A stretch of 39,280 nt of DNA from a virus. Within the stretch, counting starts at the first letter, position 1. Each line of letters begins with the position of its first letter. The position numbers were made by a program, and so were the translations under genes. Shown one piece after another: positions 1 to 39,280 of this stretch. The stretch is taken from the IMG/VR virus record IMGVR_UViG_3300036046_000019, positions 1 to 39,280 of that record; one strand, written 5' to 3'. Under the pieces are notes generated by a model that saw only the letters and a program-made list of their open reading frames with translations, did no database searches and was not told where the DNA came from.

Positions 1-45
1 TTCGTAAACAGCAGGTCGTCGGTTCGACCCCGACCACCGGCTCCA
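1..45 (+). tRNA. tRNA-Thr (CGT), 3' part; probable phage attachment site
   Basis: This is the 3' part of a tRNA cut by the window edge. The anticodon loop TTCGTAA (1-7) has U33, anticodon CGT and A37. It is followed by the anticodon-stem strand ACAGC (8-12), the variable region AGGTC, and the T arm GTCGG-TTCGACC-CCGAC (18-34). The acceptor strand CACCGGC, discriminator T and encoded CCA end at 45. Anticodon CGT reads the Thr codon ACG. Tailed phages and integrative elements often insert at tRNA 3' ends, and phage-type genes start about 190 bases downstream, so this is probably one attachment site. The second copy is not in the window, so attachment is inferred. Confidence 0.88.
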
Positions 46-60
46 CAGAATACCGCATCA

Positions 61-93
61 GAACGCCGCTTCCCTTTTTGGGAAGCGGCGTTC
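61..93 (+). terminator. Perfect 14-bp hairpin after the tRNA
   Basis: The arms GAACGCCGCTTCCC (61-74) and GGGAAGCGGCGTTC (80-93) pair perfectly around a TTTTT loop. It lies 16 bases after the tRNA CCA end. There is no downstream T run, so termination is likely but may not be of the simple intrinsic kind. Confidence 0.6.
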
Positions 94-100
94 GTTGTTG

Positions 101-124
101 GATCGGTCTGTTGATCGGTCTGTT
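101..124 (+). repeat. Tandem 12-bp direct repeat near the attachment site
   Basis: Two abutting exact copies of GATCGGTCTGTT occupy 101-112 and 113-124, between the tRNA hairpin and the first gene. Their place beside the tRNA fits integrase or excisionase arm-type binding sites, but this is only inferred. The rest of the gap up to 235 holds a short dyad (GTGTG...CACAC near 160-175) and two copies of GGAGCTACCA, the second of which contains the ribosome site of the first gene. Confidence 0.45.
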
Positions 125-235
125 CAGGAGCAAATAGGTGATGCCGGGCGCGGCGTGTGGTAGAGACACACACCGCAGGCACCGGAGCTACCAAGCGCCA
201 TACCCGGCGCGCTATTCTACCAGGAGCTACCAGCT

Positions 236-736
236 ATGAAATGGACATCCGCTCTCAGCGCCTTTTGGCGCAGCATCCCCGGCCAGAATCTCCTTGGCCG
301 TCGTGTAAGCAACCTCACCTACGGCGCGGCAGTGCTCGGCTTCGTGTGGCTGGCGCTGCTGGCGTTCGGGTACCAGGCGCGGCAGCATGACGGCGTACTC
401 ATCCCTGGCGTGCTGAGTGTCGAAGTCTCAACCGACTGGCGCGGCTATGCGCTAGCGGCTGTGCTGTTCGTGCTCCTCCTGTTGTTCAATCACGCCATCA
501 CGCGGTCGCTCGAGGCGCGCGGCTACTACGCCGTAGAACATCAAGATCGGTCGGATGATTATCTCGATCGGCCTGCTATCGAGCGGGATATGGAGCGCCT
601 CTGGTTTGAGCGCGCTTGGGATAAGCGGTATCAGCCGGCCACTGGTGAGACGATCGATCTGGACAGCATTCCCGAGTGCGAGCCGGTGCGGCTGCCGTGG
701 GCAGTGCGCGGGGATGTGGCTGAGGTGAGGGAGTGA
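236..736 (+). CDS. Two-helix membrane protein, first gene of accessory cassette
   Basis: A 166-residue protein of unknown function. Two hydrophobic helices are visible (about residues 38-55 and 78-95), with a charged C-terminal tail rich in Asp, Glu and Arg that should lie in the cytoplasm. The ATG is preceded by AGGAG at a usable distance. The stop overlaps the next start (GTGA), so the two are translationally coupled. The gene opens a run of six plus-strand genes that includes a membrane ATPase and a membrane HNH nuclease, so a role in a membrane complex with them is plausible. I recognise no family. Confidence 0.75.
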   Translation: MKWTSALSAFWRSIPGQNLLGRRVSNLTYGAAVLGFVWLALLAFGYQARQHDGVLIPGVLSVEVSTDWRGYALAAVLFVLLLLFNHAITRSLEARGYYAVEHQDRSDDYLDRPAIERDMERLWFERAWDKRYQPATGETIDLDSIPECEPVRLPWAVRGDVAEVRE

Positions 737-930
737 AGCGCTCCAGTTCGCCGCCGGCCGTGCTGCTGCTCGCGTTGCTCGCACTCGCGTTCGGCGGCTA
801 TCTGCTGGTGTTATGGCGACGCGCGCCAGAGGCAAACGGCATTATGCGACCGATCGGCGTGTTGTTCGTGGGCCAGTTCTTCAAGGGGCTGGTGGACTTT
901 GTAATTGAGGAAGTGGCGGTGGCGAGATGA
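733..930 (+). CDS. Small membrane protein (65 aa)
   Basis: It starts with GTG inside the stop of the previous gene (4-base overlap) and ends in an ATGA overlap with the next, so it is part of a tightly coupled series. The product has one clear hydrophobic helix near the N-terminus (about residues 8-27) and a second weaker one (about 38-60). Function unknown. The coupling on both sides is the main reason to believe it is real. Confidence 0.65.
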   Translation: MKRSSSPPAVLLLALLALAFGGYLLVLWRRAPEANGIMRPIGVLFVGQFFKGLVDFVIEEVAVAR

Positions 931-1286
931 CAGACGATCAGGCGTTGCGTCTTAAGTGGTTTAAGCCAGCAGAGTATGCCGCGTGGCTTCGTGGCTTGCG
1001 TACGTTTCTCGCTGAGAAGCCAAGCATCTTTGAATGCGACTGCGAACCAAGCTACGAACCAGACACGAACGCCTGGAACCACGCCGACAAATGCGCCACT
1101 TGGCAAGAAGACCACGCCGATATTGTACTGAGAGAAGCCGCCGATCTGATTGAGCGGCTTGCTGCCGAGGCAACCGATCTGCGAATACTTTTGAAAACCA
1201 TTCGCCTGGGCGTGGATGAGGGGAGCTTAAGCAGCGTCGATATTCGTGTGCTGATCCCGCGCTCGCTTTTTAAGGATGCGCCATGA
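927..1286 (+). CDS. Small soluble acidic protein (119 aa)
   Basis: It begins in an ATGA overlap and ends in another one with the ATPase gene. The product is soluble, with a Cys/His-containing stretch (CDCE, then HADKC, about residues 37-55) that could bind a metal, followed by a helix rich in Ala, Leu and Glu that could form a coiled coil. I do not recognise the family. Its position between membrane genes and the ATPase suggests a cytoplasmic adaptor, which is inference. Confidence 0.65.
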   Translation: MTDDQALRLKWFKPAEYAAWLRGLRTFLAEKPSIFECDCEPSYEPDTNAWNHADKCATWQEDHADIVLREAADLIERLAAEATDLRILLKTIRLGVDEGSLSSVDIRVLIPRSLFKDAP

Positions 1287-2737
1287 GCAACCAAACCCTG
1301 AACGTCAACCGCACGGGCGGCGTGGTCGACGCACTGGACAATTTCCCTGGCGCTGGATTGATGGATTATCACGACGGTGCGCGGGAGTTCAAGCCGAGCT
1401 GGGAGCGCCCGGATTGGCGGGTAGAGCTGGTGCGCGCGTTCGTGCTCCTCGCGTCGCTGGCCGTAGCCTGGCTGTTTTTCGGCCTGTGGAAGACGAGCTA
1501 CTGTTGGGGCGGTCGCAACTACGGCGCGTGTGAGACGCTGCTGTGGTGGGAGCCAGCCGGGGCACTTGTGGCAGTGCTTTTGGTGGTGGGAGTGCCAACC
1601 AGCCGCGTGCTGCTGTGGGCGGCTGCTGAGTGGCGGCTGGCGCAAGCCAGAGCCGCCAGAGTGGCAACGACGTTTAACCGCTTCGGCGACCCACAGCGGA
1701 TTGATGTGCTGCTGCCACTCATCGAAGAGGCGCGGCGCTACAACCTGGCCACCGAGCTGAAGCGTGCCACCGCACCTTACGAGTGGGCACACAGCATCAA
1801 TACATACTCGCCGAGCAATCAGCCGGCTGCGGCGCTTCCGGCACCGGAAACTGCGCCGCTCACCCCAATGCCGCCGGATGCGTGGCTGCCGCTCATTGAT
1901 GAGCAACCGCACTTGCTCCTGGCTGCCGAGACAGGCGGCGGCAAGAGCACGCTGGCCAAGGCCGTGCTGGCCCCGCGCATCGCCGCCGGTGAGCATGCCT
2001 ACATCATCGATCCGCACTCCGACTCGTGGTTCGAGCTGCCGATTATGGGCGGCGGTGAGAACTGGGCAGAAGTTAGAGAGGCGCTTCGGCATGTCGCTGC
2101 TGAGTATGGCCGGCGTATCGACGCACGGGAAGCACACAGGCGCGAGACCGGGGAAGCATTACCAGTGGAGCATTGGACGCGGCTCACGGTGCTCTTGGAC
2201 GAAGCAAACATCACGAAGCTGCGGCTGCACACGGGGCCCCGTGGTCGGCTCACCCCGTGGGAGGAGTTTGCCCAGGTGCTCGGCAGTGGCGCGCGCAAGG
2301 TGCGGATCTCGATCATCCTGCTGTGCCAGTCGGCGAACGTGGATGACCTTGGCCTCTCAGGGCCAATGCGTGAGAACTTCATGCGGATCGCGCTCGATAG
2401 CACCGCCGCACGCAAGCTGGTGCAAGCCGATGAACCCAATGCAGAGCGCAAGGCGCAGTTGCTTGCGGCGCTTGATGGCATGCACTTTCCAGCGGTGGCC
2501 GAGCATCGTGGCCGGGTGCTGCTGCTTGATCGTACAGGCATCCAGCGCGTAGCGACACCAGCGAACGCGCTGCGCGCTGCCTGGCAGCCGCCGATCGTGC
2601 TGCCAGTGGATGACGATGCGGAGCAGCGGCTACGGCAGTTCATCAGCGATCTGAAGGCGAGCGGCGTCACGCGAGAGCGTGCGCGCTCAGAGTTCGGTCT
2701 GAGTTTTGACAATAACCTGTGGGGAGCGGTGGAGTAG
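1283..2737 (+). CDS. Membrane-anchored FtsK/HerA-type ATPase
   Basis: A 484-residue P-loop ATPase of the FtsK/SpoIIIE-HerA-VirD4 class, which moves DNA (or protein-DNA complexes) with ATP. Two membrane helices lie at about 49-68 and 88-110. The Walker A motif AETGGGKST is at 215-223 and Walker B LTVLLDEA at 301-308. A conserved CQS-type stretch follows near 348, as in translocases of this class. The C-terminus (about 440-484) resembles a small helical, winged-helix-like DNA-binding end. The N-terminal anchor and single motor domain recall TraSA/TraB proteins of actinomycete integrative elements rather than chromosomal FtsK, which is longer with four helices. It is coupled to the upstream gene by ATGA. 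What it moves is unknown. Confidence 0.85.
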   Translation: MSNQTLNVNRTGGVVDALDNFPGAGLMDYHDGAREFKPSWERPDWRVELVRAFVLLASLAVAWLFFGLWKTSYCWGGRNYGACETLLWWEPAGALVAVLLVVGVPTSRVLLWAAAEWRLAQARAARVATTFNRFGDPQRIDVLLPLIEEARRYNLATELKRATAPYEWAHSINTYSPSNQPAAALPAPETAPLTPMPPDAWLPLIDEQPHLLLAAETGGGKSTLAKAVLAPRIAAGEHAYIIDPHSDSWFELPIMGGGENWAEVREALRHVAAEYGRRIDAREAHRRETGEALPVEHWTRLTVLLDEANITKLRLHTGPRGRLTPWEEFAQVLGSGARKVRISIILLCQSANVDDLGLSGPMRENFMRIALDSTAARKLVQADEPNAERKAQLLAALDGMHFPAVAEHRGRVLLLDRTGIQRVATPANALRAAWQPPIVLPVDDDAEQRLRQFISDLKASGVTRERARSEFGLSFDNNLWGAVE

Positions 2738-2825
2738 GCGTCGTTCTCAGACAGACCAGCAGACGAAGCGGCCACCGACAGGCAACCTACACCATACCGA
2801 CAGGATTTCAGGTTTGGCACTTGCA

Positions 2826-2842
2826 TGCGGCGCATTGCCGCA
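2826..2842 (+). other. Small hairpin before the HNH gene
   Basis: TGCGGC and GCCGCA pair around a GCATT loop in the 125-base gap between the ATPase and HNH genes. It is too weak to be a clear terminator and may only shape the leader of the next gene. I see no good promoter in this gap. Confidence 0.3.
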
Positions 2843-2862
2843 TCAGAACAGGATAGAAGCCG

Positions 2863-3372
2863 ATGAACACAATCATTATTTGGGCGCTGCTCCTCGTTTC
2901 GGTAGTGGTACAGAGCGTGTTCTTTCTGGTGCCATCACGCTGGTCTCGTATCGGAATTTACTGCTGTGCCAGCATTGGCGGGATTATGTGCCTCCTACTC
3001 ATTGCTACCACTGATGATGTTGTGCAGTTTGTGATTGCGCTCGGCTCGGTGTTATGCCTCTGGTGGTTCGGCAGTCCCCTGTACCGCTCGATGCCGAGTT
3101 TCCTTCCCGCATTGCCATCACCCGGCTTTAATCGCCGTGTGGCTCTCCAAAAGAACGGTGGGCGGCATACTGAGACCGAGTGGAATGCATTGAAGCGCAT
3201 ACAGCACGGCCGATGCCTATCTTGTGGACAAAGGCGCCCACTTACGAAAGATCATATTGTGCCGGTCTACCATGGTGGCAGCGACGATATTAGCAACATT
3301 CAGGGCTTGTGCCAGCCATGCAATTCGGCCAAGGGCACACGCACTATTGATTACCGAAAGGCGCGCTCGTGA
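2863..3372 (+). CDS. Membrane-anchored HNH endonuclease
   Basis: A 169-residue protein with about three hydrophobic helices (residues 3-22, 30-48, 52-70) followed by a complete HNH nuclease domain (about 100-165). Visible motif elements are CxxC (C118, C121), the DH pair (D130-H131), H137, N145, and the second knuckle CxxCN (C150, C153, N154). HNH enzymes cut DNA with one metal ion held in a beta-beta-alpha fold, here stabilised by a four-Cys zinc site. Most phage HNH proteins are soluble and sit beside terminase; this one is tied to the membrane and coupled (GTGA) to another membrane protein. It could cut DNA entering through the membrane or act with the ATPase upstream. The catalytic residues appear intact. 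Confidence 0.85.
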   Translation: MNTIIIWALLLVSVVVQSVFFLVPSRWSRIGIYCCASIGGIMCLLLIATTDDVVQFVIALGSVLCLWWFGSPLYRSMPSFLPALPSPGFNRRVALQKNGGRHTETEWNALKRIQHGRCLSCGQRRPLTKDHIVPVYHGGSDDISNIQGLCQPCNSAKGTRTIDYRKARS

Positions 3373-3965
3373 CAACGCTTACACTGCCGCAGCAGGGCAC
3401 CGGCCGCTTGGCCGCATTGTACTGGCGGCTTATTGCTCTGCCCTGGCATGCTATCAAGGTCTACCCACCAGTATTGCTCATCGCCAGTTCAGCAGCTTAT
3501 GCATCGGCCCAATTTGCGGCACAGCACGCGATCTTCCCGTTCCCCTTCAACGTCATGCAGGCCGTGGCATTTGAGTGGGTGTATCTCGGGGCGCTGGCCC
3601 TAGCCGGCCAGCGACGCGGCTTATGGTTCTACACCACTGTGGGTTTTGGTGCCTTCACCAGCGCCCTATACATGTTCCTGCATGCCGCAACACAGAACGG
3701 TTGGCTACGGCAGTTCGACGGCGATCCGCTCGCACAGTTTCTGTTCGCGCTCGCGCACGCACTACCACTCACGCTTGTGGGTGTGTCCTATATGCTTCTC
3801 ATTCATGTGCATCTTCAGGATGCACAGACGAGGGCCGATCACGATGCCAAAGTTCTGGCTGAGCGCCGGCAGTGTCCCTACTGCGGCGAGTGGCGCAAGA
3901 ACCAGGAGAGTGTCTACAGCCACTACCGGACGTGCCTGAAACATCCGAGCAAGGTGCAGCCCTAG
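3369..3965 (+). CDS. Four-helix membrane protein with C-terminal zinc knuckle
   Basis: It starts with GTG overlapping the HNH stop. The 198-residue product has about four hydrophobic segments (residues 33-50, 62-80, 86-107, 122-146). A short cytoplasmic tail follows with CxxC...HxxxC (C169, C172, H185, C189), a small C2HC zinc-finger-like knuckle. Such a tail could bind nucleic acid or a partner at the membrane. It is the last gene of the cassette and is followed by a hairpin facing the convergent late operon. I do not recognise the family. Confidence 0.72.
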   Translation: MTTLTLPQQGTGRLAALYWRLIALPWHAIKVYPPVLLIASSAAYASAQFAAQHAIFPFPFNVMQAVAFEWVYLGALALAGQRRGLWFYTTVGFGAFTSALYMFLHAATQNGWLRQFDGDPLAQFLFALAHALPLTLVGVSYMLLIHVHLQDAQTRADHDAKVLAERRQCPYCGEWRKNQESVYSHYRTCLKHPSKVQP

Positions 3966-4020
3966 CTCACCCGTGCTATACTCGCACTCCGGCATGCTTC
4001 AGCCGGACTGATGCAGGCAC

Positions 4021-4046
4021 ACGGCCCCGCGCTAAGGCGGGGCTGT
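4021..4046. terminator. Hairpin between convergent operons
   Basis: ACGGCCCCGC (4021-4030) pairs with GCGGGGCTGT (4037-4046) around a 6-base loop, one G-U pair included. It sits between the ends of the plus-strand accessory cassette and the minus-strand late operon, so it can end transcripts from both sides. A smaller dyad CCGGC...GCCGG lies just upstream (about 3990-4006). Neither has a long T run. Confidence 0.6.
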
Positions 4047-4053
4047 GGTGTGT

Positions 4054-4446
4054 CTAGGGGTTGATGACCGGCAGCCACACCCGCCACGTCGGCGGCTCAG
4101 GTGTGCGCTCGTACACCACGCGATGCACGCCTTGTGTCAGCACAATCCGCTCGGGTGGCACAGCGAACCGCAGGAGCAGCATGGGTGTCATGTCCGGTTC
4201 CCAGGCGACGCCTGGCGGCTTTGCGACCCCGCACTGATAGCGCTGTGGCTCAGGCGCGCAGTACAGGCCAAGTGTTTGATAGTCGATTGCTGCCTGCGGC
4301 TCGGTGGTGACGATAAACTCCTCGTCTGCCGTTGCGCCAATGGCGGCATAGTAGCCGGGGAGATCGCCGACCTGGTACACGGTGATGATGCGCTCGGGCG
4401 GAGTGAGTTGCGCCACGAGCGCAAGTACAATGACGAGTAACTGCAT
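4054..4446 (-). CDS. Small secreted or membrane-tethered protein, end of late operon
   Basis: A 130-residue product with a short hydrophobic N-terminus (about residues 2-14) that looks like a signal sequence. It is followed by a beta-rich, Pro-rich domain with two Cys. A strong AGGAGG lies four bases before ATG. It is the last gene of the late operon, after the tail tip genes. It could be a tail tip accessory or a protein made at the end of infection; I recognise no family. Confidence 0.6.
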   Translation of the reverse strand: MQLLVIVLALVAQLTPPERIITVYQVGDLPGYYAAIGATADEEFIVTTEPQAAIDYQTLGLYCAPEPQRYQCGVAKPPGVAWEPDMTPMLLLRFAVPPERIVLTQGVHRVVYERTPEPPTWRVWLPVINP

Positions 4447-4454
4447 AGCGCCTC

Positions 4455-6296
4455 CTAGGCGTCGGATGTTGGTAATCCGTTGTTGGTGTAGCGGATGAAG
4501 TCCGCCTGTCGTTGGCCAATTGTTTCAGTCGGCGTAAATGCAAGCGCCGAGCGTGCGAGTGCCACTTCGAGGGTGGCCGGCGGGTTTTCGAGCTCGATCA
4601 CCACTTCATCCGGCGTCGCCGGATCAAATACCCGCCGCGCCACCCGCACCGTGCCAAGCTGATCGATGGTATCGGCGTTGCCCAGCACGAGGTTGCGGAT
4701 CAGAAGCGTGTCGCCCGACTCGATCATACGCAGCGGCACGGGCGCACCTGCGGGCGTGGTCAGTCGGCGGATAGCAATCGCCAATTGTGGCGGCGGATCG
4801 TCGGTATCCGCGAGCGCCAGATCACGCAAGCCCTCAGCTTCAGCGGCGTTTGTCGTGGTGGTGTTGAGTGCAGCTTGCCGTGTCAGTCCCCAGCGCGCTA
4901 CGCTTTGGCCTGCCGTTGCTGCCGCCGTTCGCACGGGCCGGCCACTGGCGTCCTCATAGGTGGCCGTAAGGTGATTTCGCAGGCTCTCAATCGAGCGGCC
5001 AATCGTAATGTCGGACACATCCACCGCATACGTCTGCGTCCAAGCTGCTTGATCGCGTGGGCGCAAGTACAACAATTGATTGCGTGACACACCACAGGCC
5101 AGTTGTTCACCGGTGGCGAGCGTTTCGAGGACGCTGGCCGGACTGGCATCGCCGTACGCCACATCGCGCCGATCGAGCGTGCTCTGTTGGATAAGTGTGG
5201 TCGCACTGCGAAGTTGTCCAGGATTGAGCGTGCTCACAATGCTGGCGAGGTGCGCCGCAATATCGGAGGCCAGCACACGCTGGGCGCGTACACTGTTGCC
5301 GGCGCTCTTGGCAGCCACGAGTGCCGTGATGCCAATCGTGGCACCGGCAACGCTCGTTACCGTCACACGCTCGGGGTTGGTGCCACCGAGGTAGAGTGAT
5401 TGACCGACGACGATATTGGTGGCGCTCACAACTGTGATGCTTGTGGCTCCGAGGATTGCGCCGGCGCTGAGCGTGGTATCAACAGCGAGCGGATTCGTGG
5501 TAATTCGAAGATTGGTGATTCGCATCGCCACATCGCCGGTTTGCCCAGCAAAAGTCGCCGCTGCGTTGTTGCTGGACAGCCCGTACGTGAGCGCATTGAC
5601 TAACGTTGTCAGGGGGGCGCAAATCGATCCGGTAAATGCCGCCCCGGGGGCAGCAGTGACCGTGCCTATCCACAAATTGGCGCTCACTGTCCAGGCGGTG
5701 TTGATAGGACTGGGGGCCGTCCAGCTTTGACAGTTCGCAATCCAGCCTGCGGTACTGCCGCCGTAGTAATAGTCAAAGGCAATGTTCTGAATGAGGCGCG
5801 ATCCGAGACTTGGCGCTGCGTAGGCTGCATAGCCAACAATCGGTGTGTTGCCCTGGACGCTGTTGTTTTCCGGCTCTACATTGAGCCGGTTATTGGTGTC
5901 GAATCGAAAGCGCCCGGGGTATGATGTGGCGATTTGTTGCGCGGTCGGCTGAAACCATCCCGCCACACTCGTATCGCTCCACAGCGCTGTGTCTCTGGCA
6001 TCCGTCAGTGCTCGCCATGGCCCATACGTGGTCAGCGTGAGCACGCCCTGGCTCGATGCTTGTGGATCCTCCACACGCCCACAATAGACGAGTTCGCCTG
6101 TGTCATAGACCTCCACCCACGGTGTGCCCGGCCGCTCAAGCAGCGCAAGTTGCCGACCGAGGCTCGGCAGCTGGAGCGAAATGGCTAAATCGCCATCGCC
6201 GTGTGCCGCATGCGCGATTGGTGCGCTTTCGACGTAGGGTGTAAGATCCAGGATCTGCACGCCGCCGGGTTGCTCAACCAGATGGATACTGATCAT
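4455..6296 (-). CDS. Minor tail protein, tail hub-like
   Basis: A 613-residue structural protein just downstream of the tape measure and distal tail genes, where siphophages keep tail hub (Tal/gp27-like) proteins. The first 90 residues have the beta-rich pattern of hub proteins: a position vector region, then WVEVYDTGELVYCGRVED, a stretch common in phage proteins that describe a local frame at the tail tip. The middle (about 130-290) looks like an inserted carbohydrate-binding or jelly-roll type domain. The C-terminal half returns to hub-like sequence. ATGA overlap with the upstream gene. No peptidase or lysozyme motif is visible, so I call it structural. Confidence 0.65.
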   Translation of the reverse strand: MISIHLVEQPGGVQILDLTPYVESAPIAHAAHGDGDLAISLQLPSLGRQLALLERPGTPWVEVYDTGELVYCGRVEDPQASSQGVLTLTTYGPWRALTDARDTALWSDTSVAGWFQPTAQQIATSYPGRFRFDTNNRLNVEPENNSVQGNTPIVGYAAYAAPSLGSRLIQNIAFDYYYGGSTAGWIANCQSWTAPSPINTAWTVSANLWIGTVTAAPGAAFTGSICAPLTTLVNALTYGLSSNNAAATFAGQTGDVAMRITNLRITTNPLAVDTTLSAGAILGATSITVVSATNIVVGQSLYLGGTNPERVTVTSVAGATIGITALVAAKSAGNSVRAQRVLASDIAAHLASIVSTLNPGQLRSATTLIQQSTLDRRDVAYGDASPASVLETLATGEQLACGVSRNQLLYLRPRDQAAWTQTYAVDVSDITIGRSIESLRNHLTATYEDASGRPVRTAAATAGQSVARWGLTRQAALNTTTTNAAEAEGLRDLALADTDDPPPQLAIAIRRLTTPAGAPVPLRMIESGDTLLIRNLVLGNADTIDQLGTVRVARRVFDPATPDEVVIELENPPATLEVALARSALAFTPTETIGQRQADFIRYTNNGLPTSDA

Positions 6297-7768
6297 TGCG
6301 GCACTCTTTGGGCGCGCCGCCTGCTGGCACGCAATGTGACGGCGATCGGATTGACGCTGATATTGGTCAGCCGCCAGTATTGGCGATAGGTGGCAAGCAA
6401 GAGCCCACTCATGGCAGCGCTGGTTGGATTCGGCTGCGTTGTGCCGACAGTGAAAAATGCATCTCCGCCGTAGCGCACCACCGGACGTGTGAGTGCGCCC
6501 GTGTCCGCAGTGTCACCACCAACGAACGGATCGACTCCGAATGTACTCAGATCCGTTTCATACGCGCGTATGCCCAGCGTTGCCGTACTCGGTAGCTCTG
6601 GTGCCGTCACATACAATGCGCGCGCCAGTGGATCGGCCATGTCGATAACAGCAATTTGCGAAATGTCCAGCACGGGGCCGTCCACCTGGGTTGTTTGTAC
6701 AATGAGCGCAATGCCGTTTTGCAAGTCAACCACGGGCACAATGCCCACCGCAACGATCTGTGGATAGATGCTGCCAACAACGCGGAGTGGCGTGAGCCGT
6801 GTACGAACAAGCGTGGTACTTGTGGTGCCGCCAGTAGGGAGACCGCCTATTCCGAGCGAAAAGACGTTTGCTGATGGCCGACACACAACCACAAACAGTG
6901 GGCGCCGCATCGTGCGAATACCTGCCAGCGGATGACCACCAAGCGAACACGGATCGATGTTGATCTCTTCGACTTCGTAATTCCCCGCTGTCGGAGCAAA
7001 GCGCAGTATCGTGCCAGGTTGATTTGCCGGTACCCCATCGGTGTGAGCGCTCCAATCGCCTGTGAGCTGAAACCCTGACACCGATGCGTTGCCGGGTGCT
7101 ACTTGCAGCGCAATGTTTCCTGATTGTGCCCACAGCATGGCGGTATTGAGCCCGGGCCATGATGAAAACGGGTTGAGTGCCGTTGTCCATGACCAGCGCA
7201 CAAACGCCGGGCTTTCGGTTTGGTCTGCACCAGTGAATGTCACTGTTTGGATCGTAGGTTGATTTGCCGCGCTCGTGGTCTGTGTTTCCTCGACAACGCG
7301 CCATTCCGCACGCCGCGTAATTGTGAATGTGAGGGGAACGGCCCATCCACCAATCTGCTGCGGTGTGGGCATGAGGAGCAGCGGTTCAGCTGCGACATGC
7401 ACAATAAGTGCGTCATAGCGCTGTGCGCTCCCCTGTGCCTGCGCGTAGAGACGCAGCGGTGCGACGCTGCCAAGCGGCAAATTGCCATTGCGTGTCAGCG
7501 CTGCACGCTCAATAAGTTGCAGCAGGCGATCCGCCCAAAAAAGCGCTTCATGCGGAGTTGCCCCGCGCGCGAGCACAAGCAATGACTCGGTGGCCGTTTG
7601 ATATGGCCCAAGGCCGCCAAGTCCTTCCGATGCACGCCGTGGCGGCAAAATCGGCACGTATCCCTGTTCTTGTAGCGCATACGGGCTGTTTGATGCCGTA
7701 AACTCTGCGAGCAGCCCGCCGCTTGCAAGCGCATTGCTTTGATCGCCGAGTGCAAGATACTCCCACAT
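6293..7768 (-). CDS. Distal tail-like structural protein
   Basis: 491 residues, directly after the tape measure gene (4-base gap; GGGGAGG ribosome site) and coupled to the hub-like gene by ATGA. The N-terminal 170 residues fit a distal tail (Dit)-type core of mixed beta strands. The rest is beta-rich with a TGDWS...FAPTAGNYEV region resembling phage tail beta-sandwich domains. The order tape measure, Dit, hub is standard in siphophages, and the call rests mainly on that order. It is longer than a minimal Dit (about 250 residues), so the extra C-terminal domains may be decoration or receptor-binding modules. Confidence 0.58.
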   Translation of the reverse strand: MWEYLALGDQSNALASGGLLAEFTASNSPYALQEQGYVPILPPRRASEGLGGLGPYQTATESLLVLARGATPHEALFWADRLLQLIERAALTRNGNLPLGSVAPLRLYAQAQGSAQRYDALIVHVAAEPLLLMPTPQQIGGWAVPLTFTITRRAEWRVVEETQTTSAANQPTIQTVTFTGADQTESPAFVRWSWTTALNPFSSWPGLNTAMLWAQSGNIALQVAPGNASVSGFQLTGDWSAHTDGVPANQPGTILRFAPTAGNYEVEEINIDPCSLGGHPLAGIRTMRRPLFVVVCRPSANVFSLGIGGLPTGGTTSTTLVRTRLTPLRVVGSIYPQIVAVGIVPVVDLQNGIALIVQTTQVDGPVLDISQIAVIDMADPLARALYVTAPELPSTATLGIRAYETDLSTFGVDPFVGGDTADTGALTRPVVRYGGDAFFTVGTTQPNPTSAAMSGLLLATYRQYWRLTNISVNPIAVTLRASRRRAQRVPQ

Positions 7769-7771
7769 GGC

Positions 7772-10039
7772 CTAGCCTCCCCCGCGTCGTCTGCGCTCGC
7801 TGGCCGCGACACGGGCATCCACTCTGGCATCGACGCGTCCATCGATAAAGCGCCCCAGGTCATTTTTCATCGCAAGACCTACGGTGCCACGCACGCCGAT
7901 ATCCACACTCATACTGCTCATGCCAAGCGATTGCAGATCGGGCGTGTAGCTGCCAAGATCGCCAATCGAACCGCCGAAGTCATCAACTTTCGGTGTCACA
8001 GTCACGAGTGCATCAGCAATCCCGCGCAGACCAATTTCAAACGGCGTCGGTGAGCCGGGCGTGAACACATCAGGCAGGTCAGGCAGGTTGCGGATCGCGT
8101 CGGCCAGCTCGCCAAGTCTCCCAATCACCCACCCGGCGGCGTCGCGGATACCATCAAATCCACCTGTCACGGTATCAAGCCACCCGCCAAGGTCTTCAAG
8201 AACCGGATTGACGTGCTCGCCGACAAACCCCACGAGGGCATCAAGTGCCGGTGATAGATACTTCTCCCATGCCTGAGCAGCAGTTTCGAGCGCCACGCCA
8301 ACCACGGTCACCAGCACATCCGCGAGCGCATCAAGGATCGGAATGACGTTCGCATCGATAAAATCATAGATGTCGTGGATAGCCGGGAACAGAGTATTCG
8401 TGAAGAAGTCGCTGGCTTTTTCGATCGCTGGTGGCAGGTTTTCCGCCATCCACTCAGTCAGGTCAGTCAGGATTGGAATCAGCGTGCCGTCGATGAATTT
8501 CCATGCCACCTCGATCGCCGGCACCAGCACGTCTTCCCAAAAGCCCGCCGCAATATCGAGTGCGGCGTCAACCAGGGGCAGCGCCACCGCACCAAGGTTT
8601 TCGAGGATCGGAATAACTTTGTCGGCAAAGAACTCCTGTGCGATCTGCACCGCTGGCATGATGTCATCATTCCAGGCGTCGGTCAGTCGCTGGAGCGTTT
8701 CGTCTGCAATCTCAGCAGCTTGTTGACCAAGTTCGCTTTGCGCCAGCGTGTTTAGCCCAAGTGCATCGGTGAACGCAGTGAGCGGAGCGTCGGTGGCGAA
8801 AATGCTTTCGGCAAACGCCGTAATTGCATTCACCCCCGGCGTCACGTAGTCGCTGATGAAGCTGCTGAGCAGCGGCAGCACCGCCGTGCCAAGCGTAATT
8901 TGCAGCGCTTCCAGCGAACCCATGAGGTTCTCCATCTGGAAGTTGAAGCCCTGCTGCGTGGCGGCGGCCTGCTCATTCACGCCGTTTGCTTCGGCCATCT
9001 TGCCGGCAAACGCCTGATAGGCTTCGGCGCCGCCATCGGCCAGTGCCGCCGCCGCGCCCATCGCGTCGTTGCCGAAGATGGTCTGGAGGTAGAGGCTCTT
9101 TTGCTGATCCGTCAGCCCAGCGGTGGCCTGTTGGAGCAATTCCGAGGCTTGCTCCATCCCGATGAAGTTGCCCTGCGCATCGTAGAAGGCCGAGCCAGCC
9201 TCCTCAGTCCACAGGCCCAGCTCATACATTGCATCTTTGGCTGGGTTCGTGGTGGGCTGCAGCCGGGCCAGGAAGTTTTTGAACGAGGTGCCGGCCTCAC
9301 TCGCACTGCCGAACGCCGGCGAGATAAGGCCCATCGTCGTCACAAAGTCTTCATAATCCAGCCCCGCCGTGCGTGCCTGACCGCCGGCCTGCAACATTGC
9401 ATCGCCGAGCGAGTCGACGTTGAGGGTTGAGGCATTCGCTGCCTTGACCAGCAGCTCCTGGCTCTCGGCCATAAAGCGCGTCTGCTCTTCGACCGACGCC
9501 CCGACCGGCACGAACGTGCCAAGTTGCTTGATGGTGAGTTCGGCAGCTTTCTCGAGATCCATCCCGGCCGCCGCCGCAAACAGCAGGCTATCGCGCAGCG
9601 CCCCGGCTTCCACCACGGCGGGATCGATGCCGCCGCGCACAAGCGCAATGGCGGCATCCTGCACTTCAGCGGTGGAAACCGGGAGTTCTTTGCCGAGGGT
9701 GAGGAACAGATCTTTGAACTCGGCCACCTCGGCCTGGCCCATGCTGCCAGCCGCTGCGGCAAACGAGTTCATACCAGCTTCGAAGTCGCCGGCTGCACCG
9801 ATTGAATCGCCGATGAAGGAAACGAGCGCGCCGCCGGCCTGCACCGCCATATCAACGGCAGCAATGCCGATGCCGGCAAACACGCCCGAGATGGCCGAGC
9901 CACGCGCACTAATCGTGTCAGCGCCGTCTTCGGTCATCTTGACGAAGCGGCCAGTTGCATCACGCGCCCGGCCCATCTCGTCTATGTAGACGCCGGCATT
10001 CTCAGCAACTAATTCAAGGCCGGCCTTGGGAAGCGCCAC
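7772..10039 (-). CDS. Tail tape measure protein
   Basis: 755 residues. The protein sets tail length and is later ejected. Residues about 85-330 match the TP901-1-type tape measure core, including the conserved helices around TIKQLGTFVPVG, SASEAGTSFKNFLARL and the LTDQQKS...IFGNDAMGAAAALADGG segment. The region about 440-650 is a run of amphipathic helices with regularly placed VIPIL / LVPAI / LFPAI motifs, a pattern common in tape measures. The GTG start at 10039 lacks a clear ribosome site and follows a stable hairpin. A basic tail ends the protein (RRRGGG). It lies after the tail chaperone genes, as expected. Confidence 0.9.
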   Translation of the reverse strand: MALPKAGLELVAENAGVYIDEMGRARDATGRFVKMTEDGADTISARGSAISGVFAGIGIAAVDMAVQAGGALVSFIGDSIGAAGDFEAGMNSFAAAAGSMGQAEVAEFKDLFLTLGKELPVSTAEVQDAAIALVRGGIDPAVVEAGALRDSLLFAAAAGMDLEKAAELTIKQLGTFVPVGASVEEQTRFMAESQELLVKAANASTLNVDSLGDAMLQAGGQARTAGLDYEDFVTTMGLISPAFGSASEAGTSFKNFLARLQPTTNPAKDAMYELGLWTEEAGSAFYDAQGNFIGMEQASELLQQATAGLTDQQKSLYLQTIFGNDAMGAAAALADGGAEAYQAFAGKMAEANGVNEQAAATQQGFNFQMENLMGSLEALQITLGTAVLPLLSSFISDYVTPGVNAITAFAESIFATDAPLTAFTDALGLNTLAQSELGQQAAEIADETLQRLTDAWNDDIMPAVQIAQEFFADKVIPILENLGAVALPLVDAALDIAAGFWEDVLVPAIEVAWKFIDGTLIPILTDLTEWMAENLPPAIEKASDFFTNTLFPAIHDIYDFIDANVIPILDALADVLVTVVGVALETAAQAWEKYLSPALDALVGFVGEHVNPVLEDLGGWLDTVTGGFDGIRDAAGWVIGRLGELADAIRNLPDLPDVFTPGSPTPFEIGLRGIADALVTVTPKVDDFGGSIGDLGSYTPDLQSLGMSSMSVDIGVRGTVGLAMKNDLGRFIDGRVDARVDARVAASERRRRGGG

Positions 10040-10042
10040 GGC

Positions 10043-10079
10043 ACACCCGCATCAGGGTGACACGGGCCGTAGCGGGTGT
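10043..10079 (-). other. Hairpin just before the tape measure start
   Basis: ACACCCGC and GCGGGTGT (8 bp) enclose a 21-base loop, ending three bases before the GTG start of the tape measure gene. It probably controls translation or marks transcript processing between chaperone and tape measure genes. There is no T run. Confidence 0.4.
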
Positions 10080-10131
10080 CAGGGGAAGAACCAGCGCGGC
10101 GGGTCGAAGCGGGCCGCGCTGCGGTATCACG

Positions 10132-10230
10132 CTAGAGGGTCGGAGGCTTCATGCCCCATCGTTTCATGCAGGCGCGCACCACAATGATGAGTGCGCGCCA
10201 GAGTTCGGTGCGGAACTCGGTTTCGCTCAT
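10132..10230 (-). CDS. Very small protein between tail chaperone and tape measure (32 aa)
   Basis: A 32-residue reading frame that starts in an ATGA overlap with the stop of the chaperone extension frame (stop 10227-10229), so translation can continue onto it. The product is basic with one hydrophobic stretch (WRALIIVV). No family is recognised. Coupling is the only support. Confidence 0.4.
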   Translation of the reverse strand: MSETEFRTELWRALIIVVRACMKRWGMKPPTL

Positions 10231-10541
10231 CGTCGACGAGCGCGCCCCATCCCGCGCCGCATGGCCTGGTGTTGGCGCTGCGCCGTCGCCTTGCGCTCGG
10301 CTTCTTTCCGTTGCCATTCGGCCTCCAGTGCGTTCAGGCGCATCTCGGTTTCGTATTCTGCGATGTAGCCCGCTTGCGCGTCGGTATCGAGCCGGCAGAA
10401 GTGTTCCCAGGTCAGTCCGCGCCAGTGGGCTACGCGCCGCCAGTGATAGACCTGGCTGTAGCTGGCCCCGCCTTTGGGAAGACGCGCGTGCCAGATATCA
10501 CGCTGCCGGTGGGTTGCTTGGAAACGTGGCCTTCTGCGCCT
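10227..10541 (-). CDS. Tail assembly chaperone extension (GT-like), reached by +1 frameshift
   Basis: This frame is open from an upstream TAG (10544-10542) to TGA at 10229-10227. It has no ATG, GTG or TTG until well inside, past the conserved part. Its product reads ...YSQVYHWRRVAHWRGLTWEHFC..., followed by a charged helix, as in the T part of lambda gpG-T or the small second chaperone of other siphophages. It overlaps the end of the first chaperone frame, offset by +1 base. A likely slip site is TTT-C (10524-10521), where tRNA-Phe could move from TTT to TTC. The joined product would be the long chaperone that recruits tail protein to the tape measure. Confidence 0.72.
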   Translation of the reverse strand, partial: RRRRPRFQATHRQRDIWHARLPKGGASYSQVYHWRRVAHWRGLTWEHFCRLDTDAQAGYIAEYETEMRLNALEAEWQRKEAERKATAQRQHQAMRRGMGRARRR

Positions 10542-11043
10542 CTATCGCCTCCGGTGATGGCTGGCTCTTGCCGAACATAAACGCCAGAAGCCCGATCTGA
10601 TCCTCGCTCGTGGGAGCCACGATGCGCCATAGCCAGACCTGCCGATCCGTTTCGCCCTCGATTGGATCGCCCAGTGCTTCGTGCATCGCGCGCAGCTCTG
10701 CCACCGCGTCCGTGTCTACCTCGCTGATGATGGCGTAGTCGGCCATGAGTTGCTGGCTCTTCAGGCCGGCCAGCCGGCGCACCTGCTGTTCCCATGCCTC
10801 AAAGATTTTGAGGTACGCCGCGTCTTTCGGGTTGGGGATGTCTTGCTCCATTGGAGCTTGCGTGCGCGGGTCAACACCGATCACGGTGCGCTCAGTCGGC
10901 ACAGGCGGCCGGCTATCGGCCAGTTCTTTCATCGCCGCCGCACGAAGGCGTGCGCCCGTATCGGGCGACACGCGCCGCACCTGCACCGTGTAGCCGGCGC
11001 TGGTGGTGAACGTGGGAAAATCGGGGACTTTTCTTCCGGTCAT
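10498..11043 (-). CDS. Tail assembly chaperone (G-like)
   Basis: 181 residues. It starts with MTGRKVPDFPTFTT, after GGAGGG; an ATG four codons upstream (11055) also has a good ribosome site. The N-terminal half is a small beta domain and the C-terminal half (VRRLAGLKSQ...AISEVDTDAVAELRAMHEA...) is helical, as in phage tail assembly chaperones. It lies between the major tail gene and tape measure gene, the standard place. The last 14 codons overlap the extension frame, into which a fraction of ribosomes should shift +1. The plain product ends EAQKATFPSNPPAA. Confidence 0.75.
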   Translation of the reverse strand: MTGRKVPDFPTFTTSAGYTVQVRRVSPDTGARLRAAAMKELADSRPPVPTERTVIGVDPRTQAPMEQDIPNPKDAAYLKIFEAWEQQVRRLAGLKSQQLMADYAIISEVDTDAVAELRAMHEALGDPIEGETDRQVWLWRIVAPTSEDQIGLLAFMFGKSQPSPEAIEAQKATFPSNPPAA

Positions 11044-11070
11044 GGCTCCCTCCATGGTGCTCCCACAGTC

Positions 11071-11134
11071 GTGCCGGGCGGCGTGGGAGGGCCGCCTTGT
11101 TACGGATAGCCGTCGCCATCCGCTAGCCCGGCAC
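11071..11134 (-). other. Structured intergenic RNA between major tail and chaperone genes
   Basis: A 9-bp outer stem (GTGCCGGGC 11071-11079 with GCCCGGCAC 11126-11134) encloses two smaller dyads, CGGAT...ATCCG (11103-11122) and GGCGGC...GCCGCC (11077-11096, competing with the outer stem). It fills most of the 98-base gap. A hairpin here could reduce chaperone expression relative to major tail protein by partial termination or by protecting the upstream message. Confidence 0.5.
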
Positions 11135-11141
11135 GTTCGCA

Positions 11142-12659
11142 TTAGATGACCGAGGCCACGCCAAGCTGAATAACACCGTCGCCGCCGACGCCGAACAGTC
11201 CAGCCACGCCAATCGTGTTGACGTTCACACTATCCGGCCCGCCAGTTGGCACCACGGCGCGGTTGCCGCGCTCGAACACGGGCCAGTTTTGTAGCCGTGC
11301 GCCGTCGCGTGTCCAGGTGTTGCCGCCATCGATTGTGCAGACAAGCCACGCTGTGCTTGTGGCATCGTGCAAAATGTAGCCAACTTCCTGCGTGACAAAT
11401 ACCACATCGCGCACCACGCCTGCGTTCGAGCCGGGGAAGGCTTTGGCTGTCCATGTGTTGCCGCCGTCTTCTGTGACGTACAGCAGGCCCGTGGCGGTGC
11501 CGACAATCCAGCGCTTGCTGGTCAGTACTTGCACGGCGTTCAGCGCTGGGGTGCTCGGGATGACGGTCACACTACTCCAGCTGATGCCGCCGTTCTGGCT
11601 CGCACGCACCACCCCAGACTGACCTACGGCGACGATCGTTTGCCCACGCCCATGGATCCGGTTCAGTTGCACGCCCGCACCGTTATCAATGAGGGTTGGA
11701 GCCACGGTAATATCGCGGGTGCGATGGATGATACTGGCGTCGCCGACAAACCAGGCCGTACGCCCGTTCACCCAGCAGTCACGATACGCGCCGGTGGTAA
11801 GCGATGTCCAGGCACCCGGCTGTGCCGTGTCTTTGTTGATCGGCGTGTAAAAGATCGCCGGTGTGGCCCGCACCCACACAAACAGATAGCCGCTCATCGT
11901 ATCGATGCCATCGGGGGCATTGGTGGAGCCGATGCTGTCAATCAGGTCGGTTTGCCACGTCACGCCGTAGTCGGTCGAGTAGACAATCTGACCTGGCGCG
12001 GCTGGGCTGCCGACGTTGGCGCGTGTCACGTAGTAGCTCACGCGGCTGCCGTCGTTCTCCAGCCCGCATTCGCCGCAGGTCTGCGCCGGCAGATACACGC
12101 CGTCGATCACTTCCTGCACCACCTGCGTGGCCGCTTCGTCGCCAAAGCCGAGCGGGCCAACCGGATACACGCGCTCACCGGTGAACGGCACACTGCTCAT
12201 GAGCGCGCTATCGTCGCTGCCCCCGGCGCGTGCGCCGGGGTCGCTGTCTTGCGCGATGCCACCGGCCCGAATCAGGAGCTGGTTCCAGCCGCGATTGAGA
12301 TCATCGAGGCGTTCACATCGGCCCGCCACCTCGTAGAACGTGACCGCGCAACGCAGCCGCGTGAGCTGCCGCGCAATTGCCTGGTGATACTCGGCATACT
12401 CGACTGTCCATGTGGGCAGGCCGGGTGCAGCCTTTGTGCGCCCACGCAGCACGTACTCACGCGGATTGGCCGGGTCTGGGCTCCAAATCGGATCGACACT
12501 CCCCGATTGCGGGATACTGCCACCCGTGATGTAGCCAATCTGCGCGTCGTCTGAGCCGAGCAGATAGGCGATGTTGCCTGGTGCCGCCCCTCCTACCTGT
12601 TGGAAGAAGCGCACCATCTGCATGGTACGAACCTGGTCTGCGGACAAATCAATTGGCAT
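11142..12659 (-). CDS. Major tail protein with C-terminal Asp-box beta-propeller
   Basis: 505 residues; AAGGAG seven bases before ATG. The position between connector and tail chaperones marks the tail tube gene. Residues 1-215 fit a tail tube core, without a motif I can cite. Residues about 220-470 form a propeller of the BNR/YCF48 type, with Asp-box-like motifs STDYGVTW (228), SQNGGISW (354), TEDGGNTW (396) and TIDGGNTW (442). Such propellers are known in sialidases, sortilins and the photosystem assembly factor YCF48. They serve mainly for binding and give no catalytic activity on their own. A decorated tail tube (as with Ig domains in other phages) is the simplest reading. It could instead be a separate tail decoration protein if the tube is encoded elsewhere. 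Confidence 0.68.
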   Translation of the reverse strand: MPIDLSADQVRTMQMVRFFQQVGGAAPGNIAYLLGSDDAQIGYITGGSIPQSGSVDPIWSPDPANPREYVLRGRTKAAPGLPTWTVEYAEYHQAIARQLTRLRCAVTFYEVAGRCERLDDLNRGWNQLLIRAGGIAQDSDPGARAGGSDDSALMSSVPFTGERVYPVGPLGFGDEAATQVVQEVIDGVYLPAQTCGECGLENDGSRVSYYVTRANVGSPAAPGQIVYSTDYGVTWQTDLIDSIGSTNAPDGIDTMSGYLFVWVRATPAIFYTPINKDTAQPGAWTSLTTGAYRDCWVNGRTAWFVGDASIIHRTRDITVAPTLIDNGAGVQLNRIHGRGQTIVAVGQSGVVRASQNGGISWSSVTVIPSTPALNAVQVLTSKRWIVGTATGLLYVTEDGGNTWTAKAFPGSNAGVVRDVVFVTQEVGYILHDATSTAWLVCTIDGGNTWTRDGARLQNWPVFERGNRAVVPTGGPDSVNVNTIGVAGLFGVGGDGVIQLGVASVI

Positions 12660-12674
12660 GCGGATGCTCCTTTG

Positions 12675-13946
12675 TTAGCCAGTGATGCCGCGCCGCACGG
12701 CGCGCCGCAGCACTTCTTGATAGGCGTCGATTTGCCCGCGCCGTGGGCCGAAGGGATTGTCTGCCGAGCGCTGCGCCTGAAACGTCGTGCCCCCGGCCGC
12801 GCGTGTCACATCGGTCTGCCACTGATGGATGAGACTGACCGTATCCTCACATCCCGCGAGCGGCCGCCCGAGCATGGCGCTTGCCATGGCGGTAATCAGC
12901 CGATCCCACGGCGGCGCAACCTCTCCCTGATGCAGTGGCAATCCAGCCTGGTAGCGCACGAGTACCCGATCCGGCGGACGGCACCCCCACCAGCCCCAGC
13001 AGTCGGCGGCAGCCCACGTATCCGTCGCCGCGTCATAGACCGCTTCAGCGGGTGTCACGAGTCCCGTTGCTGCATCGCGGATGCCGACGCGCGCCACGGC
13101 CACGGCGTAGCTCGCCGGATCGCTGCTGTTGTTTGGACACGCGCACCACGGCCACGGCTGGCTTTCCCAGATGAGCATAGCCTGTGCCGTCTCGGGCGTC
13201 GTCCCGCCCGGTGCGGCGTAGTGGCGCGCCACGGTGAGTTGTTCGGCGTAGATGGTGGTGAGTTCCGGATCGAGGCCGTTGAGTGCCTGCGGCTGCGTGC
13301 CCTCGTACAAGACGGGCCGCACGCAGCACCACGCTCGGCCTGTCACAGTCACGATACCGCCTGAGCGCGTGGCGGTGGTTGGCCGCACCAGCCAGCGAGC
13401 GGAAAGCGCCGAACCATCGAAACGATCCGCGCTTGTGAACCCCACCACAATCTGATCAAGTGGCGTCGTGGTATCGGCGATGCTTACCGTAAAGCGATCA
13501 ACCAGGGTATCGCCATCGTCATCGATGTAGTTCACGGCTGCCGTACCGAGCGCGGTGAGTGTTTCAAGGCCTACGGCGCGGATCTCGCCATCCGGCAGCG
13601 GCATACTCAGCCAGTGGCCATCACTGCCAATCGGCGGCGTGCGCGTGAGCCGGCGATCCGCAAGTGTGGGCCATGGGATCGTGGCTTCACGAAACGCGGG
13701 TGCAATTGGATAGCCGAGATGTTCGGCAAGGAGCGCCTCAGCCTCGCTGAGCGTCTGCGCGATCTGGCTGCGGCTCACGGCGTCGCCGGCCTGCCATCCG
13801 TACTGCCGAATGATTGGGCGGCAGTTGGCGCGCCGGTCGCTCGAAGTCACCACCGCCGCCGGGCCGCTTCCGGCCATGCCCCAGAACCACCAGGGATGGC
13901 TCTGGCTTTGGGCGCGGAACGTATCGAGGGCGGTGAGTGGTGTCAC
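12675..13946 (-). CDS. Head-tail connector/adaptor-like protein
   Basis: 423 residues from the GTG at 13946, which overlaps the stop of the previous gene (GTGA) with AAGGTG upstream; longer frames run into that gene. The N-terminal part (SRSQIAQTLSEAEALLAEHLGYPIAP) has the helical pattern of HK97 gp6-type adaptors. The C-terminal part (PWDRLITAMASAMLGRPLAGC...IDAYQEVLRRAVRRG) has the helices of neck proteins. A beta-rich, Cys-containing domain is inserted between (about 100-320), making it much longer than the usual 100-200 residues. The place just before the major tail gene supports the call. Confidence 0.6.
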   Translation of the reverse strand: MTPLTALDTFRAQSQSHPWWFWGMAGSGPAAVVTSSDRRANCRPIIRQYGWQAGDAVSRSQIAQTLSEAEALLAEHLGYPIAPAFREATIPWPTLADRRLTRTPPIGSDGHWLSMPLPDGEIRAVGLETLTALGTAAVNYIDDDGDTLVDRFTVSIADTTTPLDQIVVGFTSADRFDGSALSARWLVRPTTATRSGGIVTVTGRAWCCVRPVLYEGTQPQALNGLDPELTTIYAEQLTVARHYAAPGGTTPETAQAMLIWESQPWPWCACPNNSSDPASYAVAVARVGIRDAATGLVTPAEAVYDAATDTWAAADCWGWWGCRPPDRVLVRYQAGLPLHQGEVAPPWDRLITAMASAMLGRPLAGCEDTVSLIHQWQTDVTRAAGGTTFQAQRSADNPFGPRRGQIDAYQEVLRRAVRRGITG

Positions 13947-14239
13947 GTTGTCACCTTCAGGAGCGCAAGCGCCCCGCCGGCCACGGCCAGCCAGTAGAGC
14001 GGATAGAGGGCTGCAAACAATGAGGCATCTGCGATGAGTGCCAGCGGCGTGAGCACACATGCCGCCCAGAAGCTGATGCAAATTGGGCACGTCACGCCGG
14101 TTGTGATCCAGTGCCCTTCCCCAAAGCGCTGAATGGCCGCACCGCGCACCCGCGTGTAGAGCGCAAATGGCCCGTCCATATAGGCCAGATCATAGGCCAG
14201 GCGGTAGCTCGCAAACGCAGCACAGATCAGCAGTAGCAT
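13943..14239 (-). CDS. DUF1360-like small membrane protein
   Basis: 98 residues with two hydrophobic segments. It has features typical of DUF1360/YngL-type proteins: an N-terminal helix with AFASYRLAYDLAY, then GPFALYTRVRG, and a CPICISFWAA motif near residues 51-60 before the second membrane region. The function of this family is unknown; members occur in phages and spore-formers. It starts directly after the stop of the glycosyltransferase gene with GGGAGGG upstream. It is an odd partner in a head gene cluster and may help to place the glycosylation enzymes at the membrane. Confidence 0.65.
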   Translation of the reverse strand: MLLLICAAFASYRLAYDLAYMDGPFALYTRVRGAAIQRFGEGHWITTGVTCPICISFWAACVLTPLALIADASLFAALYPLYWLAVAGGALALLKVTT

Positions 14240-14749
14240 CTATCCCTCCCAGTGCAACCGATTGTAGGCCGACAGCGCCTCGTCGACACACACAACGCGC
14301 ACGCCTTTTGCAACCAGTGCTTCCACCCACAGCCCATCGCCGCCATAACTCAGATCAAGGCGCGTATCGCCGATGGCATCACGCCGGATGATGAGCTGTC
14401 CCACATCGATGTGGTCAAGCCTAAGCGCATCCGGCGTGGCATGGCGTACCGCGCCGCCCCGCAGGAGCTGTGAGACCGCAAAGGCATCGGCGTCGGGATG
14501 TTCCGCTTCGAGCACCACGAGCCGCTCGAACAGCGCCGGCATGGCGAGCGTGTCATCATCCAAGATCCACACCCAGCCATCCGTGATGCTGTCTAACATG
14601 GCGTTCTTGAGCGCTTGCCCACCGACGTGTGCGCGTGCGAGGTCAAAGCGCCAGTGCCACACCAGATCAAGATTGGCCGGTGCAAGGCTCTGCGCGAGCT
14701 GTGGCAGGTTCTCGGGCCGGGTAATGGCCGTCAGAATGTGCAGTTTCAT
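14240..14749 (-). CDS. Small GT-A-like glycosyltransferase
   Basis: 169 residues. The N-terminal strand KLHILTAITRPENL is typical of family 2-like nucleotide-binding folds. WILDDDTLAMP (about 61-71) carries the DxD motif that holds the metal and the UDP-sugar. A later RRDAIGDTRLDLSYGGDGLW stretch fits the acceptor side. It starts in an ATGA overlap with the methyltransferase gene. It is shorter than usual GT2 enzymes (about 220-250) but has the core. The acceptor is unknown; the neighbours point to a virion protein or a phage-made glycan. Confidence 0.72.
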   Translation of the reverse strand: MKLHILTAITRPENLPQLAQSLAPANLDLVWHWRFDLARAHVGGQALKNAMLDSITDGWVWILDDDTLAMPALFERLVVLEAEHPDADAFAVSQLLRGGAVRHATPDALRLDHIDVGQLIIRRDAIGDTRLDLSYGGDGLWVEALVAKGVRVVCVDEALSAYNRLHWEG

Positions 14750-15321
14750 AGATAGACTATTCCTATGCCGCCCCAGTTCACATCTTCAGACGCCACCAGC
14801 TCCTGCGTGACGAAACCCTGCCGACGAATCTGTTGCCACACGGGTGCAACGTCGATCCAGGCTTGCGCGCCGCGCCCCGGCAGGATGTCATGCAGCGCGA
14901 TGATGCCGCTGGGCACCGCGAGCGGCAAGTAGTTTTCCCAGTCGCGCTGCACCTCGTGGCGCGCGTGTCCAGCGTCCAAGAAGATGAAGTCGAATGGCCC
15001 GAACTCGGCAGCTCGCACAATGATTGCCGGATCGGCACTGTTCCCCTGAAGGAACGTCACGCCGGGAAAGTCAGCGCGCGGGTCAGCCGCCGTAAACGTA
15101 TCAATGCTTACAAGCTGCGGCGTCCATGCGGCATCAGCCCACAACTTGAGCGTGCCGCCGTGGTAGGTGCCGACTTCGAGCACGCGGCGTGGCTGGCGCA
15201 GCCGGTAGAGTGTCAAAAGCTGCGTAATCTCCCACTGGCGTTGCAAGAGGCCCACGGGTGTGAGGTCATGCACGTCGCGCACGGTGTCACGCCAGATGTT
15301 GGTTAGTTGACTGCCGGCCAT
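14746..15321 (-). CDS. Class I SAM-dependent methyltransferase
   Basis: 191 residues of the Methyltransf_24/cephalosporin-hydroxylase-like group. Motif I VLEVGTYHGGTLKLW begins near residue 48. An acidic loop follows (SIDTF, about 93), then FDFIFLDAGHARHEVQRDWENYLPLAVPSGIIALHDI (116 onward), with the D and H residues that bind metal in this group. Enzymes of this group methylate sugars or small molecules, often in glycan clusters. Set between glycosyltransferase genes it may methylate a sugar placed on the virion, which is inferred. The start overlaps the upstream gene by 19 bases; GGAAGG precedes ATG. Confidence 0.8.
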   Translation of the reverse strand: MAGSQLTNIWRDTVRDVHDLTPVGLLQRQWEITQLLTLYRLRQPRRVLEVGTYHGGTLKLWADAAWTPQLVSIDTFTAADPRADFPGVTFLQGNSADPAIIVRAAEFGPFDFIFLDAGHARHEVQRDWENYLPLAVPSGIIALHDILPGRGAQAWIDVAPVWQQIRRQGFVTQELVASEDVNWGGIGIVYL

Positions 15322-15971
15322 CCCGCTGCCTTCCGTTGCTCGAACAACGCCCGATCGTGCGCCCAGCGCGCCTTGCCTTCCTCGTAGACCGCATCATTGG
15401 GCGCGCCAACCATTTCGTGATCGTGATAGAGCACGGCCCATGGCAGCGTGCCGTACACGCCCGCAGCTGTAGCCCGCTCTACAATCTCGGTATCGCCGCA
15501 CATGTGGTCATACCAGACCGGCCAGCCCATCGTGTCCATCAGCCAGGCGCGCTCGATGAGAAAGTGCGCCGTCGAATTAATGCCGTCGTTGAAGCCAAGG
15601 ACTTTCAGTCGACCCCCAGTACGGTCATAGGCTGCCACGGCGCGCGCCAGCCACTGCGCGCCGGGTAGGAGGTCATTGGCGAGATTGACGAGCAGCGGCG
15701 CATCCGTGCGTCCTGTTGCATGGGCGAGTGCATTCCAGTAGCCCGCCCGTGGCCGGCGATGCTCTTCGGCCAGAAAGTCAAGTGCAAAGCGTCCGAGTGG
15801 CAAGTCACTCATGTCAAGCGCATCGAGCGACGCATACACATCACGATCGTTATCACACACACACACAAGCCGCCAATCCACATTGCCCGCCGTCGCCAAC
15901 AGCCGCTGCACGTTGCGCGCGGTTTGCTCGGCACGCCCCCGGCACGGCAATATGGCGGCAACGCGGGTCAT
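15303..15971 (-). CDS. GT-A-like glycosyltransferase
   Basis: 222 residues. The N-terminus VAAILPCRGRAEQTARNVQRLL is a GT2-type start. NLANDLLPGAQWL (about 96-108) holds the place of the DxD motif as N-x-N-D, which is unusual but also seen in phage relatives. WYDHMCGDTEIVERATAAG gives a second acidic site. Together this is a full GT-A fold length. It is coupled by ATGA to the upstream glycosyltransferase. The specificity cannot be read from the sequence. Confidence 0.72.
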   Translation of the reverse strand: MTRVAAILPCRGRAEQTARNVQRLLATAGNVDWRLVCVCDNDRDVYASLDALDMSDLPLGRFALDFLAEEHRRPRAGYWNALAHATGRTDAPLLVNLANDLLPGAQWLARAVAAYDRTGGRLKVLGFNDGINSTAHFLIERAWLMDTMGWPVWYDHMCGDTEIVERATAAGVYGTLPWAVLYHDHEMVGAPNDAVYEEGKARWAHDRALFEQRKAAGWPAVN

Positions 15972-17086
15972 TTGGCACGGCTCCGAGGCTGGCCCATTAA
16001 TACGCGCTGTGACTCGATTGGAAGTTGTGCTGTCAAATTTCCGTACATCTCGTTACCGCTAAACACCGCAGCCATATCCCCTGCGGTACCCACCACCACA
16101 TCGGGCGGCGGCACGAACGGCGCAGCCACAACCCGCCGCACCGTGCCGAAGCTCTCAATCCATGCCATGTCTTGCGCTTGCACGTCCACTAGGCGGCCAC
16201 GAGCCAGCTTGTACACCTCGCCAGTGTGCGGACTTCGGAGCGTGAATGAGCCTTGCTGCTCGCCGATGTATTGATAGCGCACCCGCCCTGATGCCGGGGT
16301 CTCTCCCTGCGGCAGGCCAAGGACAGCCGCTTGCGCCACTTCCTGTGCGGCTTTGTTTCCGCCACAACACGCCGCCATAGCAATCCTCCCACTTGCATCA
16401 CGGTAGCGATCGAGCACCGTCGCCATGCGGGCTTGGTTCGCAATCGGATCGGCCACAAAGTGCCGCATTCGATCGCCTTCAGCTTGCCGATACACCAACG
16501 TCGGCACTGGCACGCGCTGGCCGCAGTGCCCAGCGCGTGCAAGCCGTAGCCACAGTGTCCAATCTTCCCATGCGTCAATTGCCTCATCAAAGCCGCCCAC
16601 CGCCCGAACGGCTACCGTGGGGATAAGCGCTGTGACGACATGGAGATTGATGGTATCGAGGCCCATGCGCCGCCATCCGGTTGTAGGATCGTAGTCCGTG
16701 TGCTGGCGATATTCATACGCCCCAACCACCACCGGATGGCCGCTCTCATTCCGTAACGGCTGGCCATGCTCATTGAGCACATAGCTATCGCCGTACACAT
16801 ACCCCGCGTTGCCTGCGGCATAGGCTCTGAGATACGTTTCGAGCGCGGTGGGCAGCAGGTAATCGTCGGCGTCCAAGAACACCACGAACGTGCCGCGCGC
16901 CTGTTCGATCCCTCGGTTGCGACACACGGCCGGGCCGTCGCCCGCTGTATCGTGGATGACGATGTGCTCCCACCACGAGCGTGGGATGGTTTGCCAGTCC
17001 AGTGAGGCGCGCGCCACCGCCACATGCTGCGTGTGGCGCGGCCCCACGGGCGTGACAATCGAGATGAGCGGCTGGCCTCCCTCCAT
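15968..17086 (-). CDS. Family 2 glycosyltransferase fused to a phage-type C-terminal domain
   Basis: 372 residues; AGGAG nine bases before ATG, directly after the major capsid gene. Residues 1-235 are a GT2 domain with ISIVTPVGPR at the start, FLDADDYLLP (about 70-79, DxD) and FDEAIDAWEDWTLWLRLA, whose ED pair is the usual catalytic base region. From about 238 it changes to a small domain beginning with CCGG, with VRYQYIGEQQGSFTLRSPHT and GRLVDVQAQD. This resembles short phage domains found near head genes. The fusion suggests the enzyme is targeted to a virion component, perhaps the capsid protein encoded just upstream. It is the first gene of the glycosylation cassette. Confidence 0.82.
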   Translation of the reverse strand: MEGGQPLISIVTPVGPRHTQHVAVARASLDWQTIPRSWWEHIVIHDTAGDGPAVCRNRGIEQARGTFVVFLDADDYLLPTALETYLRAYAAGNAGYVYGDSYVLNEHGQPLRNESGHPVVVGAYEYRQHTDYDPTTGWRRMGLDTINLHVVTALIPTVAVRAVGGFDEAIDAWEDWTLWLRLARAGHCGQRVPVPTLVYRQAEGDRMRHFVADPIANQARMATVLDRYRDASGRIAMAACCGGNKAAQEVAQAAVLGLPQGETPASGRVRYQYIGEQQGSFTLRSPHTGEVYKLARGRLVDVQAQDMAWIESFGTVRRVVAAPFVPPPDVVVGTAGDMAAVFSGNEMYGNLTAQLPIESQRVLMGQPRSRAK

Positions 17087-17098
17087 CGCTTATCTCTC

Positions 17099-18547
17099 CT
17101 ACGCCGTTGGCGAGTAGAACGTCTCGGCAGTCCCGTAGACCGAGCCGCCGTTGGCGAAGTACGGATCGCCGGGGAAGCTCGACCGCTCGTGAATGACCGG
17201 GCTGTAGCGCAGATCGGTATAGCGCCCAGCGATCTGCGGCGTGAGGAGCACCAGGCGCGGCTCAGTTTTGGCAAGCAACTGCACACAGAAATTCTGTGGC
17301 GGCTTCTTGTGAAACAGGAAGCGCCCGCCATCGGTGGCAAAGTAGGTATTCGGTGCGAACACGTTCGCATCTGCCACCGCGCCCGAGGCGTCATAATCGA
17401 AATACTCAAAGTACGTGGCTGCCATGCCGCCCATGACGGTCAACGGCACGAAGTACACGTCGCTCTCGAAGAGGCCCGTTCCCACCACCGATTCGGCGAT
17501 TGCCTCATCCTCAACCACCGGCACGCGCTCGCCATCGATCCAGAGAAATGAGCCCGTTCGCATCTCGTCGCGCATCGCCACCTGATCTGCGCCGTTGACA
17601 ATCACACGCTGACCATTGGCATCGGTTACCTGGCAGCCGTTTGTCTGATACGAACATGGCCAGATGCGTGTGAGTTCGTAGAAGAGATCGCTTCGCATGG
17701 CAATCACCCACGTCGCCGGATCGAGCCCCATGCGGCGAGCGTTGCGCTTGAGTTGGCGCATAATGGCCTGGAACGTATTTACAACAGTGCCGCCGTTGGT
17801 GGAGATGTTGAGGCCGCCGGTAGTGACAATCGTGCTGTCGGCGGCAGGACACGCAATGCCGGTTTCTGCATCGCGCCGGCCCGTATTGATCAAGAGATCA
17901 AGGCCGAAGTATTCTTTGTAGCCACCGCCTGCGGTGTTGTTGGCCGGGTTGCCGGCGTACACCGCACGGGCAAAGTCGCGTGCCCACGCCACCGCAAGCT
18001 GAAACAACGCCTTTGCCAGTTCGTTGTTGAGTGCCTGGTTAGGCTGCGCGTTTGGGATTGTCGGCACCATCGGATTGTCGCCATTGGCCTGGAAGGGGTT
18101 GCCGATGAATTGCAGATCAACGTGATCACCACGATCGCGCCGGCGCCCAAAACGATCTACGTCATAGACTGGCGTCTGCCGCGAGAAACGGCCAAACGGC
18201 AGCATCTGGGTACAGAGCTTCATCAGGCCGGCAGTCGGCGGATCGTCGCACACCCCAACCGGGTTGGTGCCGACGCTTGCCGTTACACCGGTCATGATGC
18301 CGTACTGCGGATTGTCAAACACACTCCCCCGCGCGGATGGCAGTGCCGACATGAGCCCGAGATACGGCAGCGTCATGGCATTGATGACGGGCCGTTCGAG
18401 GCCAGCGCGCGAGAACAGTCCGCCATTGCCGTGTCCATACGCACCAGCAGGAATAGGGCTGCTACTGACCGCCTTCGTGGCGATCTGCATGGCGGCGGTC
18501 TGGGTGAGCAGTTCGCGCGCCAGCGCCTGATAGTTGAGTTCGGTCAT
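17099..18547 (-). CDS. Major capsid protein
   Basis: 482 residues from the ATG at 18547, which lies ten bases after AGGAG; an ATG three codons upstream is only one base from that site and is less likely. The protein follows the protease/scaffold gene, as HK97-fold capsid proteins do. It has typical late features: a long N-terminal arm, the spine helix region (NNELAKALFQLAVAWARDFARAVYAG), MRSDLFYELTRIWPCSY, and a conserved end with FCVQLLAKTEPRLVLLTPQIAGRYTDLRY. It contains several Cys. The fold is assigned from position and general pattern, not from a diagnostic motif. Confidence 0.82.
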   Translation of the reverse strand: MTELNYQALARELLTQTAAMQIATKAVSSSPIPAGAYGHGNGGLFSRAGLERPVINAMTLPYLGLMSALPSARGSVFDNPQYGIMTGVTASVGTNPVGVCDDPPTAGLMKLCTQMLPFGRFSRQTPVYDVDRFGRRRDRGDHVDLQFIGNPFQANGDNPMVPTIPNAQPNQALNNELAKALFQLAVAWARDFARAVYAGNPANNTAGGGYKEYFGLDLLINTGRRDAETGIACPAADSTIVTTGGLNISTNGGTVVNTFQAIMRQLKRNARRMGLDPATWVIAMRSDLFYELTRIWPCSYQTNGCQVTDANGQRVIVNGADQVAMRDEMRTGSFLWIDGERVPVVEDEAIAESVVGTGLFESDVYFVPLTVMGGMAATYFEYFDYDASGAVADANVFAPNTYFATDGGRFLFHKKPPQNFCVQLLAKTEPRLVLLTPQIAGRYTDLRYSPVIHERSSFPGDPYFANGGSVYGTAETFYSPTA

Positions 18548-18570
18548 GAGATGCATGCTCCTGTCATACG

Positions 18571-18586
18571 TGCGGCGCGCGCCGCA
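18571..18586. other. Perfect 16-bp palindrome before the capsid gene
   Basis: TGCGGCGC is followed directly by GCGCCGCA, between the scaffold stop (18590) and the capsid ribosome site. As RNA it would form a hairpin with a short loop that could protect or process the capsid message. A protein-binding site is the other option. Confidence 0.5.
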
Positions 18587-18589
18587 GGC

Positions 18590-19261
18590 TTACTGGCCAA
18601 ACAGATTCTGACGAAACGCATCGAGCCCAGTCGATGCGCCATTGGTCTGCGCTTTGAGCGTGGCGGCGAGATCTGCGTCCGCATCGCCCGCATCCTGGCT
18701 CGGGCGATAGCCCCGGCCACGCCGGGCACTGTCATCGGTCAGCGTCGCCAGTTCGGCACGCGCCGCCTTGAGCTGCGTTTCGAGGTCGGTCACACGCTGC
18801 GTCACGGCGGCCACGTCGCCCGCTTCCTTGGCACGCGCATAGCCCATGCCCTTGAGCTGCTCATCCATCGCGGCCATCTTGCCGGCGATTTCCGATCCCA
18901 TTGCGGCCACAGCGCGGCTGAACACGCTTTCCAGCATGCCTTCGAAGTCGGCGCGGCTCATGTCGCCGATGAAGTCAGCCACTGGCTCATCGAGATCCGC
19001 AACTTCTTCGACTTCCCCGTCTGCCGTTTCGGTTTCGCCGGCCTCCACCATTTCAGCTGGTGGCATGGCGGCTTTCACGGTGTAGACCACGCCGCCGATC
19101 GTGACTTCGGCCGGCGGCGCGGGCGTCTCTTCCTTGAACGCAATGCCCTGCTGTGCAGCGGCCTTGTCGGTCTGGGCTAGACCAGCGGCCAGCGTATCAA
19201 CGGGAATGCCGAGCGTGTCAGCGGCCACCTTCAGGCGGCGCGCCATCTCTTCAGGGTTCAT
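18590..19261 (-). CDS. Scaffold protein from an internal start in the protease gene
   Basis: An in-frame ATG at 19261 inside the protease gene has a strong AAGGAG six bases upstream (19268-19273). It lies directly at the end of the protease domain. The 223-residue product starts MNPEEMARRLKVAADTLG, is acidic in the middle, and ends in a coiled coil (VTQRVTDLETQLKAARAELATL) with a small C-terminal region. These are the features of a capsid scaffold. This is the lambda C/Nu3 arrangement, in which protease-scaffold fusion and free scaffold are both made. Whether the internal start is used is inferred from the ribosome site. Confidence 0.65.
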   Translation of the reverse strand: MNPEEMARRLKVAADTLGIPVDTLAAGLAQTDKAAAQQGIAFKEETPAPPAEVTIGGVVYTVKAAMPPAEMVEAGETETADGEVEEVADLDEPVADFIGDMSRADFEGMLESVFSRAVAAMGSEIAGKMAAMDEQLKGMGYARAKEAGDVAAVTQRVTDLETQLKAARAELATLTDDSARRGRGYRPSQDAGDADADLAATLKAQTNGASTGLDAFRQNLFGQ

Positions 19262-20875
19262 GCGATGCTCCTTGATCGTGAGGCCAGTAAACAGGTTGCT
19301 GGCGCGGGCATAGCGCGTGGGCACCAGACTGCGCTCAAATGAATGGATGCGGCCAAACACGCCGTCTGGTGCGGGCTCGCCGGTGGGATGAAAAAAGCCA
19401 GGCGAGAGTTCATGCTGATCCGCCTGTGCCTTCATGCGCCGCGCAATCGCTGCACTTCGAAACGTGCCGCTTTCGATGCGTGTGGTGCCGATCTGCATCG
19501 AGAAATCGCAGTCGCCGATATCCACGCCCGGCCCCCACGGCGCAGCGGTGTTCATGGGATCCGGCCTGCCAATGTGCCAGTAGCGCAGCGGGCCGTACTG
19601 TTTCGTCGCCGTCATCCGCTGGCTGTCGGCATCGAGCGCCGCAATGCTCAGGATTTCGCGGTCACGATCACGATACGCCGTGGTACTGCGCGCAATCCAT
19701 CGCATGGCCCCCGAGGCGTCTTTAAACACTTTCAACGTGGCGCGGGTCGGACGCTGCCTGCGGTTCTCGCGTCGCCACTGCGATTCACGCTCGCGGATGG
19801 CAGCGCGTGATGCCTCACGGGCGCGCCGCTCTTGCTCTGCCGTCTGGCGCTTCTGTTCTGCCTCGCTGCGCCGTTTGGCAACGTCGGCTTGCCGCTGCCG
19901 GCTGGCAGCCTCACGCCCGAGCCGTGCCTGCGCGTCCTGCACGGCTGCGTTGTAGCTCGCCACGTTGCCCCGCTGGAGCGCAGACAGCGCGCGCCGCCCC
20001 TGGTCAGTCGCAAAGCCATCCGCGCCAATCAGCCCGAGCCGGCGCAGATCGGGATCGGTTGCACCGCCCTGGTCAGCCGCTCGTTGCAGTACGTCAACCG
20101 ATGCTGGGCTGATACGGGTAGCCGCAGGTAAGGCCGCAGTCGTTTCGCGTGCGGCCTCCGCCGCGTCGGGCTTTGCATCAGGCTTGGGTGCCGTACCTTT
20201 GCCACCGCCGCCTTTGGGCTTCTTCTTGCCATCGCGCGCGGCTTCGGCCTGTTGGCGACGTGCCGCCACATCGCGTTTGCGTTGTTCGGCGGCGGTCTGG
20301 CGCTCGGTGCGCTTTGCGTCTCGATCCCGGCGGCCGACCGCCTGATCCCCGGCTCGGCTTACGGCATCCTGCACCGCAGTCACATCGCCACGGTCGGCAG
20401 CGCTCAGGGCTGCGCGCCCCGTGCTGCTGAGGCGCACCCGGCCATCGGTACCACGCTCCGCAAGGCCCATAGCGACAAGTCCCGTTGCCATGGCGTCCGG
20501 TACCTCGCCGCCCGTGCGAAGGGATTGCATGGCGTTCAGCCCCGAGGCAGATAGTCCGTTTTCGGTTTCGCGCTCACCGTTCAGCGCTTCCCCCACGGCA
20601 TTGCGGTTCTTGGCCTGCTCCGCATCCTGTTCGGCCTGCCGTTGTTCGGGTGTCTTCTTGGGCGCAGCGGCCTTCTTGGGCTTTGTGGCCTTGGGGGCTT
20701 TCGGACGCTTGGGAAGAACAGCCCCGGCACTGCCACCGCCAGCGCGGTCGCACGGGCCAAAACGGCCATGGACGTTACACAGATTGCCGCGAATGCGCGT
20801 AATGCCGGGCGCGATCTTTTCACCGGGCGGGCCGGCAGCTTTGTAGGATGCGGTGTAGCGGCGCAATGACCACAT
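18590..20875 (-). CDS. Prohead protease fused to scaffold
   Basis: 761 residues from ATG 20875. A GTG at 20893 is in frame but lies inside a terminator hairpin; no good ribosome site is seen for either. Domains from ATG 20875: a short conserved Cys-containing start (GNLCNVHGRFGPC), a Lys/Ala/Pro linker, and two related helical repeats separated by Arg/Gln/Glu-rich coils (about 108-184 and 256-319). The protease domain is at about 380-530, and the scaffold region follows. The protease shows YGPLRYWHIG (His434) and HELSPGFFHP (Ser491), fitting the His/Ser pair of HK97-type prohead proteases, and ends with FERSLVPTRYARASN. It should cleave scaffold and capsid arms during maturation. Confidence 0.8.
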   Translation of the reverse strand: MWSLRRYTASYKAAGPPGEKIAPGITRIRGNLCNVHGRFGPCDRAGGGSAGAVLPKRPKAPKATKPKKAAAPKKTPEQRQAEQDAEQAKNRNAVGEALNGERETENGLSASGLNAMQSLRTGGEVPDAMATGLVAMGLAERGTDGRVRLSSTGRAALSAADRGDVTAVQDAVSRAGDQAVGRRDRDAKRTERQTAAEQRKRDVAARRQQAEAARDGKKKPKGGGGKGTAPKPDAKPDAAEAARETTAALPAATRISPASVDVLQRAADQGGATDPDLRRLGLIGADGFATDQGRRALSALQRGNVASYNAAVQDAQARLGREAASRQRQADVAKRRSEAEQKRQTAEQERRAREASRAAIRERESQWRRENRRQRPTRATLKVFKDASGAMRWIARSTTAYRDRDREILSIAALDADSQRMTATKQYGPLRYWHIGRPDPMNTAAPWGPGVDIGDCDFSMQIGTTRIESGTFRSAAIARRMKAQADQHELSPGFFHPTGEPAPDGVFGRIHSFERSLVPTRYARASNLFTGLTIKEHRMNPEEMARRLKVAADTLGIPVDTLAAGLAQTDKAAAQQGIAFKEETPAPPAEVTIGGVVYTVKAAMPPAEMVEAGETETADGEVEEVADLDEPVADFIGDMSRADFEGMLESVFSRAVAAMGSEIAGKMAAMDEQLKGMGYARAKEAGDVAAVTQRVTDLETQLKAARAELATLTDDSARRGRGYRPSQDAGDADADLAATLKAQTNGASTGLDAFRQNLFGQ

Positions 20876-20880
20876 AGGCA

Positions 20881-20918
20881 AACAAAAAGGCACCCCGATC
20901 CCAAAGGATCGAAGCGCC
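20881..20918 (-). terminator. Intrinsic terminator at the protease gene start
   Basis: On the minus strand GGCGCTTCGATCC pairs with GGATCGGGGTGCC (13 bp including three G-U pairs; bases 20918-20906 with 20901-20889) around a TTTG loop, then TTTTTGTTT follows. That is a standard intrinsic terminator. It ends the tRNA-containing gap and lies only a few bases before the protease start, so downstream head genes need read-through or antitermination. Confidence 0.72.
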
Positions 20919-21047
20919 GTGCGTCGAAAGACGGAGGGCGATATGTTTCCTGCTTACCGAGTACAGGGCCGGCATTCTTACGCATGCCCGTGCAATACGT
21001 TCCGGCGGCTCAGTTGTGGGCGCACCCAGCGGCAAATACCGCTGCTT

Positions 21048-21077
21048 AGTCTAGGGCTAGGATACCGTAGCGGTCAA
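21048..21077 (-). promoter_or_regulatory. Possible promoter in the gap before the protease gene
   Basis: On the minus strand TTGACC (21077-21072) and TAGACT (21053-21048) are separated by 18 bases. Transcription would start near 21041 and meet the terminator at 20918-20881, giving an RNA of about 150 bases with a CAGCGG...CCGCTG hairpin at its 5' end. The -10 match is partial. Confidence 0.35.
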
Positions 21078-21084
21078 ACCAGAT

Positions 21085-21112
21085 GTGTGAGTGCCGGTAC
21101 CTTTCCTCACAC
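21085..21112. other. 7-bp hairpin in noncoding gap
   Basis: GTGTGAG (21085-21091) pairs with CTCACAC (21106-21112) around a 14-base loop containing GGTACC. The gap 20919-21555 has no convincing protein gene. It holds this hairpin, two tRNA-like sequences and a possible promoter. Confidence 0.4.
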
Positions 21113-21163
21113 GCAAGCCCGTCCGTAGCCGTTCGTGGTGCGCCGCTTTCAAATTGTGGGCAT

Positions 21164-21228
21164 TGGTCAGGCTGTTAGGAGTTGAACCTACTCTCTCGCG
21201 TGTGCGAGCGCGCCACCGCTTCAGCCCG
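21164..21228 (-). tRNA. Degenerate tRNA-like sequence
   Basis: The 3' half looks like a tRNA: T arm GTAGG-TTCAACT-CCTAA (one mismatch), acceptor strand CAGCCTG, A, and encoded CCA ending at 21164. A matching 5' acceptor CGGGCTG (one G-U pair) lies 65 bases back. The middle does not form a normal anticodon arm; CTCGC-ACAC-GCGAG makes a 4-base-loop hairpin instead. It is best read as a decayed tRNA or a tRNA mimic. It shares the T loop TTCAACT with the tRNA upstream. Confidence 0.35.
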
Positions 21229-21326
21229 TCACTGCCGGTTACATTGTCCGGCTCGCCGTCGTGTGCGATGTGCGTTCTTTCCCGCCAGTCAGCCGGTTCC
21301 TCACCAGCAAAAGCACAATAGTGCGT

Positions 21327-21397
21327 TGGTAGCGGGGAGCGGAGTTGAACCGCCTTGGATGGGGTTATGAGCCCCTTCCCATTCCGAATGCCCCGCG
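21327..21397 (-). tRNA. Initiator-type tRNA-fMet (CAT), shortened D arm
   Basis: A 71-base tRNA in the head gene region. The 5' CGCGGGG pairs with 3' CCCCGCT except for a C1-T72 mismatch, followed by A and an encoded CCA (ends 21327). The anticodon loop CTCATAA is that of bacterial initiator tRNA, and the stem GGGG/CCCC has the three G-C pairs that direct initiators to the P site. The T arm is GGCGG-TTCAACT-CCGCT. The D arm is short (TTC-GGAATGG-GAA). The 1-72 mismatch and GGG/CCC stem are the two initiator hallmarks, so the class is well supported; activity is not shown. Confidence 0.68.
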
Positions 21398-21555
21398 TCG
21401 TGTGCTACCCGCCATCTAGTATATCACGAGACGCAACACCCCTGCTACTACCGCGCGGCGTCCATCCAAGTTCGAGCGCGGCCGCTTCGAGTGCTGCCAC
21501 AAACGCAAGTGCGGCACGCCTGAGCATCAGAATGGTTGCAAGATTGAGCCGCATG

Positions 21556-22032
21556 CTATACTTCGCTATCCACACTGCGTTGTACAACTGTCGCCAGCTC
21601 CTGTTGCCACTTCTTCTGTGCCGTCGTATCCCACTCGCGAGCCTTGGTACCGGGGTGCTGCACTGGCCCGCGTGTCGTGACAAACGTGCTGCCTTGGCTA
21701 CCGGCTGATGAACCAAGCACACGCGGTTTGGTCTTGGCTCGGCCTCCTGTGGCAAACGCCAGCGCCTTGGCACGCCTCGGGTAGATCAGGTGCGGCTTCG
21801 TGCCCTGGTTCAGCATTGTCCAGATCTCGTCATCCGTACCGATGATGCGCCGGAACGCACCAGGGCGACTAATCGTGAATGAGACGCCCCGCTCCCATGT
21901 GTTGGTGGTAGCATAGAAGTCGGCGCGCACGCCTTCGGCGGCCGCCTGCATCCCGTTCTCGACGGCGCGCGCGATGCGTTCGGGATTGAGGATAAGTGCA
22001 TCGCGTGGAATGCGGATGGCACGCGCTTTCAT
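21556..22032 (-). CDS. HK97 gp10-like head-tail completion protein
   Basis: 158 residues from the ATG at 22032, which overlaps the stop of the minor head gene (ATGA). It has the usual pattern of gp10/DUF646-type neck proteins: an N-terminal helix (ENGMQAAAEGVRADFYATTNTWE), then LNQGTKPHLIYPRRAKALAF, and an end with GPVQHPGTKAREW followed by a helix. Proteins of this type join connector to tail. It lies upstream of the capsid gene, not downstream as in HK97, which is a known variation. It is the last gene before the tRNA-containing gap. Confidence 0.72.
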   Translation of the reverse strand: MKARAIRIPRDALILNPERIARAVENGMQAAAEGVRADFYATTNTWERGVSFTISRPGAFRRIIGTDDEIWTMLNQGTKPHLIYPRRAKALAFATGGRAKTKPRVLGSSAGSQGSTFVTTRGPVQHPGTKAREWDTTAQKKWQQELATVVQRSVDSEV

Positions 22033-22574
22033 ATCACGCGCCCTTCCCTGATTCGCAGCGGTGCCCATGCACGCTCGCGGGCGATGCAGGTGCTACAGCT
22101 ATCACGCTTGCCCCGCCGCCAGTAGCAATCATAGTTATTGTCGCCCTCCAGTTGCTGTACCTCCCACGCACAGCCACAGCGCGTCTTGCACAGCGTGCTG
22201 CCGTCTTTTGGCAGCGCCGGCAACGGCAGCAGCTTCGTGCGCCCAGCCCAGTAGGGCGCGCCAACCGATTCAGCATACATGCCCGCCCTGGCTTTCCAAC
22301 CGCGCTCGAACTGGGGCGCATCCTCAATGACCGCCTGGAAGCCGCTGAGGAAGTGCAGCTGTGTTGCCACGGTGCGCGTGAGCACGGCGCGGCCCACAGG
22401 ACTTGCGGGGTTCACACCGCCGGCTCTCAGCGCATCAGCGTGGCCTTGGGCCAGAACACTCGCAAACTGCGCTGCCCACTGCTGCGGCGTGATGCGCTCC
22501 GCCTCAAGCGCATCCATGGCACCGCCGATGCGCGCCAGCATGCGGATGATGAGGCGGCGGAGACGTTCATCCAT
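22029..22574 (-). CDS. Minor head protein with Cys-rich C-terminal domain
   Basis: 181 residues from the ATG at 22574, which overlaps the portal stop by eight bases with GAGGTG upstream. It follows portal, the normal place for Mu gpF/SPP1 gp7-type minor head proteins. The N-terminus is helical. The C-terminal part has paired Cys and aromatic residues: CKTRCGCAWEV, then DCYWRRGKRDSCSTCIARERAW, which should bind zinc and resembles the C-terminal domain of minor head proteins in several actinophages. It probably binds portal and DNA during packaging. Confidence 0.7.
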   Translation of the reverse strand: MDERLRRLIIRMLARIGGAMDALEAERITPQQWAAQFASVLAQGHADALRAGGVNPASPVGRAVLTRTVATQLHFLSGFQAVIEDAPQFERGWKARAGMYAESVGAPYWAGRTKLLPLPALPKDGSTLCKTRCGCAWEVQQLEGDNNYDCYWRRGKRDSCSTCIARERAWAPLRIREGRVI

Positions 22575-23982
22575 TGCCCAACACCTCATCGAGCAGCGCA
22601 CGCGCCGCCGCCAGTTCGGCTTCCGTCAACTCGGGCGGCGGCTCAATGAGCAACGCAGCCTTCAGCAGCACCCCCGGCGTGGCCTCGCTCGGCTGGTCTT
22701 CATCGGTCAGTATGCCACCGGGGGTGCGGTCAGCCGGTGCAAGCTCCTTTGGCAGGATCTTCGCATCGAGCAGGAGTTGCTGCGCCTGGGGGATGTCAAT
22801 GAGTTGCGAAGCGAGCATCGCGCTGATATTGGCGACTTGTTTCGTTTGAAGCTCGGCCTGCTTGGTGCGGTCAGTGATGTCGCTCGAACTCCATGCGAAC
22901 GTGGTGCTAAATGGATTGATGCGCTTGGTGAAGGTCACCCACTGTTTGGCCCACGCCGCAAGCCCCATGCCCTCAGCGCTTTCCTCCAGGATACGCGCCT
23001 GTTGCCCGTTACCGAGGCCTTGTCCCGTGAGCGGCCGCAGATCGCCGATGAATAGCCCAACCGCGTGCGAGTACAGTTGATCCGCCCGCTCACGTTCCTC
23101 GTTCAAATCGAACCCATCGGGAATGTCGGCCAGCGGGATTGTTACGAACGATGGCGGCCGCTCGGTGTCGAAGCCGGGGATGAGCACCGCGCCTTTGTAG
23201 ACGATGAACCCCTTCTGCACCGCATCGGCATCGGCAGAGAGCAGCCCTTGCTTCAGTTGCTTGTCGGTGACACCACTCACGAGATGGATGGCGCGATTGT
23301 TCTGGCCTGAAACCTTCTCGCGGAAATAGGTCTCAATCGCCTGCATCTTGACGATTGTTTCCCATGCCACTGAGGCTGCACACAAGCCGACGCCGTTCAG
23401 CAGTACATCGGGGCTGGGCATATCCGTGAAGTTTGCCACGAAATCCGCTGGCAACGGCTTGTACCCGTTCTTGAGCGTCTGGTAGTACGCGGGGATATTC
23501 GGGTCGCGGGTGCGGGTGATGCGGTGGCTGTCCAGGTGGTAGAGCCCTTCGACGCGCGATGCACCGCCACGGGTGGCCCTGGCAATCTCCACCCACGCGC
23601 CGTTATCGCAGAGCAGAAAGTCCTGGAGATGGCGTTGCAGCCCGCTTTCGAAGTCGCCATCAAACAGCTCGAACAACTCCTGGGCACGCCGGGCGCGGGT
23701 CGCAACATCCTTGGTATCTTCAATCGTGAAACCGCGCGCTACCTGCTTTTGGATGCTCTTCTTGACGGCGGCTGCCCACATGCCATCCATGAGCGGCGTG
23801 GCACGCAGCACGGCATCACGGGCATACGTGACCATCGTGCGTGCGGGCAAGCCCGTTTGCTGGGCGATACCCATCGTGGCCGCAAGGTCTGCCGGCCCGA
23901 GCAGGATGTGCATCACGCCGCCGGAAGCGGGCTGGATGTCATCGCGGGTCACACTGCGGCGGCGGTCGAGTACGTCGGTCAT
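22567..23982 (-). CDS. Portal protein
   Basis: 471 residues from the ATG at 23982, coupled to terminase by ATGA, with AGAGG upstream. It follows the large terminase gene, as portal genes normally do. The sequence has the alternating alpha/beta pattern of HK97/SPP1-type portals: an N-terminal wing (LCDNGAWVEIARATRGGASRVEGLYHLDSHRITRTRDP), the central stem with PLTGQGLGNGQQARILEESAEGMG, and a C-terminal helical crown that ends acidic. The dodecamer would sit at the capsid vertex, take up DNA from terminase and hold the tail connector. Confidence 0.87.
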   Translation of the reverse strand: MTDVLDRRRSVTRDDIQPASGGVMHILLGPADLAATMGIAQQTGLPARTMVTYARDAVLRATPLMDGMWAAAVKKSIQKQVARGFTIEDTKDVATRARRAQELFELFDGDFESGLQRHLQDFLLCDNGAWVEIARATRGGASRVEGLYHLDSHRITRTRDPNIPAYYQTLKNGYKPLPADFVANFTDMPSPDVLLNGVGLCAASVAWETIVKMQAIETYFREKVSGQNNRAIHLVSGVTDKQLKQGLLSADADAVQKGFIVYKGAVLIPGFDTERPPSFVTIPLADIPDGFDLNEERERADQLYSHAVGLFIGDLRPLTGQGLGNGQQARILEESAEGMGLAAWAKQWVTFTKRINPFSTTFAWSSSDITDRTKQAELQTKQVANISAMLASQLIDIPQAQQLLLDAKILPKELAPADRTPGGILTDEDQPSEATPGVLLKAALLIEPPPELTEAELAAARALLDEVLGNG

Positions 23983-25253
23983 TCGAACCTCTTGGCCCAT
24001 GCAAGGTACCGCAATGCATCGATCCCGTGATCGAAGGCTTTCACGATCTTACCACTGGCATCGCGGCGGTAGCTCGCCATCTCAGCGCGCAAGTCTGTGC
24101 AGCGTGGATGCACCAGGATGCGCCGGTAGCCATTGGCGTCGGGTGCGAGCATCGCGCGCAGCGTCTTGATGCTTTCTTCCACGTTGCCCGGCTTCCCCAT
24201 CGTAAAGATGCCCTCGGCATGCAGCCGGCCACGCAGTTCGGCGGCGCTGCTGTCACACGCCGCAGCGTCGGGCGCGGGGTACGGCAGCGCGAGCACGTCG
24301 GCAAGATGCTGGTCAGAAAGCGTTTTGGCGGCATAACTTTCGGCAAACACACACAGCCGACCATCGGCACGCTCCTGTACCAAGAGGATCGCACGCGGGT
24401 GGCTCTCGACAGTCCACAGATGCGTTGCCGCATCGCGTGCGCCACTATACCCATCATCGACGGCCCAGTAGACTGAGCCAGCGCCCTCCTGGTAGTCAGC
24501 CGCCTCCGTGACGTTGCCGTCGTCTGGCCCATCGCGCCACACATCGAAGATCAGGCCGGTTGCCTGTACCCAGAGACCTTTTGCCAGACGCTCAGCATCG
24601 ACGCCCGTCAGGCTTTCGAGCCGGATGAGGTAATCCGCCGGATTGTACGGATTGTCACTGGCCCGTGAGTAATAGACCCGTGCTTCAGCGCCCGCAATCA
24701 GGCGACGATAGATCCAATGGGTTGGCGCATCGGGATTGCACGAGAGGAGGATCTGTCGCCACGAGGCAGCGCGTCCGCGCATGCGGCCTGAGACGGCGTT
24801 GAAGTCACTTTCCTCGAACTCGGTTGCTTCCTCCATCCATGCAATATCAACGCCGCCTTCGGCACCAATCGAGCGCAGTCGCTCGCGCTGGTCGTCGCCG
24901 TCAAGGCCCGCATAGATCAGCAACGAACCATTGGCGTACTCAAACCGGCTCTTGCTCGGCATGTGCTTGACACGCGGATCGGGGCCGATCACCGCGCGCT
25001 TCAGCAGCTCGGCCGTGCTGTTCGTGATGCTCACGCGCGCCTTTCGCAGCAACAGCGCCGTGGCACCGGGATACCGCAGGCAGTAGCCATGCAGCTTTTC
25101 GGCGGCGATACGGCTTTTGCCACCCCCAGCCGAGCCGGTGAGCAGCACCACCGGCGATTGATCCCGCCACGGCGCCACCTGCCACGCCAGCGGGTGGTAT
25201 GGGGCAATCAGTCGTACCGGGCGCTTACTCGGTTGGGGTGTCGCTCCAAGCAT
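23979..25253 (-). CDS. terL: Terminase large subunit
   Basis: 424 residues. It packages DNA with ATP and cuts it. ATPase: Walker A GSAGGGKS (40-47) and Walker B VDIAWMEEA with the catalytic Glu. Nuclease (RNase H-like): WAVDDGYSG, a second acidic site in ACDSSAAEL, and DHGIDALRYL near the end. All main motifs are intact. It overlaps the small-subunit gene by 29 bases and is coupled to portal by ATGA. The type of packaging (cos or pac) cannot be told from this sequence. Confidence 0.94.
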   Translation of the reverse strand: MLGATPQPSKRPVRLIAPYHPLAWQVAPWRDQSPVVLLTGSAGGGKSRIAAEKLHGYCLRYPGATALLLRKARVSITNSTAELLKRAVIGPDPRVKHMPSKSRFEYANGSLLIYAGLDGDDQRERLRSIGAEGGVDIAWMEEATEFEESDFNAVSGRMRGRAASWRQILLSCNPDAPTHWIYRRLIAGAEARVYYSRASDNPYNPADYLIRLESLTGVDAERLAKGLWVQATGLIFDVWRDGPDDGNVTEAADYQEGAGSVYWAVDDGYSGARDAATHLWTVESHPRAILLVQERADGRLCVFAESYAAKTLSDQHLADVLALPYPAPDAAACDSSAAELRGRLHAEGIFTMGKPGNVEESIKTLRAMLAPDANGYRRILVHPRCTDLRAEMASYRRDASGKIVKAFDHGIDALRYLAWAKRFE

Positions 25254-25737
25254 CAGGGGAGGCGTCCTTTGTCGCGTAGCTCTTCATCGTCAGTTCGCCG
25301 CTGTGCTCCTGCACATCCGTCCAGAGCTTGTAATGCTTGCCCAGTTGCACTAGCGCCGCTTGGGCATCGTACAGCTCGATCGTGACCGTGCCCTCAATGC
25401 TCTTGCTGTACTTCTTCACCAGATGCATCAGGCCGGCGGCTTGCGCTGCTTTGAGATCAAGTTTGATTCCGCGCCCAGTTACACTGAAAAACCCGTCAAG
25501 ATTGCCGCGAGCCATCTCGGTAAGGCGGCTCAGGATCTCGGCCTTGGGCATGGCGTGCTCGGCCATTGTCATGTCAACCGCCGCGCGAATCTCAACATTT
25601 CTCAACAGCGCATACCCGATCGACGCGAGCGATGCGCGCGTGCCACTGTAGCCGGCACGCGCGGCGGCCTCAGTGGCATTGAGACAGGCCACATAGTGCT
25701 GCACAAACAGGCGCTGCTTATCGGTCAGATCGCTCAC
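25225..25737 (-). CDS. terS: Terminase small subunit
   Basis: 170 residues of the Terminase_2 type: TDKQRLFVQHYVACLNATEAAARAGYSG is the helix-turn-helix start of these DNA-recognition subunits. It is followed by a helical oligomerisation region (TRASLASIGYALLRNVEIRAAVD) and a beta-containing tail. It starts with GTG overlapping the stop of the fibre adaptor gene (GTGA) and overlaps the large-subunit gene by 29 bases. It selects the phage DNA for packaging. Confidence 0.88.
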   Translation of the reverse strand: MSDLTDKQRLFVQHYVACLNATEAAARAGYSGTRASLASIGYALLRNVEIRAAVDMTMAEHAMPKAEILSRLTEMARGNLDGFFSVTGRGIKLDLKAAQAAGLMHLVKKYSKSIEGTVTIELYDAQAALVQLGKHYKLWTDVQEHSGELTMKSYATKDASPDAWSDTPTE

Positions 25738-26042
25738 GGCAACCCCACCGGAATTTCGCGGATTGTCACCAGAATGCGCTGCACATCGATTTCGCCATTG
25801 CTGAACGTGGCACTGAACGCTACTTCATACGTGGTACCGAGCGCACCACCCGAGAGCCGCACAGTGCCAATCGCCCCACTCACACCAGTTGCGCCGACAG
25901 TAAGCCCTGCTGGCGATGCGCTCACACTCAGACTACTGAGCGTTGCGCCGCCGGCCACAATCTCGCTGTCTTCCCATGTGACACTAAAGTCACGGGTTGC
26001 ACTTGGATCTTTCTGAAAGCGCGGGGATGTGGTTGTTCGCAT
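25734..26042 (-). CDS. Small fibre-tail adaptor-like beta protein
   Basis: 102 residues. The pattern SVTWEDSEIVAGGATLSSLSVSASPAGLTVGA, then SGAIGTVRLSGGALGTTYEVAFSATFSNGEIDVQRILVTI, is that of the phage fibre-tail adaptor family: a small beta-sandwich found beside fibre genes. It overlaps both neighbours (TGATG and GTGA). It probably links the fibre encoded just upstream to the virion. It is unusual to find it directly before terminase. Confidence 0.68.
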   Translation of the reverse strand: MRTTTSPRFQKDPSATRDFSVTWEDSEIVAGGATLSSLSVSASPAGLTVGATGVSGAIGTVRLSGGALGTTYEVAFSATFSNGEIDVQRILVTIREIPVGLP

Positions 26043-27919
26043 CAGTCGGCCTCATAAACATGAGCACGCATCTGGGATCGATAGTATGTCGCATGATGTG
26101 GCACCGGGTAGCGCTCCTGACGCACCGCCTGATAGATATCGGACTGCAAGGCCGCGCGATACCGTGTGATTTCCGGCCGCGCGCGGTAAGCCGGCGCGGC
26201 CGGGACAATCGTGGCCGCATCGAGCGAAGCTGCTACCCGTGCGCGGGTCTCTGCCGTCATCAGCAGCGCACGCACCATCGGCAGAGCCGTAGCCCCACGG
26301 CCAGCCGAGCGCGCCACAGCTGAGAGCAGCACCGCGCGGATGAGTGCCCCCCGCGCCTGGCTTATCGCCAGCGCGCTCGCCTGGATAGCCAATGTTCGCA
26401 CGGCCGCAGCATCGCTTCGACCAGCCGAGCGCGCCATGGATTGGATGTCGCGCATCAGTGTAGCCGCGCTTCCGGCGCGACTACGCGCGTAGCCAGTGGC
26501 CACGAGCAATACCAGGCCGGCGGCATAGTCCACCGCGCCACGGCTCGTCGCACGCGCCACCGCCACGAGTGCAGCCTGGCGAGTTGCGGCGGCATCTGCA
26601 CGCGCATGCACACGCGCAAGTGCCTGGAGTGCCACCACACGGATGAGTGGTGCTTGGATGCGCGACGTTGCCCGAGCAAGCGCGCGCACATCACGAGATA
26701 ACTGGGCGGGTGCGTGCATCGTACTCGCTGCGCGCGCGCTTGCGACGAGCATGGTTTGCCGCAGTGCCGCCGCACGCACCCGCGCCGTGGCGCGATCGAG
26801 GGCTGCGAGCGCCACGGCGCGGTGCGCGGTGGCCTGGCCTGTACTTTGGCTGCGGTCACTCGCCACCACCGCACGGCTGGCAATCGGCTGTGCGGTGGCA
26901 CTGGCAGCCGATCTGGCCGAGGCGTGCAGTGCTGCCGTACGAATGACGTGTGCATGGACTGCCGAGCGCGCCGCATCGGATGCCGTGATGCTCCGGCTTG
27001 TGGGGAGTGCGCCATTCGCACGGCTCTGGCCCCGGCCCGTGGGCACAGCGGCACGCGCGGCCAGGAGAGCAGCAGCACCCCGCGCCTGGCCGCGTGCGTG
27101 CGCCGCCAGTGAGCGATCCAGTGGGAGTGCAGCGAACGCTCGACTGAACGCACGCGCGGTGGCTACCACATCAACCGCTACCCCACCAGCAGGCGCATAC
27201 ACGGCGCGCCGTATCTGTGGCCGCACCACGCCCCACGGATCGGCGGCGAGTATGCGCCACTCGGCAGCGTCGAGGACGCGCGCCCAGATCAGGATCAGGA
27301 GGTCAGTACACTCCCAATTTTGCTGGCCGGTATAGTAGTCCTTGCCAATGTAGATGCGCGTGTTGGCGCTGTTCGCCGTCTCTGTGGACGCCCCACTCGC
27401 CACCTCGACACCGTCGCTCCACACACGCGATGTGGTGCCGTCGTTTGAGCCGCCCAGCAGATACACATCGCCGTTGTCGTCGGCCACGCCGGCGGCGGAC
27501 GTGACCGTTGCTGCGCCGTACGTTCCGACAACCCCCGTGTCATCAACATAGAGACCGCACACGGGAGCTGAACTGCTGGCGAACTCCGCAACAAGACGCT
27601 CAGCGTAAAATGACGTGGTGTGGCGTTTCAGCCCCGCGATCGTCCATTTACCCTCGATCGCCATCGGCGCTTGGCCCATCGTGAAATAGAACCCGTTGCC
27701 GCCGTAGGCCGTGCCAGGCCCGAGGATCGTATCACGCAGGTACCAGCCGGTGCCCTCATTCGTCGCACTGATCACGCCCTGGCGACTCAGTGCCCAGGCC
27801 GTGCCGGTATTGAGCCCGAGCGGAATAATCAGCGCCAAATCCCGCCACAAACCACGGTAGGCCGGTGCCACATCGACGTGACGCCAGCCGTAACTTGTTG
27901 GCTTGCGCGGGAATTTCAC
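26042..27919 (-). CDS. Tail fibre with lectin-like head and exact 20-residue repeats
   Basis: 625 residues from GTG (TAGTG overlap). Residues about 30-225 form a LamG/concanavalin-like domain that ends LAADPWGVVRPQIRR; such domains followed by a DPW/NPW motif are common in phage tail proteins and bind sugars. Residues about 251-570 are 16 copies of a 20-residue Ala/Arg repeat. For 11 copies in a row (251-470) there is no gap: Arg sits at position 6 in nearly all copies and at 10 and 17 in many; one residue is inserted later. The C-terminus (about 575-625) is Tyr/Arg/Pro-rich. The repeats probably make a fibre shaft. The protein may bind host surface glycans. Confidence 0.75.
   Translation of the reverse strand: MKFPRKPTSYGWRHVDVAPAYRGLWRDLALIIPLGLNTGTAWALSRQGVISATNEGTGWYLRDTILGPGTAYGGNGFYFTMGQAPMAIEGKWTIAGLKRHTTSFYAERLVAEFASSSAPVCGLYVDDTGVVGTYGAATVTSAAGVADDNGDVYLLGGSNDGTTSRVWSDGVEVASGASTETANSANTRIYIGKDYYTGQQNWECTDLLILIWARVLDAAEWRILAADPWGVVRPQIRRAVYAPAGGVAVDVVATARAFSRAFAALPLDRSLAAHARGQARGAAALLAARAAVPTGRGQSRANGALPTSRSITASDAARSAVHAHVIRTAALHASARSAASATAQPIASRAVVASDRSQSTGQATAHRAVALAALDRATARVRAAALRQTMLVASARAASTMHAPAQLSRDVRALARATSRIQAPLIRVVALQALARVHARADAAATRQAALVAVARATSRGAVDYAAGLVLLVATGYARSRAGSAATLMRDIQSMARSAGRSDAAAVRTLAIQASALAISQARGALIRAVLLSAVARSAGRGATALPMVRALLMTAETRARVAASLDAATIVPAAPAYRARPEITRYRAALQSDIYQAVRQERYPVPHHATYYRSQMRAHVYEAD
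26210..27169 (-). repeat. 60-base degenerate tandem repeat coding the fibre shaft
   Basis: Sixteen units of 60 bases (20 codons) within the fibre gene. DNA identity is modest but the protein register is kept exactly for eleven units. A unit reads roughly: hydrophobic, x, Ala, x, Ala/Asp, Arg, Ala/Ser, x, Ser/Ala, Arg, then Ala-rich with Arg at position 17. Confidence 0.75.
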
Positions 27920-28407
27920 TATTGCGCCTCGGTAATAATCGGCTCCAGGCTCACTTCGTGGTCTCCAGCCGTACTGCTAAGTGCCTGATTTGTCCCGTTG
28001 AAGACCACAACGCGTGCGTAGCGTGTGCCAATCTCAATCTCCCGACTCCACTCCTGGGCGGTCGTGACGTTGTTCACGGGCATGCTCCCCACAAATTCGA
28101 GCTGCGAGAGGATCTCCGCATCGCTCATCGCGCCGTCGCCAGCCGGCATGTCGGCCCCGCCGTCAAACGTCGTGTTATCGGCGCTCGTGGCGAGATAGAC
28201 ACGCACGGGCGTGCCAGCGGTCGGCGCGGCGCCGAACCGGGTTTTCACCCGCACCCGGTAGCGTCCGGCGCGGGTAGCACCAAGATCGGCGCTCGCCGAG
28301 GCGCGCCCGGCTGAGGCGTTAAGCGACGTGAGTGTGAGCACTGCTGTGCCGCCACTGGTTTTGAACGTGACGATCGTGCCGCTTTCGACAAGGATCTGGC
28401 TTGGCAC
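27919..28407 (-). CDS. Phage structural beta protein (fibre region)
   Basis: 162 residues from GTG at 28407, five bases after a strong AGGAGG and overlapping the previous stop by one base (TAGTG). Long upstream open frame on this strand is not used. The sequence GRYRVRVKTRFGAAPTAGTPVRVYLATSADNTTFDGGAD and IGTRYARVVVFNGTNQALSS is a beta-rich pattern common among phage structural proteins near fibre genes. Its exact role is unknown; it lies between two fibre genes, so fibre or tail assembly is likely. Confidence 0.62.
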   Translation of the reverse strand: MPSQILVESGTIVTFKTSGGTAVLTLTSLNASAGRASASADLGATRAGRYRVRVKTRFGAAPTAGTPVRVYLATSADNTTFDGGADMPAGDGAMSDAEILSQLEFVGSMPVNNVTTAQEWSREIEIGTRYARVVVFNGTNQALSSTAGDHEVSLEPIITEAQ

Positions 28408-28796
28408 TACAGCCTCCTGGCTTTCGCCACCTGCCACGCCTGCACACCGCCGGGGAAGCCGAGTGCGTCGGCGAGCGAGGTCGTTCGGCTTTGGAGGGCC
28501 ACGAGGTTCGTGCGCGTGGTGGTGCCCGCCCCGAACGCAGCGGCAAGTGAAGCGCGGGTGTTGGCACCTTTGAGATTGACGTTGCCCATCGAAAGCAGCA
28601 CCTGCACGCGCGTGCGCTCGGCAGCCGTGGCAGCGCTCCACTCGCTCGGCACAATCGCTTCCCAGAGTTCGTAGGCTGGCACGATGGTGCGCTCGACTGC
28701 GACGATGGCCGCGTTGAGAGTGGATGCGGCTGTCACATCGGTGAGACTGGTGTAGGCTGGCTTCTGTAACTCGGCAGCCAACTCGACATAGCCCAT
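28407..28796 (-). CDS. Small helical protein of the fibre region
   Basis: 129 residues, mostly helical and rich in Ala. The opening GYVELAAELQKPAYTSLTDVTAASTLNAAI is typical of a small phage protein often found near tail fibre and lysis genes. GGGAGG lies six bases before ATG. No function can be read from the sequence. Confidence 0.58.
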   Translation of the reverse strand: MGYVELAAELQKPAYTSLTDVTAASTLNAAIVAVERTIVPAYELWEAIVPSEWSAATAAERTRVQVLLSMGNVNLKGANTRASLAAAFGAGTTTRTNLVALQSRTTSLADALGFPGGVQAWQVAKARRL

Positions 28797-28807
28797 CGCA
28801 TGCCTCC

Positions 28808-29455
28808 CTAGTCCAGCGTGAGGCTAAAGCCGTTTGCCGCCACACTTGGGGTATCGCCGATATTGACCGTGGTAAAGCGCGAGCGCGCAATGATCATCGC
28901 GCCATCGGCGGTAATATCGATCGCGCTTCCGCCAGCCGTGGCGGCAAGCTGGAGGCTATTCCCGCTCGGTGCCCGCACAAAATATTCAGTGCCTGCACTC
29001 AGACCAGTCGGCAGCGTTGAGCCTGCCGGTGCCCACACGATCACCTTCGTGTCCGCAACCCACGAATGCCCCGGCGCCCACACGAGGTCGCCTGTCGCAA
29101 GGCCCACGGCCATTGGGATCAGCTGATCACACAAATAGGCCCACACGCGGAGTGTGCCGCCCGAGGACGCGGTGTACCAGCCAAACGCTTTCACCAAACC
29201 CGCTTGCGCGCTGGTTGCCTGGGGGAAACCGACCGACGTAGCATTCAGCTTCGGGTTGGCCGAGGGGAAGTTAGTCGTATTGTTGGTGACCGAGACACGC
29301 GCATACGCGCCGTAGTTGGCCTCCACGCCACCCGAGCCATCATCGGCTGGTGCGGTGGTGAACAGCGCGCCGAACAGGGTGGCATCGGCAGCGAACGCCG
29401 TACCGCCGAACAGCTCGTTGAGAATCGCTAGTTCGGTTGCATCAACCAGTGACAT
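28808..29455 (-). CDS. Tail fibre-type protein
   Basis: 215 residues from the ATG at 29455 (AGGAGG nine bases upstream). The sequence LAILNELFGGTAFAADATLFGALFTTAPADDGSGGVEANYGAYARVSVTNNTTNFP is the pattern of a beta-sandwich phage protein family usually annotated as tail fibre. The C-terminal part adds a second beta domain (WAPAGSTLPTGLSAGTEYFVRAPSGNSLQL). It overlaps the end of the holin-like gene by 14 bases. It probably joins the adaptor and fibre genes downstream in one virion part. Confidence 0.62.
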   Translation of the reverse strand: MSLVDATELAILNELFGGTAFAADATLFGALFTTAPADDGSGGVEANYGAYARVSVTNNTTNFPSANPKLNATSVGFPQATSAQAGLVKAFGWYTASSGGTLRVWAYLCDQLIPMAVGLATGDLVWAPGHSWVADTKVIVWAPAGSTLPTGLSAGTEYFVRAPSGNSLQLAATAGGSAIDITADGAMIIARSRFTTVNIGDTPSVAANGFSLTLD

Positions 29456-29756
29456 GGCGCGGTTCCTCCTGGGGGTTGCGCTCGGCTGCCCGCACGCGCT
29501 CAGCCGCCGCATCGGTGCGGGTGACACCAGCCGCAGCGCCGGCAGCCAGGATGCCGGAGATCACGGTCTGCGCGATCGTCGGCTGCGTGAACACCACATC
29601 CGAGGCCAGTGCTGTGAGAAACGCCGCAGCAATGCCGGAGACCAGAGCAACGGCGATCAGGAGTGGCGTCGGGGCGGCAGGGGCCGCTGCTTTGAACAGC
29701 GCCACCAGCAGGGCACATAGCGTGGCCGCGGCGGTGGTGTCGATAGCAAAGTCCAT
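29442..29756 (-). CDS. Holin-like membrane protein
   Basis: 104 residues with three likely membrane helices (about 7-23, 30-48, 58-80) and a charged tail. AAGGAG precedes ATG at a good distance. It lies three genes after the amidase, in a lysis cassette, so it is a reasonable holin that would open the membrane for the amidase. Holins share little sequence, so the call rests on size, topology and place. Confidence 0.6.
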   Translation of the reverse strand: MDFAIDTTAAATLCALLVALFKAAAPAAPTPLLIAVALVSGIAAAFLTALASDVVFTQPTIAQTVISGILAAGAAAGVTRTDAAAERVRAAERNPQEEPRHVTG

Positions 29757-29758
29757 GG

Positions 29759-30103
29759 CTAGGCTCCTTCTACGCGCTCACGCGCGCGCACTTTCTCTCC
29801 AGACGTTAAGCCGATATGGCGCTCGATTTGCGCGATCTGAAACTGCATGACGGCGAGCGTTTTCCCGATTTGTTCCATTGCCTGCGCCGTCGTCTCCTGC
29901 GCTTTGACGCGGCGCTCCTCCAAATCGCGCCGCCACTGGCGCTCCTCTTTCGCAGCCGTCTCTTCGGCGGTGTCCTCATGCGTCCACGATTTCGTAAGGT
30001 ACGGCCAGACCTGTTTTTCCAGGAACGCCCAGAGCGCAACGGCAGCCGGAATGATGAGCAAGGTTACCCACCACGGGATGTCAGGTGTAGGTGTAGCAGT
30101 CAT
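29759..30103 (-). CDS. Membrane-anchored coiled-coil protein of the lysis cassette
   Basis: 114 residues with one N-terminal helix (VTLLIIPAAVALWAFLEKQVWPYL) and a long charged coiled coil (EETAAKEERQWRRDLEERRVKAQETTAQAMEQIGKTLAVMQFQIAQIERHI). It starts in an ATGA overlap. It may be a holin partner or an anchored lysis regulator. The topology resembles some holin accessory proteins; it is not a clear spanin, which would not be needed if the host lacks a typical outer membrane. Confidence 0.58.
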   Translation of the reverse strand: MTATPTPDIPWWVTLLIIPAAVALWAFLEKQVWPYLTKSWTHEDTAEETAAKEERQWRRDLEERRVKAQETTAQAMEQIGKTLAVMQFQIAQIERHIGLTSGEKVRARERVEGA

Positions 30104-30312
30104 GCCGGATGCTCCGGGCGCATGAGCGCCTCCAGCGCACTCACACGCTCATCAAGCGCCGCGTACGGCGTCGTGAGCATTGCCGCCGTCTGCGACTGCA
30201 CGTTGTGGCGCTGTGCCTCCCCGATCTGGAGGTCAAGCGCGAGCATGTCATCGGCAAAGCGCCGGATGAGCGCCGAACGTTGCTCGAGCAGATCACCGAG
30301 TCGGTCACTCAC
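30100..30312 (-). CDS. Small coiled-coil protein of the lysis cassette
   Basis: 70 residues from GTG at 30312, which overlaps the amidase stop (GTGA) with GGAGG upstream; it ends in an ATGA overlap with the next gene. The sequence is helical throughout with regular Leu spacing. It may bind the membrane coiled-coil protein encoded next. No family is known to me. Confidence 0.55.
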   Translation of the reverse strand: MSDRLGDLLEQRSALIRRFADDMLALDLQIGEAQRHNVQSQTAAMLTTPYAALDERVSALEALMRPEHPA

Positions 30313-30806
30313 AGCGCCTTCCTCCACAACAACGCGCGCCAGAGCAGATCGAGGAGATCGAAGCCACGCGGATCGTTTTTGCCATAGGCATCAATGAGCG
30401 CATGGGTGAGTACTGGCAGCGCGCCATGGCGCTGCCACCAGGCCGCAACCTGCCACGCACATGCGTGATACTGCGCGTCGGTGTAGGGGTCTTTCCCGTT
30501 ACCGAGGTTCTCCAGTTCGATATTGAGACTGATCTGATTGGCGTTGCCGGCATCACCAGATGCCGTGGTGTAGCGCCCAATGTTCGAGAAACCTACTGTG
30601 TGAGCGGCAAGGACATCGGGCACCATGCGAATGATGCGGCCGTCCTTGGGGATAAGGACGTGAGTAGAGACGCCCTTGGGGTTGTTAATGAGCCACTTGA
30701 GCGAGTCGGTTCCTGCCGTGTGGTGCAGCACGATACAGCTGATCTTCGCGTTGCCACGGCTGCTGAAGTGCATCGAGCGTTGCTCGGCTTGGGTGGGTGG
30801 TACCAT
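30309..30806 (-). CDS. Endolysin, N-acetylmuramoyl-L-alanine amidase
   Basis: 165 residues of the Amidase_2 (T7 lysozyme-like) family. ATG at 30806 overlaps the previous stop (TGATG) and has GGAGG upstream. Zinc ligand LHHTAG (28-29) and a second His in LTHALIDAYGKNDPRGFD near the C-terminus are both present; this last stretch is the usual H...K.DP pattern. It cuts the bond between muramic acid and peptide in peptidoglycan. There is no separate cell-wall-binding domain and no signal peptide, so it depends on a holin. Confidence 0.9.
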   Translation of the reverse strand: MVPPTQAEQRSMHFSSRGNAKISCIVLHHTAGTDSLKWLINNPKGVSTHVLIPKDGRIIRMVPDVLAAHTVGFSNIGRYTTASGDAGNANQISLNIELENLGNGKDPYTDAQYHACAWQVAAWWQRHGALPVLTHALIDAYGKNDPRGFDLLDLLWRALLWRKAL

Positions 30807-30964
30807 CACCGCAACCTCCACCCGCGCAGCTCCAGGCGCAGCAGCTCACTGAGCAAATACACGAGACGCCACGCCAGGCGCGCACCACGGGGCGTGTGCC
30901 GATAGGGCCGCTTGGGGCGATTGGGGAGACGCAAGGGGCGTGGGTTGTGGGAGTGGTTGGTCAT
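30806..30964 (-). CDS. Small basic protein at the start of the late operon
   Basis: 52 residues, Arg/Pro/Leu-rich, starting MTNHSHNPRPLR. It ends in a TGATG overlap with the amidase gene, which suggests real translation, but there is no clear ribosome site. It has a C-terminal amphipathic helix (WRLVYLLSELLRLELRGWRLR would bind membrane). It may be a leader peptide for amidase expression. Confidence 0.4.
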   Translation of the reverse strand: MTNHSHNPRPLRLPNRPKRPYRHTPRGARLAWRLVYLLSELLRLELRGWRLR

Positions 30965-30984
30965 TGGGTGTGCGCCTGGGTGTA

Positions 30985-31025
30985 CAAAACAAAAACGGGC
31001 TGCCCTCGCACGCGCAAGGCAGCCC
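30985..31025 (-). terminator. Strong intrinsic terminator before the late operon
   Basis: On the minus strand GGGCTGCC (31025-31018) pairs with GGCAGCCC (31004-30997) around a 13-base loop, then TTTTTGTTTTGT follows. It lies only a few bases after the predicted start of a promoter and ahead of the lysis and morphogenesis genes. It would end transcripts from both that promoter and the upstream surface-protein gene. Confidence 0.8.
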
Positions 31026-31034
31026 ACCAAGAAG

Positions 31035-31064
31035 AGTATAGCACATCGATCAAGGGAATCGCAA
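31035..31064 (-). promoter_or_regulatory. Likely late promoter
   Basis: On the minus strand TTGCGA (31064-31059) and TATACT (31040-31035) are 18 bases apart. Transcription should begin near 31028, at the foot of the terminator hairpin. This is the only good minus-strand promoter I see between the surface-protein gene and the lysis genes. The region up to 31170 holds nothing else I can identify. Confidence 0.6.
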
Positions 31065-31170
31065 CGCCAGCCCTACATATCGTAGCGCCTCCAGATTACG
31101 TTATACTGAATAGCTCCGCGCTCCTGTCGAAGCAGCCCACCAAGCACGCTCGGCCGGGGCGCGGGGTGAT

Positions 31171-31701
31171 TTATCGTTCCGAGGCGCGATACCCTGCCGC
31201 AGCTGCATCAGCCGCAGCGTTAAAGCACCGGACGCCATCAAAGGTTCTGCTGTAAAACGTTCCGCGCGGCTCGTGATAGATGCCGCTGTCGTTGCCCTTT
31301 ATTTGTCCTTCCGCGCACGGCCACCAGGGCGGATCGACTTCAGTCGAGCGACCTTCCCCAAAGAAGATCGGCGCATTATCAGTACCCCCTCGAAAGCCTT
31401 CCCCCGGTGCGCGGGTCGGAAGTGGTACACTCGTAGGCCGAGGAGTGCGCGTGGGGATAGGCGTTCGGGTTGGGCGGGGCGTCTCAGTTGGCTTCGGTGT
31501 ATTGGTTGGGCCGGGTGTGTACGTCGCCGTGGGTAAAGGCGTCTCGGTTGGGATCGGGCTTGGTGTCCAGGTCGGAAGCACACCGACGCGCTGGCCTACA
31601 TTCGTCGCTGCTGAGACCACCATCCCAAACACACAGCACAGCGCAAGACTTCCCGCTCCAATCGCAAACACCCACCCACGCAGTGTTTTCGGCTTCTTCA
31701 T
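31171..31701 (-). CDS. Secreted/anchored Thr-Pro-rich protein with C-terminal surface domain
   Basis: 176 residues from the ATG at 31701 (AGGAGG eight bases upstream). An N-terminal helix (GWVFAIGAGSLALCCVFGMVV) acts as signal or anchor. It is followed by a long Thr/Pro linker of the PTxTPxPT type, very common in surface proteins of Chloroflexota. A C-terminal domain with CAEGQIKGNDSGIYHEPRGTFYSRT...CFNAAADAAAAGYRAS follows. That last pattern is seen in small cell-surface or nuclease-associated domains. It lies in the lysogeny region and may be made by the prophage to change the cell surface. It has its own ribosome site and ends before a strong terminator. Confidence 0.7.
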   Translation of the reverse strand: MKKPKTLRGWVFAIGAGSLALCCVFGMVVSAATNVGQRVGVLPTWTPSPIPTETPLPTATYTPGPTNTPKPTETPRPTRTPIPTRTPRPTSVPLPTRAPGEGFRGGTDNAPIFFGEGRSTEVDPPWWPCAEGQIKGNDSGIYHEPRGTFYSRTFDGVRCFNAAADAAAAGYRASER

Positions 31702-31839
31702 ACGGCGTACCTCCTGGCTGTACACCGTCTCAGCACGCTGCCGGGATTCCCGCTGTCACCTTCCTGTCATCTACACATCGGCAGTAGTAGTGCTATGCTC
31801 GCAAGTCCGTAGAACATATATGCTAAATAATGAGGAGTT

Positions 31840-32247
31840 ATGGACGCAAGTTTTCATGTGTCGCTCGCCGCAAGCTTCGCACGGCTCGCCACCATTCGCG
31901 ACCAATTGCACGAGCGCAAATCTTACGAACAATTCAGCAAGAGCGTATCGTGGCCCGTTGACGAGGCGTTTACAATGACAGAACCTGTTTTCGATAGCGC
32001 GCCATCCTCGTCTGCTGGCGTCCGAGCAACGGTGCGTGAAATGGTGCGAGTAACGCTGGCGTTCTTTATCTTCATCGGATCGGCTGTTGCTGGGCTTTGG
32101 TTCGGTACAGAAGCGATCCGATTGCTCATCGGTGGGGTGCTCTTGGTTGGCGTTTGGCCACTGTACGCTATCTTGCGACGAACGGCTGAAGCATCCGGCA
32201 TCGAACGGGCTGCCCACACTATCCGTGCCCACCGCGAACGCGCCTAG
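31840..32247 (+). CDS. Two-helix membrane protein in the lysogeny region
   Basis: 135 residues; GAGGAG precedes ATG. Two membrane helices lie near 71-90 and 95-112, with charged tails on both sides. Its 3' end overlaps the 3' end of the repressor gene by 29 bases (convergent). An extended -10 sequence (TGCTATGCT, 31791-31799) and an AT-rich stretch upstream may be its promoter. Proteins of this type and place are often made from prophages and exclude other phages, but there is no family match to support that here. Confidence 0.65.
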   Translation: MDASFHVSLAASFARLATIRDQLHERKSYEQFSKSVSWPVDEAFTMTEPVFDSAPSSSAGVRATVREMVRVTLAFFIFIGSAVAGLWFGTEAIRLLIGGVLLVGVWPLYAILRRTAEASGIERAAHTIRAHRERA

Positions 32248-32614
32248 CAAGTTCCTCTAGCTCGGTGGCAATCTCATCTGCATCTGGCCCCTGTGCCACT
32301 TCCATGATGGTACGATATGCCTCTGGCGTGGCGCGCTCCTTGAGCCATTGCTCAGCAAGCGCTACGCCCTGTGCTTCGTTTGCCTTGGGGTGGCTTTGTA
32401 TCCAACCCACATCAGGTACACGCCCACCCAATTCATCAAGCAAGGCTGTGAGAAAGTCACCATCAGGCCAATGCTCCCCCTTTTCGACTCGATAGAGCTT
32501 CGTTCGGTCTGGTAACTTCTCAAACCGTTTTTCGAGGCGTCGAAGCAGAGCAGCTTGCGTTATCCCCTGCCGCAAGCGGAGCGTCTTAATATACCCGCCC
32601 AATGCCACACTCAT
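32219..32614 (-). CDS. XRE-family repressor, leaderless
   Basis: 131 residues from the ATG at 32614. Residues about 5-60 are an XRE helix-turn-helix (YIKTLRLRQGITQAALLRRLEKRF...YRVEKGEHWPDGDFLTALLDELG). The rest is a short helical C-terminal region for dimerisation, without the LexA-type peptidase of lambda CI, so induction would not be through RecA-driven self-cleavage. There is no ribosome site; the predicted transcript starts at or within a base of the ATG, as for lambda cI from PRM. It probably binds the GTTGC-N6-GCAAC sites in the divergent region. Confidence 0.82.
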   Translation of the reverse strand: MSVALGGYIKTLRLRQGITQAALLRRLEKRFEKLPDRTKLYRVEKGEHWPDGDFLTALLDELGGRVPDVGWIQSHPKANEAQGVALAEQWLKERATPEAYRTIMEVAQGPDADEIATELEELARRVRGGHG

Positions 32615-32620
32615 GCCGTT

Positions 32621-32649
32621 AGTATACCGTGCGTGTTGCACGGCTGCAA
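32621..32649 (-). promoter_or_regulatory. Repressor promoter (PRM-like)
   Basis: On the minus strand TTGCAG (32649-32644), 17 bases, TATACT (32626-32621). The start would fall near 32614, giving a leaderless repressor message. One operator (32635-32650) covers the -35 and another (32651-32666) lies directly upstream, so repression and activation are both possible. Confidence 0.75.
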
Positions 32650-32724
32650 CGTTGCTTTTGTGCATCATTCTCCCCCTTGCAATTGTTGCTTCTATGCCCT
32701 ATACTCTTGTTGCACAAGAGCAAC
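32635..32724. promoter_or_regulatory. Operators O1-O4, GTTGC-N6-GCAAC
   Basis: Four 16-bp sites: O1 32635-32650 (perfect arms), O2 32651-32666 (GTTGC...GCATC), O3 32685-32700 (GTTGC...GCCCT) and O4 32709-32724 (perfect arms). O1 and O2 flank or cover the repressor -35. O3 lies in the spacer of the Cro promoter and O4 covers its start. This is a lambda-like divergent control region with a different site sequence. Confidence 0.78.
32677..32705 (+). promoter_or_regulatory. Cro-side promoter (PR-like)
   Basis: TTGCAA (32677-32682), 17 bases, TATACT (32700-32705). The start would be near 32712. Operator O3 lies in the spacer and O4 over the start. It drives the small Cro-like gene at 32734. Confidence 0.78.
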
Positions 32725-32733
32725 GGAGGGCAT

Positions 32734-32940
32734 ATGGAGACGGCTGCTAAAATCACTGAAGTCCTTGAAACCATCAAGGCGCGCCATCAGTTCACCGATG
32801 AAGAATTGGCCCAGTATGCTGGTGTAAGTCGGTGGACGATTTACCGCATCCGCAGGGGCGATATTGGCGAGACGGTCTCCACAAGTCTCGTTGGCACAAT
32901 CCTGCGCGAATACACCCCTTTGGCCGAACAGGCCGCTTAG
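32734..32940 (+). CDS. Cro-like helix-turn-helix protein
   Basis: 68 residues from the ATG at 32734 (GGAGG upstream). The core FTDEELAQYAGVSRWTIYRIRRGD (about 22-45) is a clear helix-turn-helix. It is divergent from the repressor and controlled by a promoter that carries the same operators, as Cro is. It is followed by a terminator, so it is expressed as a short single-gene message. It would compete with the repressor and move the phage towards lytic growth. Confidence 0.8.
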   Translation: METAAKITEVLETIKARHQFTDEELAQYAGVSRWTIYRIRRGDIGETVSTSLVGTILREYTPLAEQAA

Positions 32941-32968
32941 ACCGGCTCCACTCATATGCGAGCCGGTC
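32940..32968 (+). terminator. Terminator after the Cro-like gene
   Basis: GACCGGCTC (32940-32948) pairs with GAGCCGGTC (32960-32968) around an 11-base loop; a T-containing stretch (TCCTTTACATTT) follows. It separates the Cro message from the early promoter. Confidence 0.7.
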
Positions 32969-32987
32969 TCCTTTACATTTCTGTAAT

Positions 32988-33058
32988 GTTGCACAAAAGC
33001 CTCATAATGCTTCTTGACACTGTTGCATACAAGCCCTATAATGTTGCACGTAAGCAAC
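32988..33058. promoter_or_regulatory. Operators O5-O7 of the early promoter
   Basis: O5 32988-33003 and O6 33022-33037 have a perfect left arm (GTTGC) and a partly kept right arm; O7 33043-33058 (GTTGCACGTAAGCAAC) has two perfect arms. O6 fills the promoter spacer and O7 begins one base after the -10, the same plan as at the Cro promoter. This links the replication operon to the same repressor. Confidence 0.78.
33014..33042 (+). promoter_or_regulatory. Perfect consensus promoter of the early/replication operon
   Basis: TTGACA (33014-33019), 17 bases, TATAAT (33037-33042): a full match to the main sigma factor consensus with ideal spacing. The start would be near 33049, inside operator O7. 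It needs tight control in the lysogen, which O5-O7 would give. Confidence 0.88.
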
Positions 33059-33126
33059 AGATCGAAGCCCCCGCCGCGCTCGAACGCGACAGGGGCACCG
33101 CCACCCGAACAGCTAAGGAGACTCGG

Positions 33127-33819
33127 ATGACCACTTCCATTGTACCACCTTCCTCCCCCACCTCCTCTTCCCACGATCTGCGCGTGGCCTTCGTGCTCGA
33201 ACGGCTGGCGCAGGAGAACGCGCAGAACGCAGCCCAGGCCGGCGAGCGCGCGGCGTCCTACAAAGCCCAGGCCCGGAAAGCCTGGGGGCTTGGTGACTTC
33301 GAGCGCGCCACTGACCTTGGGCGTGCGGCTGACCAGGAAGCCCACGAGGCGGCATTCTTCAAGCGGGGGCGCACGGCCTACACGAACGCGCTCACCTACT
33401 GGAATCGCGGCATTCGGCCCGACCAGCTCAAGAGCGGCGCGTACATCCTCCCCTCGGTGGTGAGCGGCAAGAGCCCCCACCTGATCGTCAAGAACGGTGA
33501 TTGGATCTGCTGCTGTGACGCGGGAAGCCAGTTTCACTGGCCGATCGCCATGCTGGTGGCCCTCGAGATCGCGGGCGACGAGACCGAGGCGCACGACGAT
33601 GGAGAGGCCGCATGGCGCGCGCACGATGCCGAGATGAGCCGCACCTGCGCCTGCTACGACACGGGCACTGAGCAGCCGGCGTGCCTTGCCAGCGGTCGCT
33701 GCGAGGGCATCATCTCGGCCAGGGCAATCGAGCAGGCGGCGGCTGAGGCCGCGCCGATGCTGGCGGGGCGGGCCGAGCGCCTGGCACAGATCGAAGCTGA
33801 AGCCGCTGAGTGGTTTTAG
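33127..33819 (+). CDS. SWIM-like Cys/His protein, first gene of the early operon
   Basis: 230 residues from the ATG at 33127 (AGGAG upstream). A helical N-terminal half is rich in Ala, Glu and Arg. In the middle IVKNGDWICCCDAGSQFHWPIAMLVALEIA resembles a SWIM zinc domain (CxC...H), a small module that binds DNA or protein. A Cys-rich segment follows (CACYDTGTEQPACLASGRC), then another helix. It is the first gene after the consensus promoter. The exact role is unknown; an early DNA-metabolism or regulatory task is likely. Confidence 0.65.
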   Translation: MTTSIVPPSSPTSSSHDLRVAFVLERLAQENAQNAAQAGERAASYKAQARKAWGLGDFERATDLGRAADQEAHEAAFFKRGRTAYTNALTYWNRGIRPDQLKSGAYILPSVVSGKSPHLIVKNGDWICCCDAGSQFHWPIAMLVALEIAGDETEAHDDGEAAWRAHDAEMSRTCACYDTGTEQPACLASGRCEGIISARAIEQAAAEAAPMLAGRAERLAQIEAEAAEWF

Positions 33820-33828
33820 GAGGGGACC

Positions 33829-34239
33829 ATGCGACGCATTTTCAACGAAACCACTCGCCGCCACACCACGCGGCGGATCGTGATCGAACAGCGCCACGGA
33901 CGTGGCCACACTGCTGAGACGCAAGAAGTCGCAATCACGATCCGCACCCAGGCGTGGTATGACGCCGATCGGCGGGTGCTGGTGGTCGACCACGAAGCCG
34001 AATGCACCGTGCCCTACGACATCCCGTTGAATGACTTCCTGCGCCACTCTGGCGACGATCGTCTGCTCGAAACTCACAACACCGAGGCCGACGCAATCCG
34101 GCGCGCGGTGGAGCGTGCCGACTGGTGGATGCGCACAGTGGAAGATGCGATACCAGCGCTGGATACGCGCAGCGATGAAACGCTGATCGCCGACGAAGTG
34201 GGGCGAGGCAACTTCGTGCATTACCGCGCGGAGTGGTAA
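33829..34239 (+). CDS. Conserved-looking early protein of unknown function (136 aa)
   Basis: 136 residues; AGGAGGGGACC precedes ATG. The N-terminus is basic (MRRIFNETTRRHTTRRIVIEQRHGRGH), the middle beta-rich and the end acidic with aromatic residues. No family recognised. Spacing and ribosome site support expression as the second gene of the early operon. Confidence 0.6.
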   Translation: MRRIFNETTRRHTTRRIVIEQRHGRGHTAETQEVAITIRTQAWYDADRRVLVVDHEAECTVPYDIPLNDFLRHSGDDRLLETHNTEADAIRRAVERADWWMRTVEDAIPALDTRSDETLIADEVGRGNFVHYRAEW

Positions 34240-34266
34240 TTCAGAACTCCCGAAAGGAGTTGTGCT

Positions 34267-35112
34267 ATGCAAATCACAAACCGCTGGACCGATGAGACGA
34301 TCTACGACGCACCCGACGCCACTACGATGCGCGAGGCCGTGATGCTCGCGCTGAAGCATGGTGCCGTCCTGAGGCGTGCCGACCTGAGCGATGCCGTCCT
34401 GAGCGATGCCGACCTGCGCGGTGCCGACCTGAGCGATGCCGACCTGCGCGGTGCCGACCTGAGGCGTGCCGTCCTGAGCGATGCCGACCTGCGCGGTGCC
34501 GACCTGAGGCGTGCCGTCCTGAGCGATGCCGACCTGCGCGATGCCGACCTGCGCGATGCCGACCTGAGCGGTGCCGTCCTGAGCGATGCCGACCTGAGGC
34601 GTGCCGACCTGAGCGGTGCCGTCCTGAGCGATGCCGACCTGAGCGGTGCCGTCCTGAGGCGTGCCGTCCTGAGCGATGCCGACCTGAGGCGTGCCGACCT
34701 GAGCGGTGCCGTCCTGAGCGATGCCGTCCTGAGCGATGCCGTCCTGAGGCGTGCCGTCCTGAGGCGTGCCGACCTGCGCGGTGCCGACCTGAGCGATGCC
34801 AAAGAGGACGTGATCAGCATCCTCAACATCGTACCCAACGAGGTTGCAGGACTGCGGCTGGCGCTCGTGGAGGGGCGTGTCAACGGCCAGATGTATCGGG
34901 GCGAGTGCGCGTGCCTCGTGGGCACGATAGCCAACCTGCGGCACTGCCACCACACGAGCATTCCCGGTCTGCATCCCGATCCTGATCGGCCAGCCGAGCG
35001 GCTGTTCCTGGCTATTCGACAAGGCGACACGCCGGAGAGCAATCCGATCGCGCAGATCGTGGTTGGCTGGATTGACGAGTGGCTGGCAGCGCGTGAGGCG
35101 GTTCCAGCGTGA
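34267..35112 (+). CDS. Pentapeptide-repeat protein with conserved C-terminal domain
   Basis: 281 residues; AAAGGAG before ATG. Residues about 34-178 are 29 unbroken pentapeptide repeats of A(D/V)LxxA type, which fold as a four-sided right-handed beta-helix. Such helices can mimic DNA (as in MfpA/Qnr, which bind gyrase) or act as spacers. The C-terminal 100 residues (NEVAGLRLALVEGRVNGQMYRGECACLVGTIANLRHC...) are a separate domain also found at the end of other phage pentapeptide proteins. A role in protecting or modifying host topoisomerase is possible but not shown. The repeats could change in number. Confidence 0.82.
   Translation: MQITNRWTDETIYDAPDATTMREAVMLALKHGAVLRRADLSDAVLSDADLRGADLSDADLRGADLRRAVLSDADLRGADLRRAVLSDADLRDADLRDADLSGAVLSDADLRRADLSGAVLSDADLSGAVLRRAVLSDADLRRADLSGAVLSDAVLSDAVLRRAVLRRADLRGADLSDAKEDVISILNIVPNEVAGLRLALVEGRVNGQMYRGECACLVGTIANLRHCHHTSIPGLHPDPDRPAERLFLAIRQGDTPESNPIAQIVVGWIDEWLAAREAVPA
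34366..34800 (+). repeat. 29 tandem 15-base repeats
   Basis: Twenty-nine units of G(A/T)C-CTG-two codons-GCC, with no gaps. The two middle codons come from a small set (AGCGAT, AGGCGT, CGCGGT, CGCGAT, AGCGGT). First codon is GAC or GTC. The near identity makes gain or loss of units by slippage likely. It also leaves long open frames on the opposite strand that are not genes. Confidence 0.9.
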
Positions 35113-35249
35113 AATATGTTCCGTTCGGCCGGCGGGTCTACACACTCGCCGGCTGCACCATTGTGGATCGGCGGCGCTTTTCATCCCGCTGGTTTGCACG
35201 CCGTGTGGCAACCGGGATGCGGCGTATTCGAGAGGCGGCACGATCATGA
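35109..35249 (+). CDS. Small basic protein (46 aa), coupled on both sides
   Basis: A 46-residue frame starting with GTG in the stop of the pentapeptide gene (GTGA) and ending in an ATGA overlap with the next gene. The product is strongly basic (FGRRVYTLAGCTIVDRRRF then RRVATGMRRIREAARS), so it may bind nucleic acid. It fills exactly the gap between its neighbours, which is good evidence that it is translated. Confidence 0.6.
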   Translation: MKYVPFGRRVYTLAGCTIVDRRRFSSRWFARRVATGMRRIREAARS

Positions 35250-35617
35250 CACCCATCCTGAAGTGCGACGTATACGGCTGCTCGCTCCCCGCGCGGGAAC
35301 ACCAGCTCGCCGGCCGCGCCGATCGCATTGTGCATCTGTGTGTGCGGCACTTTGGGGAAGTCTCGCCGAGTCCCCTGCCCGATCCCCGGCGCTACGCCCG
35401 AATGACACAGATCGAGCGTGGCGCAGCGGTCGCACCGCTCACCATCGAGCAGGCGTGGCAGTTCGCACGGCAGTACGCGGCCTTCCTCGACACGATCTTG
35501 GACGGCACGAACGTGACAACCGACCCGCGCGCAGTGTTTGGCCAGGTGCTCGTGTGCGCCTATGCGTGGCGCGCAGAGCAGGCCCGGCCTGTGGGCTGCG
35601 ACGTGGCAGGAAGCTGA
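35246..35617 (+). CDS. Small zinc-binding early protein (123 aa)
   Basis: 123 residues from the ATG at 35246. The N-terminal CDVYGCSLPAREH...HLCVRHFGE has Cys and His at zinc-finger spacing. The rest is helical. It is coupled to the small basic protein by ATGA. Function unknown; it may act in replication or early regulation given its neighbours. Confidence 0.58.
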   Translation: MTPILKCDVYGCSLPAREHQLAGRADRIVHLCVRHFGEVSPSPLPDPRRYARMTQIERGAAVAPLTIEQAWQFARQYAAFLDTILDGTNVTTDPRAVFGQVLVCAYAWRAEQARPVGCDVAGS

Positions 35618-35676
35618 TATGGAATGGCGTTGGTGACAGCGCCATTCTACTACGAACTCTCAGAAGGTGCAAACCG

Positions 35677-36444
35677 ATGACAACTGACCTGGCAACCACC
35701 GACAGCGCCACCATTATCGAGCGCGTCATCATTGCCGGTGATCTGTCGAAGCTTCAGCCGCAGGAGCGCGTGAGCTATTACAACGCGGTGTGCAGCTCGC
35801 TCGGCCTGAACCCGCTGACCAAGCCCTTTGAGTACATCACGCTGAACAACAAGCTCACGCTGTACGCCACACGCAACTGCACGGATCAGCTCCGCGCGGC
35901 CAAGCGGGTGAGTGTCCAAATCGCAGCGCGCGAGAAACTGGAGGATATCTACGTCGTGACGGCCCGCGCCACGCTGCCGGACGGTCGCGCCGATGAGAGT
36001 ATCGGCGCGGTGAACATCGCCGGCCTACGTGGTGACAATCTCGCCAACGCGCTGATGAAGGCCGAGACGAAGGCGAAGCGCCGCGCCACACTGAGCATCT
36101 GTGGTCTCAGCTTTGCCGACGAAACCGAGGTACCGACGATCCCCGGCGCGCAGCCGGTGGTGGTGGATAGCGCTACCGGTGAGATTGTAAGCGGCCACAC
36201 GAACGGCAACGGCAAGAAGCCACCCACAGCAGCAGGCGCACGGGCGCGTTTCTTCCAGAAGTGGGGGCCAGAACTGCGACTCGCAGGCGATGCGCTCTCG
36301 TGGGATGGTGTATGCGGGGCTCTCGATTGGGCAGGAAACACACCTGAGCCGGCAACGGTGGCGCAGTGGGCTGAGGCCAATCAGTGGGTAGCAGATGCAT
36401 TAGCAGGTGGCGTGGCGGAGACTGCCGAAGAGCCCGCGCTGTGA
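35677..36444 (+). CDS. Single-strand annealing-type recombination protein
   Basis: 255 residues from the ATG at 35677 (AGAAGGTG upstream). The block YYNAVCSSLGLNPLTKPFEYITLNNKLTLYATRNCTDQLR, later GRADESIGAVNIAGLRGDNLANALMKAETKAKRRATLSICGLSFADETEV, matches phage proteins annotated as recombination or annealing proteins (RecT/Sak-like). These pair single strands during replication and recombination. The C-terminal part (about 155-255) is a flexible linker and a small helical region. It lies just before the primase-helicase. No separate exonuclease is seen in the window. The exact family is not certain. Confidence 0.65.
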   Translation: MTTDLATTDSATIIERVIIAGDLSKLQPQERVSYYNAVCSSLGLNPLTKPFEYITLNNKLTLYATRNCTDQLRAAKRVSVQIAAREKLEDIYVVTARATLPDGRADESIGAVNIAGLRGDNLANALMKAETKAKRRATLSICGLSFADETEVPTIPGAQPVVVDSATGEIVSGHTNGNGKKPPTAAGARARFFQKWGPELRLAGDALSWDGVCGALDWAGNTPEPATVAQWAEANQWVADALAGGVAETAEEPAL

Positions 36445-36617
36445 AGCCCGTACCGCGCCGGCGGATGCGCCCTCGGCTCCGCCGGCCTGCCTTCGACACG
36501 CACCTGAGCCTGTGGCTTGATACGGCGATCGTGAATATCGAACAGGCACAGCACCCGTGGGAACGGCGCTTCTGGCGCCGGGTGAAGCGATTTGTAGAAC
36601 GTCGGATCGGTCTGTAA
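36441..36617 (+). CDS. Small basic protein before the primase (58 aa)
   Basis: 58 residues from GTG at 36441 in the stop of the annealing gene (GTGA); its TAA overlaps the primase ATG (TAATG). The N-terminus is Arg/Pro-rich, the rest an amphipathic helix rich in Arg and Trp. It may help load the primase-helicase. No family known. Confidence 0.58.
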   Translation: MKPVPRRRMRPRLRRPAFDTHLSLWLDTAIVNIEQAQHPWERRFWRRVKRFVERRIGL

Positions 36618-39073
36618 TGTATGACGCCGTTCCAACTGAATTAACAGCCCTACCCCAATGGGTGACGTGGCGCTTTGAACCTGATCCAAAGCACCCCGAC
36701 AAGCCCAAGAAGGTGCCCTACAGCCCACAAAGCGGCCGGCGCGCATCAACAACCAACGCGCAGACATGGGCCACATTCGCAGTGGCGGTGCGCGCACAAG
36801 CCTCCCGGCGACATGACGGCGTAGGATTTGTGTTCAGTCCAGACGATCCGTTCGTGGGTATCGACCTGGATGACTGCATCGCCGAGGGTGAGATCGCGCC
36901 GTGGGCACAAGCCATTCTCGACACAATGCAGAGCTACAGCGAAGTGTCGCCGAGCGGCCAGGGCATCAAGTTGATCATCGCTGGTGAGCTGCCGAACGAT
37001 GCCGCAGTCAAGACTGAGCACATCGAAATCTACGGCAAGGGTCGCTATTTCACTATCACCGGCCAGCACGTTGCTGATACCCCCACCACGGTGCGGAACG
37101 TCAACGGCGAACTGGCAAAGCTGGTGGAAGCCACACGGCCCAAGCCTGCTGCCCTGCCTGCGCTTGACACGCGGCCGGCGGCGCCGGAATACCTACGTGT
37201 ATGGGCCGATCGCATCATTGACGATGCGGTGAGCCGTGTGGCGCTGGCCGCGCCGAACACCCACCACAACACACGGTTGGATATGGCGCGGTGGGTGGGT
37301 GGGCTCATCCCTCACGGTCTCGCAGACGCCGAAGGCGTAGCGCGTCGGCTGTACCAGGCGCGCATTCCACAAGCTCACCACCAGCAGGAATACAAAGCCA
37401 TTCTCGACGGCCTGCGCCTCGGCGCTGATAAGCCGCTCGAATTGCCTGAGCCGCCCCCACAGCCGCTCTTTGATGCGGCCGGCGTGGCGTACTGCCCTAC
37501 GCACCGTGTTGCGCTGCCGACTGCCAAGAACGGCAACGGCTACAAGTGCCACCAGAAAGATGACACCACCGCCACCGGCTGGTGTGATTTCTGGTGGAAA
37601 GGAGAAGGCTATACCCAACCAACTCGCTCCGAGTCGCGCACGCTTCCGAGGAACGGCGCCGACGCTGGTTCGGGTACCACCGACGCCGCTAGCCGCACCG
37701 ATGGGATAGGTAATGTGGGCCAGCCCCCGATTGCCCCAACCGTGGTAGATCGGGTAAGCGCACCAGCCACCCTCGCTGGGCAGGCATCGCGGTTCGTGTT
37801 GTACTCCATCGCAGCGCTTCGGGACTTGCCGCCGGTGGTGTGGTTGCTCGAAGGCGAGATCCCCGCTCATCTGTTTACGGTGGTGTGTGGCCCGAGCGGC
37901 GCTGGCAAGTCGCTGCTTGGGGTGGATTACGCGATCCGAGTAGCGCGGCGCTATGCCGACTCGGCCGTGATCTACGTGGCTGCTGAGGGCGGCAGCGGCT
38001 ACCGTGCCCGCGTCGATGCGTGGCTTGCTCATCACCAGATCGAGGAGCCCACGAACCTGCACTTTGTTGTGCGTGACGTACCGCTCCTTGAACCACTCGC
38101 CGTAGCTGAGTTCATCGCCACGATCCAGCCTCACAAGCCCTGCCTTGTGTTCTTCGACACCCTCGCCCGCTGTATGGTCGGTGGTGACGAGAACAGTGCC
38201 AAGGACATGGGGCTACTCATCCGGGGATGTGACACGGTGCGCCACGAGCTTGGCGCGGCCGTGGTGGTGGTACATCACGCGGGCAAGAGCGGCAGCGGCT
38301 ACCGGGGCTCATCGGCGCTGTACGCGGCGGCTGACAATTGGATCGACGTGTCCAATGACGACGGGTTGATCACCGTCTCAGGGGGCAAGGCGAAGGATTG
38401 GAAGCCGTTCGATCCGCGCTACCTGCGCATGGTTGAAGCTGGCGAGAGCATCGTGCTGGTGCCACACAATCAAGTGGACATGAAGAAAGCCGCACTGAGC
38501 GAAGGCCAGCGCAAGGTACTCGAAACACTGGCGATGGATATCTTCCTTGATGCCGGCGCGAAGCGGGCCGAACTGGTGACCGCCACCGGGCTCGCAGAGA
38601 CCACGATCTACAAGGTCCTGAGCCGGTTGAAACGTGACACGATGATAATCCAAAGCAAGAAAGGCGACCCCTATACCATCGCCGCGAAGGGTTTGGCAAC
38701 TATCCGCGACTATCACCGCGCGCTACGGCAGCAGAACGCCCAACTATCACAACTATCTTCCAACTATACCGAACTATCCGAACCCGGCTATACCAACTAT
38801 ACCAACTATATCTCTCCCCCTTTAGGGGGAGATAGAGAGATAGTTGATAGTTCGGGTGGAGAGAGTTTGGAAAGTCCGAGATCAGAACCCACCGAGGAAC
38901 TGTTCCCTGACGATTCGCCCCTGGCATCGATCCCCGAACATCTGCGGCTCACCACGCGGATGATGCTGAACAGCGACCTGGAACAGAACCAGGAGGCAGC
39001 ACGGCAGCGGTGCGAGGCGTATGGGGCTGATTACGAGGCGGCACGGGCGTATGTGCGAGGGGGTGGGCAGTGA
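36617..39073 (+). CDS. Primase-polymerase/helicase replication protein
   Basis: 818 residues from the ATG at 36617. Residues about 1-190 are a NrS-1-like primase-polymerase (VTWRFEP...KKVPYSPQSGRRAS...), with the metal-binding GIDLDDC near 80-86 and SPSGQGIKLI after it. A helical region and a Cys/His patch follow (CPTHRVAL...KCHQKDD...GWCDFWWKG, about 292-332). The RepA/RecA-type helicase has Walker A CGPSGAGKS (424-432), Walker B LVFFDTLARC (about 508-517) and VVHHAGKSGSGYRGSSA. A winged helix-turn-helix lies at about 628-690. The low-complexity segment about 708-745 is coded by the iteron region. It should prime and unwind DNA at the phage origin. Confidence 0.85.
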   Translation: MYDAVPTELTALPQWVTWRFEPDPKHPDKPKKVPYSPQSGRRASTTNAQTWATFAVAVRAQASRRHDGVGFVFSPDDPFVGIDLDDCIAEGEIAPWAQAILDTMQSYSEVSPSGQGIKLIIAGELPNDAAVKTEHIEIYGKGRYFTITGQHVADTPTTVRNVNGELAKLVEATRPKPAALPALDTRPAAPEYLRVWADRIIDDAVSRVALAAPNTHHNTRLDMARWVGGLIPHGLADAEGVARRLYQARIPQAHHQQEYKAILDGLRLGADKPLELPEPPPQPLFDAAGVAYCPTHRVALPTAKNGNGYKCHQKDDTTATGWCDFWWKGEGYTQPTRSESRTLPRNGADAGSGTTDAASRTDGIGNVGQPPIAPTVVDRVSAPATLAGQASRFVLYSIAALRDLPPVVWLLEGEIPAHLFTVVCGPSGAGKSLLGVDYAIRVARRYADSAVIYVAAEGGSGYRARVDAWLAHHQIEEPTNLHFVVRDVPLLEPLAVAEFIATIQPHKPCLVFFDTLARCMVGGDENSAKDMGLLIRGCDTVRHELGAAVVVVHHAGKSGSGYRGSSALYAAADNWIDVSNDDGLITVSGGKAKDWKPFDPRYLRMVEAGESIVLVPHNQVDMKKAALSEGQRKVLETLAMDIFLDAGAKRAELVTATGLAETTIYKVLSRLKRDTMIIQSKKGDPYTIAAKGLATIRDYHRALRQQNAQLSQLSSNYTELSEPGYTNYTNYISPPLGGDREIVDSSGGESLESPRSEPTEELFPDDSPLASIPEHLRLTTRMMLNSDLEQNQEAARQRCEAYGADYEAARAYVRGGGQ
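38742..38852 (+). other. AACTAT iterons with hairpin: possible replication origin
   Basis: Six direct AACTAT copies start at 38742, 38751, 38762, 38772, 38795 and 38804, about one helix turn apart except for one double gap. Two inverted copies (ATAGTT) are at 38840 and 38847. Between them TCTCCCCC pairs with GGGGGAGA around TTTA (about 38812-38831). The region is AT-rich compared with its surroundings and lies inside the initiator gene, as the lambda origin lies in O. The coded peptide is low-complexity, so the DNA, not the protein, appears to be under constraint. Confidence 0.6.
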
Positions 39074-39280
39074 ACCAGCTCGCACTCGACTTCGAGCAAC
39101 CAGCCCCGCCCGGCCTCGCTGCCGAGGTGCTCGCCGGCCTCGCACGCCACGGGTGGGCCTACGAGGGGCGTGAGGGCGAAGCGCACGTCTTCACCCCGCC
39201 AGCATCGCCGTGGCGTTGCACCGGGGCCGTGGCGCGGCTCAGCGAGGCGTCAGCGCTCGTGACACTGCGCAGGCTCGATG
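39070..39280 (+). CDS. Partial protein of unknown function, cut by window end
   Basis: A GTG at 39070 overlaps the primase-helicase stop (GTGA), and the frame runs open for 70 codons to the window end. The product starts VNQLALDFEQPAPPGLAAEVLAG and is acidic, with Trp and Arg. The segment FEQP at the start recalls the motif by which small replication proteins bind the sliding clamp (QLxLDF), so a clamp-binding role is possible. Confidence 0.6.
   Translation, partial: MNQLALDFEQPAPPGLAAEVLAGLARHGWAYEGREGEAHVFTPPASPWRCTGAVARLSEASALVTLRRLD

Follow-up and report, generated by a model that had tools for sequence, protein, structure and literature searches.

The start of this viral sequence carries half of a tRNA gene, read as a phage attachment core, and, beyond it, a run of six genes that leads up to the tail genes. 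One of the six would encode a membrane-anchored ATPase, and the question raised by the locus is what a phage does with such a motor, and which of the genes around it belong to the same machine. The window (the whole stretch of DNA analysed) is the linear IMG/VR virus record IMGVR_UViG_3300036046_000019, of 39,280 bases, and the features needed here are as follows.

1-45, plus strand: 3′ half of a tRNA-Thr(CGT), read as the attachment-site core (TTCGTAA anticodon loop, T arm, CCA end)
101-125, plus strand: two tandem copies of GATCGGTCTGTT, inside the attachment-core edge (sequence)
236-736, plus strand: small protein with two transmembrane (TM) helices, no relative found (hydropathy, homology searches)
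733-930, plus strand: 65-residue protein with two TM helices, no relative found (hydropathy, homology searches)
927-1286, plus strand: small soluble protein, no relative found (hydropathy, homology searches)
1283-2737, plus strand: membrane-anchored FtsK/TcpA-like ATPase, predicted DNA translocase and core of the module (two TM helices, Walker A/B, TcpA match)
2863-3372, plus strand: HNH nuclease behind three TM helices, probably an inserted passenger (PF01844, codon use)
3369-3965, plus strand: membrane protein whose C-terminus bears a zinc finger (CPYC...H...C); recurs beside the ATPase as its conserved partner (hydropathy, identity to L129/L130)

The attachment site and its surroundings

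ARAGORN calls no tRNA on the record because only the 3′ half of one is present; it is the sequence of the anticodon loop that assigns this half to Thr-CGT. Its reading as an attachment core is supported by a 7.8-kb phage contig (L036), in which 40 of 46 bases are repeated (at 2154) between a tyrosine integrase gene (PHROG E 2.6e-48) and a similar cassette, the core there being flanked on both sides by 23-bp direct repeats. The order in L036 runs: tyrosine integrase, small Cro-like ORF, tRNA-Thr core, HNH, small membrane protein, ATPase, zinc protein and then, on the opposite strand, a relative of the tail gene found at 4455-6296 in the window; the cassette therefore sits between attP and tail genes in two different phages. 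The tandem GATCGGTCTGTT copies are possible integrase arm sites. Neither an integrase nor the second attachment end is seen in the 39,280-base record, which ends in the early operon.

Among the window genes are those for both terminase subunits (large and small), the tape measure, an amidase and primase/helicase functions; the primase-like product of 36557-39073 finds matches among the phage primase PHROGs but none in PF09250. Within the head-tail region, a minus-strand run of glycosyltransferase and methyltransferase genes (14240-17086; PF10111 1.1e-11, PF13578 1.7e-11) perhaps serves virion or surface modification, and a minus-strand tail-region protein (11142-12659) matches BNR/YCF48-like propellers (PF14870 1.2e-8). 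On the plus strand, the early operon includes a pentapeptide-repeat protein (34267-35112; PF00805 6.4e-49), the gene for which consists of 15-bp repeats in a long array.

Six genes, of which two recur

A preliminary description of this DNA had proposed six plus-strand genes, nearly all with 4-base overlaps, encoding two small membrane proteins, a small soluble protein, an anchored FtsK/HerA motor, an HNH nuclease behind three membrane helices and a membrane protein with a zinc knuckle. This inventory holds. All six ORFs are present, the overlap is seen at four of the five junctions (the lone exception being a 125-base gap between the ATPase and HNH genes), and hydropathy gives two TM helices for each of the first two proteins, none for the third, two for the ATPase and three for the HNH protein (PF01844, E 3.4e-12); the last has four weaker hydrophobic stretches and a C-terminal zinc finger. 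By codon score the annotated frame is the best of six for every one of these genes. Scans for promoters and terminators yielded no excess of matches over shuffled sequence. The notion of one six-gene cassette fares less well: only the ATPase and the zinc protein recur elsewhere, and the first three small proteins find no relative among 9,015 ORFs from 131 loci.

A motor related to TcpA and FtsK

The ATPase shows the motifs of its superfamily—Walker A GGGKST (218), Walker B LLDEA (304) and QS (349)—and its predicted fold matches those of TcpA, FtsK and HerA, in keeping with the anchored motor first proposed. With phmmer against the PDB, the best match is TcpA of plasmid pCW3 (E 1.2e-4); the family profile ranks FtsK first (2.5e-14), followed by TcpA (8e-9) and TrwB (2.5e-6), with TcpA giving a longer aligned stretch than FtsK. 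Against Pfam, eight of eleven family members match FtsK_SpoIIIE (PF01580, best 1.5e-7) and nine of eleven match DUF87 at E 0.1 or better. The window ATPase itself (P0001) has no PF01580 match at E 1 or better and its zinc-finger partner has no Pfam match, both of which count against the DNA-moving function that we favour below.

A full-length model built from two sequences (pLDDT 38) was set aside. The model of the ATPase domain (pLDDT 77, pTM 0.69) has TcpA as its closest structure in Foldseek (E 9e-7), and VIA-align likewise places TcpA first (Z 16.8; 3.2 Å over 219 residues), followed by FtsK (15.5), the type VII ATPases and then HerA of defence complexes (13.4 or below). Judged by motifs and predicted fold, the protein is a P-loop motor of the FtsK/HerA superfamily, and it fits the TcpA-type coupling proteins in having a predicted N-terminal TM anchor and lying nearer to FtsK/TcpA than to VirD4.

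In our tree, the window motor groups with those of phage contigs L129-L131 (98/98), within a wider clade (99/99) that adds L036, L042 and elements of the C. aurantiacus type; the deeper branching order is unsure because of long branches. Weak motor matches also occur in 61 plasmid records, at least 53 of which (39 Streptomyces, 8 Planktothrix and one each from six other genera) belong to genera that we take to be filamentous or mycelial; with sampling bias uncontrolled, this is only a hint of filamentous hosts. More distant relatives of the motor (L080 3-10450, where there is a second FtsK/HerA-like ATPase; L083 17011-18330) have large secreted or polytopic membrane proteins nearby, and possibly mark a larger transfer apparatus of Chloroflexia.

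The zinc-finger partner

Full-length relatives of the ATPase are found in four phage contigs: L036 (39% identity) and L129, L130 and L131 (36–38% in tblastn). In each of these, as in the window (there with the HNH gene in between), it is adjacent to a gene for the zinc protein, which is 44–47% identical to its L129/L130 counterparts (E 1e-39 to 1e-41) and 24% identical to that of L036. The association holds in the opposite direction: L131 came from a scan that used only the zinc protein, and there the ATPase adjoins the zinc gene. In Chloroflexia genomes the zinc-protein profile gives nine strong matches (about E 5e-33 or better), all nine with an ATPase adjacent or one gene away; L071, L042, L072, L083 and L081 contributed to that profile, and L115, L073, L116 and L117 lay outside it. 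In total, five pairs (L131, L115, L073, L116 and L117) were recovered by the zinc protein alone, none of them in its profiles. The pair is present in L116, a contig that also encodes a phage capsid protein (PF05065 9.6e-30), and at a minimum of eight further loci in Chloroflexia, with a 4-base overlap of the two genes in L042, L071, L072 and L117. Among the weaker zinc-protein matches (L118-L125), no ATPase lies within the stretch fetched.

Single-sequence scans of viral contigs with the ATPase, HNH or zinc protein found nothing, the relatives coming from profile scans. A scan of genome contigs with a two-sequence ATPase alignment gave no confirmed relative, so it was a relative of the terminase, in Kouleothrix aurantiaca, that led to the host class. 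No such ATPase is seen in any of 27 phage records related through the terminase, most of them fragments, and this counts against the transfer reading. The zinc protein was considered, and rejected, as a phylum-wide marker of Chloroflexota (6 of 400 phylum genomes positive, all six also in the class set).

In L073 the zinc gene beside the motor (6883-7623) is interrupted by a stop codon, and this copy looks decayed. Directly upstream of many motor genes (L075, L076, L081, L082, L087, L088, L090 and L117) lies a second membrane protein, with two to four TM helices and often a C-terminal PER-like motif; this may be another conserved partner of the motor.

The HNH gene and the case for defence

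The HNH motif of the nuclease is complete and includes two Cys pairs, and the preliminary description had treated ‘membrane ATPase plus membrane HNH’ as a unit that might catch and cut incoming DNA. On checking co-occurrence, we see that this HNH gene does not accompany the motor elsewhere, the conserved partner being the zinc-finger membrane protein instead. The HNH genes of L036 and L129 differ in build from that of the window, its N-terminal membrane part has no relative among the 9,015 ORFs from 131 loci, and 135 of 158 Chloroflexia genomes contain HNH domains, so that mere co-presence with the ATPase means little. Relatives of the HNH domain itself are soluble proteins, and several of them have repeats that, in our reading, resemble those of free-standing homing-type endonucleases. 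Scored against the phage's own codon usage, the gene gives -0.051 per codon, the other five +0.089 to +0.192. These atypical codons, the soluble domain relatives and a placement between genes that elsewhere overlap or adjoin make the HNH gene probably an inserted passenger.

Superinfection exclusion or anti-phage defence would have a membrane-bound motor and nuclease acting on incoming DNA. In its favour, a membrane-tied HNH gene lies next door, many lysogenic conversion genes sit beside att, as this cassette does, and the ATPase belongs to the same superfamily as the HerA-nuclease and MADS (mad8) ATPases, with a weak, partial PADLOC match to mad8 (E 5.5e-7). Set against this, there is no conserved nuclease partner, TcpA and FtsK both outscore the HerA structures from defence systems, and in other genomes the pair has genes for replication and recombination around it, among which we recognise no defence system. 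Membership of MADS was rejected, since none of the remaining cassette genes matches a mad component. Of the readings considered, defence has the least support, and we hold it to be improbable; segregation or a role in the lytic cycle are left to weigh.

Genomic context of the pair

At most non-phage Chloroflexia loci the pair is accompanied by replication and recombinase genes of plasmid or ICE type: L071 encodes a serine recombinase together with a DUF3987 helicase and a CHC2/Toprim primase; there are a tyrosine recombinase and CHC2 primase in L072; Prim-Pol, D5_N and, collinear with the motor, a membrane-anchored wall hydrolase of the NlpC/P60 type in L081; ParB and an integrase-like ORF in L083; and a ParA-like gene in L115. 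In L129-L131 the pair lies within phage early operons, preceded by what we read as a RecA-like ATPase and an SSB-like protein and followed, after motor and zinc protein in that order, by a UDG-DNA polymerase A fusion; no tyrosine integrase was found in these records.

This last arrangement fits a role in replication or segregation as well as one in transfer. Were the motor to anchor replicating or excised element DNA, or to clear it from a closing septum, daughter cells would keep the element and no transfer would take place. FtsK, the second-best fold match, is a septal segregation motor, and in L129-L131 the pair sits between the SSB-like gene and DNA polymerase A. The Spd proteins of Streptomyces also influence plasmid stability (PMC4170104). 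However, some pair-bearing elements already have their own ParB (L083) or ParA-like gene (L115), the closest match, TcpA, is a conjugation protein, and a wall hydrolase stands in line with the motor in L081. We regard segregation or maintenance without transfer as rather unlikely.

The same early operons, with no tyrosine integrase found beside them, would suit an auxiliary factor of the lytic cycle that aids entry of the genome, its packaging or its replication at the membrane, and viral packaging ATPases share the fold. The phage carries its own terminase subunits, however, related phages appear without the pair, and the pair is also found in elements with no recognised virion genes, and we hold such a function to be improbable.

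A model for the module

The two genes form a conserved pair—a motor of the FtsK/TcpA kind with a predicted membrane anchor, and its zinc-finger partner—present both in phages and in replicating integrative elements; that they constitute a conserved DNA-moving module of Chloroflexia phages and integrative elements is well supported. The preliminary description had put motor-nuclease defence first and offered a DNA-transfer module as its alternative; the alternative proves the better half, with TcpA closest by sequence and fold, and with the pair found in integrative elements beside recombinases and replication helicases/primases. A two-gene FtsK/TcpA-type translocation module, common to these phages and elements and used for transfer or for spread along a filament, is the reading we tentatively prefer, at somewhat under an even chance.

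On this reading, the ATPase would be a hexamer (by homology), anchored through its two N-terminal helices and located at the membrane or septum, where, like TraB of Streptomyces, it would drive double-stranded DNA of the element from one side to the other. The zinc finger of the four-helix membrane protein would probably bind DNA or the motor, making this protein a docking or spreading factor, as SpdB2 is for TraB; the HNH gene would be a later insert. Cell-to-cell transfer we infer by analogy: an excised or replicating phage genome could pass into the neighbouring cell of the filament with no need of virions. The fullest version of this idea, namely a class of Chloroflexia phage that spreads both as virions and as naked dsDNA, the latter crossing septa by means of a phage-borne FtsK/TcpA motor and zinc-finger partner shared with conjugation-like elements, we think unlikely.

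Comparison with known systems

TcpA of Clostridium perfringens pCW3 is the best match by sequence and by fold, sharing the N-terminal membrane anchor and RecA-like motor domain, but the two are only about 16% identical. On its own plasmid TcpA acts together with a relaxase and a type IV secretion system, whereas we recognise no relaxase, VirB4-type or type IV secretion gene among the scanned part of the ORFs of this incomplete record, a point against transfer. We know of no zinc-finger membrane partner in the tcp locus. TcpA is described as having FtsK, and not the VirD4-type coupling proteins, for its nearer kin, and as a candidate mover of dsDNA (PMC12857230); proteins of its type are also carried by small integrative mobilizable elements (PMC5357655).

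AICEs are recognised by a Tra protein with the FtsK/SpoIIIE domain PF01580 (PMC3218068), which the relatives of the window ATPase match and the ATPase itself does not, by Int together with RepSA, RepAM or Prim-Pol, and by a clt locus of 8-bp repeats close to tra; integrase is absent from the incomplete record and present in L036, and the primase-like protein lacks PF09250. We considered AICE membership and do not claim it. The TraB/FtsK recognition repeat GACCCGGA was not found, and positions 1-4053 hold no convincing cluster of clt-like octamers, which may count against transfer. A single GC-rich octamer cluster was rejected as a clt candidate, lying inside a coding region and being unconvincing.

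The zinc protein resembles SpdB2 in architecture only. A possible kinship with Pfam DUF2637/Spd was unconfirmed, a Pfam scan of seven family members giving no Spd-kind membrane-domain family (SpdB2 itself was compared by architecture only). The partner differs from that of TraB in its zinc finger and in showing no homology to Spd families at the level of Pfam, and the module differs in riding on a tailed phage, in its Chloroflexia hosts and in that no clt repeats were found.

We found no published account of the ATPase-zinc protein pair, nor any open-access account of the transfer of integrative elements in Chloroflexota. For dsDNA transfer in Streptomyces one FtsK-like protein, TraB, is enough (PMC3218068, PMC12857230), and its interaction partner SpdB2 is a membrane protein that binds DNA (PMC4170104). 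The features in common with this system, as found in Streptomyces plasmids and AICEs, are the following: a single FtsK-type motor with weak sequence kinship to plasmid Tra proteins, an integral membrane partner (DNA-binding in the case of SpdB2), integrative elements with recombinase and primase-type replication, and filamentous hosts. A pair found in both tailed phages and integrative elements is a concrete candidate for DNA transfer in filamentous bacteria beyond the actinomycetes, and, as a shared DNA-moving machine, would connect phages with elements of the conjugative type.
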